Origin: Solimicrobium silvestre
GTDB taxonomy: Bacteria > Pseudomonadota > Gammaproteobacteria > Burkholderiales > Burkholderiaceae_D
Direction of reading: 5' to 3'
NCBI RefSeq assembly: GCF_002976435.1
Contig: NZ_PUGF01000006.1
Location: 62,001-126,000, forward strand
Length of the DNA: 64,000 nt
This document shows, piece after piece, positions 1 through 64,000 of the stretch. The notes beneath the pieces are model-generated. The model was not told the DNA's origin. It saw only the letters and a list, made by a program, of their open reading frames with translations, and did not search any database. The first letter of the stretch is position 1, and each line of letters starts with the position of its first letter. Made by a program: the position numbers and the translations under genes.

Positions 1-1
1 T

Positions 2-589
2 GGACTGGCTGGTGTGCTAATTTGCAGCATGTTATTGCAACCGGCTTTTGCCTTGCATGATGAATCCGTTGATCTGTCCACCAGTGTTGTAACGAATCAG
101 AATGCGCATGCTACTGAATCAACTGCCACGTTACCGCAGTGGAGCAATCCAGTCAGCGACGTACACATTAATGCGTTCTACGGAGTGCAAGGCAAGCTGA
201 CCCCAAACGGACATCACGGAATTGATTTCTCTGCCAAGCTGGGCACTCCGGTATTAGCAATGGCGGACGGCACGGTTATCGCCTCTACTGAGCAATGGGA
301 AAACGATCCGCATTACGGACGTGGACGTGTCGTGGTGATTCAGCATCCAGATAATTTGCGTTCGCTTTACGCCCATCTGGGCAGCAGCACAGTAAAAGTC
401 GGCGACGTCATCAAGGCCGGACAAGTGATTGCCTATTCAGGCGCGAGCGGCAAAGTTACCGGTCCGCACTTGCATGTAGAAGCCTGGCAAGGTGAGCAGT
501 TGATCGACCCGCAGCGCCTGCTGGCAGGATTGGACGAACATGCATCCCAGTCGGCATTGCGGGCACGTAACGCGATCAAAATGAACTAG
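2..589 (+). CDS. M23 family (LytM-type) metallopeptidase, 5' end outside window
   Basis: This is a periplasmic murein endopeptidase-like protein of peptidase family M23. The frame is open to the window edge and begins within a hydrophobic signal-peptide core ending in PAFA, so the true start lies upstream; a GTG at 14 is only the first internal start-like codon. The catalytic zinc site is visible as HGID (first His and Asp), YAHLG and the HLHVE HxH pair near the C-terminus, so the enzyme looks intact. Family members cut peptide cross-links in peptidoglycan. It stands 111 bp before a TonB-dependent receptor gene, with no obvious functional link. The C-terminus after the LytM domain is short. 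Confidence 0.88.
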   Translation, partial: GLAGVLICSMLLQPAFALHDESVDLSTSVVTNQNAHATESTATLPQWSNPVSDVHINAFYGVQGKLTPNGHHGIDFSAKLGTPVLAMADGTVIASTEQWENDPHYGRGRVVVIQHPDNLRSLYAHLGSSTVKVGDVIKAGQVIAYSGASGKVTGPHLHVEAWQGEQLIDPQRLLAGLDEHASQSALRARNAIKMN

Positions 590-700
590 CTTCTAACCGC
601 GGCCGCCGCCGTGCTAACCCCCTATTAATCTTCACGCAAACTGCATCGCGCTGGCCTAGCCAGTGCGGCGTCAGCGTACCCAAATTCGAAAAAAATTAAC

Positions 701-2905
701 ATGAAAATACGCTATCCTGCGCTGCTCGCACTGACCAACTTCGTCATGTTATACGGAGCAACTTACGCCAGTGACGATCTGGTCAATATAGTAAATGTGG
801 AAGCGGCTCACTATGACCAGCGCCATCAAGAAACTGCCAGCATTATTGTAGTGAACCATGATGATTTATTACGCTTTGGCGATACCAGTTTAGCTGATGC
901 CCTGAAGCGCATTCCCGGCATCAGCATCGGCGGCGCTGGAAGTGGACTCAATGGCGAACGCGCCGGCGAAATTCGCCTGCATGGATTAGGTGGGGGTTAC
1001 ACGCAAATTATGTTGAATGGCGTGGTAGCACCAAATGGCTTTACGCTGGAATCATTGTCACCTGAGTTGATTGAACGTGTTGAAATCATGCCGACAGCGT
1101 CCGCCGAGCTGGGCGCGCAAGGCATCGCGGGTACGATCAACATCATCCTAAGAAAATCCGTAGCCCATCCGCGCCGCGAATTCAAACTAGAGCTGGGCGA
1201 ACAAGATGGCGCACGCAGTTCTCAACTCATGCCCACGCTCAGCGGCGAAGTGGCAGGTACACTTAATAATGTGGACTACGTTGTGGTGGGAACGCTCAGC
1301 CGCACGCGATTAACAACGAGCACAGAGATTGACACCAGTGCAGCGGATGGCTACCCCGCCGCCATCGATACACTGCATCGTTTAACGCAGGAACAAAAAG
1401 ACAGCCGCACCGACAACCTGAATCTGACACCCAGATTCACTTTTCATCTGAGCGACGACGACAGTTTAACTTCACAAAGTTATATCAACGCCAAACATGC
1501 AACGGTTGCACAGACCGACCAAGACACGACTCTGCTTGGCACAACTAGTCAGTACCCAGCCAGCGACAGACAATTCGATTTGGAATCAACCGTTCTACGC
1601 AGCGATCTTAACTGGACTCACACCTTCGATGAAGATACGCGCTTCACACTGAAAGCCGGTGCCAGCGATAGTTTCCGCCATTCCGACTTCCGCTTCTTTG
1701 GCACAGATGGCAGCGCCGATGGTAGCGGCTTACATCTGGTACAAGCGGGTATTAACGAATATGGAATTACTCTGGCCGGGAATCTCAACTTTTCACTTAC
1801 GCCAACCCACGCAATAACGCTAGGTTGGGACGGCGCGCAAACACGACGCAGTGAAAGCCGGATGGAGCAGGATTATGTTCCTGCCACGCTGCAGAACCCG
1901 CCTGCCGCCACACAAAATGATCGCTACGACGGTACCATAACGCGGGGCGCTTTGTTTGTGCAGGACGACTGGGACATCAGCGCAGCTTGGTCATTGTCCG
2001 CGGGTCTGCGCTGGGAAAAAATGCGCACGGCAGTTATCAGCAACGCCCTATTATCTGCACCGGAAAGTAGTAACGAATTTAGCTCCATTGTCAGTCCGCT
2101 CATACAGACCTTGTACAAATTTTCGCCCGATGATCAGTTGCGCATAGGATTAACGCGCACCTACAAAGAACCGACAATGGTTGAACTGATTCCACGCCTG
2201 TACACGGTAGATAACAATAACAGCCCGACCAATCCAGACACACAAGGCAATCCGGCATTGCGTCCGGAATTGGCGTGGGGACTGGATGCAGGAGTTGAAC
2301 ATGAAATTGGCAAAAATGGATTAATCGGCGCAAGTATGTTCGTGCGCCGGATTGACGACGTTATAGCTGAGCAGTTATTTCAAGAAGGGATTAACTGGGT
2401 GCTGCAACCGGTCAATGCCGGACGCGCCAATGTACATGGAATAACCCTTGAAGCTAAATTTACGCTGAACAGCTTGCTAGAAGTAGCGCCGCCAGTGGAG
2501 CTGCGGGCCAACCTGACACGCAACTGGTCTAACGTCGAAAGCCTGCCTGGGCCGAATAATCGGCTCGACCAACAAACACCCTTAAGCGCCAATCTTGGCC
2601 TCGATTATCATTTGCCGGGAAATGAATTTACGCTCGGCACAAATTTTAATTTGACTAGCGGCGGCCCAGCACAAACTACGGCGCAGTTAGCGTCGTATAG
2701 CGCCCCGGTACGCAGTCTTGATGCCTTTGCGTTATGGGCTATCGACAGCCAAAGTCGGATACGTTTTAGCGCCGACAACTTACTACATCAAAATCAGATT
2801 AACGCATTCAACTATGCCGACAACGGTAGTAGTGAACGTACTATCTCCACCATGCGTACGGCAACTACGCTGCGTTTGACGTGGGAAGTTAAGTTTGGAA
2901 TGTAA
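701..2905 (+). CDS. TonB-dependent outer-membrane receptor
   Basis: This is an outer-membrane beta-barrel receptor of 734 residues that should import a ligand using TonB-ExbBD energy. An N-terminal signal peptide ends around residue 23 (TYAS). A plug domain follows at about residues 45-150, with the typical LADALKRIPGISI and ELIERVEIMPTASAELG segments. The rest is barrel sequence rich in alternating hydrophobic residues. A C-terminal Phe is present at the third-last position rather than the last. The substrate cannot be read from sequence. No Fur-like site was seen in the short GC-rich gap upstream, so iron control is not shown. The acyltransferase gene starts 29 bp downstream on the same strand. 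Confidence 0.9.
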   Translation: MKIRYPALLALTNFVMLYGATYASDDLVNIVNVEAAHYDQRHQETASIIVVNHDDLLRFGDTSLADALKRIPGISIGGAGSGLNGERAGEIRLHGLGGGYTQIMLNGVVAPNGFTLESLSPELIERVEIMPTASAELGAQGIAGTINIILRKSVAHPRREFKLELGEQDGARSSQLMPTLSGEVAGTLNNVDYVVVGTLSRTRLTTSTEIDTSAADGYPAAIDTLHRLTQEQKDSRTDNLNLTPRFTFHLSDDDSLTSQSYINAKHATVAQTDQDTTLLGTTSQYPASDRQFDLESTVLRSDLNWTHTFDEDTRFTLKAGASDSFRHSDFRFFGTDGSADGSGLHLVQAGINEYGITLAGNLNFSLTPTHAITLGWDGAQTRRSESRMEQDYVPATLQNPPAATQNDRYDGTITRGALFVQDDWDISAAWSLSAGLRWEKMRTAVISNALLSAPESSNEFSSIVSPLIQTLYKFSPDDQLRIGLTRTYKEPTMVELIPRLYTVDNNNSPTNPDTQGNPALRPELAWGLDAGVEHEIGKNGLIGASMFVRRIDDVIAEQLFQEGINWVLQPVNAGRANVHGITLEAKFTLNSLLEVAPPVELRANLTRNWSNVESLPGPNNRLDQQTPLSANLGLDYHLPGNEFTLGTNFNLTSGGPAQTTAQLASYSAPVRSLDAFALWAIDSQSRIRFSADNLLHQNQINAFNYADNGSSERTISTMRTATTLRLTWEVKFGM

Positions 2906-2934
2906 TGCGCAAGTATTGAATTAACACCTGTAAA

Positions 2935-4107
2935 ATGTTTCCCAAAATACCTAAATATAACGACGTCGGAGATCAATTGCTACCTACCAAATCTGCCCCC
3001 ATCTCCCGAAACGCACGGGTCGACTTTCTACGTGGCGTTGCCATATCCTGCGTACTAATTTTACATTTCGCCCTCGCTTTCGGCTTTAAAAATAGTCCGC
3101 TTGGAACGCTGTTAAGCCCAGCGTTATTACATGCAATCGCGTTCAACGGCAACTTCGGCGTCACGATGTTTTTTGTCATTTCCGGATTTTTAATTACCTC
3201 CAACTCCCTCAGCCGTTGGAACAATTTAAAAGAGATTAATGCACGCACGTTTTATCTATTCCGTTTTGCCCGCATCATGCCCAGCCTGTTATTGGTACTG
3301 GCTATCATCGTCACGCTCGGCTGTTTGGATATACCGTTTTTTGACAATTCAGATAACAACCATCATCTGCCCAGTTCTTATTTTTTAATTTCCATCGGGT
3401 CAGTGCTCAGCTTTTGGCATAACGTGCTGATGCAAACTAGCGGTTATATTAATTACTGTATTGACGTGTACTGGTCACTCTCGGTTGAAGAAGTATTTTA
3501 TCTGGCCCTTCCTTTGGTCTGCCTGCTGTTACGACGTACATGGCTCATCGTCGCAGTTTGCATTACGGCCATCGTCATCGGCCCGATTTACCGCAGCCAG
3601 CATACCAATAATGAGATTTTCTTTATGTACGGTTATTTTGCCTGCTTCGACGCGATTGCTTTCGGCTGCATTACGGCGTTGCTGGCGCGACGGGGAATTA
3701 TCCCAATCAAATTCAATCGTGTATTACGGCTGGCTGCGGCCATCGCGCTCGGCGTGGTTTACCTACGCGGTATCGACGGGCATGAAATTTTCGGCTTTTC
3801 GCTAATCGCCCTAGCCAGCGCAGCTTTTTTACTCGGCGCAGCCAATGATAATAGCCCGGGCTGGAGCACTGGCCGGCTCAGTAGCGGTGTGCGCTGGGTG
3901 GGACGATATAGCTATGAAATTTATCTGTTCCATATCGTCGTGCTGGGGCTAATGCGTAATGTATTGACCAAAGAGCAGCTCAGCTATTCAGCAAGATTGC
4001 CATGGTTTCTATTATTTCTCGTATTAACGGCGTTAGTCGCTTGGCTGGTGGCGCGTTATGTTTCTGAACCGGCAAATACAGCAATTCGGCGACGCTATGG
4101 CCATTAA
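2935..4107 (+). CDS. Acyltransferase family 3 (OafA-like) membrane protein
   Basis: This is an integral membrane acyltransferase of 390 residues, related to enzymes that O-acetylate cell-surface polysaccharides or lipids. The family signature is clear: RVDFLRGVAI with the downstream membrane His (LILHF) near residues 28-45, followed by MFFVISGFLI. About ten hydrophobic segments follow. There is no C-terminal SGNH domain, so it is the short form. The start is the first ATG after the receptor stop; the spacing suggests co-transcription with that gene. The acceptor substrate is unknown. Confidence 0.88.
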   Translation: MFPKIPKYNDVGDQLLPTKSAPISRNARVDFLRGVAISCVLILHFALAFGFKNSPLGTLLSPALLHAIAFNGNFGVTMFFVISGFLITSNSLSRWNNLKEINARTFYLFRFARIMPSLLLVLAIIVTLGCLDIPFFDNSDNNHHLPSSYFLISIGSVLSFWHNVLMQTSGYINYCIDVYWSLSVEEVFYLALPLVCLLLRRTWLIVAVCITAIVIGPIYRSQHTNNEIFFMYGYFACFDAIAFGCITALLARRGIIPIKFNRVLRLAAAIALGVVYLRGIDGHEIFGFSLIALASAAFLLGAANDNSPGWSTGRLSSGVRWVGRYSYEIYLFHIVVLGLMRNVLTKEQLSYSARLPWFLLFLVLTALVAWLVARYVSEPANTAIRRRYGH

Positions 4108-4170
4108 ATTAATTCAATTTATTTTTCATGATTCCAACAATATTCCTGTTTGTGATACGTCTTCACAAGT

Positions 4171-4746
4171 ATGGAAACGACGCTGAACCCCAACCAATCG
4201 ATGGCTACACAAGATAAGCACATTAGCGACACCGTTTTGCGCGAGCAAGCGCGGCTTGGGAATTTTATCCGTCAGCGCGTTGCGGACCAGAGCGAAGCCG
4301 AAGATATCTTGCAAGATGTTTTTTACGAATTGGTCGAAGCTTATCGTTTGCCTGAACCTATCGAGCAAGTTGGGGCATGGCTTTTTCGGGTGGCGCGGAA
4401 TCGCATCATCGACCGGTTTCGCAAAAAAAGAGAACAGCCACTGCCCGAAACAGAGGCTGATTCCGGCGACGAATATTGGTTGGAGCAAGTCTTACCAGCA
4501 AGCGACGCAGGGCCGGAAGCCGCCTATGCGCGCGCGGTGTTATTAGAAGAGCTGCACGACGCGCTCGACGAATTACCGTTAGAGCAGCGTGAGGTATTCA
4601 TCGCCCATGAACTAGAGGGGCTCAGCTTTAAAGAATTGGCAGCGCTCAGCGGAGTCGGCGTAAATACCCTGCTGGCGCGCAAACGGTATGCGGTGCTGCA
4701 TCTGCGTACACACTTGCAAGCGATCTATAACGAATTCAATCTGTAA
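4171..4746 (+). CDS. ECF-type RNA polymerase sigma factor
   Basis: This 191-residue protein is a sigma-70 family ECF factor, which redirects RNA polymerase to a specific promoter set. Region 2 is seen around residues 25-90 (DQSEAEDILQDVFYELVEAY, then GAWLFRVARNRIIDRFRKK). Region 4 follows at about 125-180 (LPLEQREVFIAHELEGLSF, then LAALSGVGVNTLLARKRYA). An acidic linker joins them. A second in-frame ATG at 4201 is an alternative start. No classical anti-sigma gene follows; instead a His-rich two-segment membrane protein starts 12 bp downstream and may sense the signal, which is inference. Confidence 0.93.
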   Translation: METTLNPNQSMATQDKHISDTVLREQARLGNFIRQRVADQSEAEDILQDVFYELVEAYRLPEPIEQVGAWLFRVARNRIIDRFRKKREQPLPETEADSGDEYWLEQVLPASDAGPEAAYARAVLLEELHDALDELPLEQREVFIAHELEGLSFKELAALSGVGVNTLLARKRYAVLHLRTHLQAIYNEFNL

Positions 4747-4758
4747 AGGAAGTGTGCA

Positions 4759-5106
4759 ATGAATTTCAAATTAAGAGTATTGAAAAAAATAGTATTTGTG
4801 GTGTTCTGCATCGCGGCATTAAGTTGGCTGGTGATGGTGCTGTGGAATTGGCTCATTCCTTCGCTGTTTATCGGGGCACGTGAAATTGATTATGCCCGTG
4901 CCATCGGCTTGCTAATCTTAAGCAGAATCTTGTTTGGCGGGCTGCGCGGCCATCACGGTCACCATGAACGTCACGCTGATCATGAACACTGGCATAGCCG
5001 TTGGCATCAACATCGCTGGGAAAAAATGACGCAGGAAGAGCGCGAGAAATTTCAGAACGGCATACTTTCTGCGCGTGATAAACATAAGCAAGAAAACCAA
5101 CAATAA
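4759..5106 (+). CDS. Small His-rich membrane protein paired with ECF sigma factor
   Basis: This 115-residue protein has two hydrophobic segments (about residues 11-38 and 48-60) followed by a basic, His-rich tail. About ten His residues fall within 24 residues after the second segment, suggesting metal binding. After that comes an amphipathic MTQEEREKFQNGI segment. Positive charges at both ends favour an N-in, C-in topology, placing the His tail in the cytoplasm. A good ribosome site (AAGGAAG) precedes the ATG, 12 bp after the sigma-factor stop, so the two are almost certainly co-transcribed. Similar small proteins with an MTxEEREKF motif occur beside ECF genes elsewhere, but no function is established to my knowledge. 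Confidence 0.82.
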   Translation: MNFKLRVLKKIVFVVFCIAALSWLVMVLWNWLIPSLFIGAREIDYARAIGLLILSRILFGGLRGHHGHHERHADHEHWHSRWHQHRWEKMTQEEREKFQNGILSARDKHKQENQQ

Positions 5107-5158
5107 ATACGCCTGGCTTTATCTTTTTTTCAGCGAAAAACAAGTGGAGGGAATCGAC

Positions 5159-5449
5159 ATGACTACTACGGCTAACTGCAAACAAAGCCCGGGAATTATC
5201 GTACCGGTTGTGAACTTTAAGCGCTGCGAGGGAAAAGCAGATTGCGCTGTCGTCTGCCCCGAGAATGTCTTTGAAATCCAACGCATCAAACCAGCCGATT
5301 ATCAGAAATTAAATCTGCTAAATCAATTTAAATTACGGGTACATGGAATGCAGGTTGCCTACGCCCCGAATGCCGATGCCTGCAAAGCATGTGGCTTGTG
5401 CGTAACGGCATGTCCGGAAAAAGCGATTACTTTAGCCAGGCTTGCTTGA
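5159..5449 (+). CDS. Two-cluster ferredoxin
   Basis: This is a 96-residue electron carrier. The start is the ATG at 5159, preceded by a strong GGAGG site; an in-frame ATG at 5075 overlaps the previous gene and is rejected. The C-terminal motif CKACGLCVTACP has the full CxxCxxCxxxCP pattern for a 4Fe-4S cluster. The N-terminal motif CEGKADCAVVCP has Lys where the second Cys of CxxCxxC would be, so that cluster may be 3Fe-4S or have a different ligand. The N-terminal motif type (CEGKxxC) recurs in a known ferredoxin family. The redox partner is unknown. It lies 52 bp after the His-rich protein and may share its transcript. Confidence 0.88.
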   Translation: MTTTANCKQSPGIIVPVVNFKRCEGKADCAVVCPENVFEIQRIKPADYQKLNLLNQFKLRVHGMQVAYAPNADACKACGLCVTACPEKAITLARLA

Positions 5450-5462
5450 GTATTCCCAACAC

Positions 5463-5735
5463 TCATTTACCAAACAAATCTGAATGTGTGCCGGTACGAT
5501 CAAATCTGACTTCATCACCATCAATCCGATAAATCAACAACCAATCGGGTTCAATATGAAGGTCTCGCCTCGGTTTCCAATCACCTTGCAATGGATGATC
5601 TTTAAAATCACGCGGCAGTGCTTGACCATCCAACAATAACTGAATTACATCGCGTAGCTTATTCATATTCTTACCGCGCTTTTCTGCCAACTTTACGTCG
5701 CGTTTAAACTGCCCCGAGTAACTTGGCTTGCGCAT
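5463..5735 (-). CDS. YafQ-family type II toxin (mRNA interferase)
   Basis: This 90-residue protein matches the YafQ branch of the RelE fold, ribosome-dependent ribonucleases that cleave mRNA during translation. The residues corresponding to the E. coli YafQ active site are all present with the same spacing: His47, His60, Asp64 and His84 (E. coli 50, 63, 67, 87). The C-terminal segment TGTHSDLFG is typical. The start overlaps the antitoxin stop in TAATG, showing translational coupling. The toxin therefore looks intact and needs its antitoxin. Confidence 0.92.
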   Translation of the reverse strand: MRKPSYSGQFKRDVKLAEKRGKNMNKLRDVIQLLLDGQALPRDFKDHPLQGDWKPRRDLHIEPDWLLIYRIDGDEVRFDRTGTHSDLFGK

Positions 5736-5977
5736 TAAATACCCAGTTTTTTAAATAAATCTTGCGCACTTGATGCATGAAAAACGTCTTCATTCTGGTC
5801 GCTCTTACGGATTGTTTCAGCAGTTAATGCATTGGGTACGGCACTTTCTGCAATGTATAAACGCATTAAATCGCGAATAATTTGCGCCGCAGGACGGTGA
5901 CGCCCGGCCGCCACCGCCATGAACTGATCCCGCAACTCCGACTCCATTTTGATGGACATTTGTACTTCTTTTACCAT
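5735..5977 (-). CDS. RelB/DinJ-like antitoxin
   Basis: This 80-residue protein is the antitoxin and probable autoregulator of the toxin gene it overlaps. The N-terminal half (VQMSIKMESELRDQF, then AAQIIRDLMRLYI) fits a ribbon-helix-helix DNA-binding fold. The C-terminal half is acidic and probably wraps the toxin. The chosen start has a GAGG ribosome site 6-7 bases upstream; Met7 is a weaker alternative. The 35-bp palindrome about 40 bp upstream is a likely operator. Confidence 0.87.
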   Translation of the reverse strand: MVKEVQMSIKMESELRDQFMAVAAGRHRPAAQIIRDLMRLYIAESAVPNALTAETIRKSDQNEDVFHASSAQDLFKKLGI

Positions 5978-6016
5978 GTTAGCCTCGCTCTGGTTGGTGT
6001 TAGCGCTACCATAAGG

Positions 6017-6051
6017 TGTTCAATGAATACCTTTTAGGTATTCATTGAACA
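6017..6051. promoter_or_regulatory. Near-perfect 35-bp palindrome upstream of toxin-antitoxin operon
   Basis: TGTTCAATGAATACC and GGTATTCATTGAACA are exact reverse complements around CTTTTAG-like centre sequence, giving 16-bp arms and a 3-nt centre. The site lies between the antitoxin start and plsY. It may be the antitoxin operator; it has no T-run suitable for a terminator, although a cruciform or small IR element is possible. Confidence 0.7.
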
Positions 6052-6077
6052 GTCTAGCATGCCAATTTGACTGTTTT

Positions 6078-6107
6078 TTGATAGTTTTCAACGCTTTAGC
6101 TTAAAAT
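6078..6107 (+). promoter_or_regulatory. Candidate sigma-70 promoter for plsY
   Basis: TTGATA (6078-6083) and TAAAAT (6102-6107) are each one base from the consensus hexamers and are 18 bases apart. They lie about 35 bases before the plsY start. This is a pattern match only. Confidence 0.4.
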
Positions 6108-6140
6108 ACCGTCCATTCCAACTCAATACCCATTCTCTTC

Positions 6141-6758
6141 ATGTTGAATTCTGTTCTAGCCCCACTTGGTTTTGTGATCATTTCCTACTTAATCGGCTCC
6201 ATATCTTTCGCGGTCATCGTCAGTAAAGTGTTCGGCTTATCTGACCCACGTACTTATGGTTCTAAAAACCCTGGAGCAACCAATGTACTGCGCAGCGGTA
6301 ATAAAGCGGCTGCGGTGCTGACCTTGATAGGGGATGCGTTTAAAGGCTGGTTAGCGGTCTGGTTAGCGCAAGCGCTGAATTTACCGGAACATGTTATCGC
6401 CCTGGTCGCGCTGGCGGTGTTTTTAGGGCATTTATGGCCGGTGTTTTTTAAATTTGAGGGTGGTAAAGGCGTGGCGACAGCAGCAGGCGTCTTGCTGGGT
6501 TTAAATGTTTGGTTGGGGCTCGGCACTCTGGCAACTTGGGTCGTCGTCGCTTTTTGCTTCCGTTATTCGTCGTTAGCAGCTTTGATGGCAGCGTTGTTTG
6601 CACCGTTTTATTCAGCGCTGATATTTGGCACGGCCAGCCCGGTTTTTTGGGCGGTATGCGTGATGAGTGCGTTACTTATTTATCGCCACCAACAAAATAT
6701 TCGTAATTTAATTGCTGGTAAAGAAAGTCGTTTGGGTAGTAAGAAAACCGCTAATTGA
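6141..6758 (+). CDS. plsY: Glycerol-3-phosphate acyltransferase PlsY
   Basis: PlsY transfers the acyl group of acyl-phosphate to glycerol-3-phosphate, the first step of phospholipid synthesis at the inner membrane. The 205-residue length and five or more membrane segments fit the family. The three conserved motifs are present: LIGSISFA, then [13 protein letters not shown] with DAFKG, and [14 protein letters not shown] further conserved stretch, [15 protein letters not shown], lies near the C-terminus. The gene converges on tsaD with a 45-bp gap; no clear terminator was seen there. Confidence 0.96.
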
Positions 6759-6803
6759 CGCAATTTTTAGCGATTTTCATACCCGCTATCTTTTTAATAA
6801 ATA

Positions 6804-7826
6804 CTATACAAGCTGATCCAAAGGCCATTTAGGTCGCACATTAAACGCGTAATCAAACTGCGCCTGGCTTGGATCAGCCTTCAAACGCATTGCACCAGCA
6901 AAGGCGATCATCGCGCCGTTGTCGGTGCAAAATTCTAATTCCGGATAATAAACCTCAAATCGCTTCTTGGCGGCAGCCGCATTCAAGCCTGCGCGTAGTT
7001 GCGTATTCGCGCCAACACCACCTGCAATCACCAGACGCTTTAAAGCGGAATGACGCATCGCGGTGCTGCATTTAGCGACGATCACATCGACCAACGCATC
7101 CACAAATCCACGTGCGACGTTGGCTTTATCTTGCTCCGTCAATTCCCCGACATGATTTTTAACCACGGTTAATACCGCGGTTTTCAAACCGGAAAAACTG
7201 AAATTTAAATCTTTGGAATGCAGCATCGGGCGCGGCAAGTTGTAAACACTTGGGTCGCCCGACTCGGCCAAACGCGAAATGGCAGGACCACCGGGATAAG
7301 ATAAACCCAATAGTTTGGCCGATTTATCAAACGCTTCGCCAGCAGCATCGTCCAAGGTCTCGCCCAATAAAGTGTATTTCCCAACCCCTTCCACGCGCAT
7401 TAATTGGGTATGTCCGCCGGACACGAGCAGGGAAATAAACGGAAATTGCGGCGGCTTGGAAGACAGCAAGGGCGACAATAAATGCCCTTCCAGATGATGA
7501 ATTCCCAACATCGGTCGGCCCAACGCCAAGCCCAGACCGCAAGCCACCGACGCACCCACCAACAACGCACCAGCTAAACCCGGGCCTTGCGTATAGGCGA
7601 TGGCATCAATCGCGCTTTTGTCTAAGTTTGCTTCACGCAAAACCTGTTCTAACAGCGGCAAAGCACGGCGAATATGGTCGCGCGAAGCCAGTTCTGGCAC
7701 CACACCGCCATATTCCTGATGCATAGTAATTTGGGAATACAAAGCATGTGAAAGCAGGCCGGTTTCGGTATCTACCAAAGCCAAACCAGTTTCATCACAG
7801 GAAGATTCAACGCCGAGTACGATCAT
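6804..7826 (-). CDS. tsaD: tRNA N6-adenosine threonylcarbamoyltransferase TsaD
   Basis: TsaD, with TsaB and TsaE, transfers threonylcarbamoyl to A37 of tRNAs reading ANN codons. The N-terminus [15 protein letters not shown] and the iron-site segment HHLEGH are diagnostic, as are [17 protein letters not shown] and [11 protein letters not shown]. The start is the ATG at 7826, giving 340 residues; a TTG two codons upstream is not preferred. The length matches the family. In many betaproteobacteria rpsU lies next to this gene, but here the upstream neighbour is a small unknown gene. Confidence 0.96.
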
Positions 7827-7907
7827 TTGCAATACCGATTTTTTACAATGCGATATTGTAGCTGATGTGGTGAGTAGGAAAAAACGTAACGGAACTAAAC
7901 AGGTGGA

Positions 7908-8135
7908 TTATTTCTTAAAAATATCAGGCCGCGATTTATTACGTTGCTCGTAAATAGTCCGGGCGTCCAGCTGGGCGCGCTCTAACGTACACATTTCAGG
8001 ATGGTCGTCATGCAGGGTAAAAAAGTCGCCAGCTTGGGCGCGCATGACATATTTGATCGCTTGGGCATCGGTTAAATCAAAAAACTCGGTCATTAAAGTT
8101 GTGACTTCGTCCAGATATTCTTCGTAGGTCATCAT
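7908..8135 (-). CDS. Conserved small hypothetical protein
   Basis: This 75-residue soluble protein begins with two adjacent ATG codons, so the start may be at 8135 or 8132. It reads MTYEEYLDEVTTLMTEFFDL at the N-terminus, then a helical KYVMRAQAGDFF segment, then an acidic turn with HDDHPEM. It has no signal peptide, membrane segment or Cys pair. The sequence resembles small betaproteobacterial proteins of unknown role as I recall them, but I cannot name a domain. It is on the tsaD strand, 81 bp upstream of it. Confidence 0.65.
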   Translation of the reverse strand: MMTYEEYLDEVTTLMTEFFDLTDAQAIKYVMRAQAGDFFTLHDDHPEMCTLERAQLDARTIYEQRNKSRPDIFKK

Positions 8136-8174
8136 GTTGCATCCAATCAGGTTGTGCGGCGGTGTTATGTATCT

Positions 8175-8207
8175 TAAATTCGTCTTAAATTCATTTAGAC
8201 GAATTTT
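8175..8207. terminator. Hairpin between ald and the small hypothetical gene
   Basis: AAATTCGTCT (8176-8185) and AGACGAATTT (8197-8206) are exact complements around an 11-nt loop. It lies 45 bases after the ald stop on the minus strand. It may end ald transcription, although the following T-run is weak. Confidence 0.45.
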
Positions 8208-8250
8208 AGCCCTAACTACTACCGCCGGACAACCTAAAGGAGCTTTATCT

Positions 8251-9363
8251 TCAGATCAGGCTATCTGCTGCCACGTACTCAATGCCTAATTCACGCGCCA
8301 CGGCTTCATAAGTCACCTTGCCCTGACAGACGTTTAAGCCGTTTTTAAGATGCACATCTTCTTTGCAAGCCAGCTTCCAACCTTTGTCTGCCAATGCCAA
8401 AGCATGACGGATCGTGGCGTTGTTCAGCGCAAATGTAGACGTACGGGCAACTGCGCCGGGCATATTGGCAACGCAATAGTGCACAACGTGGTCAACAATA
8501 TAAGTCGGCTCAGCGTGGGTAGTTGCATGCGAAGTTTCAAAACAACCGCCCTGATCAATTGCCACATCCACCACGACCGCGCCGGGTTTCATTTTTTTGA
8601 TCATGTCGCGGGTGACTAACTTCGGCGCTGCTGCGCCTGGTATCAAAACACCGCCAATCACTAAATCGGCCGCTAACACGGAATCTTCCACGGTTTGCGC
8701 GTTGGAATACAGCGTGCTGATACGGTTACCGTAAATCAAATCCAAGTGACGCAGGCGATCGATATTTTTATCTAATATCGTCACACGCGCACCGACTCCA
8801 ACTGCGACTTGCAAGGCACTGGTTCCGACAACACCTGCGCCTAAAATCACCACGTGACCGGGAGCCACTCCAGGTACGCCGCCCAGCAACAAAGCCATTC
8901 CCCCTTTGGATTTTTCTAAGTGTGCTGCACCCGCCTGTATCGACATACGCCCTGCTACTTCGCTCATCGGAGCCAGCAAAGGCAAGCCGCCGCCCGGGCC
9001 AGTAATGGTTTCATAGGCAAAACAAATTGCGCCGGATGCAATCAACGCTTTGGTCTGTTCTGGATCAGGTGCCAAATGTAAATAGGTGTACAGAATTTGA
9101 CCGGGGCGCAACATCGCGCATTCAACGGGTTGCGGCTCTTTGACTTTCACAATCATGTCGGCGCGCTTAAATATTTCCGCCGCGCCAGCTACCATTTCCG
9201 CACCCGCGGCCTGGTAGTCGGTATCCAGCAGACCGATTGCGGTTCCGGCATCGCTTTGGACGATGACTTTGTGGCCGCGCAAACACAACTCCCGCACGCT
9301 GGCCGGTGTTAAACCTACCCGATATTCATGGTTTTTAATTTCTTTTGGTACGCCAATTAACAT
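8251..9363 (-). CDS. ald: Alanine dehydrogenase
   Basis: This enzyme interconverts L-alanine with pyruvate and ammonia using NAD. The 370-residue length is typical. The N-terminus MLIGVPKEIKNHEYRVGL is diagnostic, the catalytic Lys is in MIVKVKEP and the catalytic His in YTYLHLAPD. The Rossmann motif is VILGAGVVGTSAL. A good ribosome site (GGGAGACAAC) precedes the ATG on the minus strand. It shares an ancestral fold with PntAa encoded nearby, but the pyruvate-binding and length features identify Ald. Confidence 0.95.
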   Translation of the reverse strand: MLIGVPKEIKNHEYRVGLTPASVRELCLRGHKVIVQSDAGTAIGLLDTDYQAAGAEMVAGAAEIFKRADMIVKVKEPQPVECAMLRPGQILYTYLHLAPDPEQTKALIASGAICFAYETITGPGGGLPLLAPMSEVAGRMSIQAGAAHLEKSKGGMALLLGGVPGVAPGHVVILGAGVVGTSALQVAVGVGARVTILDKNIDRLRHLDLIYGNRISTLYSNAQTVEDSVLAADLVIGGVLIPGAAAPKLVTRDMIKKMKPGAVVVDVAIDQGGCFETSHATTHAEPTYIVDHVVHYCVANMPGAVARTSTFALNNATIRHALALADKGWKLACKEDVHLKNGLNVCQGKVTYEAVARELGIEYVAADSLI

Positions 9364-9577
9364 GTTGTCTCCCTTTGTTTTTATTTCGGAAAAATGCTTT
9401 GTATTGAACTTACTACCAACTTAAGTAAATAACTTATGCCAAAAATATTCTATTCGGCAATATTTCAGGCATAAATGTTTTGTTTTGAATGTCAGGTTAT
9501 CGGTTTATGAAAGTTTAAGCTTGCGCGCAAATTTGTAAGTGCTGAACTACCCCGTTGCTTAACTACACTGTCATTTA

Positions 9578-9670
9578 CGTCATTCCCGCGCAGGCGGGAA
9601 TCCAGGAATTCACACGCCTAGCGTTGAAGGCACTACGCGCCACTGGATCCCCGCATTCGCGAGGATGACG
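9578..9670. repeat. Dispersed palindromic repeat, CGTCATTCCC family
   Basis: The element begins CGTCATTCCCGCGCAGGCGG and ends with the imperfect reverse complement (CTGGATCCCCGCATTCGCGA, then GGATGACG). The two ends match at about 23 of 28 positions. A related copy is at 63439-63583. Such short repeats between genes are common in proteobacteria and are usually non-autonomous mobile elements or REP-like sequences. The 9364-9803 gap holds this repeat and the pntB terminator but no gene. Confidence 0.75.
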
Positions 9671-9751
9671 TTTTTGAAGGCTTGTGTTTTTTTGCGTAAA
9701 GCCTAAAAAATAAATCTTATTTCCATCAGAAAACAATTAGTCTACTCCAAC

Positions 9752-9783
9752 AAAAAAGCCATCTGCAAGCAGATGGCTTTTTT
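9752..9783. terminator. Rho-independent terminator of the pnt cluster
   Basis: GCCATCTGC and GCAGATGGC form a 9-bp stem (effective loop CAAG), flanked by six A on one side and six T on the other. It therefore works in both directions. It lies 21 bases after the pntB stop on the minus strand. Confidence 0.9.
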
Positions 9784-9803
9784 GTGGCTTTTAATCAACG
9801 AGA

Positions 9804-11237
9804 CTAATCCAGTGCCTTCACCATATCTTCAATAACCTTCTTAGCGTCACCAAACACCATCATGGTTTTATCCATATAGAACAACTCGTTATCCAAACCG
9901 GCATAGCCTGACGCCATAGAACGTTTATTCACGATGACTGTTTTCGCTTTATAAGCTTCCAAAATCGGCATACCGGCAATCGGCGATTTAGGATCTTTAG
10001 CAGCCGGATTCACCACGTCATTTGCGCCTAACACTAATACCACATCGGCCTGGGCAAATTCGTTATTAATATCTTCCATCTCAAACACCTGGTCATACGG
10101 CACTTCGGCTTCAGCCAATAACACGTTCATATGACCCGGCATACGACCCGCTACCGGATGAATCGCATATTTAACGCTAATGCCTTTTTCCGTCAGGTGT
10201 TCGGTCAATTCTTTTAAGGAATGTTGAGCACGCGCTACCGCCAAACCATAGCCGGGCACGATAATCACGGTTTCAGCATTACCTAATAAAAACGCGACAT
10301 CATCAGCCGAACCGGATTTAACGTTACGTGCTGCTTGAGTACCGGTAGCTGCTTCGGCAGGTGCGCCGCCAAAGCCGCCCAACAACACATTAAAGAACGA
10401 ACGGTTCATGGCTTTGCACATGATGTAAGACAGAATTGCGCCAGATGAACCGACCAATGAACCGGCAATAATCAACATGGAATTGTTGAGTGAAAAACCA
10501 ATCCCGGCAGCGGCCCAACCTGAATAACTGTTCAACATGGAAACCACGACCGGCATATCCGCGCCGCCAATCGGGATGATGATGAGTACGCCCAGCGCAA
10601 AAGCGATTGCCGCCATCACCGCAAATGGCGTCCAGCTTTGTGTCACGCAAAACGCAATGCCGCAACCGAACATGGCTAATGCCAACACTAAATTGAGCAT
10701 ATGTTGGCCGGTAAAACTGACCGGTGCGCCCTGGAATAAACGGAATTTATATTTGCCGGATAATTTACCGAACGCGATCACCGAACCTGAAAAAGTAATC
10801 GCACCAACAAAAGTACCGATAAATAATTCGATTCGATTTCCGAATGGAATCAAGCCACCTTTTTCAGTCAGGTTAAATGCCCAAGGTTCAGACACTACCG
10901 CAACCGCAATACAGACTGCCGCCAAACCGATAAGTGAATGCATCGCCGCGACCAGTTCCGGCATTTTGGTCATTTCTACGCGCTTTGCTAACGTTGCGCC
11001 GATCACACCACCGACTACGACACCACCAACCACTAACGCCAAACCCATTCCTGAGCCTGCCAACTGCGATTTTAATTCCATCATCATCGCAATCGTGGTT
11101 ACGACTGCAATCGCCATCCCCGCCATACCGAAGGCGTTACCACGTCTGGCTGAGGTTGGGTGCGACAAGCCTTTTAACGCCTGAATAAAGCATACCGAAG
11201 CAATCAAGTACAACATCACGACTAAATTAATACTCAT
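9804..11237 (-). CDS. pntB: NAD(P) transhydrogenase subunit beta
   Basis: PntB is the membrane and NADP(H)-binding subunit of the proton-translocating transhydrogenase, which makes NADPH from NADH using the proton gradient. The protein has 477 residues. The N-terminal half has eight or more membrane segments. The C-terminal NADP domain has VIIVPGYGLAVARAQHSLKE and VNKRSMASGYAGLDNELF, both highly conserved. Its start overlaps the pntAb stop by one base (TAATG), showing coupling. All three subunits needed for the enzyme are present in this cluster. Confidence 0.97.
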   Translation of the reverse strand: MSINLVVMLYLIASVCFIQALKGLSHPTSARRGNAFGMAGMAIAVVTTIAMMMELKSQLAGSGMGLALVVGGVVVGGVIGATLAKRVEMTKMPELVAAMHSLIGLAAVCIAVAVVSEPWAFNLTEKGGLIPFGNRIELFIGTFVGAITFSGSVIAFGKLSGKYKFRLFQGAPVSFTGQHMLNLVLALAMFGCGIAFCVTQSWTPFAVMAAIAFALGVLIIIPIGGADMPVVVSMLNSYSGWAAAGIGFSLNNSMLIIAGSLVGSSGAILSYIMCKAMNRSFFNVLLGGFGGAPAEAATGTQAARNVKSGSADDVAFLLGNAETVIIVPGYGLAVARAQHSLKELTEHLTEKGISVKYAIHPVAGRMPGHMNVLLAEAEVPYDQVFEMEDINNEFAQADVVLVLGANDVVNPAAKDPKSPIAGMPILEAYKAKTVIVNKRSMASGYAGLDNELFYMDKTMMVFGDAKKVIEDMVKALD

Positions 11238-11566
11238 TATTTGTGCTCCTTGCTGTCAGCACTTACCTGCGCTTTTTTAGGCTCTTTTTTCTTAAACATT
11301 TCCAGCATGCGCTGCGTGACTAAAAATCCACCGAACACATTCACCGCCGCCAAGGCAACCGCCAGGGTTCCCATGACCTGCGCCAGCAATCCTTCAGTGA
11401 GTCCTGCTGCCAACATCGCGCCCACAATAATGATGGCGGAAATCGCGTTGGTAACTGCCATCAGCGGAGTATGCAACGCTGGCGTAACAGTCCATACGAC
11501 GTGATAGCCGACGTAAATCGCCAGAACAAAAATAATGAGATTAGTAAGCGTGTGACTGACTTCCAT
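11237..11566 (-). CDS. pntAb: NAD(P) transhydrogenase subunit alpha, membrane part
   Basis: This 109-residue protein is the separate membrane piece of the alpha subunit (PntAb, alpha part 2), as found in bacteria with a three-gene transhydrogenase. It has three to four membrane segments, including YHVVWTVTPALHTPLMAVTN, which is strongly conserved, and AAVNVFGGFLVTQRMLEMFK at the end. It is coupled to pntB by a TAATG overlap. The NAD-binding part, pntAa, lies upstream but is separated from it by panD and two repeat elements. Confidence 0.95.
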   Translation of the reverse strand: MEVSHTLTNLIIFVLAIYVGYHVVWTVTPALHTPLMAVTNAISAIIIVGAMLAAGLTEGLLAQVMGTLAVALAAVNVFGGFLVTQRMLEMFKKKEPKKAQVSADSKEHK

Positions 11567-11648
11567 ATTGACCTCTTTGTGTAAGGGAAATATCCCGTTG
11601 TCGTTTAAATTTGCCGCTGATTTACGTCGTAATTTGATTCACACTATT

Positions 11649-11752
11649 TAGGACTTATACAAAATTGTTCCAGCAAGGCGTGCCGACGCAGACAGTACTT
11701 TAGTACGGCAAGGAGAGCACAACGCAGCTGGGGCGATTTTGAGTAAGTCCTA
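11649..11752. repeat. 104-bp inverted-repeat element, copy 1 (MITE-like)
   Basis: The element starts TAGGACTTATACAAAATTG and ends with the reverse complement TAAGTCCTA; about 25 bases at each end are imperfect inverted repeats. The centre contains GTACTTTAGTAC. It ends at the base next to the panD stop codon (11753-11755). It matches copy 2 at 12188-12291 in the same orientation and with the same length. No transposase is encoded, so it would be moved in trans if mobile. Confidence 0.88.
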
Positions 11753-12127
11753 TTAGTTAAACAATTTTTCCTTTTTTAGACCGGTAATCTGATTTTTTTC
11801 ATCGACAAACACGATCTTTGGCTGATACTTTGCCGCGTATTCTTCCGTCATGTGCGCGTAGGTACAAATAATCATCAAGTCACCTAATTGCACGCGCCGG
11901 GCAGCTGCACCGTTGAGTGAAATTTCACCGCTGCCACGTAGGCCTTTAATTGCGTAGGTGGCGAAACGTTCGCCATTGTTGACGTTGTACAGCTCTATCC
12001 GTTCACCGGGCAGAATGTCGGCCGCATCCAATAAATTTTCATCAATCCCGCATGAGCCCTCGTAGTTCAAGTCACATTGCGTGACGGTAGCACGATGAAT
12101 TTTGGCTCTGAGCATATTACGTTGCAT
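11753..12127 (-). CDS. panD: Aspartate 1-decarboxylase
   Basis: PanD decarboxylates aspartate to beta-alanine for pantothenate and coenzyme A synthesis. It is made as a proenzyme that cuts itself before a Ser to form the pyruvoyl cofactor; the site is Gly24-Ser25 in YEGSCGID, at the same position as in E. coli PanD. The 124-residue length fits. The gene sits within the transhydrogenase cluster, between pntAa and pntAb, flanked by two direct copies of a 104-bp element. This position has no evident metabolic reason. Confidence 0.96.
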
Positions 12128-12187
12128 TGTTTTTTCCTTACTTTCTTAACTGATTTTATTAACTTGCTTCTTTACTTATTAATTTAC

Positions 12188-12291
12188 TAGGATTTACGCA
12201 AAATTGTTCCAGCAAGGCACGCCGACGCAGACAGTACTTTAGTACGGCAAGGAGAGCGTAACGCCGCTGGAGCGATTTTTCGTAAGTCCTA
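12188..12291. repeat. 104-bp inverted-repeat element, copy 2 (MITE-like)
   Basis: The ends are TAGGATTTACGCAAAATTG and TAAGTCCTA, with the same core as copy 1, including CGACGCAGACAGTACTTTAG. It ends one base before the pntAa stop codon (12293-12295 on the plus strand). Copies 1 and 2 are the same length and differ at only a few positions, consistent with recent spread or gene conversion. Confidence 0.88.
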
Positions 12292-12292
12292 T

Positions 12293-13408
12293 TTACTTCT
12301 TTAACACTTCACCACCTGAACAGATCAATGTCGCGACAACTATTTCATCCTCACGATTAATCGCCAAGGCAGCATCTTTATCGATAATTAATTTTAAAAA
12401 ATCCAGCACATTACGCGCATATAAAGCGGAGGCGTCGGCTGGCACCAGCGTAGCCAAATTCGGCACGCCGATAATATGTACGCCATATTTAGTAACAGTT
12501 GTTCCGCATTCAGAGAGTGGGCAATTACCGCCCTGCTCTACCGCCATATCCACAATCACCGAACCCGGCTTCATGGCTTTAACGGTTTCTTCCGAAATTA
12601 AGATAGGCGCTTTACGACCCGGAATTAACGCCGTAGTGATGATGATATCGGCCAGCTTGGCGCGTTCATGCACCAGTTCAGCTTGACGCCGCATCCAGTC
12701 GGCCGGCATAGAGCGCGCATAACCACCCACACCTTGCGCAATTTCTTTTTCTTCATCGGTGATGAATGGCACATCAATAAACTTGGCACCCAGCGATTCG
12801 ACTTGTTCTTTAACTGGTGGACGCACATCGGAGGCTTCAATTACTGCACCTAAACGCTTGGCCGTTGCAATTGCCTGCAAGCCCGCCACACCCACGCCCA
12901 TAATCAATACTCGCGCTGCTTTCACTGTACCGGCAGCGGTCATTAACATCGGCATAAACCGGCCATAGGTATTGGCTGCCAACATCACTGCTTTGTAGCC
13001 TGCAATATTGGCTTGCGAGGACAACACATCCATCGCTTGCGCACGCGTAATGCGCGGCGCCGCTTCCAGAGCAAAAGCATGAATACCGCACGCAGCCATG
13101 GCAGCGGTGTTTTCAGTATCAAAGGGATTCAACATACCGACCAGCACACTGCCTGACTTCATTAATGCCCGTTCGGCACTGTCTGGAGCGCGGACTTTGA
13201 GCACCAGCTCACAACCGAAGGCATCAGCTGCGTTCACAATTTGCGCGCCCGCAGCAACATAGGCTTCGTCGGGAATGCTTGATGCAATACCCGCGCCGGC
13301 TTGCACCAGCACCTGATGCTTGGCAGCGAGATATTTTTTAATTGTTTCTGGGGTCGCCGCAACCCGAGTTTCACCTGACTTAGTCTCGGCGGGGATGCCA
13401 ATTTTCAT
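12293..13408 (-). CDS. pntAa: NAD(P) transhydrogenase subunit alpha, NAD-binding part
   Basis: This 371-residue protein is the cytosolic NAD(H)-binding part of the alpha subunit. The N-terminus MKIGIPAETKSGETRVAATP is typical. The Rossmann segment is VLIMGVGVAGLQAIATAKRL, followed by EASDVRPPVKEQVESLGAKF. PRITRAQAMDVLSSQANIAG is also characteristic. It is the first gene of the minus-strand cluster. Downstream come a repeat copy, panD, another repeat copy and then pntAb-pntB, so the distal genes depend on read-through or on an internal promoter. Confidence 0.96.
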   Translation of the reverse strand: MKIGIPAETKSGETRVAATPETIKKYLAAKHQVLVQAGAGIASSIPDEAYVAAGAQIVNAADAFGCELVLKVRAPDSAERALMKSGSVLVGMLNPFDTENTAAMAACGIHAFALEAAPRITRAQAMDVLSSQANIAGYKAVMLAANTYGRFMPMLMTAAGTVKAARVLIMGVGVAGLQAIATAKRLGAVIEASDVRPPVKEQVESLGAKFIDVPFITDEEKEIAQGVGGYARSMPADWMRRQAELVHERAKLADIIITTALIPGRKAPILISEETVKAMKPGSVIVDMAVEQGGNCPLSECGTTVTKYGVHIIGVPNLATLVPADASALYARNVLDFLKLIIDKDAALAINREDEIVVATLICSGGEVLKK

Positions 13409-13754
13409 ACATTCACTCCCTTTATTAATGAAATATTAATTCAGTGATATTCAATATCATTCAAGCAAAACCCGTGGAAATAGCATCAACATTCTTATTT
13501 CAATGAGGCACCGAAGTTTCGCACAACAAACTTATATCTGTGAGCGAGCTTCGCGCTCCTTGTTGCAAAAATGATGCACCAATGACACATTCAGCAGCCT
13601 TACGCGACCCCGTACTATATAGGGATACTCACTTAATTTCATCCTTTGCGCTTGAGATTTTATACATATTTTGCATTAGCAAATTACCCTTTCAACGCTT
13701 AACTGGGCAAGAACCGTTAAAATAGCGACCTTATTGATTCTGAAATCCAATAAT
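13409..13754. other. Intergenic region upstream of pntAa
   Basis: This AT-rich stretch should hold the pntAa promoter on the minus strand. It contains a short hairpin around 13541-13557 (GAGCG, loop, CGCTC). No convincing gene was seen; a 61-codon open frame here lacks a ribosome site and family resemblance. Confidence 0.5.
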
Positions 13755-13944
13755 TAGGACTTACACAAAATTGTTCCAGCAACGAGTTTATTAAACCCTT
13801 GCCGACGAAGACAGTACGAATGTACGGCAAGGAAAGGTGTAGCAGGGAATTCAACAACATCGTTGTTGCCTGCGTAACGGCACTGGCTTGCCAGTGTGCG
13901 CCCTACAAGGGCAACGCCGCTGGAACTGTTTTGTGTAAGTCTTA
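13755..13944. repeat. 190-bp enlarged copy 3 of the inverted-repeat element
   Basis: The ends TAGGACTTACACAAAATTG and TAAGTCTTA and the core GCCGACGAAGACAGTACGAA match the 104-bp copies. About 86 extra bases are present: one block after the left end and a longer one right of the core. The extra sequence holds its own hairpins, for example ACTGGC-TTGCCAGT and CAACAA-TTGTTG. It lies 39 bases before the nudix start and therefore within that gene's leader or promoter. Confidence 0.82.
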
Positions 13945-13983
13945 TTAATTCTAGATCACCAGCAGACCACTAAGAGGAAGCCA

Positions 13984-14463
13984 ATGTCGGACATCTGGAA
14001 ACCAGCCGTAACGGTTGCAGCAATTATTGAGCGCAATGGACTCTTTTTTATGATTGAAGAAGAAACGTCCGATGGGCTGCGCATTAACCAACCCGCTGGC
14101 CATTTAGATCCGGAAGAATCGTTGATTGACGCCGTGATACGCGAAACCAAAGAGGAAACTGCGCACGAATTTATGCCAAGCTATTTGGTGGGCACGTATT
14201 TGTCACGTTATATGTCCAAGCGGCGCGGGATTCCGGTCAGCTATTTACGCTTTGCGTTTGCAGGCAAACTTGGGCAAGAATACCAACAGCCGTTGGACGT
14301 GGGCATAGTACGCACCATGTGGATGAGTTATGACGAATTAGTCGCCACCAAAGAACGGCATCGCAGCGAATTAATATTACGCTGCATCGACGATTATCTG
14401 GCTGGCGCACGCATACCGCTATCGTTCATCTATACCGATAGCAGTGTCACAGAACCTCTTTAA
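13984..14463 (+). CDS. NUDIX hydrolase, NudJ-like
   Basis: This 159-residue protein hydrolyses a nucleoside diphosphate derivative, probably a small phosphorylated metabolite. The Nudix box is GHLDPEESLIDAVI followed by RETKEETA; the metal-binding Glu residues are all present, with Thr and Ala at the two usually hydrophobic or Gly positions, as in NudJ-type enzymes. NudJ of E. coli acts on thiamine pyrophosphate and related compounds, and nudJ also precedes mnmA there. The start has an AAGAGGAAG ribosome site. mnmA begins 30 bp downstream. Confidence 0.88.
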   Translation: MSDIWKPAVTVAAIIERNGLFFMIEEETSDGLRINQPAGHLDPEESLIDAVIRETKEETAHEFMPSYLVGTYLSRYMSKRRGIPVSYLRFAFAGKLGQEYQQPLDVGIVRTMWMSYDELVATKERHRSELILRCIDDYLAGARIPLSFIYTDSSVTEPL

Positions 14464-14493
14464 TTAATATTTGTAAGTAGCAAGGTAGTAACG

Positions 14494-15585
14494 ATGGCAA
14501 AGAAACGCGTAGTAATTGGTATGTCAGGCGGGGTTGATTCCTCGGTTTCTGCACATCTGCTGAAAGAACAGGGCTATGAAGTAATCGGCCTGTTTATGAA
14601 GAACTGGGAAGACGACGACAATTCCGAATTTTGCTCTAGCCGGCAAGACTGGATAGACGCAGTCAGCGTCGCCGATGTGGTGGGCGTGGACATTGAAGCG
14701 GTGAATTTTGCGGCGGAATATAAAGACCGGGTGTTCTCTGAATTTTTACGTGAATACCAGGCTGGCCGCACTCCGAACCCCGATGTGTTGTGCAATGCTG
14801 AAATTAAATTTAAAGCTTTTTTAGATCACGCCATGCACTTGGGCGCTGACTTTATCGCCACAGGACATTACGCTCGGGTGCGCGAAGTGGATGGTCGTTT
14901 TGAATTGCTCAAGGCACTCGATTTAAGCAAAGATCAAAGCTATTTTTTGCATCGATTGAATCAGGCGCAACTCTGCAAAACTTTGTTTCCACTCGGTGAA
15001 ATTCATAAAACCGAAGTACGCAAAATTGCCGAACAATTACAACTGCCTAACGCAACCAAAAAAGATTCCACCGGTATTTGTTTTATCGGCGAACGCCCGT
15101 TCCGCGAATTCTTAAATCGCTATTTGGTACAAAAACCGGGGCCGATGAAAACGCCGGAAGGTGAATTGGTGGGTCAGCATATTGGTTTAAGTTTTTACAC
15201 GCTGGGGCAGCGCAAGGGTATCGGCATCGGCGGCATTAAGAGTCATCAAAATGCCGAAGGTAGTAGTGATGCCTGGTATGTGGCGCGTAAAGATATCGCC
15301 AACAACACGCTGTATGTTGTGCAAGGGCATGATCATCCCTGGTTACTGTCACCGACGTTAGCGGCAGACCAAGCTAGTTGGGTAGCAGGCAGTCCGCCGG
15401 AAACCGGGCAATTGAATGCTAAAACTCGTTATCGGCAGGCTGACGTGGCGGGGCTATTTGAAGCCACTGGCGCTAACCAGTTTAATCTGGCATTTACTGA
15501 CCCGCAATGGGCAGTTACACCGGGACAATCGGCAGTGTTATACCAAGGGGACGTGTGTTTGGGCGGCGGAATTATTTGTAGCTGA
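14494..15585 (+). CDS. mnmA: tRNA-specific 2-thiouridylase MnmA
   Basis: MnmA thiolates U34 in the wobble position of tRNAs for Lys, Glu and Gln. The PP-loop is [11 protein letters not shown] near residue 10. The two catalytic Cys residues are Cys100 (NPDVLCN) and Cys196 (STGICFIG). Conserved YFLHRLNQ and the C-terminal beta-barrel are present. The 363-residue length is normal. It probably shares a transcript with the nudix gene and ends at a strong hairpin. Confidence 0.97.
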
Positions 15586-15623
15586 CTTACAGGTGGGTTA
15601 TAGCTGACTGCTCGCATCAATAC

Positions 15624-15658
15624 ACAAGGCTTATGCAAACGATTTGCATAAGCCTTGT
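15624..15658. terminator. Perfect 16-bp hairpin between mnmA and kup
   Basis: ACAAGGCTTATGCAAA and TTTGCATAAGCCTTGT are exact complements around CGA. The hairpin lies between two convergent genes and would serve both strands. There is no long T-run, so it may work as a weak terminator or as an mRNA end-protecting structure. Confidence 0.7.
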
Positions 15659-15663
15659 AAATA

Positions 15664-17568
15664 TTAAATCAAAATCCTGCGACCAATCTCAACCACCTGA
15701 TCACACGGCAGCCGATAGAAATCGGTTACGTGCATGCTGTTGCGCATCATCACGGCAAATAACGTCCCTTGCCAACGCTTAAACAGTCCGGCATCTTCAT
15801 TGACCACCACTGTTTCCAATCCCAAATAATAAGTTGCCGCTTTTAAGTCCAACTCGCAAGATGAAAATGCCGGTTGTTGCAGCAACTTGGGAATATCAGG
15901 ACGATCCATAAAGCCGTAACGCGCACTAATTCGCCAAAAATTTGGAGCCAATTCAGTCATGGTAAATCGCTCTGCATCGCTAATCCAAGGCACCGTTTCC
16001 ACTACCACATTCACGGCGATAATTTTTTGTTGCAGCACTTGATTACGCTTCACATGCCAACGCATAACTGGCGGCGTACCTTCTGCCGTTCTAGTCAGAA
16101 AAACAGCGGTGCCAGCAACTCGGGAAATTTGTTGTGCTTCAATATCAGCCATAAATTGCGCAGCGGGTATGACGTTTTCATTGATCGCCTTTGAAACAGC
16201 CGCAACGCCGCGATGCCAAACCTGCATAACGCTATACACCAGCGCAGCCAGCAACAGTGGTACATAACCACCATCCAATAGCTTGACTAAATTTGCCGCA
16301 AAAAATCCGCCGTCAATAATCAAGAATACACCAGCGACCGCGCCACTCGCCCAGAGACTCCAACGCCATATTTCACGCATGGCAATAAACAATAATACCG
16401 ATGTCATCAACATGGTCAGCGACACCGCAATACCGTAGGCTGCTGCCATATTGTCCGACGATTTAAAAAACAAGGCCATGCCGACCGTGACTATCATCAG
16501 CGTCCAGTTGATAGTACCGACATAAATTTGTCCATAACCGAATTCCGACGTTTGCTTAATCTGTAGACGCGGCAACCAGCCTAATTGAATTGCTTGCCGA
16601 GTCATGGAAAATGCGCCGGTAATAATCGATTGGCTGGCAATCACGGTTGCCACCGCCGCCAGTAAAACCATTGGAATTAACAGCGGTGCTGGACATAAAC
16701 GATAAAAAATATTGTCAGCGGTTTCTGCACCGGAGAGCACCAGCGCAGCTTGCCCCGCATAGTTCAATAACAGGCTTGGGAATACAATCGCTGTCCATGC
16801 CAGACGGATCGGGCGTGCTCCAAAATGCCCCATATCGGCATAGAGCGCTTCCGCTCCGGTGACACATAAAAATACACCACCCAGCACCAGGAAACTGGTT
16901 AGCCCGTTCGACATTAAAAATTTCACACCATACATGGGATTAATCGCCACCAGCACCGATGGATGTTGAATGATGCCCCAAATTCCGAGTAGCGCAATAC
17001 ACAAAAACCAGACTGCCATCACCGGACCAAACGCTTTACCGATGCGCTCAGTACCCATCGGCTGAATCGCAAACAAGGCCAGCAAAATGACTACGGTGGC
17101 GGGCAAAACATAGGGCTTGGCCGCAGGGAACACGATATTTAATCCCTCCAATGCCGACAGAACCGAAATCGCGGGGGTAATCGCGCCATCACCATAAATT
17201 AGTGCCGCCCCCAACAAACCGGCCGCGACCACCAAAGGCCGTTTGCGCTTTTTAATTCCCAATAGTGCCATCAGTGCCAAAATACCGCCTTCGCCATTGT
17301 TATCAATGCGCATGGCAAATGACACGTACTTGACCGAAGTAACAATGATTAAGGTCCACAATAACAAGCTCAACAAACCAAGAATCACTGGAGCAGAAGG
17401 CGTGCCGCCAGATAAAGCCAACACCGTTTTCAGCGTATATAACGGACTAGTTCCAATATCACCAAACACGACCCCCAGCGCGGATAATCCTAATGCCGTA
17501 ATTCCTGCTTGCTGCTTATTGATTAGCAACGGTGTTTTAGCTGGTGCCAGCGGTGCTGCTTGCGACAT
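15664..17568 (-). CDS. kup: Kup-family potassium uptake protein
   Basis: This is a potassium-proton symporter of the KUP/HAK family in the inner membrane. The protein has 634 residues with about twelve membrane segments in the first 430 and a cytoplasmic C-terminal domain. Diagnostic motifs are GVVFGDIGTSPLYTLKT near residue 33, IYGDGAITPAISVLSALEG and VTGAEALYADMGHFG. The gene is divergent from the glutamate-synthase-like gene across an AT-rich gap. Confidence 0.95.
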   Translation of the reverse strand: MSQAAPLAPAKTPLLINKQQAGITALGLSALGVVFGDIGTSPLYTLKTVLALSGGTPSAPVILGLLSLLLWTLIIVTSVKYVSFAMRIDNNGEGGILALMALLGIKKRKRPLVVAAGLLGAALIYGDGAITPAISVLSALEGLNIVFPAAKPYVLPATVVILLALFAIQPMGTERIGKAFGPVMAVWFLCIALLGIWGIIQHPSVLVAINPMYGVKFLMSNGLTSFLVLGGVFLCVTGAEALYADMGHFGARPIRLAWTAIVFPSLLLNYAGQAALVLSGAETADNIFYRLCPAPLLIPMVLLAAVATVIASQSIITGAFSMTRQAIQLGWLPRLQIKQTSEFGYGQIYVGTINWTLMIVTVGMALFFKSSDNMAAAYGIAVSLTMLMTSVLLFIAMREIWRWSLWASGAVAGVFLIIDGGFFAANLVKLLDGGYVPLLLAALVYSVMQVWHRGVAAVSKAINENVIPAAQFMADIEAQQISRVAGTAVFLTRTAEGTPPVMRWHVKRNQVLQQKIIAVNVVVETVPWISDAERFTMTELAPNFWRISARYGFMDRPDIPKLLQQPAFSSCELDLKAATYYLGLETVVVNEDAGLFKRWQGTLFAVMMRNSMHVTDFYRLPCDQVVEIGRRILI

Positions 17569-18032
17569 AAATTATCCTATCAAGTCCATGAATAAGTGTC
17601 GCAGCATGTTTTGCGACAGTAGTTGAAAGTAGCAATTATTAGTTTTAAAGCCAGATGAATGGGCAAGCATAGCCGATTTAGCTAGCGCCATGGTGACAGC
17701 TCTGTGATATGGATAAGTTGAATTACTTTTGGTTCGATTTTTTTATTTTTCAGAATACCAGGGTATTTTTTAAAAAAATACCTCGATTAATAAATAAAGC
17801 TAATGAGCTAATAACATACTCATTAAAAAATGATTTTTAATCGATCGGAAAGCCATTGGATAGGTTAAATATTAAAATAAATATTAGGAGTATATGAATT
17901 CACTGCTTTTTACCAAAAATTTCAGCTAATTCTACGTAAATAAAAATGGCAATACTGCATCAGCCAACGTTGAAGCCCACAAGCAATGGAAAAGTGACTA
18001 CACTACCCGAATTATTAATCTTGGAGCCATCG
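17569..18032. other. AT-rich divergent intergenic region
   Basis: This gap holds promoters for kup (minus) and the downstream gene (plus). A 21-bp AT-rich dyad lies at 17762-17782 (GGTATTTTTT, one base, AAAAAATACC). No additional gene was seen. An in-frame ATG at 17946 would extend the next gene into this gap. Confidence 0.5.
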
Positions 18033-19658
18033 ATGCAAAATCTGTTTTTGCGCTACACCACGCTACTACTTTCTGGCGCCATCTTCATCTTCAGCCTGTT
18101 ATTTTTCAACGTACATGAAAGTATTAGCTGGTTGCTGGTCATTTCAGCCGCCTTAATTTGCATTGGTGTGCATGACATCATCCAGACCAAAAGCTCGATA
18201 TTACGTAATTACCCGATCTTGGCGCACTTCCGTTTTTTGTTTGAATTAATCCGCCCAGAAATTCGTCAGTACTTTTTAGAAGAAGATACCTCGCCCAATC
18301 CATTCTCGCGCAATCAACGTTCAATTGTTTATCAGCGCGCCAAACAACAGTTAGATAAACGACCTTTCGGCACGCAGCTCGATGTCTATCAGGCGGGTTA
18401 CGAATGGATCGGTCATTCCATTACCCCTGCACCGATCACCACCCACGACTTCCGCATCACCATCGGCGCAGATCGTGCCCAACCATACTCTGCCAGTATT
18501 TTTAATATTTCCGCGATGAGTTTTGGCGCGCTTTCTGCCAACGCGATCCGCGCTTTAAATCAAGGCGCACATAAAGGTAACTTTATGCACGACACTGGCG
18601 AAGGCAGCATTAGCCGCTATCACCGGCCAGAAAACGAGCATGAACAAGGCGGCGATTTAGTGTGGAATATTGGCTCCGGTTATTTTGGCTGCCGCAATCC
18701 CGATGGCAGTTTTAGCGAAGAAAAATTTACCGCCAACGCCAATCTTCCGCAAGTCAAAATGATTGAAGTAAAGCTCTCGCAAGGCGCCAAACCAGGTCAT
18801 GGCGGTTTGCTGCCCGGCAGTAAAGTGAGCGCAGAAATTGCGAAGGCACGCGGCGTAACGGAAGGCGTTGATTGCGTTTCACCTTCATCACACAGTGCAT
18901 TTAGCACCCCGATTGAATTGCTACAGTTTATCGAAAAATTACGCACCTTATCAGGCGGAAAGCCTACCGGTTTTAAATTTGCAGTTGGTCATCCATGGGA
19001 ATTTTTTGGCATTGTTAAAGCCATGCTAGTCACTGGCATACATCCCGACTTTATTGTTGTGGATGGTGGCGAAGGCGGCACCGGAGCAGCTCCGGTTGAA
19101 TTTACCGACCATGTCGGCGTGCCATTGCAGGAAGCGCTGTTATTGGTACATAACACGCTGGTTGGTTGCAATTTACGCGATAAAGTGAAGATTGGCGCGT
19201 CGGGCAAAATCATCACCGCGTTTGATATTACCCGCACCCTGGCGTTAGGCGCAGACTGGTGTAATTCCGCGCGCGGCTTCATGTTTGCGCTCGGCTGCAT
19301 ACAATCCCAAAGCTGCCACACCGACCGCTGCCCAACCGGTGTTGCCACGCAAGACCCACTGCGCCAACGCGCTTTATTTGTACCGGATAAAGCAGAACGG
19401 GTTTTCCACTTTCATGACAACACATTAAAAGCGATGTCAGAGCTCATCGCGGCTGCCGGACTGACTCATCCGAACCAATTACGTCCGCATCATTTAGTGC
19501 GCCGTGTTTCACCGGATCAGGTGCGCTTGGTATCAAGTTTGTTACCCTATCTAGCGACTGGTCAACTGCTTGAACCGGTGCAATTGCAAGGACTGCCAGA
19601 TGTCTACGCGACCTACTGGCCAATTGCTCAGGCGGAATCGTTTCATCCTATAAACTAA
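18033..19658 (+). CDS. FMN-binding glutamate synthase family membrane protein
   Basis: The protein matches the FMN and 3Fe-4S domain of glutamate synthase, fused to two N-terminal membrane segments. Glycine-rich FMN-site segments SAMSFGALSANAIRALNQGA, GEGGTGAAPVEF and KIGASGKIITAFDI are present. Three Cys in the CIQSQSCHTDRCPTG segment fit the 3Fe-4S site. It lacks the glutaminase domain, so it is not a full GltB, and its substrate is unknown. The ATG at 18033 (541 residues) has GGAG six bases upstream and is preferred; the ATG at 17946 would add 29 residues but has a poor ribosome site. Confidence 0.9.
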   Translation: MQNLFLRYTTLLLSGAIFIFSLLFFNVHESISWLLVISAALICIGVHDIIQTKSSILRNYPILAHFRFLFELIRPEIRQYFLEEDTSPNPFSRNQRSIVYQRAKQQLDKRPFGTQLDVYQAGYEWIGHSITPAPITTHDFRITIGADRAQPYSASIFNISAMSFGALSANAIRALNQGAHKGNFMHDTGEGSISRYHRPENEHEQGGDLVWNIGSGYFGCRNPDGSFSEEKFTANANLPQVKMIEVKLSQGAKPGHGGLLPGSKVSAEIAKARGVTEGVDCVSPSSHSAFSTPIELLQFIEKLRTLSGGKPTGFKFAVGHPWEFFGIVKAMLVTGIHPDFIVVDGGEGGTGAAPVEFTDHVGVPLQEALLLVHNTLVGCNLRDKVKIGASGKIITAFDITRTLALGADWCNSARGFMFALGCIQSQSCHTDRCPTGVATQDPLRQRALFVPDKAERVFHFHDNTLKAMSELIAAAGLTHPNQLRPHHLVRRVSPDQVRLVSSLLPYLATGQLLEPVQLQGLPDVYATYWPIAQAESFHPIN

Positions 19659-19667
19659 ATCCAAAGT

Positions 19668-19693
19668 TAAGCGAGCACAAGGTTGCTCGCTTA
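19668..19693. terminator. Hairpin between two convergent genes
   Basis: TAAGCGAGCA and TGCTCGCTTA form a 10-bp stem with a 6-nt loop, ten bases after the glutamate-synthase-like stop. It lies between convergent genes and could act on either strand. Confidence 0.65.
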
Positions 19694-19697
19694 TTCT

Positions 19698-20165
19698 TTA
19701 TGCCGATTTTTTTATTCCAATAAATACATCCACCGCCTGCTCACCTAAATACTGCTCAAAATCAGTTTTATAGCATCGAGCCTGTTCAGGATGTTGTTCA
19801 AAATATGCCCAGACTTGGCCCCACGTTTGAATCAGGGCCGCAGGCATTGCGCCACGCGCCTCAAATACCAAATAATCACCGTCACATATTGCGACATGGC
19901 TGAATTCGTGACCGGCTGCGCTCACCAAGGCACCGACGGTCAGATCATATTCACCGCTCGCATCGGACTCATAACCAGAATACACGCCAAACACGGCTGG
20001 CTCTGAAGGCTGATGCGGAATGCTATTCAGTGCATCCGTTGCGAACAACGTGCCCCACAGCGCTGGAATTTTGGCGCGTGATGAATCAAATTCATCGCAG
20101 TTTTTAGTCCTAACCGCCAAACCCGCGACCCTGAATTCAGTTACTTGCTTAATCAATGGCTTCAT
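19698..20165 (-). CDS. GyrI-like / AraC effector-binding domain protein
   Basis: This 155-residue soluble protein consists of a single SOUL/GyrI-type small-molecule-binding domain, the domain that senses ligands in AraC and MerR regulators but here without a DNA-binding part. Characteristic segments are TEFRVAGLAVRTKN at the start, AVFGVYSGYESDASGEYDLT in the middle, and DYLVFEARGAMP followed by IQTWGQVWAYF. The C-terminus VDVFIGIKK is also typical. Its ligand is unknown; stand-alone members can bind drugs or inhibit gyrase. Its start is divergent from the hemP operon. Confidence 0.85.
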   Translation of the reverse strand: MKPLIKQVTEFRVAGLAVRTKNCDEFDSSRAKIPALWGTLFATDALNSIPHQPSEPAVFGVYSGYESDASGEYDLTVGALVSAAGHEFSHVAICDGDYLVFEARGAMPAALIQTWGQVWAYFEQHPEQARCYKTDFEQYLGEQAVDVFIGIKKSA

Positions 20166-20271
20166 TATTGCTATTCCGTTAAAAAATAATCGCGAAATTT
20201 TATCATTGAATTAATACATTCATCGCGGTGCAAAAAAATCTTGCAAATAAGGCTAACTTCAATAATAATCT

Positions 20272-20292
20272 AAATAAGAATAATTATCATTT
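20272..20292. promoter_or_regulatory. Candidate Fur box upstream of hemP
   Basis: AAATAAGAATAATTATCATTT resembles the Fur consensus GATAATGATAATCATTATC, particularly in AATTATCAT. It ends 16 bases before the hemP start, in the place expected for an iron-repressed heme uptake operon. Assignment is by eye. Confidence 0.6.
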
Positions 20293-20308
20293 AGATTTGG
20301 AGTAGTGT

Positions 20309-20503
20309 ATGATTCCGTTAAAACAGCCCGTACCAGCTAGTCAGCAAGAAACTAAAGATGCCAAAAAGACCGAAAAAGTCGAAACATTGCGCATCCTGAG
20401 TAAAGACATCATGCGCAATTTACGCGAATTGGAAATTGATCATGAGGGCCGGATTTACCGCTTGCGTATTACCCAGTTGAATAAGTTAATTTTAACGGCT
20501 TAA
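20309..20503 (+). CDS. hemP: Hemin uptake protein HemP
   Basis: This 64-residue protein belongs to the HemP/HmuP family, found at the head of heme uptake operons and in some bacteria needed for full receptor gene expression. The conserved C-terminal part is LRILSKDIMRNLRELEIDHE followed by GRIYRLRITQLNKLILT. The TTTGGAG ribosome site is good. It is directly downstream of a Fur-like site and is the first gene of the operon that follows. Confidence 0.93.
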   Translation: MIPLKQPVPASQQETKDAKKTEKVETLRILSKDIMRNLRELEIDHEGRIYRLRITQLNKLILTA

Positions 20504-20532
20504 AACACCAGCCATTACAGTGAGAAATTTTC

Positions 20533-20838
20533 ATGATTAATCAATCTGCAAATGCCTCAAGCAGGCCTGAAATACTAATTGCTGCGGTGCTACATTTAAT
20601 GTCGCATTACAGCACCAATAACGCGCTCAATAAAGATCACGGTGTTTGCGTAAAGTTGGCAGCTGTTATCGAAAGACATTTGACGATTTTGTCTGAACTT
20701 CCCGACTTAGCACCCGTATTACGTGCTACCTGCGAGCAACTGTCGGAGCAATGGACAATGGTTGTGGAGCACACCATGCCGCAACAAAGCAAAAGTGGCT
20801 TGCTAGCACGCTGGCGCAATGGTGCGCAGCTCAACTAA
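20533..20838 (+). CDS. Hypothetical protein in the heme uptake operon
   Basis: This 101-residue soluble protein lies between hemP and bfd. The sequence is mostly helical, with ILIAAVLHLMSHYSTN near the N-terminus and a His- and Cys-containing middle (KDHGVCVKLAAVIERHL). It has no signal peptide, membrane segment or metal-binding Cys pair. The C-terminus is basic (LLARWRNGAQLN). I do not recognise the family. Its place within an iron-controlled operon suggests a role in iron or heme handling, which is inference. Confidence 0.75.
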   Translation: MINQSANASSRPEILIAAVLHLMSHYSTNNALNKDHGVCVKLAAVIERHLTILSELPDLAPVLRATCEQLSEQWTMVVEHTMPQQSKSGLLARWRNGAQLN

Positions 20839-20879
20839 CTGACCTGAACTAACCTTACTCAACAAAAAGTGAGAACAAA

Positions 20880-21101
20880 ATGATCGTTTGCGTTTGCCAT
20901 AATATTTCTGAAAGTCGTATCAAAACTGCTATCCAGCAGGGGATAAACAGTATGCCTTTGTTACGCGAGAATTTGGAATTAGGAACTTGTTGCGGCAAAT
21001 GCAAGTCATGCACGAAAAAAATTCTACGTGAATGTATGCCGCATGAAGATCACAAACACGGACAACATCACCCAATCCACTTTCATGCAATGGCTGCCTG
21101 A
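20880..21101 (+). CDS. bfd: Bacterioferritin-associated ferredoxin-like protein
   Basis: This 73-residue protein carries a BFD-like 2Fe-2S domain. The ligand Cys residues are visible as MIVCVCHNIS at the start and TCCGKCKSC in the middle. Bfd binds bacterioferritin and reduces the stored iron so that it can leave. The C-terminus has an unusual His-rich tail (EDHKHGQHHPIHFH), which may bind metal. The bacterioferritin gene itself lies at 29635 at the end of the same region. Confidence 0.9.
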   Translation: MIVCVCHNISESRIKTAIQQGINSMPLLRENLELGTCCGKCKSCTKKILRECMPHEDHKHGQHHPIHFHAMAA

Positions 21102-21118
21102 AGTAATGCATCGAACCC

Positions 21119-21790
21119 ATGCCGATACTTAAAACCCTATTCGCCAAACTACACCGCGCTACGCCGTTAATAATAATTATTGCTGTACATGTCAGTATCT
21201 TTGCGTTGTTGCAAAACAGCTTTTCCCCCAATACCGTCGCACCCGGTTTAGCTGTCAAGGAAGTCACCGTTAATTTTATTACCCCTGATCCAGTCAGCGA
21301 AGCACCGCCAGTACCAAAAGCATCTACACCACCAAAGACCGTGCCGATTGCTACGCCCGCTAAACCGACTATTCTGCCTACGCCTGTCGAAACAGCACTT
21401 GCAGCACCCGCACCAACTCATGAAGCGGTGAACACAACAACAGAAAGCGTAATTGCTCATCCTCAACCAGCTGAAACTACGCCGGTTGCAAGCACAGCAC
21501 CGGCCGTACCGAAAACAATTACGGGTGTAAGTTATTTGCAGGAACCACAAGTGGTCTACCCGATGATATCGAAACGCATGAACGAACAAGGACGAGTCCT
21601 GTTGCATATTTTGGTCGATGAATTCGGTGTACCGCAAAAAATAAAAATTCAACAATCATCGGGCTCAGAACGACTCGATGAAGCAGCCAAAGTCGCTGCC
21701 GCCAAAGCCCTATTTAAACCTTATCGCGAAGATGGTAAATCACAGCCCGTATATGTGGTGGTACCTATTAATTTTCGGCTCAATTCTTAA
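21119..21790 (+). CDS. tonB: Energy transducer TonB
   Basis: This 223-residue protein spans the periplasm and passes proton-motive energy to outer-membrane receptors. One N-terminal membrane segment (about residues 15-32) is followed by a Pro- and Ala-rich linker (residues 55-135). The C-terminal TonB domain has EPQVVYPMISKRMNEQGRVL and ends KPYREDGKSQPVYVVVPINF. It is in the same operon as exbB, exbD and a heme receptor, so it probably serves heme uptake first. Confidence 0.94.
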   Translation: MPILKTLFAKLHRATPLIIIIAVHVSIFALLQNSFSPNTVAPGLAVKEVTVNFITPDPVSEAPPVPKASTPPKTVPIATPAKPTILPTPVETALAAPAPTHEAVNTTTESVIAHPQPAETTPVASTAPAVPKTITGVSYLQEPQVVYPMISKRMNEQGRVLLHILVDEFGVPQKIKIQQSSGSERLDEAAKVAAAKALFKPYREDGKSQPVYVVVPINFRLNS

Positions 21791-21811
21791 TATTTAGATT
21801 GGATACTTACT

Positions 21812-22552
21812 ATGTCAGCCAACCCCTACAGCATCGAAACCCTACTTACAGACGGTGATTTTGTCACACGCGGCGTCACTTTTTTATTAATCGCTATGTC
21901 TATCGCTTCCTGGCTGGTGATTGTCACCAAATCATTGCAATTATGGCGCTATCGGCATTCATCAAAAGCCGCTGGGCAAACGTTTTGGGATACCACCAGC
22001 GTCTCTGAAGGCCTGTCTACTCTGGGTAAAGAAAATCCGTTTTCCGACATTGCTCAAGCTGGTGTGACTGCCATGCGCCACCACACTGCACATAAAGGTC
22101 ATTTACATGACCAGCTCACGGTTTCTGACTGGGTAACGCTGTCGTTACGTCAGGCGATTGATGAAACTACCGCAAAATTACAAGCTGGTATGGCGATCTT
22201 GGCCTCAGTCGGATCAACCGCTCCATTTGTTGGATTATTTGGTACCGTGTGGGGAATTTTGCATGCTCTGGTATCAATCGGCACGTCTGGTCAAGCCGGT
22301 ATTGAGCAAGTTGCAGGGCCTGTCGGCGAAGCATTGATCATGACGGCGCTCGGTTTGGCGGTAGCGATTCCAGCCACCTTTGGTTATAACGTATTAGTCC
22401 GCGGTAATAAAAACATCATCGCCAAACTGAATAAATTCGGCTTTGATTTACACGCCCTGTTTGTCACTGGCGCACGCTCAACAGATGAAACAAAAAACGC
22501 ACCGGCCAAGTTAGTTGCAGTGCCCGTAGTGGCTAATATGGGAGCTGCATAA
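21812..22552 (+). CDS. exbB: Biopolymer transport protein ExbB
   Basis: ExbB is the main inner-membrane subunit of the TonB motor, a proton channel of the MotA/TolQ/ExbB family. The protein has 246 residues with three membrane segments. Conserved segments include ASVGSTAPFVGLFGTVWGIL and VAGPVGEALIMTALGLAVAI. The stop overlaps the exbD start (TAATG). Confidence 0.95.
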   Translation: MSANPYSIETLLTDGDFVTRGVTFLLIAMSIASWLVIVTKSLQLWRYRHSSKAAGQTFWDTTSVSEGLSTLGKENPFSDIAQAGVTAMRHHTAHKGHLHDQLTVSDWVTLSLRQAIDETTAKLQAGMAILASVGSTAPFVGLFGTVWGILHALVSIGTSGQAGIEQVAGPVGEALIMTALGLAVAIPATFGYNVLVRGNKNIIAKLNKFGFDLHALFVTGARSTDETKNAPAKLVAVPVVANMGAA

Positions 22553-22971
22553 TGAGCATGGGTTCTTTATCTGACAGCGACGAAGACGACTTCAATCCCG
22601 AAATAAATACCACGCCGTTAGTCGATGTGATGCTGGTATTGCTGATTATTTTCATCATTACGATTCCCGTGCTCAACCACAATATCAAAATTGATTTGCC
22701 GCATGCCTCCAGCAAGGTAGATAAGGTGAAACCGGAAAATATTCAGTTAGCCATTGATGCCGATGGCCAACTGTTCTGGGATAAAGAATTACTCGACCAG
22801 AGCGAATTGCAAGCGCGTATTGCCAGTGCCGCATTAAAAGAACCGCAACCGGAATTACATCTACGCGCCGAACGGCTCACGCCATATGAAAAAATTGCTC
22901 AAGTCATGTCGGCAGCGCAGTCAGGTGGTTTAACCAAGATCGGTTTTGTTACCGAACCAGGAAAACACTAA
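22552..22971 (+). CDS. exbD: Biopolymer transport protein ExbD
   Basis: ExbD partners ExbB and carries the proton-binding Asp in its single membrane segment, here in NTTPLVDVMLVLLIIFIITI near residues 20-40. The 139-residue length is normal. The periplasmic domain ends with KIGFVTEP. It is translationally coupled to exbB. A 139-bp gap with a partial dyad at 23019-23039 separates it from the receptor gene. Confidence 0.95.
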   Translation: MSMGSLSDSDEDDFNPEINTTPLVDVMLVLLIIFIITIPVLNHNIKIDLPHASSKVDKVKPENIQLAIDADGQLFWDKELLDQSELQARIASAALKEPQPELHLRAERLTPYEKIAQVMSAAQSGGLTKIGFVTEPGKH

Positions 22972-23110
22972 TTTCAGCTTAGGATTTAAGACTAAGTTCG
23001 CTGGGAAATACCGGCGATGTAATAAGAATTACGTATTACTACTTTACCCTTCACTTACCTTCTAGCCAGCTTTCATGCCAGCGAATTGATTTATTATTCA
23101 CTGGAGAAAT

Positions 23111-25324
23111 ATGGCCTTTTTACATCAATCAAGTGTTGCAGTCGCCGTTACGCTGGCACTGCAACGCCTAGCTAATGCAGAGCAATTAGCTGACCCTATC
23201 CCCTTAGATGAAATCACCGTCACTGCTACGCGCAGTGCCAGCGATGTGAATAAGGTCGCCGCCACCGTCACGGTACTACCAAGCGAAAAATTAGATACCG
23301 GTTTGGTTCACGACATCAAAGACCTGGAACGGCTAGATCTCGGAATTTCGATACGACAGGCACCAACCCGCTTTGGTGCATCGTTTGGCTCCACTGGCCG
23401 CGCAGGGAATGAAGGCATTAATATTCGCGGATTGGAGGGCAATCAAATATTATTGCAAGTCGATGGAATTCGTCTACCGAACGCGTATTCATTCGGCCCG
23501 CAAAGCACCGGGCGTGGCGACTATCTCGACATGGATTCCCTGAAAACCGTTGAAATTTTACGCGGCTCCAGCTCGTCTTTATACGGTAGTGATGGTTTGG
23601 CTGGCGCAGTCAGTTTTATTACTAAAGATCCTGAAGATTATTTCGACTCGGCTGACAAAAACACTTACTTCAGCGTAAAAAATGCCTTTAACTCATTGGA
23701 CAATAGTTGGGGTTTAACTGGCACTGCGGCACTGCGTAATGATCAGCTACAGGCCCTATTATTACTGTCACATAAACAAGGGAACGAAACCAAAAACATG
23801 GGCGATCGTGACGCGCCCAACTTCACTCGCGACCAACCCAACCCACAAGACAAAAAAAGCGACTATGCGCTGGCGAAACTGGTGTTCAATATCGATGCGC
23901 AACAGCGTATTAAACTCACTGCCGAAAGCCTACGCCGCGACAGCGATACCAATGTTCTCACTGCTCGCCTGGCACCGCCACCGCCTGCATCCGACAACAC
24001 ATTAATTGTGCCGCCGTTACGCCCAAATACGGTGCTCGATTTGCAGGCCGCCGATAACCTACAGCGTGACCGCTTCAGCTTGAATTACATCTACGAGGAG
24101 AATAATAACCCTTGGTGGCAAACCGTAGATTTGAACGCTTACCATCAGTCCAGTGAAAACCAGCAAGCCAGCTTTGAAACGCGTAATACCGCAGCAAACC
24201 GGATACGCGACAACAGCTACTCTCAAGACACCACGGGCATCAGCGCGCAATTCAACAGCAAACTAGGACAGCAACAGCAATTAATTTACGGCGCTGACTG
24301 GAGTCGCGCCAACATCAGCTCGCTACGTGACGGCACCGTGCCAGGCAATGGGGAAACATTTCCCACCAAAGCGTTTCCCGACACAACTTACTCACTGTTC
24401 GGCGCTTTTCTACAAGATGAAATCCAGGTCGGTAACTGGAATATCACCCCAGCACTGCGTTACGACAAATACACATTAACCCCGCACACAGACGGGCAAT
24501 ACAAAATTAGTTCTGCTGCATCAAACGGCAATTCTTTTTCACCAAAACTAGGCGTTGTCTATCAAGCCCAGCCGGGATTAAATTTATTTGCACAATACGG
24601 ACATGGCTTCCGGGCTCCGACGCCGGAGATGGTTAACAACGGTTTTTCCAATCCGGCTCATGGCTATGTCACCATTTCCAATCCGAATTTAAAACCGGAA
24701 GCAAGCAACAATTTTGAACTCGGCCTACGCGGCCAAACCGGCACCTTACGCTACAGCGTCAGTGCCTTTATAGGGCGCTATAGCGACTTTATCCGGCAAA
24801 CCATAGTAAGCGGCGCTGGTACACCAACCAACCCTACCGTTTATCAATATGTGAATATGGACAAAGCGCAAATACACGGCATGGAAGCGCGTGCCAAATG
24901 GGAAGTGAATCCCAAACTCAATGTGTTGGCGGGGCTGGCGATTACACGCGGCAGTCTGGAGCAAAACGGAATTAGCAATCCCCTTGATACGGTTGATCCC
25001 GCCAAACTCAATTTAGGTATTAATTATCAGTTCAGCGATGCGTGGAGCAGCAATGCCACGCTTACCCATGTTGCCGCCAAATCTGCCAGTCAAAGTGAAT
25101 TCGGAAACCGTGATTTTTTACCGGGTAGTTATCAGGTTTTTGATCTGAGTACCCAATACCGCTTTAACAAAAACTTAAGCGTGAACGCAGGAATTTTCAA
25201 CCTGTTCAATCACAAATACTACCAGTGGTCAGATGTCCGAGGAATAGCGGCCAACTCCGTGTTCAAGGATGCTTATAGCGCTCCAGGCCGCAATGTCAGT
25301 TTAAATATCACGTATCAATTTTAA
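23111..25324 (+). CDS. hmuR: TonB-dependent heme/hemoglobin receptor
   Basis: This 737-residue outer-membrane receptor imports heme, probably from hemoproteins. It has a signal peptide, then a TonB-box-like segment (DEITVTATRSA) and a plug. The barrel contains the two heme-receptor hallmarks FRAPTPEM and NPNLKPEASNNFELG. The C-terminal residue is Phe, as expected for barrel insertion. The assignment is supported by its place between tonB-exbBD and hmuSTUV. Whether it prefers free heme, hemoglobin or another carrier cannot be read from sequence. Confidence 0.94.
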   Translation: MAFLHQSSVAVAVTLALQRLANAEQLADPIPLDEITVTATRSASDVNKVAATVTVLPSEKLDTGLVHDIKDLERLDLGISIRQAPTRFGASFGSTGRAGNEGINIRGLEGNQILLQVDGIRLPNAYSFGPQSTGRGDYLDMDSLKTVEILRGSSSSLYGSDGLAGAVSFITKDPEDYFDSADKNTYFSVKNAFNSLDNSWGLTGTAALRNDQLQALLLLSHKQGNETKNMGDRDAPNFTRDQPNPQDKKSDYALAKLVFNIDAQQRIKLTAESLRRDSDTNVLTARLAPPPPASDNTLIVPPLRPNTVLDLQAADNLQRDRFSLNYIYEENNNPWWQTVDLNAYHQSSENQQASFETRNTAANRIRDNSYSQDTTGISAQFNSKLGQQQQLIYGADWSRANISSLRDGTVPGNGETFPTKAFPDTTYSLFGAFLQDEIQVGNWNITPALRYDKYTLTPHTDGQYKISSAASNGNSFSPKLGVVYQAQPGLNLFAQYGHGFRAPTPEMVNNGFSNPAHGYVTISNPNLKPEASNNFELGLRGQTGTLRYSVSAFIGRYSDFIRQTIVSGAGTPTNPTVYQYVNMDKAQIHGMEARAKWEVNPKLNVLAGLAITRGSLEQNGISNPLDTVDPAKLNLGINYQFSDAWSSNATLTHVAAKSASQSEFGNRDFLPGSYQVFDLSTQYRFNKNLSVNAGIFNLFNHKYYQWSDVRGIAANSVFKDAYSAPGRNVSLNITYQF

Positions 25325-25364
25325 ATTCGCAATTTTAAATACACCACTTTAAAAAGGAACAATC

Positions 25365-26441
25365 ATGCAAAGCAATGTACAAAAAAATTATTCGGAATCC
25401 AGTGACTTATCTACTGACTTGCAAGCCCGCTATCAAAAATTAAAGCAGCAAACAAAAATTCGGGTTCGAGATGCGGCACAACAACTTGGTGTGAGCGAAG
25501 CGGAATTAGTCGCCTCAGGTATGAACGAAAATGTGATCCGGCTGGATGGGCCATTTCACGATTTAATGGCCCGCATTCATGAACTCGGCACCGTGATGGC
25601 ACTTACTAGAAATGAATCTGTCGTGCATGAAAAAGACGGGATCTATCTCAACATGAGTTGTCAGGGTGAAGTCGGCATGGCATTAGGTGCCGAGATCGAT
25701 TTGAGAATTTTTTATCGCCATTGGCACCACGGCTTTGCTGTCATTGATATGCTTGAAACCGAACACGAAACCCGGGCGCAGCGCAGCCTGCAATTTTTCG
25801 ATGCGCAAGGTACAGCGGTGCATAAAATCTACTTGCGCAACCACAGCAATGTCACAGCTTTTAGCCAATTGGTTTCTGACTTTGCATCACAAGATCAAAC
25901 TAGCCAGCTCGCCATTTTGCCTGCTGCGGTAAAGTCACGCATCAAACCGGATCAAGAAATTGACGTAGACGGATTAAGAGCCGCCTGGTCATCCATGCAG
26001 GACACGCATGAGTTTTTTGGTTTATTGAAAAAATTTGAAGCGGACCGGCATCAGGCACTGCGCCTGACAAAAACTGAATTCGCTTATCAGGTGAGCCTGT
26101 CATCGGTACGGCTGTTATTACAAACCGTCGCCATGCGCGCAACGCCGATCATGGTGTTTGTTGGCAATCAGGGCATGATACAAATCCACAGCGGCCCAAT
26201 ACAAAACGTTAAGGTGATGGACTCATGGCTAAACATTCTCGACCCCGGCTTTAACCTGCATTTACGGGAAGACGATATTGCCTCCGTCTGGGTGGTAAAA
26301 AAACCGACTGCCGATGGCATCGTTACCTCGCTCGAGTTATTTAATGCCGACAATGAAAACATCACCATGTTTTTCGGCCAGCGCAAACCGGGCAAGCCGG
26401 AACTCACCGAATGGCAGGATGCGATCAACGAACTGTCCTGA
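25365..26441 (+). CDS. hmuS: Hemin-degrading factor HmuS/HemS
   Basis: This 358-residue cytoplasmic protein binds imported heme and either carries it or degrades it to free the iron. It is made of two similar halves, as is usual for HemS/ChuS. Recognisable parts are ARYQKLKQQTKIRVRDAAQQ at the start and RNESVVHEKDGIYLN, with HSGPIQNVKVMDSWLNILDP and FNLHLREDDIASVWVVKKPT in the second half. A strong AAAAAGGA ribosome site precedes it. Confidence 0.94.
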   Translation: MQSNVQKNYSESSDLSTDLQARYQKLKQQTKIRVRDAAQQLGVSEAELVASGMNENVIRLDGPFHDLMARIHELGTVMALTRNESVVHEKDGIYLNMSCQGEVGMALGAEIDLRIFYRHWHHGFAVIDMLETEHETRAQRSLQFFDAQGTAVHKIYLRNHSNVTAFSQLVSDFASQDQTSQLAILPAAVKSRIKPDQEIDVDGLRAAWSSMQDTHEFFGLLKKFEADRHQALRLTKTEFAYQVSLSSVRLLLQTVAMRATPIMVFVGNQGMIQIHSGPIQNVKVMDSWLNILDPGFNLHLREDDIASVWVVKKPTADGIVTSLELFNADNENITMFFGQRKPGKPELTEWQDAINELS

Positions 26442-26464
26442 GCTAATCTACAAAAAATCATCCT

Positions 26465-27277
26465 ATGAAAATAAGTGCCCTACTAGTTATGCTGGCCTTA
26501 CTACCCAGCGCACATGCCGCACGCGTGATATCGATAGGCGGCTCGATGACTGAGATCGTGTATCTACTCGGTGCCGAAAAAGAATTGGTGGCCGTCGATA
26601 GCACCAGCCAGTTCCCGGCTGCCGCGAGTAAATTACCGCAAATAGGCTATCAACGCTCCTTGTCTACCGAGGGCATCTTGGCACTGCGCCCCGATCTGGT
26701 GTTAGCCACTGCTGACGCAGGACCACCGGTAGTTCTAAAACAATTACAGCAGGTTGGTGTCAAACTCAATCAGGCACAGGTTCAACATACCGCTGAAAAT
26801 GTGCTGGAAAAAATCCGCCTGATTAGCCATGCATTGAATCTGCCCAGCACCAGTTTGGAACAGCAATTTCAACGGCAATGGCAGAGCACTAAAACTAAAG
26901 TGGCTGAGTATGGATCGCATCCAAAAGTGTTATTCATTCTGGATCACAGCGGTACCAGCAGCATGATTGCCGGTGACCAAACTGCCGCGCAAGCCATGAT
27001 CGATTATGCCGGTGGCAGTAATGCGGTACGCGGCGTAACTGGCTATAAACCACTGACGGCGGAAGCTGTGATTATGGCCGCGCCCGCCGTAATTTTGATT
27101 AGCCAGGAAGGGCTGGATGCTATCGGCGGTGTAGATAAATTGCTGCAACGCCCAGGATTATCCATGACACCAGCCGGAAAAACACGCCGGATTGTGGTCA
27201 TGGATGCGGCCTATCTACTCGGTTTTGGACCCAGGCTGCCGCAAGCAGTTCTGGATCTAGCAACTAAAATTCATTGA
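26465..27277 (+). CDS. hmuT: Heme ABC transporter periplasmic binding protein HmuT
   Basis: HmuT carries heme through the periplasm to HmuUV. The 270-residue protein has a signal peptide (ALLPSAHAA) and a single class III binding-protein domain. Family segments are RVISIGGSMTEIVYLLGAE and VAVDSTSQFPAAASKLPQIG, with the Tyr in GYQRSLSTEGIL that usually contacts heme iron. The next gene starts 12 bp downstream. Confidence 0.93.
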   Translation: MKISALLVMLALLPSAHAARVISIGGSMTEIVYLLGAEKELVAVDSTSQFPAAASKLPQIGYQRSLSTEGILALRPDLVLATADAGPPVVLKQLQQVGVKLNQAQVQHTAENVLEKIRLISHALNLPSTSLEQQFQRQWQSTKTKVAEYGSHPKVLFILDHSGTSSMIAGDQTAAQAMIDYAGGSNAVRGVTGYKPLTAEAVIMAAPAVILISQEGLDAIGGVDKLLQRPGLSMTPAGKTRRIVVMDAAYLLGFGPRLPQAVLDLATKIH

Positions 27278-27289
27278 AAGTCATTGCTT

Positions 27290-27652
27290 ATGGAAACGAC
27301 GTTGACCCACACCAAATTACCTCGCTTACATCAGGCCTGCCCGGTATTGGCCTCGCTAGATTTTGAGCGCAGTTATCAATGGTATTCCCAATTAGGTTTT
27401 CATCGGGCACACGATCATCCTCTGGTACTCAAACGTGACGATGTGACCTTGCATTTCCGGGCTTGCAAAGAGTCGCACATCGCGGCCACGACTTCATGCA
27501 GAATTGCCGTGCACAACATCGCTGATTGGTATGAATTTTGTCTCAATTTGCAGATAGTCCATCCCAAAGCGCCTCTTACTACGCAGCCGTGGGGATTGCA
27601 GGAATTTGCAGTTCTGGATGTGGATAATAATTTACTAGTGTTCTTTTCATGA
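27290..27652 (+). CDS. VOC-fold (glyoxalase/bleomycin resistance-like) protein
   Basis: This 120-residue protein has the two beta-alpha-beta-beta-beta halves of the vicinal oxygen chelate fold, seen in LASLDFERSYQWYSQLGFHR at the start and QEFAVLDVDNNLLVFF at the end. Bleomycin-resistance proteins and related binders share this pattern. The ATG at 27290 is chosen over an in-frame TTG at 27284. It lies between hmuT and hmuU and overlaps the hmuU start in ATGA, so it is truly part of the heme operon, which is unusual. Binding or sequestering of a heme product is possible but is inference. Confidence 0.85.
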   Translation: METTLTHTKLPRLHQACPVLASLDFERSYQWYSQLGFHRAHDHPLVLKRDDVTLHFRACKESHIAATTSCRIAVHNIADWYEFCLNLQIVHPKAPLTTQPWGLQEFAVLDVDNNLLVFFS

Positions 27653-28737
27653 TCCTGGCTCCAGCACAACAGTCTCTGCAACTTCGCAGCGTGAATCTGA
27701 CCATTCCAGTCTTGCTGCTAATTTTATGCGCCATCATTATTATCAGCATCGGCAGTGGCGCAGTTCCCATCGCGCCGCGACAAGTACTGGCTATTTTAGG
27801 TAGCAAAATAGGCTGGGGTGGAGAGTGGATTAAACTCGCCGATTTTTCTGATCAGCAAGCCGCGGTGCTATCGCTAATCCGCCTGCCACGCGTATTGCTG
27901 GGCATATTAGTCGGCGCTGGTCTGGCTTGCAGCGGCGTTGCATTGCAGGGCTTATTCAGAAATCCATTGGCTGATCCCGGCTTAATCGGCGTGTCAGGTG
28001 GCGCGGCGCTAGGTGCGACTTCTGTGATTGTCATGGGCGCGACTTGGCTACCTGGTTTGTCGCAAAGTCTGGGCTTATTCACGCTACCGCTCGCAGCATT
28101 TTTAGGTGGCTTTGGCATTGCCTTTTTAATTTATCAATTAGCCCGCAATGGCGGAATAACGGCCTTACCGATCATGCTGCTGGCCGGCATTGCAGTGAAT
28201 TCATTAACAGGCGCTGCTATTGGCAGTTTCACCTATATCGCCGACGACGCCCAATTGCGCAGCCTGACTTTTTGGAGCATGGGTAGTCTGGGTAACGCAA
28301 GCTGGGACATCATCGCCTTGCTCACCCCAATTGTTACGATTGCAATCTATGGCATGGCACGTTTAATTCCAGCTTTAAATGCCTTGGCATTAGGAGAAGC
28401 CGAAGCTGGTCACATGGGTTTCAATACCAACCAAATCAAACGCTGGGCAATCTTCTGGAGTGCCTTGGCAGTTGGTAGTTTAGTGGCGTTTACCGGCATG
28501 ATCGGTTTCATTGGATTGGTAACGCCGCACGTTATCCGATTACTATGCGGCCCGAATCATCGCATCGTCATGCCCGCCTCTGCTTTACTCGGTGCTATTT
28601 TTATTTTACTGGCCGACTTATGCGCCCGTACCGCGGTTGCTCCGGCAGAAATTCCGATCGGGATATTAACCGCCTTAATTGGCGCGCCATTCTTCCTCGG
28701 GTTACTTCTCAAACAACGCGCTAACTGGAGAGGCTAA
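27649..28737 (+). CDS. hmuU: Heme ABC transporter permease HmuU
   Basis: This 362-residue FecCD-family permease forms the inner-membrane channel for heme. It has about ten membrane segments. Conserved segments include IRLPRVLLGILVGAGLACSG, NPLADPGLIGVSGGAALGA and FTGMIGFIGLVTPHVIRLL. It is coupled to its neighbours at both ends by four- and one-base overlaps, so hmuT-VOC-hmuU-hmuV are one unit. Confidence 0.95.
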   Translation: MILAPAQQSLQLRSVNLTIPVLLLILCAIIIISIGSGAVPIAPRQVLAILGSKIGWGGEWIKLADFSDQQAAVLSLIRLPRVLLGILVGAGLACSGVALQGLFRNPLADPGLIGVSGGAALGATSVIVMGATWLPGLSQSLGLFTLPLAAFLGGFGIAFLIYQLARNGGITALPIMLLAGIAVNSLTGAAIGSFTYIADDAQLRSLTFWSMGSLGNASWDIIALLTPIVTIAIYGMARLIPALNALALGEAEAGHMGFNTNQIKRWAIFWSALAVGSLVAFTGMIGFIGLVTPHVIRLLCGPNHRIVMPASALLGAIFILLADLCARTAVAPAEIPIGILTALIGAPFFLGLLLKQRANWRG

Positions 28738-29531
28738 TGCTCATAGCTGACAATATTAAAGTACGCATCGGCACCAATACACTGCTCAACAAAGTTTCAA
28801 TTACTATCAAGCCCGGTGAGTTAGTCGCCGTGCTTGGCCCCAACGGGGCTGGCAAATCTACCTTGCTGAAAGCCTTGTCCGGCGAACGTAAGCCGGAACA
28901 CGGTAGTATCACCCTCAACCAGCGGCCACTACAGCAGTGGAGCTCACGGGAGCTGGCTTATATGCGCGCCGTGCTGCCGCAGGAATCCCATCTGTCGTTT
29001 GCGTTTTCGGTACAGGATGTAGTGCTGTTTGGCCGACTGCCGCACTGCCAGGGACGGATGGGTGGTATTTCACGACATGATGTGTCGATTGCCAAACTGA
29101 TGATGGAAAAAATGGGCGTTAGCCATATGGCGCAGCGCGACTTTACCCAATTGTCCGGCGGTGAAAAGTCCCGTGTACAACTTGCTCGGGTCTTTGCCCA
29201 GATTTGGGAGCCATGGCAAGACTTGCCGCGTTACCTGATGCTGGACGAACCGACCGCGGCACTCGATTTGCCGCATCAACATTATTTGTTACAGGCTGCC
29301 AAAGAATTATGCCGTGATCAAGCCGTTGGCATTGTGGCGATACTGCACGATGTTAATCTGGCCGCTCAATATGCTGATCGTATTGTTTATCTAAAACAGG
29401 GACACGCATTAGCCAGTGGCAATGTACGCAGCATGTTGACAGCCGATTATATTAAAAGCTGTTTCGGTATCCCCAATATCGTGATTGATCATCCACTCAC
29501 AGGAGTTCCGGTAATGTTGCCCGCACTGTGA
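28737..29531 (+). CDS. hmuV: Heme ABC transporter ATP-binding protein HmuV
   Basis: This 264-residue ATPase powers HmuU. The Walker A motif is GPNGAGKST near residue 34, the signature motif LSGGEKSRVQLARVF, and Walker B YLMLDEPTAALD, followed by the switch His in ILHDVNLA. The protein has no other domain. No clear terminator was seen in the 103 bp before bfr, which may therefore be partly co-transcribed. Confidence 0.95.
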   Translation: MLIADNIKVRIGTNTLLNKVSITIKPGELVAVLGPNGAGKSTLLKALSGERKPEHGSITLNQRPLQQWSSRELAYMRAVLPQESHLSFAFSVQDVVLFGRLPHCQGRMGGISRHDVSIAKLMMEKMGVSHMAQRDFTQLSGGEKSRVQLARVFAQIWEPWQDLPRYLMLDEPTAALDLPHQHYLLQAAKELCRDQAVGIVAILHDVNLAAQYADRIVYLKQGHALASGNVRSMLTADYIKSCFGIPNIVIDHPLTGVPVMLPAL

Positions 29532-29634
29532 TCAAATCTTTATTTCACTTTTGCTATTTTTGAACTATCATCATTCTTTCAATCTGGTCGTTTTAAACGC
29601 TCAACTACTTTTTTATAGAATATGAGAGGTCGCT

Positions 29635-30111
29635 ATGAAAGGTGATGCTAAAGTTGTTAAATTATTGAATGCACAACTCACTAATGAATTAAGTGCTATC
29701 AATCAATATTACTTACACTCCAGAATGTACAAAAACTGGGGATTTGACAAGATCGCCAAGAAAGAATTTGAAGAATCTATCGGCGAAATGAAGCACGCTG
29801 ATAAATTAATTGATCGCATCTTGATGTTAGACGGCTTACCTAATCTGCAAGCGCTACATAAACTCATGATCGGCGAACATACAGCTGAAATGTTGGAATG
29901 TGATCTGAAACTTGAAACCGCTGCGCAAAAAACCGTTAAAGAAGGTATTTCCGTCTGCGAAGCACATGGTGATTATGTTTCTCGCGAATTATTCCAAGAG
30001 ATTCTTGAAGACACCGAAGAACATATTGATTGGCTGGGAACTCAGATTGATTTGATTGCTAAAGTAGGCATACAAAACTACTTGCAGTCACAAATGAGCG
30101 CTGGTAGCTAA
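29635..30111 (+). CDS. bfr: Bacterioferritin
   Basis: Bacterioferritin forms a 24-subunit shell that oxidises and stores iron. The 158-residue protein aligns without gaps to E. coli Bfr. The heme ligand Met52 and ferroxidase residues Glu18, Glu51, His54, Glu94 and His130 are present. The residue matching Glu127 is Thr (LEDTEEHIDWL), so the di-iron site may be altered or rely on Glu128. It follows the heme operon and pairs functionally with bfd. A GAGAGGT ribosome site precedes it. Confidence 0.95.
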   Translation: MKGDAKVVKLLNAQLTNELSAINQYYLHSRMYKNWGFDKIAKKEFEESIGEMKHADKLIDRILMLDGLPNLQALHKLMIGEHTAEMLECDLKLETAAQKTVKEGISVCEAHGDYVSRELFQEILEDTEEHIDWLGTQIDLIAKVGIQNYLQSQMSAGS

Positions 30112-30116
30112 CAAAT

Positions 30117-30143
30117 AAAAAAGGACGCTGAGCGTCCTTTTTT
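30117..30143. terminator. Rho-independent terminator of bfr
   Basis: GGACGC and GCGTCC form a stem around TGA, flanked by six A and six T, six bases after the bfr stop. It may also end the convergent GST transcript. Confidence 0.9.
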
Positions 30144-30173
30144 GTGCCTGCTTATTTCTAGCTTATTTCAAAC

Positions 30174-30782
30174 TCATTGCGGAATCGTTTCTTTAAACGA
30201 AGGACGCTCTGATAATTTATCAAATAACTTAGCCAAATTCGGATAATCAGTGCGCCAGTCAAGTTCAGGAAAGCGGAAGCTTAACCAACCTAAAGCGCAC
30301 CCAACGCAAACGTCTGCCAGGTTGTAATGCACACCGCCGCAAAATGGCGCGTCACCCAAACCCGTCGACATTGCTTTTAAACCTGCATGAACCTTACTCA
30401 TCTGGCGCGCAATCCAGTCGTTGCTTTGCAACTCTGGAGCACGTTGGGTTAATTCCAGACGAACCAAAATTGCCGCATCTAACACGCCATCTGCCAAGGC
30501 TTCCCAGCATTTGACGCCAGCACGTTCCCGCCCGTGGCTTGGAATTAATTTGCTGACTGGCGTTAACGTATCTAAATATTCCACGATGACATGGGAGTCA
30601 AACATGGAACTATTGTCTTCCATGATTAAACAGGGGACTTTGCCGATGGGGTTTGAGCTTTGAATAGTTGTGTCTGGTGCCCAGACATTTTCCAGAATTA
30701 AATCGCATTCAAGTTTCTTTTCCGCTAAAACAATGCGGACTTTTCGTACAAAAGGGCTTGCCGTTGAGCCAATTAGTTTCAT
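30174..30782 (-). CDS. Glutathione S-transferase family protein
   Basis: This 202-residue soluble protein has an N-terminal thioredoxin-like GST domain and an all-helical C-terminal domain. The glutathione-site segments are GSTASPFVRKVRIVL at the start and NPIGKVPCLIMEDNSSMFDS in the middle. The ATG at 30782 is preferred because it has an AGAGAA site and begins at the family's usual N-terminus; an in-frame start at 30809 adds nine residues. GST genes of this type are often divergent from purB in Burkholderiales, as here. Confidence 0.9.
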   Translation of the reverse strand: MKLIGSTASPFVRKVRIVLAEKKLECDLILENVWAPDTTIQSSNPIGKVPCLIMEDNSSMFDSHVIVEYLDTLTPVSKLIPSHGRERAGVKCWEALADGVLDAAILVRLELTQRAPELQSNDWIARQMSKVHAGLKAMSTGLGDAPFCGGVHYNLADVCVGCALGWLSFRFPELDWRTDYPNLAKLFDKLSERPSFKETIPQ

Positions 30783-32481
<1,699 letters not shown>

Positions 32482-32505
32482 AGCGCAGGGTTATACCTAT
32501 ATTAT

Positions 32506-32540
32506 AAAAATCCATCTTTTAGCGAAGATGGATTTTTTTT
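32506..32540 (+). terminator. Rho-independent terminator of purB
   Basis: ATCCATCTT and AAGATGGAT pair around TTAGCG, preceded by A residues and followed by a run of eight T, about 25 bases after the purB stop. Confidence 0.92.
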
Positions 32541-32593
32541 GCTATGATCAGTCCTCATTAGAACTAAATTACTTTTAAGCATCTAACCAGAAT

Positions 32594-33118
32594 ATGAAAA
32601 AATACACGAAAACAGCCATGTTTTTCCACTGGTTGACTGCCCTACTCATCATCGCGGCCTTTTGGCTGGGCCTGACGATGGTTGATATTCCCGGCATTAC
32701 CCCAACCAAGCTGCGTTATTTTTCCTGGCATAAATGGCTGGGCATTACCATTTTAGGTTTAAGCTGTTTGCGCTTGTTATGGCGTCTCGGTAATCGCCCA
32801 CCAGAGTATCCAGCCAACATGACGTCATGGCAAAAAAAAGCCGCTTCCGGCTTGCATATTCTATTGTATGTATTAATTTTCAGTATTCCTATTTCGGGTT
32901 ATTTATACAGCTTAGCTTCCGGCATTCCAGTGATCTACTTGGGTATTTTCCCTTTGCCAGTCATCATGGACCCAAATCCAGAACTTAAACCGCTGCTAAA
33001 ACAACTGCACTACGTTTTAAACATGACTTTATTGGCCAGTTTTTGCTTGCATGTATTGGCGGCGCTAAAACACCAGTTCTTTGATCGTGATGGCGTATTG
33101 AAACGTATCCTTCCTTAA
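32594..33118 (+). CDS. Cytochrome b561 family protein
   Basis: This 174-residue membrane protein has four membrane segments and His residues placed to bind two b-type hemes, for example in FFHWLTALLIIAAFWLGL, in SWHKWLG and in SFCLHVLAALKHQF. Members of this family (CybB-like) oxidise quinol; CybB of E. coli is a superoxide:quinone oxidoreductase. Two YceI genes follow closely, a frequent arrangement in which YceI may carry a quinone-like lipid in the periplasm. Confidence 0.92.
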   Translation: MKKYTKTAMFFHWLTALLIIAAFWLGLTMVDIPGITPTKLRYFSWHKWLGITILGLSCLRLLWRLGNRPPEYPANMTSWQKKAASGLHILLYVLIFSIPISGYLYSLASGIPVIYLGIFPLPVIMDPNPELKPLLKQLHYVLNMTLLASFCLHVLAALKHQFFDRDGVLKRILP

Positions 33119-33158
33119 CTTATTGGCTTAACTTATTGGATTAAATCCTTGGGACAAA

Positions 33159-33734
33159 ATGATGACTAATTCTTTCAAAAAAATAGCTGCTACCAGCATC
33201 GTTGCAGCTCTCCTGGTTTCTAGCCTGGCCTATGCTTCACTCGCCGCGCTCAAATTTGATGCAAAAAATAGCAATGTCAGCATTACCATCAAACAAATGA
33301 ATGTGCCGATTAGTGCAAAATTCACTAAATTAAATGCGGTAATTGACTACAACCCAAGCGCACCTGATACTGCCAAAGCCGGCGTAGAAATTGAGATTGC
33401 CAGCTTTGATCTGGGCGACCCTGATTACAATAAAGAAGTCTTGAAAAAAGAATGGTTTAACGCGGCGCAATTCCCTAAAGCCAGCTTCGTATCAACCAGC
33501 ATGAAATCGGCGGCCAATGGCACATTAACTGCCACCGGCAAGCTCACCATTAAAGGGAAAACAGTGGATGTGAGTTTTCCAGTAAGCATCAAAAAAGAAG
33601 GTAGTAATCAGGTGTTTGACGGCGTTTTACCGATCAAACGGCTGACTTTTAATATTGGCGAAGGTGACTGGAAAGATACCAGCATGGTCGCCGATGAAGT
33701 AGTTATCAAGTTTCACGTAGTAGCCGCGCAATAG
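33159..33734 (+). CDS. YceI family periplasmic protein, first copy
   Basis: This 191-residue protein has a signal peptide ending near AYASLA and a YceI lipid-binding beta-barrel. Visible family segments include LTATGKLTIKGKTVDVSFPV and FNIGEGDWKDTSMVADEVVI. Adjacent ATG codons at 33159 and 33162 are both possible starts. It is co-directional with the b561 gene (40 bp upstream) and a second YceI gene. The bound lipid is unknown. Confidence 0.9.
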   Translation: MMTNSFKKIAATSIVAALLVSSLAYASLAALKFDAKNSNVSITIKQMNVPISAKFTKLNAVIDYNPSAPDTAKAGVEIEIASFDLGDPDYNKEVLKKEWFNAAQFPKASFVSTSMKSAANGTLTATGKLTIKGKTVDVSFPVSIKKEGSNQVFDGVLPIKRLTFNIGEGDWKDTSMVADEVVIKFHVVAAQ

Positions 33735-33781
33735 CCGCGTAATAGTCATCCCTTCCATTTTTTATTCAACAGGATATCGAC

Positions 33782-34348
33782 ATGAAATTATCTCAATTAG
33801 TCGCTCTCGCTTTAATCGTCGCAGCACCGCAAGCCTTCTCGCAAACGTACAACATTGATCCTAATCACACTTACCCAAGTTTTGAAGCCGACCATTTTGG
33901 CCTGTCAACATGGCGCGGTAAATTTGATAAAACCAAAGGTACTGTGACGCTTGATAAAGTCGCTAAAACCGGTAGCCTGGATATCATCATCGATGCCAGC
34001 TCGATTGATTTCGGCCATGCAAAAATGAATGAGCATGCTAAAACACCGGATATATTTAACGTCGCCAAATACCCAACCATTACCTACAAAGCCAGCAACT
34101 TCAAATTTGACGGCGAAAAACCGGTAGCAGTGATGGGTGAGTTGACCTTGTTGGGCGTAACAAAACCAGTAACGCTGACCATCAACAAATTCAAATGCAT
34201 TATTCATCCGATGATGAAACGTGAAGTCTGCGGCGCGGATGCGTCGGCTGAATTCAACCGGACCGATTTTGGTTTGAGTGCCTATTCCCCGCCTTTTGCA
34301 CCAGAAGTAAAACTCGCGATTCAGGTTGAAGCCATTATTGCCGACTAA
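33782..34348 (+). CDS. YceI family periplasmic protein, second copy
   Basis: This 188-residue protein has a signal peptide ending QAFS and a full YceI domain beginning [20 protein letters not shown], the typical N-terminal signature. It ends with [14 protein letters not shown]. It is clearly diverged from the first copy, closer to the classic YceI, and has two Cys in a [12 protein letters not shown] loop that may form a disulfide. It is in the same unit as the b561 gene. Confidence 0.92.
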
Positions 34349-34402
34349 CTGAAACCGACTAAGAAAGCCATATGAATAGCGTTCATTTTTTGAGAAACTT
34401 AG

Positions 34403-34825
34403 ATGAGTGAACGCTATCTACGCAGCATTCGATTATTAGCAGAATGCATGCAGCAATTTGAAAAACAGTCAGGCACATTTATCCGCCAGTTGGGTCTCAC
34501 CCACGCCCAATTCGACATCATCGCTACGCTGGGTAATACGACAGGAATGAGCTGTAAAGAGCTCGGAGAAAAAACCCTGATTACCAAGGGCACGCTGACT
34601 GGCGTGCTAGATCGTTTAATCGCCAAAGAGTTAATTAGTCGCACGCGCAGTTGCCAGGACAGGCGGCATTTTTTTGTTTGCCTGACACCTAAGGGCGAGC
34701 AGGTTTTTACTGACACATTTCCTAAAGTAATCAGCATGATGCAACAGCGTTTTGATGATTACGATGTAGCTGACTTTATTAGTCTAGAGCAGCAATTGAG
34801 CAAACTTAAAGCCAGGTTGGAATAG
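34403..34825 (+). CDS. MarR family transcriptional regulator
   Basis: This 140-residue protein has a winged-helix domain with the MarR pattern. The recognition region is SCKELGEKTLITKGTLTGVL and the wing SRTRSCQDRRHFFVCLTPKG. It has one Cys in the wing, which might sense oxidants as in OhrR-type proteins, but this is speculative. It follows the YceI genes by 54 bp and could regulate them. Its ligand is unknown. Confidence 0.92.
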   Translation: MSERYLRSIRLLAECMQQFEKQSGTFIRQLGLTHAQFDIIATLGNTTGMSCKELGEKTLITKGTLTGVLDRLIAKELISRTRSCQDRRHFFVCLTPKGEQVFTDTFPKVISMMQQRFDDYDVADFISLEQQLSKLKARLE

Positions 34826-34933
34826 CTGGGATGTTTATCAGCGAGCAGTTAAGTTTGTAATCCCAAAAATGAATCGCTGTTTTCAACGGTACGCGAATGG
34901 CTGGTGAAGTGCGGGTAGCGACTTGATGAAATA

Positions 34934-34969
34934 ATGATTGCTATGATTGCTATGATTGCTATGATTGCT
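34934..34969. repeat. Four tandem copies of a 9-bp unit
   Basis: ATGATTGCT is repeated four times without interruption. It lies in the 333-bp gap between marR and the next minus-strand gene, which holds no other feature apart from a weak hairpin. The copy number of such a repeat may vary by slippage. Confidence 0.9.
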
Positions 34970-35158
34970 GAGTGCCCTTTCCGGCCTGTCGACTTGCTCC
35001 AGACCGGCCATTCAAAAACAGTGTGCCTCTGCAAAACTTGATTATTCTAGTTGTTCGATTTTCCGATAGAACTCTACGCTGAATAAACACGTTGCCCGAA
35101 GTAGGTGCAGGTGCTGGTGATATCCATTTATAAGTAGCTTCGCTCGCGATGGGACAAT

Positions 35159-36115
35159 TTACACCTCTACGTGGTGCGTTAAAGAGTTCGCAATGAGTGA
35201 TTGAGTTTGACTTGGCTCATCGACAAATAGCAATATATATTTTGGTGCAGACATTTTTAAGCTTTTTCTTTTAACGTGCAAGGTGGAAGACTCTACCAAT
35301 TCAATAATCAAATTTGGCTTATCTACTAAAGAACATGGGCTTACTATCTCAAATGAAAAGTTTAATTTCCGTTTGGCAAGCTTCCACTTTTCTAGCTCTT
35401 CTTTAAATATAGCTATGTTTTTAATTTGCTCGACCGGAATGTCAGCAAAGAATCGGTCAGCACAACGAAGATAAAGAAAATTCCGGTCGAGTTGATGGTG
35501 CTGATTTTTGAGCTTCCATCGATCGCCTAAAACTAGTATTAGGGTATAAATAGAAATTGTAATCATTAGTACATGTGCCCAATGGCGCTCTATTGGGTCT
35601 TTTATGCTAAAGCCAAAAGCAAAAGATGAGATTGGTACCTCAACGAGAAGCATCAAAAGTAACATTATGAATGCAGTCTGATAGTCACTTTTATTCATAA
35701 AAGGAATAGATGCCCCATCCGGCAAGTCCGGTTCATATTTTTTTCGGCTCAACCAGCATAAAAATCCATAGCAGAGGGAATAATGAAACCGGAAGCTACT
35801 AACTAATGCTGGAGGAAAAAATTGAACCAAAACTCTTAAAAACGGTAAATTTTCCTGGGCACCTTTAATTGATCGAAGCAGTCCTTGATAGATTTCAACG
35901 AAAATCTTTGGCGATACTAGCAACCCAAGGAAATAAAATCTCAAATCATCAATCGGATTTAACATGGGGAAAATTTTGACTAATATCCTCAAAAAAATTA
36001 GCAAAAGTATGCATATGCCGAACACTTCAATCCATTTTTTGTGTGTAATAAAAGTCAAATATGTTCGAACTGGTGCTAATTGTTGTACTTGCGAAAATCT
36101 ATCAATTCGAAACAT
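35159..36115 (-). CDS. Hypothetical multi-pass membrane protein
   Basis: This 318-residue protein has four or five hydrophobic segments (near residues 32-55, 62-72, 145-165 and 180-200) and a soluble C-terminal part of about 110 residues. The soluble part begins around RCADRFFADIPVEQIKNIAI and ends with a hydrophobic strand (KYILLFVDEPSQTQ). I do not recognise the family. Base use is AT-rich relative to the housekeeping genes nearby. It is followed upstream by another small membrane protein gene on the same strand, 61 bp away. Confidence 0.72.
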   Translation of the reverse strand: MFRIDRFSQVQQLAPVRTYLTFITHKKWIEVFGICILLLIFLRILVKIFPMLNPIDDLRFYFLGLLVSPKIFVEIYQGLLRSIKGAQENLPFLRVLVQFFPPALVSSFRFHYSLCYGFLCWLSRKKYEPDLPDGASIPFMNKSDYQTAFIMLLLMLLVEVPISSFAFGFSIKDPIERHWAHVLMITISIYTLILVLGDRWKLKNQHHQLDRNFLYLRCADRFFADIPVEQIKNIAIFKEELEKWKLAKRKLNFSFEIVSPCSLVDKPNLIIELVESSTLHVKRKSLKMSAPKYILLFVDEPSQTQSLIANSLTHHVEV

Positions 36116-36176
36116 TCCTGCTCTTCCTAAAAATTAACAATAATAAAATATTGAAGCGAGTAACAAATGGCGCGCA

Positions 36177-36479
36177 CTATTTCTTGAGGTCTTGCTTCAC
36201 CGGTTCTGTCAGTGCTTCTAAGCGGCGCTGGGTATTCATCAACATTCCGGCGACGAAAATTATTGTAGGTAACAGTAAAAAAATGGAGCTATACAAGGGA
36301 AGCTCGGCCTTACTAACAATGCTGACCCACACGCAAGAAATCGGTATTGCGATCATAAAAAACAACGCGATCAGCTGCGTTAAGATGGACATTGGCCACT
36401 CAATTACGGCTAGAGCCTTAGCTCGCCGTATGGCGTTGATCTTTTCAGTAGTAACGTCAATGGAATTTGCTGATTCCAT
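36177..36479 (-). CDS. Hypothetical small membrane protein
   Basis: This 100-residue protein has two hydrophobic segments (about residues 30-53 and 60-80) between charged ends. The N-terminus is acidic and then basic (ESANSIDVTTEKINAIRRAK), and the C-terminus is charged (LEALTEPVKQDLKK). It has no recognised domain. It lies 61 bp upstream of the larger membrane protein gene, so the two are likely co-transcribed. Confidence 0.65.
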   Translation of the reverse strand: MESANSIDVTTEKINAIRRAKALAVIEWPMSILTQLIALFFMIAIPISCVWVSIVSKAELPLYSSIFLLLPTIIFVAGMLMNTQRRLEALTEPVKQDLKK

Positions 36480-36617
36480 CTGATAATTTCCTCAATGAGT
36501 CCAACTTTGATTTGCGACGCAAGTTTGTGCTAAAAAGAGCAAGGCACCCTAAAACCTTGAACGCCCCCTTAACCTACGCATTGGAGCCACAAACAAGTAC
36601 TAGACAGTATCATAAAA

Positions 36618-36908
36618 TTAAAATTCGGCAACATTATTAACGTTGAAGTCCATATAACCTACAACCAACTTTAGATGCGAATTGGTAATCCTTTGAAATG
36701 TGAATATGTAAATACAATTCAACGTGTGATTACTTGGAACATGCTCTTCGCGCGTCAATGGATAAAAACTTATCTTATTGGTAGTGCAAGCGATTGCCCC
36801 AACTGGCAGCGATAAGCAAGGAAACCGTGATATTTTCTTGTCTTCCAGGTTACATCGTATTGAATTAACACTAAATATTTGTTGTAAATCCCCTTCCACA
36901 CTCGTCAA
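36618..36908 (-). CDS. Possible small hypothetical protein
   Basis: This 96-codon frame lies in a 530-bp gap between divergent unknown genes. The product would be mostly beta-strand in character, with four Cys and no signal peptide. No ribosome site or family resemblance supports it strongly; it may instead be non-coding sequence. It is listed because it fills most of the gap and is on the same strand as the membrane proteins. Confidence 0.3.
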   Translation of the reverse strand: MTSVEGDLQQIFSVNSIRCNLEDKKISRFPCLSLPVGAIACTTNKISFYPLTREEHVPSNHTLNCIYIFTFQRITNSHLKLVVGYMDFNVNNVAEF

Positions 36909-37010
36909 AAGAATTGCCTTTGATCACTATTTAAATTATTGTATTCACCCGTAGCACAGGCTCCTAAAAACTGCCGATTTGAATTTGAACTATCTAGAGA
37001 AAGAGTAGCG

Positions 37011-37853
37011 ATGAATGAGACTTTTCAGGTCAAAATTAATGGGATAAAAGATGGGGTTGAAATAGATCACGTTATTTACCGACTCGTTATCCTATTCAAA
37101 CGATCAAAAAACGAAGTGCAACGGATGTTTGAAACCGAAGGTTTTATTGTCAAAAAAGGGGTAGACCTTCCAAAGGCAATAAAATATAAAACCGTTCTTG
37201 AAAATTCAGGTTGTGTTTGCACTATCGAACTTGTGAATAAACCCGACCCCTTTACTATTCATGACATTAGCGTCAGAACTGATAAATTTCGCACAAAACA
37301 AGAGAGTCAAACAAGCTCTGCCAACATTTCCGGCCTCAATATTACTGAGACCAATGATGCTGCGACACATGCCTCTGCAACAATAACTAATGAGATTGGT
37401 ACCACCATCGGTGGCGAACGATTTCTGGCTCAAACCCCTCAGAAATTTTGTTGTCATTGCGGAGGAAACTCGGAAGTGTCGACAATAGAAACTGATTTCT
37501 TCATGGATTTAGTATTTTCCACCCAGTTTAAAAAAGAGAAATCAATCAGTTTGGCATTACCGTATTGCCCGACCTGCGCACTTGGGATTGATGCGCCAAA
37601 ATCCAGTTCAAACACGCCAGTAAAAATTAAAGATTTCTCCCGCAACCCGAATCCAACCCGATATGAACGGAGCGCCTTGCTTTTCGTGTCCATGATTACG
37701 GCACTGATGCGGATGATTTTCAAGTTGTTAGGTCAACAGGATACTGATTACATCAAAAAAATTGCCATTAAATTTTCTAATCCTGAATACGCCAAAGCCT
37801 TCAAGAAAAACAATAAACATTTTATTGATGAAGGATTTATCAAAATTTTGTGA
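37011..37853 (+). CDS. Hypothetical protein with L7/L12-like domain and two CxxC pairs
   Basis: The ATG at 37011 has a good AAAGAG site and gives 280 residues; an earlier in-frame ATG at 36939 is less likely. The first 75 residues (VKINGIKDGVEIDHVIYRLV and onward to YKTVLENSGCVCTIE) resemble a small domain with an L7/L12 C-terminal-like fold found at the start of many proteobacterial proteins of unknown role. A Ser/Thr-rich linker follows. A treble of Cys, FCCHCGG, and a later YCPTC could form a zinc ribbon. Near the C-terminus is a short hydrophobic stretch (LLFVSMITALMRMIFKLLG). The function is unknown. Confidence 0.75.
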   Translation: MNETFQVKINGIKDGVEIDHVIYRLVILFKRSKNEVQRMFETEGFIVKKGVDLPKAIKYKTVLENSGCVCTIELVNKPDPFTIHDISVRTDKFRTKQESQTSSANISGLNITETNDAATHASATITNEIGTTIGGERFLAQTPQKFCCHCGGNSEVSTIETDFFMDLVFSTQFKKEKSISLALPYCPTCALGIDAPKSSSNTPVKIKDFSRNPNPTRYERSALLFVSMITALMRMIFKLLGQQDTDYIKKIAIKFSNPEYAKAFKKNNKHFIDEGFIKIL

Positions 37854-38090
37854 CTAAGATGCCCCGCCACTAACGTTAAACGCAAGCAGACAGGGTGTCA
37901 CTACACACATGGAAATGAAGGCGCCTTGTGCCCTGCAATGATGTTCAGTTAAGCTCAGAATAATTACACGGCTATACCTTCATTAATGTTATTCCCGTGC
38001 AGGAGTGACGTTAAAGGTGAAACAGCATTAAATAACTATGCTGGACTTAACTGAACGAAATTCCTCTCATAGCAATTGCTGCATAAGTCA
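37854..38090. other. Intergenic region with a possible repeat remnant
   Basis: No gene was seen. Bases around 37990-38012 (TTATTCCCGTGCAGGAGTGA) resemble one arm of the CGTCATTCCC repeat found at 9578 and 63439. The rest is unremarkable. Confidence 0.4.
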
Positions 38091-38120
38091 AAAAAAACCA
38101 GCATCTCTGCTGGTTTTTTT
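38091..38120. terminator. Rho-independent terminator of the sec operon
   Basis: ACCAGCA and TGCTGGT pair around TCTC, with a run of A on one side and seven T on the other. It lies 22 bases after the secF stop on the minus strand and could also end plus-strand transcripts. Confidence 0.88.
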
Positions 38121-38142
38121 GTAACTCTCAAACGGGCATTAT

Positions 38143-39084
38143 TTAAACTACCGCGCCATCTGTTTCATCTTTTGGTTTGATCGGTTTAATCAAGTCTTCC
38201 CGTTTCACGCCCAACCACATCGCAATCGCAGCGGCCACAAAAACTGAAGAGTAAATACCGAAGCAAATACCGATGGTCAACGCCATAGAGAAGCCGTGCA
38301 GGGTTGCGCCACCGAAGAAGTACATCGACAACACCATCATTTGCGTGGAGCCATGCGTGATGATGGTACGTGAAATGGTACTGGTAATTGCGCTGTCGAT
38401 CACTTCGGTCACCGACGTTTTGCGCTGCTTGCGGAAGTTCTCGCGAATCCGGTCAAAAATAACTACCGATTCATTCACCGAGTAACCCAATACCGCCAAT
38501 ACGCCCGCCAACACGGACAAGCTGAATTCCCATTGGAAGAAGGCGAAGAAGCCGAGAATAATCACCACGTCATGCAAGTTGGCGATAATCGCGGAAACAG
38601 CGTATTTCCACTCAAAGCGTATCGCCAGATATATTGCCACGCCAACTATCACCATCAATAACGCGTACATACCATTGGTCCACAGTTCTTCACCTACCTG
38701 CGGGCCGACAACTGAAAACCGTTTCTTGGTCGCGCTTGCATCATGCTTTTGCAAGGCCGCTATCACCGCATCGGTTTGCTCTCCGGTTGATTCACCGGCT
38801 TTTGGTGCTGGCAAGCGAATCAGGACATCTTGGGCACGTCCAAAAGTAGAAGCGCTAGTGTCATGAAAACCTAATTGCTCTAAAGTCTGTTTAACGACAT
38901 CGACTTTGGCCGCTTGATCATAACTAACTACCATCTCCGTGCCGCCGGTAAATTCAATCGACAGATTCAAGCCGCGATGCAGCAGAAAAAACACGGCCGC
39001 CACAAAGGTCAAGGCTGAAATGACATTGAATATCAGCGCATGGCGCATGAAAGGAATGTCTTTTTTAATGCGGAATAATTCCAT
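38143..39084 (-). CDS. secF: Protein translocase subunit SecF
   Basis: SecF, with SecD and YajC, uses the proton gradient to aid protein export through SecYEG. The protein has 313 residues and six membrane segments. Recognisable parts are LSIEFTGGTEMVVSY in the first periplasmic region and VLAVLGYSVNESVVIFDRIR in the later membrane part. It ends with GVKREDLIKP. It follows secD with a 37-bp gap. Confidence 0.97.
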   Translation of the reverse strand: MELFRIKKDIPFMRHALIFNVISALTFVAAVFFLLHRGLNLSIEFTGGTEMVVSYDQAAKVDVVKQTLEQLGFHDTSASTFGRAQDVLIRLPAPKAGESTGEQTDAVIAALQKHDASATKKRFSVVGPQVGEELWTNGMYALLMVIVGVAIYLAIRFEWKYAVSAIIANLHDVVIILGFFAFFQWEFSLSVLAGVLAVLGYSVNESVVIFDRIRENFRKQRKTSVTEVIDSAITSTISRTIITHGSTQMMVLSMYFFGGATLHGFSMALTIGICFGIYSSVFVAAAIAMWLGVKREDLIKPIKPKDETDGAVV

Positions 39085-39121
39085 AATAAATCCTAAAAGT
39101 CTGGCTTAAAGTAATGCGTAA

Positions 39122-40981
39122 TTAATCGGCGGGTTTCCAAATCTGACCGATAGACAGCTTGGTCAGTTTGCGTTTACGTCCGTACCAAAGATTGACTACG
39201 CCGCGCGATACAAAGACGGACGAGAACATTGAGGTCAAAATACCCAGACAATGCACCACCGCAAAACCGCGAATTGAACCAGAGCCAAATGCCAACAAGG
39301 CCAGACCGACAATTAAGGTCGTCACGTTAGAATCAAGAATGGTCGCCCAGGCACGGTCAAAACCGGCGGAAATTGCCGCTTGCGGAGAATTACCGGCGCG
39401 CAGTTCTTCGCGAATTCGCTCATTAATCAATACGTTGGAATCAATCGCCATACCGAGTGCCAGGGCAATCGCCGCCATACCTGGCAAAGTCAGCGCGATC
39501 TGCATCAGGGACAATATCGCCACCAGCAGTAGCAAGTTGAACGACAGTGCCAAGACGCTGAAACCTCCAAACAACATGTAGTAGCAGATCATGAAAATCG
39601 AGATGGCGATAAAACCGTATAGGGTTGAATCGAAACCTTGCTTAATGTTGTCGGCACCGAGTTGCGGCCCGATCACGCTTTCTTCGATAATCGCCATCGG
39701 CGCAGCCAGTGCACCGGCACGTAACAGCAAAGCTAAGTCGCTAGCCGCTTCGGTAGAACCCATGCCGGTAATCTGGAAAGAAGAACCGAGTTCGGCCTGA
39801 ATAGTCGGCACGGTAAGGACTTCGCCTTTGCCTTTTTCAAACAGCACAATCGCCATGCGTTTACCGATTTTGCCGCGCGTGGCTTCACGCATTTTACGGC
39901 CGCCGTCGCCATTCAAATCAATGCTGACAGCAGGTTGCTGATGCTGATCAAAGCTGGCCGATGCGCCGGAAATAGATTCGCCAGTCAGTACCGGGTCTTT
40001 AAGCAAAATCACCGGAACGTTTTTACCTGCTTTAAATAATTCGGAACCGTAAGGAACTGTTGCAGTTCCGTCGGTGCCTTCCAAAATAGTTTCATCGCGC
40101 ATCCGCACTTCTAACGTGGCGGTGCGGCCGATAATGTCTTTGGCGCGCGCAACGTCAACTACACCCGGCAGCTCAACCACAATGCGGTCGATACCTTGTT
40201 GCTGGATGATAGGTTCTTGTGTTCCCAATTCATTAATACGCTTGGCTAAAGTAGCGATATTTTGCTTAACGCCGTCGGCTTTGGCCTGTTGCAAGGCTAG
40301 CGGTTTTAAGGAAACAGTCAACGTTAAATCTGTACCTGCGCCGGATTCAATTACGTCAGCATCACGTTGCTGATCGAGGATTAAATTTTTGGCTTTAGTG
40401 CGGGTATCGGCATCGGTAAATTTGATGATGATTTGTTCGGCATTACGCTCGATACCGGAATGACGGATATCTTTATCGCGCAAACTGCTGCGTATGCTGG
40501 CTTGCATGCCTTGCAAACGCTTGGTCAATACGCCGTTAGTATCTACCTGCATTAAAAAGTGCACCCCACCGCGTAAATCCAGCCCAAGAAACATAGGCAA
40601 GGCATGTATGCTTTGCAACCAGCTTGGCGCGCTCGACATAGAGTTAAACGTAACGCTGTAAGCCGGATCAGTCTGATCGGGATTCAGCGCTTTTTCTAAA
40701 GCTTCTTTAGCCTTAAATTGCGCATCCGGATCAACAAAGCGCGCTCTAACTACGCCTTGTGTGCCATTAACATTAAAAAATATGCCGGTATTCGCCAAAT
40801 TGGCGGCTTTCAGTGCATCTTCTACGCGCGCTTGCATAGTGGAATCAACTTTAACGGTTGCTTTGGCACTATTGACTTGGAGAGCGGGAGATGGACTATA
40901 AAAGTTCGGCACGGTGTACAAAATACCAAACGCCAATGCTAAGACGATAAGTACGTATTTCCAGGCAGGATAACGATTCAT
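39122..40981 (-). CDS. secD: Protein translocase subunit SecD
   Basis: SecD is the larger partner of SecF, with a large periplasmic domain that pulls on exported proteins. The 619-residue length fits. Segments include LGLDLRGGVHFLMQVDTNG near residue 125 and ALALGMAIDSNVLINERIRE in the membrane part, with six membrane segments in total. The first membrane segment is KYVLIVLALAFGILYTVPNF. A hairpin with a T-run lies just upstream of the gene on the operon transcript. Confidence 0.97.
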   Translation of the reverse strand: MNRYPAWKYVLIVLALAFGILYTVPNFYSPSPALQVNSAKATVKVDSTMQARVEDALKAANLANTGIFFNVNGTQGVVRARFVDPDAQFKAKEALEKALNPDQTDPAYSVTFNSMSSAPSWLQSIHALPMFLGLDLRGGVHFLMQVDTNGVLTKRLQGMQASIRSSLRDKDIRHSGIERNAEQIIIKFTDADTRTKAKNLILDQQRDADVIESGAGTDLTLTVSLKPLALQQAKADGVKQNIATLAKRINELGTQEPIIQQQGIDRIVVELPGVVDVARAKDIIGRTATLEVRMRDETILEGTDGTATVPYGSELFKAGKNVPVILLKDPVLTGESISGASASFDQHQQPAVSIDLNGDGGRKMREATRGKIGKRMAIVLFEKGKGEVLTVPTIQAELGSSFQITGMGSTEAASDLALLLRAGALAAPMAIIEESVIGPQLGADNIKQGFDSTLYGFIAISIFMICYYMLFGGFSVLALSFNLLLLVAILSLMQIALTLPGMAAIALALGMAIDSNVLINERIREELRAGNSPQAAISAGFDRAWATILDSNVTTLIVGLALLAFGSGSIRGFAVVHCLGILTSMFSSVFVSRGVVNLWYGRKRKLTKLSIGQIWKPAD

Positions 40982-41034
40982 AGGAAGGGAAGGAAAATCT
41001 AACTAAGTTAATAAAAAATGCAACGCTGGAAATG

Positions 41035-41069
41035 AAAAAAGCGGAAGGAAGAGCTAAGCCCTTCTCCGC
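41035..41069 (-). terminator. Terminator-like hairpin between yajC and secD
   Basis: On the minus strand, GCGGAGAAGGGC pairs imperfectly with GCTCTTCCTTCCGC and is followed by six T. It lies 13 bases after the yajC stop, inside the presumed queA-tgt-yajC-secD-secF operon. It may attenuate transcription into secD. Confidence 0.55.
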
Positions 41070-41082
41070 TTCATCTGATCAT

Positions 41083-41412
41083 TTATACCGTTTTGATTGT
41101 GCCCTTAGGCAGCAACATCGTCACAGCGCTTTTTTGAATGACGACTTCAGTGTTGTCAGCGATTTCTACTGTAACGTAGCCATCAGCGACCTTGGTGACT
41201 TTGCCTAAAATACCGCCAACTGTAATTACTTCGTCATTTTTAGCCAATGCATCCATCATGGCTTTTTGTTCTTTTTGACGTTTCATTTGTGGACGGATCA
41301 TCAAGAAATACAACACCACAAACATCATAATGATAGGTAAGAAACTCATTAAGTTGCCATCCATTAAACCTGGAGTAGCAGCTGATTGAGCATAAGCATT
41401 GGATATAAACAT
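41083..41412 (-). CDS. yajC: Preprotein translocase subunit YajC
   Basis: YajC is a small membrane partner of SecDF. The ATG at 41412 with a GAGG site gives 109 residues; an in-frame start at 41451 is too far upstream. One membrane segment lies at about residues 20-42 (FLPIIMMFVVLYFLMIRPQM), followed by the typical QKAMMDALAKNDEVITVGGI segment. It is the third gene of the minus-strand operon. Confidence 0.95.
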   Translation of the reverse strand: MFISNAYAQSAATPGLMDGNLMSFLPIIMMFVVLYFLMIRPQMKRQKEQKAMMDALAKNDEVITVGGILGKVTKVADGYVTVEIADNTEVVIQKSAVTMLLPKGTIKTV

Positions 41413-41536
41413 AATTTCCTCGATTGTTATAGTGGGCAAATTTAACGACATCGCGTTAGATGGTGCCCTATCGTTATTTTTAAAGCGTTTTTTGTACTGA
41501 GCACGCCAATAAAGTTGGCTATTCTAGCATTGCTAA

Positions 41537-43727
<2,191 letters not shown>

Positions 43728-43798
43728 ACAATTTAAATGGTTACTTTTCGCGGCTCTTAATTTACTAACTTTACTAACGCGATGAATTTAAGGCTTGG

Positions 43799-44075
43799 GG
43801 CCGGTGGTAGACCGGCGGCTACTTACCTTTTTTGCTTCGCCAAAAAAGTGTAAGCCAAAAAAGGCGACCCACTGCCGCTGAATTCCCGATTTTGTAAACT
43901 AAAAATGGGAAAAGTTCGAAACTCGCCTTCGGGCTAAAAACCTTGGGTACCTGTGGGAGACTTCTCTTGCAAGAAAAGTCCGTTCCGCAAGCGCGGAGCA
44001 ATGCTCCACGAAACCCTTGCTACACCTCAAACAACGAACCTTTCTTATCCATTTTTAGTCTACAAAACCGGCAGC
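43799..44075. repeat. Compound inverted-repeat region between queA and recG
   Basis: The left part, from CCGGTGGTAGACCGGCGGCT through a hairpin (TTTTTTGCTTCGCCAAAAAA), resembles a repeat often seen between genes in Burkholderiales. An imperfect inverted pair then brackets about 115 bases: 43885-43918 and 44035-44071 share CTAAAAATGG and TTTTGTA words. Inside are CTTCTCTTGCAAGAAAAG and GGAGCAATGCTCC hairpins. Short open frames on both strands here are by-products of the repeat. The 514-bp gap 43728-44241 holds no gene. Confidence 0.7.
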
Positions 44076-44241
44076 GTCAGAATGGGAGGTAGATCAAAAT
44101 CAACATCAAAACCGCAAATTAACCAATTCGGCATCTAAATTTTATTACTAAATACAACTTGGACTGTATAAAAACACAGTAATATGCTAATTTATTGCGT
44201 TGGCGAACCCGCCATTTTACGCTTTCTTGCCTAACTCCGAT

Positions 44242-46341
44242 ATGCCAGCTGCTAACAAAGTCACCGTTATTGAAAAAGCCAAACCTACTGCGGCGTCTAA
44301 ACTTGCCGCTAACTTGGCTAAATTAGGGCTGCGCACGGACATGGATTTAGCCTTGCACTTGCCAATGCGCTATGTCGATGAAACCCAAATTACGCCAATT
44401 CAGCAAGCCGCGCTGCAAGGTGGGCACATGGTGCAGGTGGAAGGATTGGTGACGGCTTGCGATGTGCAATATAAACCACGCCGACAGTTAGTAGTTACTC
44501 TTGCTGACGATTCCAGCCAATTGGTACTGCGATTCTTAAATTTTTATGGTAGCCAAATTACCCAGTTAGCCGTTGGCACTCGAGTACGGGCGCGAGCGGA
44601 ATTGCGGCATGGTTTTTTTGGTTCGGAAATGGTGCACCCTGAATATAAAGTGGTGAATGAAAATGCACCGCTACCTACTCAACTGACCCCCGTTTACCCT
44701 TCCGGTGTTGGTGTTTCTCAAGCCAGCTTGCGCCGCGAAATTCGCGCGGCGATGTTACGGATTAATTGGCAAGATACGCTACCCGCTGATCTGCGCGCGC
44801 AATTCGATCTAATTGAATTTGCCGAGGCCGTTAAAGTGCTGCATAACCCACCAGCCAACGTCGATGAATACAGCTTGGAAGATCGCTCGCATCCGGCTTG
44901 GCAACGTATGAAGTTTGATGAATTACTGGCGCAGCAATTGTCGCTACAACGCGCGCAGTTTTCACGGCGAAGTAAATCGGCACCAAGCCTGGCTTGTGTT
45001 GGTGAGGTTTCCAATGCGTTTTTAATGGGCTTGCCGTTTGCGCTGACTTCCGCTCAACAACGCGTTTTAAGTGAAATTCGCACAGACATTTCTGCCGCCC
45101 ATCCTATGCAACGCTTGCTGCAAGGCGATGTCGGTAGTGGCAAAACTATTGTGGCGGCCTTGGCTGCTGCGCAAGCGATTGATAGTGGCTACCAGGCTGT
45201 GTTAATGGCACCGACCGAGATTTTGGCCGATCAGCATTTCCGAAAAATTGCCGCTTGGTTGGAACCACTGGGAATTTCGGTGGTTTGGCTAACCGGCAGC
45301 TTGAAGAAAAAAGAAAAACAAACTGCTCGTGAGCAGATTGAAGCCGGTACAGCACAACTGGTGATCGGCACGCATGCGCTGTTGCAGGATGAAGTTAAAT
45401 TTGCCCGATTGGGTTTGGTCATCGTCGATGAACAACATCGCTTTGGGGTTGATCAGCGTTTGACCTTACGGAATAAAGGCAATGGCACAGACACTATAAA
45501 TAAGCTCATTCCACATCAACTAATGATGTCCGCCACACCGATTCCGCGCACCTTGGCGATGACTTATTATGCCGATTTGGAAATCTCGGTCATAGATGAA
45601 TTGCCACCCGGCCGCACACCGATTATGACGCGCGTGATTGATCAGGAACGGCGCAGCGAAGTCATCGCACGGGTTAGCGTAGCCGCAGCCGATGGGCGGC
45701 AAATTTATTGGGTTTGCCCGTTAATTGAGGAATCGGAAGCTCTGCAATTACAAACAGCAACCGACACTTATTTAATGTTGCAAGAGGCTTTGCCTGATTT
45801 GCAAATTGGGCTGGTGCACGGGCGCATGAAACCCACTGAAAAACAAGCAGTGATGGCGAACTTTATCGCTGGCATTACCCACTTATTAGTAGCCACAACC
45901 GTCATTGAAGTCGGCGTGGATGTGCCGAATGCTTCGTTGATGGTCATTGAACATGCGGAACGTTTCGGCCTTTCGCAACTGCATCAGTTACGTGGCCGGG
46001 TTGGGCGCGGCACGGCGGCGTCAGTATGCTTATTACTGTATCAGGCGCCTTTGGGCGGCATTGCCAAACAACGCTTGATGATGATGCGTTCGAGTACCGA
46101 TGGCTTTGAAATTGCTCGCAAAGATTTAGAAATTCGCGGACCTGGGGAATTTTTAGGCGCGCGTCAGGCTGGTCAGGCAATGCTACGTTTCGCAGATCTG
46201 GAAAACGATCAATGGTTAGTGGAGCAGGCGCGCGGCTTAGCGCAAACGCTCTTACAAAACTTGCTGCCAAATTCACCTGAAATTGTTGCCGCACATTTGC
46301 TACGCTGGATGAATCACAAAGAAGAATATTTGCGGGTTTGA
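44242..46341 (+). CDS. recG: ATP-dependent DNA helicase RecG
   Basis: RecG remodels stalled replication forks and branched DNA. The ATG at 44242 gives 699 residues; a TTG at 44200 is the alternative. The N-terminal wedge domain (about residues 50-150) precedes helicase motifs: Walker A GDVGSGKT, DEQH in VIVDEQHRFGV, and SATPIPRTLAMTYY. C-terminal motifs include IEVGVDVPNASLMVIEHAER and QLRGRVGRG. It is followed after 357 bp by oxyR, an order common in Burkholderiales. Confidence 0.96.
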   Translation: MPAANKVTVIEKAKPTAASKLAANLAKLGLRTDMDLALHLPMRYVDETQITPIQQAALQGGHMVQVEGLVTACDVQYKPRRQLVVTLADDSSQLVLRFLNFYGSQITQLAVGTRVRARAELRHGFFGSEMVHPEYKVVNENAPLPTQLTPVYPSGVGVSQASLRREIRAAMLRINWQDTLPADLRAQFDLIEFAEAVKVLHNPPANVDEYSLEDRSHPAWQRMKFDELLAQQLSLQRAQFSRRSKSAPSLACVGEVSNAFLMGLPFALTSAQQRVLSEIRTDISAAHPMQRLLQGDVGSGKTIVAALAAAQAIDSGYQAVLMAPTEILADQHFRKIAAWLEPLGISVVWLTGSLKKKEKQTAREQIEAGTAQLVIGTHALLQDEVKFARLGLVIVDEQHRFGVDQRLTLRNKGNGTDTINKLIPHQLMMSATPIPRTLAMTYYADLEISVIDELPPGRTPIMTRVIDQERRSEVIARVSVAAADGRQIYWVCPLIEESEALQLQTATDTYLMLQEALPDLQIGLVHGRMKPTEKQAVMANFIAGITHLLVATTVIEVGVDVPNASLMVIEHAERFGLSQLHQLRGRVGRGTAASVCLLLYQAPLGGIAKQRLMMMRSSTDGFEIARKDLEIRGPGEFLGARQAGQAMLRFADLENDQWLVEQARGLAQTLLQNLLPNSPEIVAAHLLRWMNHKEEYLRV

Positions 46342-46698
46342 TTATTTAAACCAAATTTGGGAGGATTTTTCCAAAAGTCAGATAAAATCGCGAGCTTTCA
46401 TATACTCCCATTGTTTCTTGAAGTATTTAACGTATTTAATGGCTTTTCCATTTATTAAAATAACATTTTTTAACGGTATATTTAATAACCAATGTAAACA
46501 TTGATTAATACGACGAAAATTTGAATTTTATGCTCCGGTATCCTCAAACAAAAATACCAACTTATTCTGTAAAATCATTTAAATTTTACGATAAGGATAG
46601 CAAGGCGCCGCAGTTCTCACTAAACTAACAGCACAACTAAAAGTAAAATCAGCATAAGATTACTGTACCGCAATTGTACGGACAGCACACAAGCCTTT
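46342..46698. other. Intergenic region between recG and oxyR
   Basis: This AT-rich 357-bp gap should hold the oxyR promoter. It contains CAATGT-AA-ACATTG (about 46490-46503), a small dyad. No gene or clear terminator was seen. Confidence 0.5.
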
Positions 46699-47640
46699 AT
46701 GACACTCACCGAACTCAAATACATCGTCGCAGTTGCCCGCCATCGACATTTTGGCCATGCGGCTGAGGCGTGTTTCGTGGCACAACCGACTCTTTCAGTG
46801 GCGATAAAAAAATTGGAAGATGAGCTGGGCGTCATTCTGTTTGAACGCGGCGGATCAGAAATCACCACCACACCGATCGGCGCACAAATCGTAGCCCAAG
46901 CCGAGCGCGTTTTAGAACAGACCGCCGCGATCAAAGAAATTGCCAAACAAAATAATGACCCGCTGGCCGGCGTGTTCCGCTTAGGCGTGATCTACACAAT
47001 AGGCCCGTATTTATTACCAACACTAGTCAAAGGCATGATTGCGCACGCGCCGCAAATGCCGCTGGTTTTGCAAGAAAACTTCACCACGCGCCTATTGGAA
47101 TTACTACGCCAAGGCGAATTAGATGCCGCCATAGTCGCACTGCCTTTACCCGAAAACGGCTTCATGACCTTGCCGGTGTATGACGAACCGTTTGTGGTGG
47201 CCGTACCCAATCAGCACGCCTGGGTGGAACGTACAGGCATTAACGCAGACGAATTAAAATCGGAAACCATGCTCTTGCTGGGCAACGGCCATTGCTTCCG
47301 CGACCAGGTGCTGGAAGTTTGCCCTGAAATGGCACGCTTTGCGACCAGTGACGACGGCATTGCCCGCACCTTTGAGGGCTCTTCGCTAGAAACCATCCGC
47401 CACATGGTGGCATCGGGCATCGGCATTACCGTACTACCCAAGGCCTCTGCCCCCAACCCGACTTCTGCCGACGGTATGCTGCACCACTTACCGTTTAATG
47501 AGCCTATCCCCATGCGTCAGGTCGCCCTGGTCTGGCGCAAAAGTTTCACCCGCGGCGCTGCCATCTCGGCCTTACAACAGGTCATTTTGAACTGTGATTT
47601 ACCTGGCGTCGCCATGCTGCCGGACGCTGTTGCCAGCTAA
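46699..47640 (+). CDS. oxyR: Hydrogen peroxide-responsive regulator OxyR
   Basis: OxyR is a LysR-type activator of peroxide defence genes. The 313-residue protein starts with a helix-turn-helix (VAQPTLSVAIKKLEDELGV). The two redox Cys residues are Cys199 and Cys208 in GHCFRDQVLEVC, at exactly the E. coli numbers, so disulfide sensing of peroxide should be preserved. Other conserved parts are the IGPYLLPTLV loop and EGSSLETIRHMVASG. Its targets are not in the immediate neighbourhood apart from possible oxidative stress genes. Confidence 0.97.
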   Translation: MTLTELKYIVAVARHRHFGHAAEACFVAQPTLSVAIKKLEDELGVILFERGGSEITTTPIGAQIVAQAERVLEQTAAIKEIAKQNNDPLAGVFRLGVIYTIGPYLLPTLVKGMIAHAPQMPLVLQENFTTRLLELLRQGELDAAIVALPLPENGFMTLPVYDEPFVVAVPNQHAWVERTGINADELKSETMLLLGNGHCFRDQVLEVCPEMARFATSDDGIARTFEGSSLETIRHMVASGIGITVLPKASAPNPTSADGMLHHLPFNEPIPMRQVALVWRKSFTRGAAISALQQVILNCDLPGVAMLPDAVAS

Positions 47641-47930
47641 AAATTATCGTTCAGGGTGTTCACCCCTACTACTCATCCAGAATTAACATAATCCAATCGT
47701 TCAACACTAGCCCGCTTAATTTACTCAGGTTTAATTATTGCGGGCATTGCCTGCTTGAAATTCCTGCCGCCTAATTAATATGACTTTTTTAGCTGTTTTT
47801 TGACGCTTAATTTTCTTTTTTCAACATAAACATGTAAAAAAGATGCAAAAATTAGTGATTTATGACAATAATACGTGCGGGATTTTTTGACTAATCCAAG
47901 TGCCGTACATATAAAAATAGGAGACAAGAC
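47641..47930. other. Intergenic region after oxyR
   Basis: This gap is AT-rich with a weak GGGT-GTTC-ACCC hairpin just after the oxyR stop (47654-47665). No gene was seen. It should hold the promoter of the next gene. Confidence 0.45.
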
Positions 47931-48815
47931 ATGCAACATCTTCAGTCAGAATTTGATAGCTTAGTTGGTGGTAAAGATAAAACAATAGATAGACGAGATT
48001 TTATAAAAACAGCTGTCGGTGTTGGGTTTGCGGCCGCGGTATTACCTGTATGCGCCAAAACTCTGATCAGAACCGATGCCGAAGGCTTAAAAGACGGTGA
48101 ATTCACACTGGAAATTGCCGGGCAACCGGTTCCGGTCTATATGGCTCAACCCAAAGACAAAGAAAACCTGCCGGTAGTGATCGTGATTTCTGAGATTTTT
48201 GGCTTACATGAACATATTACCGATGTCGTGCGCCGCTTCGCAAAACAAGGCTATCTGGCGGTAGCCCCTGAATTATTCATACGTCAGGGCGACCCCTCCA
48301 TCTACGACAATATTGCACAGATAATGAAGGAAGTGGTCTCTAAAGTCCCGGACAAACAAGTACTCGGCGACTTGGATGCCTGCGTCGCTTGGGCCAAGCG
48401 CAATGGTGGTAATCCAGACAAAATTGCCGTCGCTGGATTTTGTTGGGGCGGCCGCTTTGCATGGCTATATGCCGCGCACAATCCAAGCATCAAAGCTGGG
48501 GTAGCCTGGTATGGCCGCCTCACGTCCGATACCGCGCCATCGGCACTTAACCCAGAAAACCCTATCGACATCGCACCTACGTTAACAACGCCGATGCTAG
48601 GTTTATATGGTGGCAAAGATCCCGGTATTTCCATGGCATCCATCCAGCAAATGAAAGATGCTTTAGCCAAGGGAGCCAGTCTCTCCGAGATCGTGGTTTA
48701 TCCAAAATCTGGTCACGCTTTCCATGCCGACTATCGTCCAAGTTATGTTGCAGATGATGCCAAAGATAGCTGGAAACGTTGTCTTGAGTGGTTACGTGCG
48801 CATGGCGTAGAGTAA
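47931..48815 (+). CDS. Tat-exported dienelactone hydrolase family protein
   Basis: This 294-residue alpha/beta hydrolase has a twin-arginine signal (DRRDFIKTA at residue 20, then a hydrophobic stretch), so it is folded before export to the periplasm. The nucleophile is Cys171 in GFCWGG, as in dienelactone hydrolases, with an Asp in GGKDPG and the His in SGHAFH completing the triad. Dienelactone hydrolases open lactones from chlorocatechol breakdown, but many relatives act elsewhere, so the substrate is unknown. The AGGAGA ribosome site is strong. Confidence 0.9.
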   Translation: MQHLQSEFDSLVGGKDKTIDRRDFIKTAVGVGFAAAVLPVCAKTLIRTDAEGLKDGEFTLEIAGQPVPVYMAQPKDKENLPVVIVISEIFGLHEHITDVVRRFAKQGYLAVAPELFIRQGDPSIYDNIAQIMKEVVSKVPDKQVLGDLDACVAWAKRNGGNPDKIAVAGFCWGGRFAWLYAAHNPSIKAGVAWYGRLTSDTAPSALNPENPIDIAPTLTTPMLGLYGGKDPGISMASIQQMKDALAKGASLSEIVVYPKSGHAFHADYRPSYVADDAKDSWKRCLEWLRAHGVE

Positions 48816-48821
48816 TTTTGA

Positions 48822-48842
48822 GTGGGCACGTAATGTGCCCAC
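48822..48842 (+). terminator. Hairpin after the dienelactone hydrolase gene
   Basis: GTGGGCAC and GTGCCCAC pair perfectly around GTAAT, seven bases after the stop. There is no T-run, so termination strength is uncertain. Confidence 0.5.
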
Positions 48843-48946
48843 CAATTACAAATAAACAAACATAAGCTGTCAGTTATTTGCAATTAATAGTAGCTCTATG
48901 TTTTAATGCCTTGCATCTTTTCATTGTCCTATCGGCGAGGCTCAAA

Positions 48947-49729
48947 ATTCACTCCACTTTAATCTCCATTCTATTTACCACCGCCATTGCTGGGGTAATT
49001 AGCATCAGTGCTGCCGCCATTTTTTCATTTGCGCTGCTTTCAAAAGCAGTTGAACGTATGGTGAGTTTATCGGTAGGCATCATGCTGTCCACCGCGTTTT
49101 TACATGCACTACCGGAAGCATTTGAATCACAAGCGGACACGCACGGTTTATTTGCCTTGCTGCTGGGTAGTCTACTGGGATTCTTCCTGTTAGAAAAATT
49201 CGCCATTCTGCGTCATTCGCATCACCACGAAGGTGACGGACATCATCACGCTCATGGTCATGACGCGCGTGAAGCTGGCAAATCCGGCTGGATGATTTTA
49301 GTTGGCGATGGCATGCATAATTTTACTGACGGGATTTTAATTGCTGCCGCTTTTTTAGCTAACCCACAATTAGGTATCGTGACTGGCTTAGCGATTATTG
49401 CGCATGAAATTCCACAAGAAATTGGCGACTTCATCGTGTTACTGAACGCCGGATTCACCCGCCGCCGCGCATATATGTATAACCTGATTTCCAGCCTGAT
49501 GGCAGTGGTTGGTGGCGTTTTAGGTTACTACACACTGGAAAGCGCGAGTAATTTAATCCCCTACGTATTAGTTATCGCTTCATCCGGCTTTATCTACATT
49601 GCAGTGAGCGACTTAATGCCGCAAATGCAGCGTCGCGCCACGATGCGCGAAACTATTCCGCAAATTATTTTAATCAGCATTGGTGTGTTGATTGTGCTGT
49701 TTTTAACCGGGCAGCAACATTCGCATTAA
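48947..49729 (+). CDS. ZIP family divalent metal transporter
   Basis: This membrane protein imports zinc or similar metals. It has about eight membrane segments with a cytoplasmic His-rich loop (HSHHHEGDGHHHAHGHDARE) and the metal-site segments DGMHNFTDGILIAAAF and AIIAHEIPQEIGDFIVLL. No ATG or GTG lies where the family N-terminus should start. An ATT at 48947 has GAGG six bases upstream and gives MHSTLISI as the N-terminus and 260 residues; a TTG at 48878 or 48911 is the alternative. The family assignment is firm; the start is not. Confidence 0.9.
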   Translation: MHSTLISILFTTAIAGVISISAAAIFSFALLSKAVERMVSLSVGIMLSTAFLHALPEAFESQADTHGLFALLLGSLLGFFLLEKFAILRHSHHHEGDGHHHAHGHDAREAGKSGWMILVGDGMHNFTDGILIAAAFLANPQLGIVTGLAIIAHEIPQEIGDFIVLLNAGFTRRRAYMYNLISSLMAVVGGVLGYYTLESASNLIPYVLVIASSGFIYIAVSDLMPQMQRRATMRETIPQIILISIGVLIVLFLTGQQHSH

Positions 49730-49790
49730 CAATCAATGCAAAATAAATATCGCCAGTACCCGACTTAATTTGCACACAAAGTTGACACGT

Positions 49791-49823
49791 AAAGCCAGCA
49801 AAACTAATACTGATGCTGGCTTT
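49791..49823. terminator. Hairpin between convergent ZIP and glycoside hydrolase genes
   Basis: AAAGCCAGCA and TGCTGGCTTT pair perfectly around a 13-nt loop. It lies between two convergent stops and could serve both. Confidence 0.55.
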
Positions 49824-49840
49824 AGCGATGTTATAAATGT

Positions 49841-52054
49841 CTAAGAGGTTGGTTTAATATTCATCATTTCCGATTGAAACCGACTCACAGTGCCGTCCGG
49901 CATGCTTGCCAGAACACTGAGTCCCGGCACCTTCAGCGTGCCATCGTCATATAACTTACTACTGAAATTGGCGACTATACGAGTCCCATCGGCAAAACGG
50001 GTTTCCTGCACCTGCCCATCCGCATTTTTCCAACTAAATTTGGTTAACGCCTGAAATGCCAGGCGCTGATGTAATGGCCGGAAGAAATCATCCAGATGCT
50101 TTAAATAAGGTAGCCGCTCGGCATTAGTATCCAGACTCAGATTGAGTAACGGCGCTACGTTATATAGTTGCGCCAACAGTTCAGTGGTTTGACGTGTTTC
50201 CGGAAATTTCAAACTATCGATTAGCCAGTGATGAGTAGTGATGATACTGTCGTGAAAGGCGGCCTGAAACAGCGGCAGCCGGGTTGCCGGGTCAAAATAC
50301 AGGGCGCGGTAAACCGGCTTAATGGCGGCAGCCCTGAAAAATACTTGCGGCTGACTTTCCGGAAACCAGCGTCCCATAAAGTAAGGAGATGCGCTGTTAT
50401 TGCGCATGTCCGGATCGCGCCAGCCAAAGCCGTTGGTTTGCAGCCCGTGGGCAAAGGCAATACTGCGATTGACCGTAGCATGGCCATTTTCCGAACCGAC
50501 CACCAGCCCCAGATTATTGCTGATCCACGCCATGCCAGCCTGCCGGCTTTCAGCATCTTGTGCCTGTGAAGTAGGTTTGGCTGGATCCATGTCGTCAAAC
50601 AACATGCCACTGGCATCGGCATCGATAAACCAACTGTTATAACCACTTTCATATTGAATATCGCGCACCCGTTGCTCCAGAATCGGGCGGATGCAGGCGG
50701 AATTGGTGTACACACCCTCCCCCTGAAAACCGGATCTGCGCTGACCATCGTCCTGCATAATGCCGCAGCGCTCAAATGCGTCCTGCCCCAGATGAGACGA
50801 ACTCCAGTCCTGATTTCCGTTATCTGGCAGCGCCGTATTATAAGAATCGTAAGGCGCGATTAAATAACCCGCTAAACGCGCGGCGGCAATCGCTTCGGGG
50901 TGGGCATAACCGGCTTCCCACTGCGGCAAACCCAGCCATAGACGGCTTAAGCCAGCCTGCTGCAATGCGGCGATCATTTTTGTAGAAGCACCTTCACCCC
51001 AACGCTCCGGATTAATCAATACCTCGCCAAATTGTTGAATAGCATAATTTTTGCGCTGACGGATTGTTTGTACATCATTGCCGGCAAAGCGGCTTTCCAG
51101 TGCGGTATTGAGATTATCAATAAGCACCCGTTGCAGCCAAACTTCGTTGCTAGTGGCGAGCTGACGCAAGGCCTGTTGGCCGACGTCGTCAAATTTTCCG
51201 ATCAGCCTGGGCAGTTTCTTTAAGCGAGTTTGCAGACCACGCCAGTCGCGCACGTCGGTAAGCGCCAATAACCGGCTACCCCATAAATAAGCATGACTGG
51301 CACCGATCAAGGCTTCGCCATCCTGCGCGGCGGCAAGTTTGGACTCCAGGGAAATGAATCGCCCCTGTGCTTTCAGCCATTTCCGGTATTCCAGAGCTGG
51401 TGCCAACCAGTTAGCATCATTCAGGCTGATCTGTATCTCGTAAGGTGCCGGGCTGGTAAAACGATGCTCTGCCACCAGCGCAATGCCGTTTGGCTCCGGC
51501 GTAAAATGCAGGCGATTATGGAACGGATTAATAAACAGTACCGATAACACTTGATCGCCATGATCCAGCCCCAGCACGGGCAAGCTTAAACCTTCGGTGG
51601 TGTCGATATCGTTATAGTCGCCAGCAAGCGCATCGCGCCAGATGCTGTGCTGTGCAGGTATATAGTTCCCTTCAGCTAACGGCAAAATCAAGCCGCGCGC
51701 GCCGGAAGGTATCAGTGGCCATTGCATGACAGAAGTAGTAGATGAGCTGAAGCGCACTATCAGCTTGTGTCCATCCAACCGCGCGTTGACCTGAATGCCG
51801 GTATCGCCCAGACGCCAACTGGCCTCGGATGCGCTGTTCTTCAGGCTCATCACGCGGTCTGTGTTTTGCGCGCTGGAAATAACAAGGCGTTGGCCGTCGG
51901 GCAGTTGTGCCGTAGCGCTGAGAGTGGCCGGATCAATCTCTATAAGCCAATCAGGAGAAGACAGAGTAAGCGCCTGCCCGGATAGAGGTAGGAGTAGGAT
52001 AAACAGGAGGAAGTAAGTAGCAAGTCGAATAAAGTAGGGAGGAGGCATGGGCAA
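49841..52054 (-). CDS. Secreted glycoside hydrolase-like protein
   Basis: This 737-residue protein has a signal peptide (FLLFILLLPLSGQA), an N-terminal beta-sandwich (to about residue 220), a probable TIM-barrel region and a C-terminal beta region. The middle holds SWFIDADASGMLFDDMDPAK followed by LVVGSENGHATVNR, which fits an Asp and Glu active pair. The layout resembles GH101-type or DUF5696 proteins, but the family call is tentative and the sugar substrate is unknown. It is a single-gene unit with nothing sugar-related nearby. Confidence 0.7.
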   Translation of the reverse strand: MPMPPPYFIRLATYFLLFILLLPLSGQALTLSSPDWLIEIDPATLSATAQLPDGQRLVISSAQNTDRVMSLKNSASEASWRLGDTGIQVNARLDGHKLIVRFSSSTTSVMQWPLIPSGARGLILPLAEGNYIPAQHSIWRDALAGDYNDIDTTEGLSLPVLGLDHGDQVLSVLFINPFHNRLHFTPEPNGIALVAEHRFTSPAPYEIQISLNDANWLAPALEYRKWLKAQGRFISLESKLAAAQDGEALIGASHAYLWGSRLLALTDVRDWRGLQTRLKKLPRLIGKFDDVGQQALRQLATSNEVWLQRVLIDNLNTALESRFAGNDVQTIRQRKNYAIQQFGEVLINPERWGEGASTKMIAALQQAGLSRLWLGLPQWEAGYAHPEAIAAARLAGYLIAPYDSYNTALPDNGNQDWSSSHLGQDAFERCGIMQDDGQRRSGFQGEGVYTNSACIRPILEQRVRDIQYESGYNSWFIDADASGMLFDDMDPAKPTSQAQDAESRQAGMAWISNNLGLVVGSENGHATVNRSIAFAHGLQTNGFGWRDPDMRNNSASPYFMGRWFPESQPQVFFRAAAIKPVYRALYFDPATRLPLFQAAFHDSIITTHHWLIDSLKFPETRQTTELLAQLYNVAPLLNLSLDTNAERLPYLKHLDDFFRPLHQRLAFQALTKFSWKNADGQVQETRFADGTRIVANFSSKLYDDGTLKVPGLSVLASMPDGTVSRFQSEMMNIKPTS

Positions 52055-52273
52055 TTAACTGGTCACAAAAGAAGAAGGCAATATGACAAGCTAGAACAGT
52101 GTTTGTTTCTTCAAAGGTAAAATCAACTACGAGACAGTCAATGCAAATTACATTTCATTCTTGAATTTATTTATTCACTGGATAATATTAATCGCATGAA
52201 CATGCGCCTCTTGTAGCCGCAGAACGATGAAACCAATTAGATTGGTTAATAGTAATGGAGGCAATAAGGCGAT

Positions 52274-53095
52274 ATGTATTTCTTTTATAGACAAAGAGTG
52301 CCCAAAATGCGATCGACTTATGCGCCAATCCTAGCGCTGTTGTTGATACTTGGATGTGTAACATCAGCAAAAGCAGAAGTGCCGAAAGAACTACGTGTCT
52401 GCGGAGATCTGGCTGAATTTCCGCCCTTCACGTATTTTGTGCGAAACGAAACGCAAATTTCACAAGTCGTTGCTGGCTACAATATTGATGTCTTGAACGA
52501 AGTCCTAGCCACCTCCAATAGGAGCGCCATAGTCACTTTACTGCCATGGAAGCGTTGTCAGGCGGTTGCAGCTCAGGGACAGTACGATATTGTATTAGAT
52601 ATTTCCAAAGCACCTGTACGCGAGCACGATTTTGCTTTCACCAAAGTTGTATATACCCTCAATACAATTTACATCTACAGCATGGAGCGGCCCGAGCCAA
52701 TAATTAACTCCACAGATGACTTTAAACGGTTTAGTTTCTGTATCCCAATCGGCTGGGAGCTTACGCAATTTAACATTCCAGTTAAATCCATAACAGGTCA
52801 GCCTTATAGCTCAAAGCAGGCAATTGAAATGCTTAAAGTAGGGCGTTGCGATGTGGCGATATACTATAAGGAACTCTTGCGCGGAGATCGTCTGATTGGT
52901 AGCGGCGGCATTCTCAACGACCCGAAAATAAAATATAAACTGGTTCCTGGACTTCCAAAACCTGAATTTTTTATGGCAGTAAGTCGTGCATTACCTTACA
53001 GCGACGATCTGGTGCAATTGCTTAATAGTGGAATCGAGCAAATGAAAAAAACGGGAGAAGAAGAGCGTTTATTACGGCTATATAATTTGCGCTAA
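52274..53095 (+). CDS. Periplasmic solute-binding protein, family 3-like
   Basis: This protein has a signal peptide ending TSAKA and a type II binding-protein fold. Family-like segments are LRVCGDLAEFPPFTYFVRNE at the start, LPWKRCQAVAAQGQYDIVLD and the C-terminal MKKTGEEERLLRLYNL. Such proteins often bind amino acids, but stand-alone members also serve in signalling. The ATG at 52274 has AAGG four bases upstream; an ATG at 52307 gives a more usual signal peptide and is an equal alternative. No permease or ATPase gene is adjacent. Confidence 0.8.
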   Translation: MYFFYRQRVPKMRSTYAPILALLLILGCVTSAKAEVPKELRVCGDLAEFPPFTYFVRNETQISQVVAGYNIDVLNEVLATSNRSAIVTLLPWKRCQAVAAQGQYDIVLDISKAPVREHDFAFTKVVYTLNTIYIYSMERPEPIINSTDDFKRFSFCIPIGWELTQFNIPVKSITGQPYSSKQAIEMLKVGRCDVAIYYKELLRGDRLIGSGGILNDPKIKYKLVPGLPKPEFFMAVSRALPYSDDLVQLLNSGIEQMKKTGEEERLLRLYNLR

Positions 53096-53136
53096 GCTAC
53101 GCTAACCTAACTTTCGTCATTTACCTGCTTCTATCA

Positions 53137-53793
53137 TCAAACATAATACGCCACCGTCGTCATCACCTTGGCCATGCCAGTCATCAAGTGTTTAACGGGT
53201 AACGGCAAATCTGCCGCGCCTAATGCTTGTGCTGCTGCGCCGTGTGCAATTTCGTCGTCACGCATTTGCTCAACAATCGCCCGTGACTTAACATCATTGG
53301 CCGGCAAATTTGTTAAGTGACTATTTAAATGCGCTTCCACTTGCCGTTCTGTTTCCACCACAAAGCCAAGACTGGCTGCGTCGCCTACTTTGGCGGCAAT
53401 GGCACCGCAAACAAAGGCACCTGCGTACCAAAGTGGGTTAAGCAGGCTCAGGTGTGAGCCGAGCTCACTAATCCGGTGCGCCGTCCAAGCCAAATGATCT
53501 TCTTCTTCGCGCCCGGCTTGCACAAATTGCAGCTGCAATTCTTTGCTATGCGAAAAAAGCCCTTGTGACTGATATAAGGCTTGCGCGCACACTTCACCAA
53601 CATGGTTTACCCGCATTAAGCCGGCACTATGACGACGTTCTTTGTCATCAAGTTGGCTGTCCGCACTATTTTCTATTATTTTTTTAGCTGGATTTGGCCG
53701 GCTGTCTGTCGCCACGCCATTGACTACACGTAACGATTTGTCCAGCATCGCAATAAATAAATCAGTTTTATTTAACAAGTCATTACCTATCAT
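53137..53793 (-). CDS. coq7: 2-polyprenyl-3-methyl-6-methoxy-1,4-benzoquinone monooxygenase
   Basis: Coq7 adds a hydroxyl group late in ubiquinone synthesis. The di-iron site is visible in NHVGEVCAQALYQSQ, in REEEDHLAWTAHR and in RDDEIAHGAAAQALGA. The protein has 218 residues and ends with two hydrophobic helices that hold it at the membrane. Its presence shows an organism that makes ubiquinone by the Coq7 rather than the UbiF route. Confidence 0.95.
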   Translation of the reverse strand: MIGNDLLNKTDLFIAMLDKSLRVVNGVATDSRPNPAKKIIENSADSQLDDKERRHSAGLMRVNHVGEVCAQALYQSQGLFSHSKELQLQFVQAGREEEDHLAWTAHRISELGSHLSLLNPLWYAGAFVCGAIAAKVGDAASLGFVVETERQVEAHLNSHLTNLPANDVKSRAIVEQMRDDEIAHGAAAQALGAADLPLPVKHLMTGMAKVMTTVAYYV

Positions 53794-53908
53794 TTTAATA
53801 ATAAATTGTTGTCCAATAACAACGATTTGGTGGTTGGTTTGGTATTTTAATCATATTTCCTTTGCCCCGCGACAAGAATTTTGATGAAATAGCGGCCTTT
53901 GCAGGTTA

Positions 53909-53938
53909 TTGCAGGTTATTACAGATAACTTTTATAAA
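53909..53938 (+). promoter_or_regulatory. Candidate promoter of the porin gene
   Basis: TTGCAG (53909-53914) and TATAAA (53933-53938) are spaced by 18 bases, about 100 bases before the porin start. The upstream GCAGGTTATT unit is present twice. This is a pattern match only. Confidence 0.4.
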
Positions 53939-54034
53939 ACAGCAGACCGGTGGGGTTCAGGCTAAATAACTTTAGCCCAGTTTCAAACCACCCTAACTGC
54001 TTACGTAGTATTAACACTTTTTGGAAAATATTTC

Positions 54035-55120
54035 ATGAAAAAATCACTTTTAGCCATCGCCGTTTTAGCTTCTTTTGCTGGTGCAGCATCTGCACAATCT
54101 TCTGTAACCGTATTCGGTACTTTAGACGCTGGCATGACATACGCAAACACTGGTACTCAAGCACCACTGAACACTGCTAACGACAAATGGTCTATGGACA
54201 GCGGCGTTTCACAAGCTTCATTCATCGGCTTCAAAGGCGTTGAAGATTTGGGCGGCAATTTGAAAGCTATTTTCCAATTAGAAGCTGGCATTCAAATTGA
54301 CAACGGTACTAGCTCACAAGCTAATACATTGTTCAACCGTGCTTCATGGGTTGGTTTGTCTGGTGACTTCGGTACTGTAACTGCTGGTCGTCAATTCACA
54401 CCATTGTATGAAGCAGTAAAAACTATCGATCCATTCCAATTGGGTATGGCTGGTTCAGCATCAAACTTGATGAGCACTGGTGGCGCGAGTATCGTAAACG
54501 GCGCAATTGTTGCCGGTAACTCAGTTACTAACGTTGCTCAAAACAACTCATTGCGTTATGCATCACAATCAGTAAGCGGTTTGTCTGCAATAGTTAACTA
54601 CTCATTCGGCGAACAAGCTGGTAACACTAACGCTGGTCGCGATATCGGCGCTACTGTTAACTACGCAAATGGTCCATTGTCATTGTTGGTTTCTTACGAT
54701 GGCGTAAAAACATTGGATGACACTACAACACTGCAAACAACTTTGTTGGGCGGCGTAGCTGACTGGGCACAATTCGGTTTCCCACTGAAAACTAGCATCG
54801 GTTATGCAATCAACAAGGGTTCGGATGTTGTTGGCGTTGCAGATGTTGATTCACGCGATTTGATCATTGGTTTGCGTTTGCCTATGGCTCAACATGAAGT
54901 GTTAGCTTCATTTGTTCACAAAGATGACAAAACTACTGCTGATTTGAATGCTGAACAATTCGCTTTAGGTTACACATATGCAATTTCCAAGCGTACTGTG
55001 TTGTACACATCAGTATCTAAGATGATCAACAAAAACGGTGCAGCTTACACAGTTGGCAATGCAAGCAACACTGGCTACGGCGTTAAAGTGTTTGATTTCG
55101 GTATCCGTCACTCGTTCTAA
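54035..55120 (+). CDS. Outer-membrane porin, Burkholderiales type
   Basis: This 361-residue protein has a signal peptide (MKKSLLAIAVLASFAGAASA) and a 16-strand porin barrel. Typical segments are SSVTVFGTLDAGMTYANTG at the start, SRASW-like FNRASWVGLSGDFGTVTAGR in the middle and KVFDFGIRHSF at the end, finishing in Phe. Codon use is narrow (for example GCT, GGT, ACT, TTG), consistent with very high expression. A strong terminator follows. It is a general diffusion porin; selectivity cannot be read. Confidence 0.95.
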   Translation: MKKSLLAIAVLASFAGAASAQSSVTVFGTLDAGMTYANTGTQAPLNTANDKWSMDSGVSQASFIGFKGVEDLGGNLKAIFQLEAGIQIDNGTSSQANTLFNRASWVGLSGDFGTVTAGRQFTPLYEAVKTIDPFQLGMAGSASNLMSTGGASIVNGAIVAGNSVTNVAQNNSLRYASQSVSGLSAIVNYSFGEQAGNTNAGRDIGATVNYANGPLSLLVSYDGVKTLDDTTTLQTTLLGGVADWAQFGFPLKTSIGYAINKGSDVVGVADVDSRDLIIGLRLPMAQHEVLASFVHKDDKTTADLNAEQFALGYTYAISKRTVLYTSVSKMINKNGAAYTVGNASNTGYGVKVFDFGIRHSF

Positions 55121-55164
55121 TTTATTAAGAGACAAGCAACCTCGGTTACTTTAATCTTAATATG

Positions 55165-55193
55165 AAAAACGGCAGCTCAGGCTGCCGTTTTTT
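55165..55193 (+). terminator. Rho-independent terminator of the porin gene
   Basis: CGGCAGC and GCTGCCG pair around TCAG, preceded by A residues and followed by seven T, about 50 bases after the porin stop. Confidence 0.92.
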
Positions 55194-55349
55194 TATGGGT
55201 TAATCGTTTATTCAACGATCCCCAATATGAATAAAGTTTAATGAAAGCAATATCGCGCTCACACTATAATCCAATCTACCGTTAATGGCCTGAGGAAACA
55301 CACTCATCGGCATTATCGGCAATTAGACTCTTTGTGATGAGGTATATAA

Positions 55350-58300
55350 ATGCTTTGGTTTGTTCGAATCGCACTAAAACGCCCGTACACGTTTGTCGTG
55401 TTAGCGTTACTCATACTCATTTTCGGTCCGCTGGCAGCACTGCGCTCGCCGACCGATATTTTCCCCGATATTAAAATCCCCGTGATTAGCGCGGTGTGGA
55501 CGTATTCAGGTTTATCACCTGAGGATATGTCGGGGCGGGTTGTTTATTACTATGAACGGCAGCTTAGTTCGACCGTGAATGATATCGATCACATTGAATC
55601 TCAATCATTGGCCGGCTATGGGATTGTGAAGATATTTTTTCAGCCGAATGTGGATATCCGTACCGCGACGGCGCAGGTTACTTCCATTTCCCAAACCGTG
55701 CTAAAGCAAATGCCGCCCGGCATTACACCACCCTTAATCCTGAATTACAACGCCTCGACTGTGCCGATCCTGCAACTGGCGCTGTCCAGCATTCAAGAAA
55801 CAGAACAAAAACTTTTCGATTTTGGGCAAAACTTTATTCGTCCACAACTAGCCACCGTGCCAGGTACGACGATCCCATCGCCTTACGGCGGCAAAGTACG
55901 ACAAATTCAGATCGACGTGAATCAGGAGGCGCTACAGGCCAAGCGTCTGTCGGCGGAAGATGTTGAAAACGCGTTAGCCGCGCAAAACCAGATTATTCCG
56001 GTCGGTACGCAAAAAATTGGCAAGTTTGAATACAGCGTCAAATTGAACAATAGCCCGGACGCCTTTGAAAAGCTCAGTGATTTACCGATTAAGGCTGTCG
56101 ACGGCACCATTATTTACATGCGTGACATCGCCAGCATCCGCGACGGTAATCCGCCGCAAACTAATATTGTGCGGGTCAATGGCAGCCGTGCGGTGTTGAT
56201 GACGGTGTTAAAAAGTGGTGCAGCTTCCACGCTAGATATCGTCAGCAACGTCAAAAAATTACTGCCTACGATTGAAGAAACTTTACCGAAATCAGTGCAT
56301 ATCAATGCGATTGGCGACCAGTCTATTTTCGTTAAAGCAGCTGTCAGCGGCGTAGCGCGAGAAGCGGTGATTGCCGCATTGCTAACCAGCTTGATGATTC
56401 TGCTGTTTTTGGGTAGCTGGCGCTCAACGCTGATTATTACTGCCTCGATTCCATTGGCGATTTTATCCTCCATTGCAGCGCTGTATGCAATGGGCGAAAC
56501 GCTCAACATTATGACCTTGGGCGGGCTGGCATTAGCAGTCGGGATTTTAGTCGATGATGCGACGGTCACTATTGAAAACATCAACTGGCATCTGGAGCAA
56601 GGTAAAGAAGTGCGCACCGCAATTATGGATGGCGCACATCAGATTGTCGGCCCGGCGTTTGTGTCTTTACTGTGTATTTGTATCGTATTTATCCCGATGT
56701 TTTTCTTGAGCGGGGTAGCGCATTATCTGTTTGTGCCGATGGCAGAAGCGGTGATGTTTGCCATGATCGCCTCCTTCATTTTGTCACGTACCTTGGTGCC
56801 GACCATGGCGGCGTATTTGCTGCGCATGCATAGCATTGATGGCCATCCGTCCGGCGAACTACTCCAGATGATGCAGCCGAATCACATCACACCGTCTCAT
56901 TCAAAAAACCCTCTGGTACGGTTTCAGCAAGCGTTTGAGCGCTTATTTATTCGAATACGCGATGTGTATTATGATTTTTTACGGCTGGCGATGGAAAACC
57001 AGCGCAAATTCGTGATTGGCTTTTTGAGCATTGTGTTGCTGTCATTTGCGCTGGTTCCATGGTTAGGCAGAGACTTCTTCCCTGCGGTCGATTCCGGTCA
57101 AATTAAATTGCATGTACGAGCGCAAATCGGTACCCGGATTGAAGAAACCGCCAAATTGTTTGATCAGGTTGAACAGCAAATCCGGACCACAATTCCAAAA
57201 GAAGAGCTGGGCAGCATTGTAGACAATATCGGTTTGACCGTCAGCGGTATTAACCAGGTCTACAACAATACCGGTACCATCGGCCCGCAAGACGGCGATA
57301 TTTTAATTTCGCTCAATGAAGGTCATGCTCCTACTGACGACTATGTGACGAAGCTGCGCAAACAATTGAGTCAACAGTTCCCCGGTACGACCTTCTCGTT
57401 TTTACCTGCCGACATCATTAGCCAAATTCTTAACTTTGGCGCGCCAGCACCGATTGATGTACAGGTAATGGGGCCAAATGGCGAGGCCAATATGGCTTAT
57501 GCACAAAAGCTGTTACGTGAGATCAGTAACATATCCGGCATTGCCGATACCCGGATTCAGCAAGCAAATAATTACCCGCAGTTGTTAGTGGATGTGGATC
57601 GCACCCGCGCCAAACAGATGGGTATTACCGAGCGTGATGTCACTAATAGTCTGGTTGTCACCATGGCCGGTAGCGGTCAAGTGGCACCGGCGTTCTGGTT
57701 GAATAAGCGTAACGGCGTGTCTTACCCGGTCGTGGCCCAAACACCTGAATACCGGATTCAAACTTTATCCGATCTGCAAAACATACCTATCGCTGGCGAC
57801 AATGTGAAAGGCCCGCAAATTTTGGGCGGCTTAGCTACAATTACCCGCAGCAGCACGGCGGCGGTCGTTTCGCACTATGCCGTTCAACCGGCGATTGATA
57901 TCTTCGCAACGCCGCAACATCGCGATCTGGGCGGTGTTGCTTCGGATATTGAACGCATACTCAAGGCCAATGAAAAAGACCGCCCTAAAGGATCCACAAT
58001 CAGCTTGCGCGGCCAGGTGCAAACCATGAATACCGCATTTAGCGGCCTATTGTTCGGCTTGCTGGCGGCGGTTGTTCTGATCTACCTGTTAATCGTCGTC
58101 AACTTCCAGTCCTGGAGCGATCCTTTCGTGATCATCACCGCGTTGCCTGCGGCATTGGCCGGTATCGTCTGGATGTTGTTTGCCACGCACACCACGTTGT
58201 CGGTACCTGCTTTAACCGGCGCGATCATGTGCATGGGGGTGGCAACAGCCAATAGTATTCTAGTGATCAGCTTTGCCCGTGAACGCTTGCAACATACGGG

Positions 58301-58580
58301 TAACTCGACCAAAGCCGCATTGGAAGCCGGTTTTACCCGCTTCAGACCGGTGGTGATGACCGCGCTTGCGATGATTATCGGCATGGCACCGATGGCGCTC
58401 GGTTTGGGCGAAGGCGGCGAGCAAAATGCACCATTAGGCAGAGCCGTTATTGGTGGTTTAATGGCCGCCACGGTAGCTACTCTTTTTTTCGTACCTATTG
58501 TTTTCAGCATGGTACATAGACACTATCAACACACTCAATCGAATGAAAATACGTCGGACGGAGAAACAAATGAGTTCTAA
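55350..58580 (+). CDS. RND efflux pump, inner-membrane permease
   Basis: This 1076-residue protein is a proton-driven pump of the AcrB/HAE type. It has twelve membrane segments in two halves and two large periplasmic domains. The proton-relay Asp pair is in GILVDDATVTIENI, and the second half repeats the pattern. The start of the first periplasmic region (SALRSPTDIFPDIKIPVISA-type) is typical. It overlaps the adaptor gene by 11 bases. Substrate class (drug, solvent or other) cannot be read; it does not look like a metal-specific CusA/CzcA pump. Confidence 0.93.
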   Translation: MLWFVRIALKRPYTFVVLALLILIFGPLAALRSPTDIFPDIKIPVISAVWTYSGLSPEDMSGRVVYYYERQLSSTVNDIDHIESQSLAGYGIVKIFFQPNVDIRTATAQVTSISQTVLKQMPPGITPPLILNYNASTVPILQLALSSIQETEQKLFDFGQNFIRPQLATVPGTTIPSPYGGKVRQIQIDVNQEALQAKRLSAEDVENALAAQNQIIPVGTQKIGKFEYSVKLNNSPDAFEKLSDLPIKAVDGTIIYMRDIASIRDGNPPQTNIVRVNGSRAVLMTVLKSGAASTLDIVSNVKKLLPTIEETLPKSVHINAIGDQSIFVKAAVSGVAREAVIAALLTSLMILLFLGSWRSTLIITASIPLAILSSIAALYAMGETLNIMTLGGLALAVGILVDDATVTIENINWHLEQGKEVRTAIMDGAHQIVGPAFVSLLCICIVFIPMFFLSGVAHYLFVPMAEAVMFAMIASFILSRTLVPTMAAYLLRMHSIDGHPSGELLQMMQPNHITPSHSKNPLVRFQQAFERLFIRIRDVYYDFLRLAMENQRKFVIGFLSIVLLSFALVPWLGRDFFPAVDSGQIKLHVRAQIGTRIEETAKLFDQVEQQIRTTIPKEELGSIVDNIGLTVSGINQVYNNTGTIGPQDGDILISLNEGHAPTDDYVTKLRKQLSQQFPGTTFSFLPADIISQILNFGAPAPIDVQVMGPNGEANMAYAQKLLREISNISGIADTRIQQANNYPQLLVDVDRTRAKQMGITERDVTNSLVVTMAGSGQVAPAFWLNKRNGVSYPVVAQTPEYRIQTLSDLQNIPIAGDNVKGPQILGGLATITRSSTAAVVSHYAVQPAIDIFATPQHRDLGGVASDIERILKANEKDRPKGSTISLRGQVQTMNTAFSGLLFGLLAAVVLIYLLIVVNFQSWSDPFVIITALPAALAGIVWMLFATHTTLSVPALTGAIMCMGVATANSILVISFARERLQHTGNSTKAALEAGFTRFRPVVMTALAMIIGMAPMALGLGEGGEQNAPLGRAVIGGLMAATVATLFFVPIVFSMVHRHYQHTQSNENTSDGETNEF

Positions 58581-59772
58581 TGAAATCAAGACCCCGGCGC
58601 CCCGTCGTCTGCCAGGTAATTTAAAAGTAATCGCACTGATTATCGTCGCCATTGCAGGTGCAGTTGTGGCCTATGGGCTGATCAGCCGCTCCAGAGATAA
58701 GGCCGCATTGGTGAGCCAGGCTCAAGAACGCTTAATTCCAATAGTGAAGGTCATACAGCCAGCCAGCCGCGCGGATGCCCAACCGTTGACGTTACCGGGT
58801 ACCTTGCAGGCATTTTATTCAGCCACCGTGTATGCAAGGGTCAGTGGTTATTTAAAACATTGGTCAGTGGATATTGGCGCGCCGGTTAAATCAGGACAAC
58901 AACTGGCTGACATTGAAACGCCGGAACTCGATCAACAATTAAAGCAATCGGAAGCGAATCTGGAAACCGCATTGGCGAACGAGCGCTTAACTGAAATCAC
59001 CAGTAAGCGCTGGCAGCATTTATTAGCCAGTGACTCGGTATCGCAGCAAGAAGCGGATGAAAAAAGCGGCGACTATGATGCAAAAAAAGCACTTTCTTCT
59101 GCTGCACGCGCCGATGTTGATCGGTTACGGGTGCTGGAGTCATTCAAACGTATTACCGCGCCATTTGACGGCGTCGTAACAGCCCGTAAAACCGATATTG
59201 GTGCCTTGATTAATGCCGGACATGATTCTGGACATGAATTATTTACCGTCGCAGACGTACACAAACTGCGCCTCTATGTGAACGTACCGCAAAGCTACGC
59301 CAATTTAATTCAGGTCGGCATGAAGGCCAAACTGGATGTACCGGAACATCCGGGGCAAACGTTTGATGCCTTGCTCGCCAATAATTCACGCTCAGTGAGC
59401 GAAGGCTCAGGAACCATCTTGGTTGAACTGGAAGTGGATAATAAAGACGGCAAACTGCTACCCGGCGAATATGGCAATGTGCATTTTGATCTGCCGCGTG
59501 ACATGAAGGCAGTGCAAGTACCAGCCAGTGCCCTGTCGTTCCGCAAAGAAGGGTTAACGATTGCCACCTTAACGCCAGATAACCGCGTGGCATTCCGCGT
59601 AGTTAAGATCAGCCATGATTTAGGCACGGTAGTTGAAATTGACTCCGGCCTGGCCGCCACAGACCGGCTCATTGACAACCCGCCAGATTCATTGGAAAAC
59701 GGTGATCAGGTACGTCCAGCAGCCGAGCCGGCTCCTTCATCAACTGCATCGGCAGGAGGAGCCAAGTCATGA
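58570..59772 (+). CDS. RND efflux periplasmic adaptor (membrane fusion protein)
   Basis: This adaptor links the pump to the outer-membrane channel. The ATG at 58570 has a GGAG site and gives 400 residues; an in-frame ATG at 58498 lies deep inside the pump gene. It has one N-terminal membrane segment (VIALIIVAIAGAVVAYGLI), a lipoyl-like segment (VYARVSGYLKHWSVDIGAPV), an alpha-hairpin and a beta-barrel domain with VTARKTDIGALINAG. It overlaps the next gene in ATGA. Confidence 0.92.
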   Translation: MSSNEIKTPAPRRLPGNLKVIALIIVAIAGAVVAYGLISRSRDKAALVSQAQERLIPIVKVIQPASRADAQPLTLPGTLQAFYSATVYARVSGYLKHWSVDIGAPVKSGQQLADIETPELDQQLKQSEANLETALANERLTEITSKRWQHLLASDSVSQQEADEKSGDYDAKKALSSAARADVDRLRVLESFKRITAPFDGVVTARKTDIGALINAGHDSGHELFTVADVHKLRLYVNVPQSYANLIQVGMKAKLDVPEHPGQTFDALLANNSRSVSEGSGTILVELEVDNKDGKLLPGEYGNVHFDLPRDMKAVQVPASALSFRKEGLTIATLTPDNRVAFRVVKISHDLGTVVEIDSGLAATDRLIDNPPDSLENGDQVRPAAEPAPSSTASAGGAKS

Positions 59773-61220
59773 GAGTTAAGCGCTGGACCGCAATGGCAGC
59801 AGGCGTCGCTATTTTAGGCGGTTGTTCGCTGGCTCCGGTTTATCAAACCCCGGCCGTGAGCATTGCCACCGATAGCTGGAAAGACCAGCCGTGGCAATCT
59901 GCCCAACCCGCCGACGATCTGCCGCATGGTCAGTGGTGGCAGATTTACGGCGACCCAACTCTGGATGCCTTAGAAGCCAAAATTGATCAGGATAATCCGA
60001 CTTTGGCAGCTGCTCTGGCGCGCTACGACCAAGCCACAGCCTATATCCGCCAATCGCAAGCTGCTCAGTTACCAACGCTTGATTCAGGCGCCAGTCTGAC
60101 CCATAACCGACAATCCGATCACCGGCCATTACGTGGCTCCAACCAACCTGACGTGTATTCAGCCAACACGATAGGCGTTGGCTTGAATTACGAGTTGGAT
60201 GTATGGGGCCGGGTGCGTAATTTGGTGGAGTCAGCCAAAGCCGGAGCGCAAGCCAGCGCCGCCGATCTGGAAAGTGTTCGTCTAAGCTTGCATGCGCAGT
60301 TGGCCGACAATTATGTGCGCCTGCGCGGCGTGGATGCACAGGCCAAATTACTTAATGACACGGTGAGTGCGTACACCCGCGCGTTGAGTTTGACGCAAAA
60401 CCGTCATGCAGGCGGCGTCGCTTCCGGGCTGGATGTGGCACGAGCAGAAACACAATTAAGTTCAGTACGGGCGCAAGCTGCGGATATTGCCTCGCAACGT
60501 GCGCTTTTTGAACACGCGATTGCCAGTCTGACCGGGCAACCGGCAATGAATTTTTCACTACCAATGTTATCCGGCACGATGGCGATTCCTCACACGCCGG
60601 TGGGAATGCCATCAACATTACTACAGCGCCGGCCAGATATTGCCGCGGCTGAACGGCGCACAGCAGCAGCCAATGCCAATATTGGCGTCGCCCGCGCAGC
60701 ATATTATCCGAGCATTTCTTTGGGCGCTCTGTTTGGGGTGCAAAATACCGGCCAGGCAGGTTTGCTGAGTGCGCCGAATAATTATTGGACACTGGGCCCG
60801 TCAGTTGTTTTTAATCTGTTTGACGGTGGACTACGTGATGCTAAAGTAACGGAAGCGCGCGCCGCTCTAGACCAAACCGGTGCTGAATATCGTGCCACGG
60901 TGCTGGCCGCTTTTCAGCAGGTGGAAGATGATTTGTCGCGCCTGAAGTACGACCATGAAGGTGAACTTGATCAGAACGCCGCAGTCCAATCGGCGGAAAA
61001 AACGCTCACGCTGGCGTTTAACCGTTACCGCGAAGGGGCAGTCAACTACCTCGAAGTAGTGACCGCACAGGCAGCGGCGTTGGCTGCCGAACGTAGCGCG
61101 CTGGATTTACACACGCAACAATTACGCACCAGCGTAGATCTGATTCGCGCCTTGGGTGGTGGCTGGTCTCAAGAACCGGACCAAAATCAAGCGACGGCAA
61201 AAACAGCCATGCAACCCTAA
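59769..61220 (+). CDS. RND efflux outer-membrane factor (lipoprotein)
   Basis: This 483-residue protein is the TolC-like channel of the pump (NodT family). It carries a lipobox (AILGGCSLAP) at residue 19. Two repeats of an outer-membrane-efflux domain follow, with RAAYYPSISLGALFGV and TVLAAFQQVEDDLSRLKYD. It is translationally coupled to the adaptor gene and followed by a response regulator after 36 bp. Confidence 0.93.
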   Translation: MRVKRWTAMAAGVAILGGCSLAPVYQTPAVSIATDSWKDQPWQSAQPADDLPHGQWWQIYGDPTLDALEAKIDQDNPTLAAALARYDQATAYIRQSQAAQLPTLDSGASLTHNRQSDHRPLRGSNQPDVYSANTIGVGLNYELDVWGRVRNLVESAKAGAQASAADLESVRLSLHAQLADNYVRLRGVDAQAKLLNDTVSAYTRALSLTQNRHAGGVASGLDVARAETQLSSVRAQAADIASQRALFEHAIASLTGQPAMNFSLPMLSGTMAIPHTPVGMPSTLLQRRPDIAAAERRTAAANANIGVARAAYYPSISLGALFGVQNTGQAGLLSAPNNYWTLGPSVVFNLFDGGLRDAKVTEARAALDQTGAEYRATVLAAFQQVEDDLSRLKYDHEGELDQNAAVQSAEKTLTLAFNRYREGAVNYLEVVTAQAAALAAERSALDLHTQQLRTSVDLIRALGGGWSQEPDQNQATAKTAMQP

Positions 61221-61256
61221 ACTACCAACTCGACCAACTTAGGATTCATCTCAACT

Positions 61257-61961
61257 ATGGCAACCTCCGTGGCAAACCCACTCGCACTCCGAGTTCTCAC
61301 GATTGAAGATGATCCGATTACGGCCGAAGAAATTGCGGCCGAATTGAGTGCGCATGGATTTTCCGTTGAGATTGTGAGCGACGGCACCATCGGTTTAGAC
61401 AAAGCCTGCAAGGGCAACTATAACGCAATCACTTTAGACCGCATGTTGCCCGGCCTAGATGGCTTAAGCATCGTTACCCGCTTGCGCGCCGCGGGTATTA
61501 ACACACCGGTATTAATGATCAGTGCACTCAGCGATGTCGATGAACGAGTGCGCGGCTTACGCGCTGGCGGCGATGATTACCTCACCAAACCCTTTGCCAC
61601 CGATGAAATGTCGGCTCGCCTGGAAGTATTATTGCGACGCAGACAAACTCCCGCATTGGTCGTTACCTTGCAAGTCGCCGACCTTTCCATGAATTTAATG
61701 GAGCGCAGTGTGCGGCGCGGTGAATTAACTTTAGAATTAAAAACCACCGAATTCCGTTTACTCGAATACATGATGCGTAATTCAGATCAAGTGCTTACCC
61801 GCAGCATGATCTTTGAAGCGGTCTGGAATTACCACTTCGACCCTTACACCAACCTCATCGAAGTTCACATGGCGCGCTTACGCAAAAAAATTAACTTACC
61901 CGAGTTAACTCCACTGATCCATACGGTGCGCGGCTCAGGCTACTTACTTGGTGTGCGATGA
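61257..61961 (+). CDS. OmpR/PhoB-type response regulator
   Basis: This 234-residue regulator has a receiver domain (phosphorylated Asp61 in LDRMLPGLDG, conserved Ser/Thr in ISAL and Lys111 in TKPFA) and a winged-helix DNA-binding domain (ending PLIHTVRGSGYLLGVR). It overlaps the kinase gene in ATGA. Its position right after the pump genes suggests that it controls the efflux operon. Confidence 0.94.
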   Translation: MATSVANPLALRVLTIEDDPITAEEIAAELSAHGFSVEIVSDGTIGLDKACKGNYNAITLDRMLPGLDGLSIVTRLRAAGINTPVLMISALSDVDERVRGLRAGGDDYLTKPFATDEMSARLEVLLRRRQTPALVVTLQVADLSMNLMERSVRRGELTLELKTTEFRLLEYMMRNSDQVLTRSMIFEAVWNYHFDPYTNLIEVHMARLRKKINLPELTPLIHTVRGSGYLLGVR

Positions 61962-63367
61962 AGAACACGCTGCTTGAACACTGGCGTGTCTCCACCTTCA
62001 GGCTGGCGATGCTATTTGGCGTGCTGTTTATTATCGGTAACGTCGCCTTACTCAACTTGATTTACTGGCAAACTTCCAGCTACCTGGTGCATCGTATCGA
62101 CGATAGTATTTATACGATGTCGGCCAATTTTAAAAATTTATCACCGGAAAAAGTACTGATTCAAGTCAACGATGCACTGGAATACGATTTACGAAAATCA
62201 AATCTATACGGCTTATTTAGCGCCGATAAAAAAGTCATTTCAGGCAATATGGACTCCTTCCCCAACGGCTTGTCCGTGGATGGGAAAATTCATCAATTCG
62301 CCCACCGTGGTATTTCCCCTTACCTTCCGAATGGTGCTGCACCGGCCGACGTTACCAACTCAAATATCGGCTTAGCTCGCGCTCTGGTGCAGCGTTTGCC
62401 CAACAACGACATTCTGATCATCGGCCGCGACTTTACGCAACTCGCCGAAATTAAAGCGATTATCCTGAACGCCTTAATCGGCAGCGGTGCCGTCATTTTA
62501 TTCATCGGCCTACTCAGTGGCTTTGCCTTAAGCCTCAGCCCGTTACGCAGAATTAATGCGATACGCACGACTAGCCGACGCATCATGCAGGGCGAGCTAA
62601 GCATGCGCATGCCGGTTTCAAATCGGCATGATGAGCTGGATATGCTGGCAACTATCGTCAATACCATGCTGGAAGAAATTGAACGTTTACTGACTGAAGT
62701 AAAAAGCGTCACCGACACCCTTGCGCACGATCTGCGCACGCCACTAACCCGGCTGCGTTTAATGCTGTACCGGGCACAGCAACAACTGCCATCGGACAAT
62801 CCCCAGCACTATCTACTGGAAAATGCACTGACTGAAACGGACGCCTTGCTTGGACGTTTCCGCGCCCTGTTGCGCATTTCTGAAATTGAAAATCGCCACA
62901 GAAAATCAGGCTTTAAATCCATCAACCCAAGCGATGTGCTGCATCAACTGATCGAATTATTTGAGCCGTTAGCCGAAGATGCGTCAGTCACATTAAGCCT
63001 GCAATGCGACGCCACCGACAACATAGATGCCGACCCCGATTTACTGTTTGAAGCCATCAGCAATCTAGTCGATAACGCGATTAAATTTACGCCAGTCGGC
63101 GGCTCGGTACTCATTCAACTAAGCCAGCCGAACGACACGCCGCGCATTGATATTATTGACACCGGTTGTGGCATTCCCATTGCCGAGCGCGAAGCCGTAT
63201 TACTGCGTTTTCATCGTAGTAATCAACCTGGTCTGCATCAAGAAAAAGAAGGCTATGGACTGGGGCTAAGCATTGTTGCCGCTGTCGTGCGTTTGCATGG
63301 ATTTAGCTTGCAGTTTCAGGAAGCTGAAACTGGCACGCATTTGACGGTGTTGTGTACACGAGAATGA
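61958..63367 (+). CDS. Sensor histidine kinase
   Basis: This 469-residue kinase has two membrane segments (about residues 15-37 and 168-190) around a periplasmic sensor of about 130 residues, followed by a HAMP domain. The phosphorylated residue is His257 in DTLAHDLRTPLTRL. ATP-site motifs are NLVDNAIKFTP, DIIDTGCGIP and GYGLGLSIV. It is the partner of the preceding regulator. The sensor domain does not show a recognised ligand motif. Confidence 0.94.
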   Translation: MKNTLLEHWRVSTFRLAMLFGVLFIIGNVALLNLIYWQTSSYLVHRIDDSIYTMSANFKNLSPEKVLIQVNDALEYDLRKSNLYGLFSADKKVISGNMDSFPNGLSVDGKIHQFAHRGISPYLPNGAAPADVTNSNIGLARALVQRLPNNDILIIGRDFTQLAEIKAIILNALIGSGAVILFIGLLSGFALSLSPLRRINAIRTTSRRIMQGELSMRMPVSNRHDELDMLATIVNTMLEEIERLLTEVKSVTDTLAHDLRTPLTRLRLMLYRAQQQLPSDNPQHYLLENALTETDALLGRFRALLRISEIENRHRKSGFKSINPSDVLHQLIELFEPLAEDASVTLSLQCDATDNIDADPDLLFEAISNLVDNAIKFTPVGGSVLIQLSQPNDTPRIDIIDTGCGIPIAEREAVLLRFHRSNQPGLHQEKEGYGLGLSIVAAVVRLHGFSLQFQEAETGTHLTVLCTRE

Positions 63368-63438
63368 CATTAATGACGGCAGGCGTATGCAAGCTAGCCG
63401 GTCCTCATCAAATCAAATACCGTCATTCCATCAAACTT

Positions 63439-63583
63439 CGTCATCCCCAAATGCTTTAGTCGGGGATCCAGTGCACTCGTGCAAAGCACGACTGGCCAAA
63501 CCGCACTTTTTAGGGACACCGGGCACAAAATGCCTTCAATGCCCGATTAACGAGCTCCTGGATTCCAACCTGCGCAGTAATGA
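63439..63583. repeat. Dispersed palindromic repeat, second CGTCATTCCC-family copy
   Basis: The left end is CGTCATCCCCAAATGCTTTA with GTCGGGGATCCAG, and the right end is the reverse complement (CTCCTGGATTCC, then GCAGTAATGACC). The ends match the element at 9578-9670. This copy has a longer middle with GTGCACTCGTGCAAAGCAC. The whole 63368-63748 gap holds no gene. Confidence 0.7.
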
Positions 63584-63667
63584 CCGTTTATTAAGGTATA
63601 GCTTTTTAACGTGTTGAGCTTAACGGAACGGCGTTACCCACGACATAAAATAGCTGCGTTTCACCAT

Positions 63668-63705
63668 AAAAAAATGCCGTTCAATTTACATTGAACGGCA
63701 TTTTT
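63668..63705. terminator. Rho-independent terminator of the second porin gene
   Basis: AAAATGCCGTTCAA and TTGAACGGCATTTT pair around TTTACA, flanked by A and T runs. It lies about 43 bases after the stop of the minus-strand porin gene. Confidence 0.9.
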
Positions 63706-63748
63706 AACGTTGTTGGCTTGTGAAAGCCATCAAATCATTATCAACAAA

Positions 63749-64000
63749 TTAGAACTTTGTACGCAGACCAACAGCGTAGATGTAGTTACTTGTGTTGTAG
63801 ATCAATGATGAATACGCATCACCTTTGTATTGTGAGTACAACACGCCAGCATAAACGTCAGTACGTTTAGTGAAGTGGTAGTCAGCTAACAAAGAGTATT
63901 CATAGATATTGCCAGATGGTTGAGTAGCAAAACCATTTACTTTGTTTGGCGCGCCAGTTGCTGACAAACCTGTAAAGTCTGAAGATGATTTTGACTGGAT
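63749..64000 (-). CDS. Outer-membrane porin, C-terminal part, cut by window edge
   Basis: This is the last 83 codons of a porin gene on the minus strand; the frame is open through the window edge. The visible part has YEYSLLADYHFTKRTDVYAG with alternating barrel residues and ends YIYAVGLRTKF, finishing in Phe. It resembles the porin at 54035 in the final strands but is a distinct gene. No start is in the window. Confidence 0.9.
   Translation of the reverse strand: MQSKSSSDFTGLSATGAPNKVNGFATQPSGNIYEYSLLADYHFTKRTDVYAGVLYSQYKGDAYSSLIYNTSNYIYAVGLRTKF

Follow-up and report, generated by a model that had tools for sequence, protein, structure and literature searches.

A Correia-like hairpin element has inserted twice beside panD in the transhydrogenase operon of Solimicrobium silvestre

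The panD gene of Solimicrobium silvestre lies between the two genes for the alpha subunit of transhydrogenase, pntAA and pntAB, and is flanked by two direct copies of a 104-bp hairpin element whose core is related to that of the Correia elements (CREE, nemis) of Neisseria. Our analysis of the surrounding 64-kb stretch of DNA, called the window below, and of related genomes indicated, with a probability that we put at about 0.85, that panD has long been in place, that two hairpins of the Correia family, presumably moved in trans, inserted there separately, and that these hairpins would be transcribed and either tolerated or used in RNA processing. The relevant features of the window are as follows; R1 denotes a covariance model built from 43 sequences, none of them from the Neisseria-bearing group of genomes (f44).

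9804..11237, minus strand: pntB, transhydrogenase beta subunit (gene call and Pfam)
11237..11566, minus strand: pntAB, transhydrogenase alpha subunit, membrane part (gene call and Pfam)
11649..11752, plus strand (antisense to the operon): Correia-like hairpin element, 104 bp, copy 1, in the panD/pntAB gap (repeat search; R1, 106.0 bits)
11674..11725, plus strand: conserved core of copy 1 (CAAGGCG...CAACGC), aligned to the gonococcal Correia core (alignments)
11753..12127, minus strand: panD, aspartate 1-decarboxylase, the only copy in the genome (gene call, Pfam and genome search)
12188..12291, plus strand: Correia-like hairpin element, 104 bp, copy 2, of another subfamily, in the pntAA/panD gap (repeat search; R1, 111.8 bits)
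12293..13408, minus strand: pntAA, transhydrogenase alpha subunit, soluble part (gene call and Pfam)
13755..13944, plus strand: longer copy, 190 bp, with extra internal sequence, between pntAA and a divergent Nudix gene (end-motif search; R1, 34.8 bits)

The genes follow one another on the minus strand in the order pntAA, panD, pntAB, pntB, with each family confirmed by Pfam, and the best public matches to pntAB of the window came from Undibacterium and other Oxalobacteraceae. The two direct copies around panD, first noticed in an examination of the letters alone (the sequence-only reading), are indeed 89 to 90 % identical, and their inverted-repeat character was confirmed, the arms of the copy at 11649-11752 being 26 nt long and 81 % complementary. 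As also claimed there, this copy ends at 11752 and abuts the panD stop codon (11753-11755), and the other ends at 12291, one base short of the pntAA stop codon (12293-12295). A repeat finder extended the direct repeat to 11649-11754 and 12188-12293 (90 % identity, start-to-start spacing of 539). The end motif of the element gave five matches in the window with up to three mismatches, compared with 0.00 in 100 shuffles, and a covariance model search at E ≤ 0.1 returned six matches, that is, three places on both strands, with no further copy in the 64-kb window. The third place, the 190-bp copy at 13755-13944, had escaped the sequence-only reading, as had the many copies elsewhere in the genome. 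All three window copies lie within 2.3 kb around pntAA (11649-13944); the genome average is about one per 120 to 170 kb (31 copies or 43 pieces in 5.24 Mb).

The position of panD between the two halves of pntA is common in this bacterial family, and the gene order as such is ordinary. A panD match was present in 31 of 59 genomes searched, the own genome included, and we examined 29 panD loci of other genomes with flanks of up to 1.5 kb. In 10 of these, panD lies between pntAA and pntAB; in five, it directly precedes a fused pntA (42 to 45 % identical to pntAA, open frames of 525 to 569 aa), and the remaining 14 have no pnt gene in reach. By blastn, the element was absent from all 29 loci. Among the best 80 public pntAB loci, 29 carry panD between the halves, from many Undibacterium species, one Oxalobacter, four Cupriavidus, and one Massilia, and 51 have no panD in the stretch, including one Undibacterium species (L126); in one locus (L124), panD and pntAB are about 1.2 kb apart. 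The element was not found in the pntAA-panD-pntAB gaps of these public relatives, either by blastn over all 80 loci or with the model in a set of 100 loci, among them all 29. The 10 relatives and the 29 public loci may overlap. This comparison of gene order, which the sequence-only reading had proposed, thus yielded relatives that lack the element but have panD at this position, the very result named there as refuting its suggestion that a composite-like insertion had carried panD in. The two direct copies around panD would suit such a unit, as would four genomes of the same genus that have pntAA-pntAB without panD. However, besides the element-free loci, panD adjoins pntA even in its fused form, panD is single-copy in the own genome, and the flanking copies belong to different subfamilies and are not each other's closest relatives; the proposal that they are the ends of a unit that brought panD into the operon is practically untenable. 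Removing this tempting but wrong insertion story leaves panD as what would be the long-established second gene of a pntAA-panD-pntAB-pntB operon in this family.

The four genomes of the same genus (G001-G004; 81, 100, 90, and 98 % complete) show no panD match and no element in the pntAA-pntAB gap, and loss of panD is the simplest reading. We rejected loss by recombination between element copies, given that no element remains in that gap. These strains (loci L062-L065) may obtain beta-alanine in another way, lack it, or carry panD in unassembled sequence. It was also observed that, in this family, panD stays beside pntA whether the latter is split, with panD between the halves, or fused, with panD in front (L034, L036, L039, L041, and L042), and this proximity suggests a lasting link between beta-alanine and NADPH supply. 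In Undibacterium macrobrachii (L104), both gaps flanking panD hold other palindromic repeats, so that such gaps collect different kinds of palindromes.

The flanking copies also differ in their own relationships. In an alignment of 26 copies from the own genome, the copy at 11649 was nearest to one on contig C27 (L003, 91.3 %) and that at 12188 to L007 (95.2 %), followed by L013 and L006 (both 94.2 %), whereas the two were 89.4 % identical to each other. The same inner stem occurs in different versions in the two copies, GTG with CAC and ACG with CGT. Since they belong to different subfamilies, they are best read as two later, separate insertions of a mobile noncoding hairpin, each of which would have landed just behind a stop codon, that of pntAA or that of panD. 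With the elements removed, the gaps measure 61 and 82 nt, within the range of 14 public relatives (16 to 169 and 59 to 245 nt, respectively, as delimited by tblastn ends). No clean empty site was found at base resolution, and the junctions do not align cleanly with the relatives, whose intergenic sequence is too diverged for the exact insertion junction to be resolved.

The element is a dispersed hairpin with a conserved core of about 52 nt within fast-changing, self-complementary arms. By blastn (E ≤ 0.001; 40 of 51 candidates scored), at least 43 matched pieces were detected in the own genome, the three window copies included, some pieces sharing one copy. In 50 own-genome loci, some of them overlapping, 31 copies matched over at least 85 of the 104 positions; a few of these contain internal deletions (L190 and L198) or insertions (L023 and L191), and further copies no longer have the core or hold larger amounts of extra sequence. 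Forms consisting only of the arms, about 63 to 69 bp long, were seen in L194, L195, L200, L201, and L203, and many element ends show TA or CA. The 31 copies occupy 22 same-direction gaps, seven divergent gaps, and two predicted open frames. None lies in a convergent gap, which carries little weight, as the remaining gaps of the same loci comprise only three convergent ones beside 26 tandem and six divergent. Searches of Rfam gave no match over the window elements or over the elements in 13 loci from other genomes, one gonococcal locus included; the Rfam matches in L174 and L232 fall outside the elements. A plasmid collection searched with the window copy gave nothing at E ≤ 1e-5.

The fold of the element is supported by covariation. 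RNAalifold predicted 31 pairs for the 43 sequences, 26 of them with changes on both sides. Paired cells amounted to 93.4 %, compared with 75.0 % after shuffling and 30 to 44 % with slid partners, and cells with double changes numbered 234 versus 67.9 after shuffling, an excess of which part is expected because the counted structure was derived from the same alignment. Within the 26 own-genome copies, the corresponding figures were 94.8 % against 91.4 % shuffled and 30 to 47 % slid, and 11 of the 31 pairs showed double changes. Several of the invariant bases, such as A28, A63, A73, and A74, are unpaired in the model. For the two copies flanking panD, the RNA of the top strand is predicted to fold at -46.1 and -47.7 kcal/mol and that of the operon-mRNA strand at -37.7 and -37.8 kcal/mol, with hairpin z-scores on both strands between -4.2 and -8.4. 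The strands differ in their wobble pairs as well: read as the top strand, the 43 rows contain 122 G.U versus 33 A.C pairs, and the 19 rows from L210 up contain 41 versus 20, although this evidence is weaker than the totals imply because five consensus positions account for 78 of the 104 G.U cells of the own genome. The asymmetry points to one strand being the folded, recognized form, and the combination of a conserved core with free but paired arms hints at the part that a mobilizer or an RNA-binding protein would recognize.

Copies are enriched at stop codons. In the own genome, the facing gene end lies at -10 to +5 nt from the element for 11 of 22 stops but only 2 of 36 starts (p = 0.00015; this and the following p values are rough, since gene calling followed a simple open-frame rule and the loci include orthologous ones). 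The same preference held for 88 copies from other genomes, some of which contributed more than one (20 of 73 stops versus 5 of 67 starts, p = 0.0035), and with one copy per genome in 47 genomes (12 of 33 versus 4 of 47, p = 0.0037). Orientation is biased, too. Among copies in tandem gaps, 48 of 67 have their top strand antisense to the genes and 19 have it sense (p = 0.0005), and in the one-per-genome set 22 of 27 are antisense (p = 0.0015); the own genome alone gives 15 antisense and 7 sense (p = 0.13, not significant). In the other genomes, 14 of 88 copies lie in convergent gaps and 18 of 88 in a predicted open frame. In three further pnt operons (L125, L139, and L140), a related hairpin starts inside the pntB stop codon, again antisense. 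The simplest reading would be that an mRNA can accommodate the weaker of the two hairpins behind a stop codon but poorly tolerates the stronger one. The sequence-only reading had offered, as its second option, two targeted insertions into an existing gene order. Two insertions are what we found; targeting received partial support from the enrichment at stop codons, and selection after insertion could also have caused both this enrichment and the orientation bias.

Beyond the own genome, the element was found by sequence in 104 of 294 genomes of the family, in 21 of 44 genera (E ≤ 1e-6, three candidates scored per genome). At E ≤ 1e-4, with no more than 11 candidates scored per genome, model R1 found matches in 132 of the 349 genomes of the order and in 69 of its 148 genera, and the best E value was 1e-12 or lower in 54 genomes of the order, the own one included. 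The term order follows here a classification that counts f44, the group bearing the gonococcal repeat, within it; NCBI assigns this group to a separate order, Neisseriales. Of 29 loci of the order that were inspected, 28 carry GACAG in the core, and all 29 fit a loose pattern of the 3' core, written after they had been viewed. In 20 loci of other genera, the core matched at 83 to 91 %; the outer arms were unlike the window type in 18 of them and mutually complementary with few exceptions. At the level of the class, R1 matched 49 of 274 genomes at E ≤ 1e-4, the own genome and two others of the order included, and we inspected 11 and then 20 more of the matched loci. In 21 class-level loci inspected, CAAGGC was present on the 5' side in 19, AACG on the 3' side in 19, and GACAG in none, an agreement in core letters that is partly circular because R1 itself favors such letters. 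Beyond the order, the outer half of the core thus appears to be shared and the inner hairpin to differ, and a class-wide reach of the element family is likely. When 100 pnt and panD loci were searched as a control, R1 returned nine matches, one of them (L067, 28.6 bits) a plain hairpin lacking the core and another (L055, 41.7 bits) doubtful, so that the widest tallies above are upper bounds. In L303, L304, L305, L313, L321, L324, L326, and L246, the first seven from outside the order, related hairpins were observed as BIME-like inverted pairs about 2 to 21 bases apart.

The kinship with Correia elements is seen in the core. R1, built without f44, scored the gonococcal element at 67 bits, and local alignment of the core to that element gave 47 and 57 for the two window copies, where 2000 letter shuffles reached at most 27 and 24, respectively. 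The f44 element used (L281) is 99 % identical to N. gonorrhoeae sequence and occurs in at least 40 places in each of two N. gonorrhoeae records; the features AAATTTAAA and TCAGGACAA, described by Snyder, Cole, and Pallen (PMC2649163), are present in f44 copies. Neither of the published end motifs, TCAGGACAA and CCGGTACGG, occurs to the letter in the window copies; TCAGGACAA is found in L310. In this literature, the Correia repeat is traced to a first description in 1986, and the elements are treated as features of Neisseria with the mobilizer left undetermined (PMC2649163, PMC5039591) and as unique to that genus; size classes of 153 to 157, 104 to 108, and 69 to 73 bp are given (PMC2649163), and TA target duplication is reported. 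The element described here shares with CREEs the directional conserved core, which core alignments and R1 both recovered in the window copies, a long outer stem, a size of 104 bp that fits the middle class, a mostly intergenic location, TA or CA at many ends, and the lack of a known mobilizer. In contrast, its arms are similar in length to the 26-bp Correia repeat but unrelated in sequence, being GGACTTACGCAAAATTG-like, its long form measures 190 bp rather than about 155, and its host, judging from the closest public matches, belongs to Oxalobacteraceae near Undibacterium.

Because the 26-bp Correia repeat is missing as a terminal inverted repeat, we file the element as a relative of CREEs and not as a strict CREE, and for the same reason the window copies do not conflict with one published statement on CREEs. 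The two would nonetheless be homologous, sharing a related core, the same overall fold, and a common size, with outer arms that are different and fast-changing, and the restriction to Neisseria would be contradicted if the elements are defined by their core. A literature search of partial coverage brought up no report that we recognized of the element outside Neisseria or of panD inside a pnt operon. The element is therefore a new branch of a known kind, with a distribution wider than we found in print, and its relatives in water and soil bacteria make the origin and mobility of Correia elements comparable across many genera. ERIC sequences are imperfect palindromes in transcribed intergenic sequence of enterobacteria, a description that the present element resembles in other hosts. 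REP and BIME palindromes, often near the 3' ends of genes, are likewise dispersed and have one strand that folds better. REPs are, however, given as 20 to 40 bp (PMC3733652), and none of the 30 Y1 (RAYT) loci searched carried the element; for ERIC, insertion at the 3' end of genes is reported to alter transcript levels in some cases (PMC10969869).

How the element moves and what its copies do admit several explanations. An enzyme acting in trans would move it. The element may be an ordinary MITE, derived from an insertion sequence by deletion and mobilized in double-stranded form by a transposase specific for the terminal inverted repeats, and this is a serious candidate, if somewhat short of an even chance: TA or CA at many ends, the small size, the dispersed copies, and the arms-only forms agree with it, and Correia elements are called MITEs in two papers (PMC10969869, PMC2229807). 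Yet in comparisons between genera, conservation is lowest in the terminal repeats and highest in the core. Moreover, inspection by eye of 100 listed end matches, out of 123 in the own genome, revealed no autonomous insertion sequence with the same ends, nor any inward end pair at 0.7 to 2.5 kb except ends of separate complete copies. More tentatively, Correia elements may be a local lineage of order-wide, perhaps class-wide, mobile hairpins whose identity lies in the folded core and not in terminal repeats and which move as a folded single strand of RNA or DNA; with the element recognized and moved as a folded strand, the arms would be free to drift while still pairing. A REP-like element whose single-stranded DNA form is mobilized by a Y1 (RAYT) transposase would account for the wobble asymmetry of the strands and for the inverted pairs of related hairpins in some genomes, but such a link is improbable and we rejected it: none of 30 Y1 transposase loci (95.5 kb, E ≤ 0.01) contained the element, and of five genomes without Y1 among 26 searched (E ≤ 1e-5), four are element carriers (G336, G539, G319, and G103). 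A replication-strand bias was also rejected, as 26 copies against and 14 with the fork in one complete genome, its terminus assumed opposite dnaA, did not differ significantly (p = 0.08).

As to function, the copies might be domesticated regulatory RNA, kept to set the relative amounts of PntAA, PanD, and PntAB. The strong hairpins, the conserved core bases left unpaired by the model, and the position at stop codons would fit, and for Neisseria RNase III is reported to bind or cut Correia transcripts, along with an IHF site in the long form (PMC2649163). We consider this unlikely, since the element is absent from the pntAA-panD-pntAB gaps of the relatives examined and no gene family stands beside more than three of the 98 element loci compared, the threes being orthologous places or common families. 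Most likely, the copies are transcribed hairpins; within the operon mRNA, each would fold into a long hairpin beside a stop codon and either be simply tolerated or serve as a site of RNA processing.

Some copies in different genomes lie beside the same genes (named by eye), namely urease genes (L232, L234, and L239), prs with a ribosomal L25-like gene (L029 and L178), and alaS (L007, L188, and L233), and these are either old insertions or repeated hits. The urease locus L232, with an element between two urease genes, also contains an Rfam match to 5' ureB sRNA on the minus strand (2112-2397). In L209 (about 1499-1640), two element ends enclose a different palindrome of the GCGGGAAT type in place of the core, and in L207 and L208, near 1500, one element end touches a similar GCGGGAAT-type sequence, which gives the impression that one repeat entered the other or took its place.
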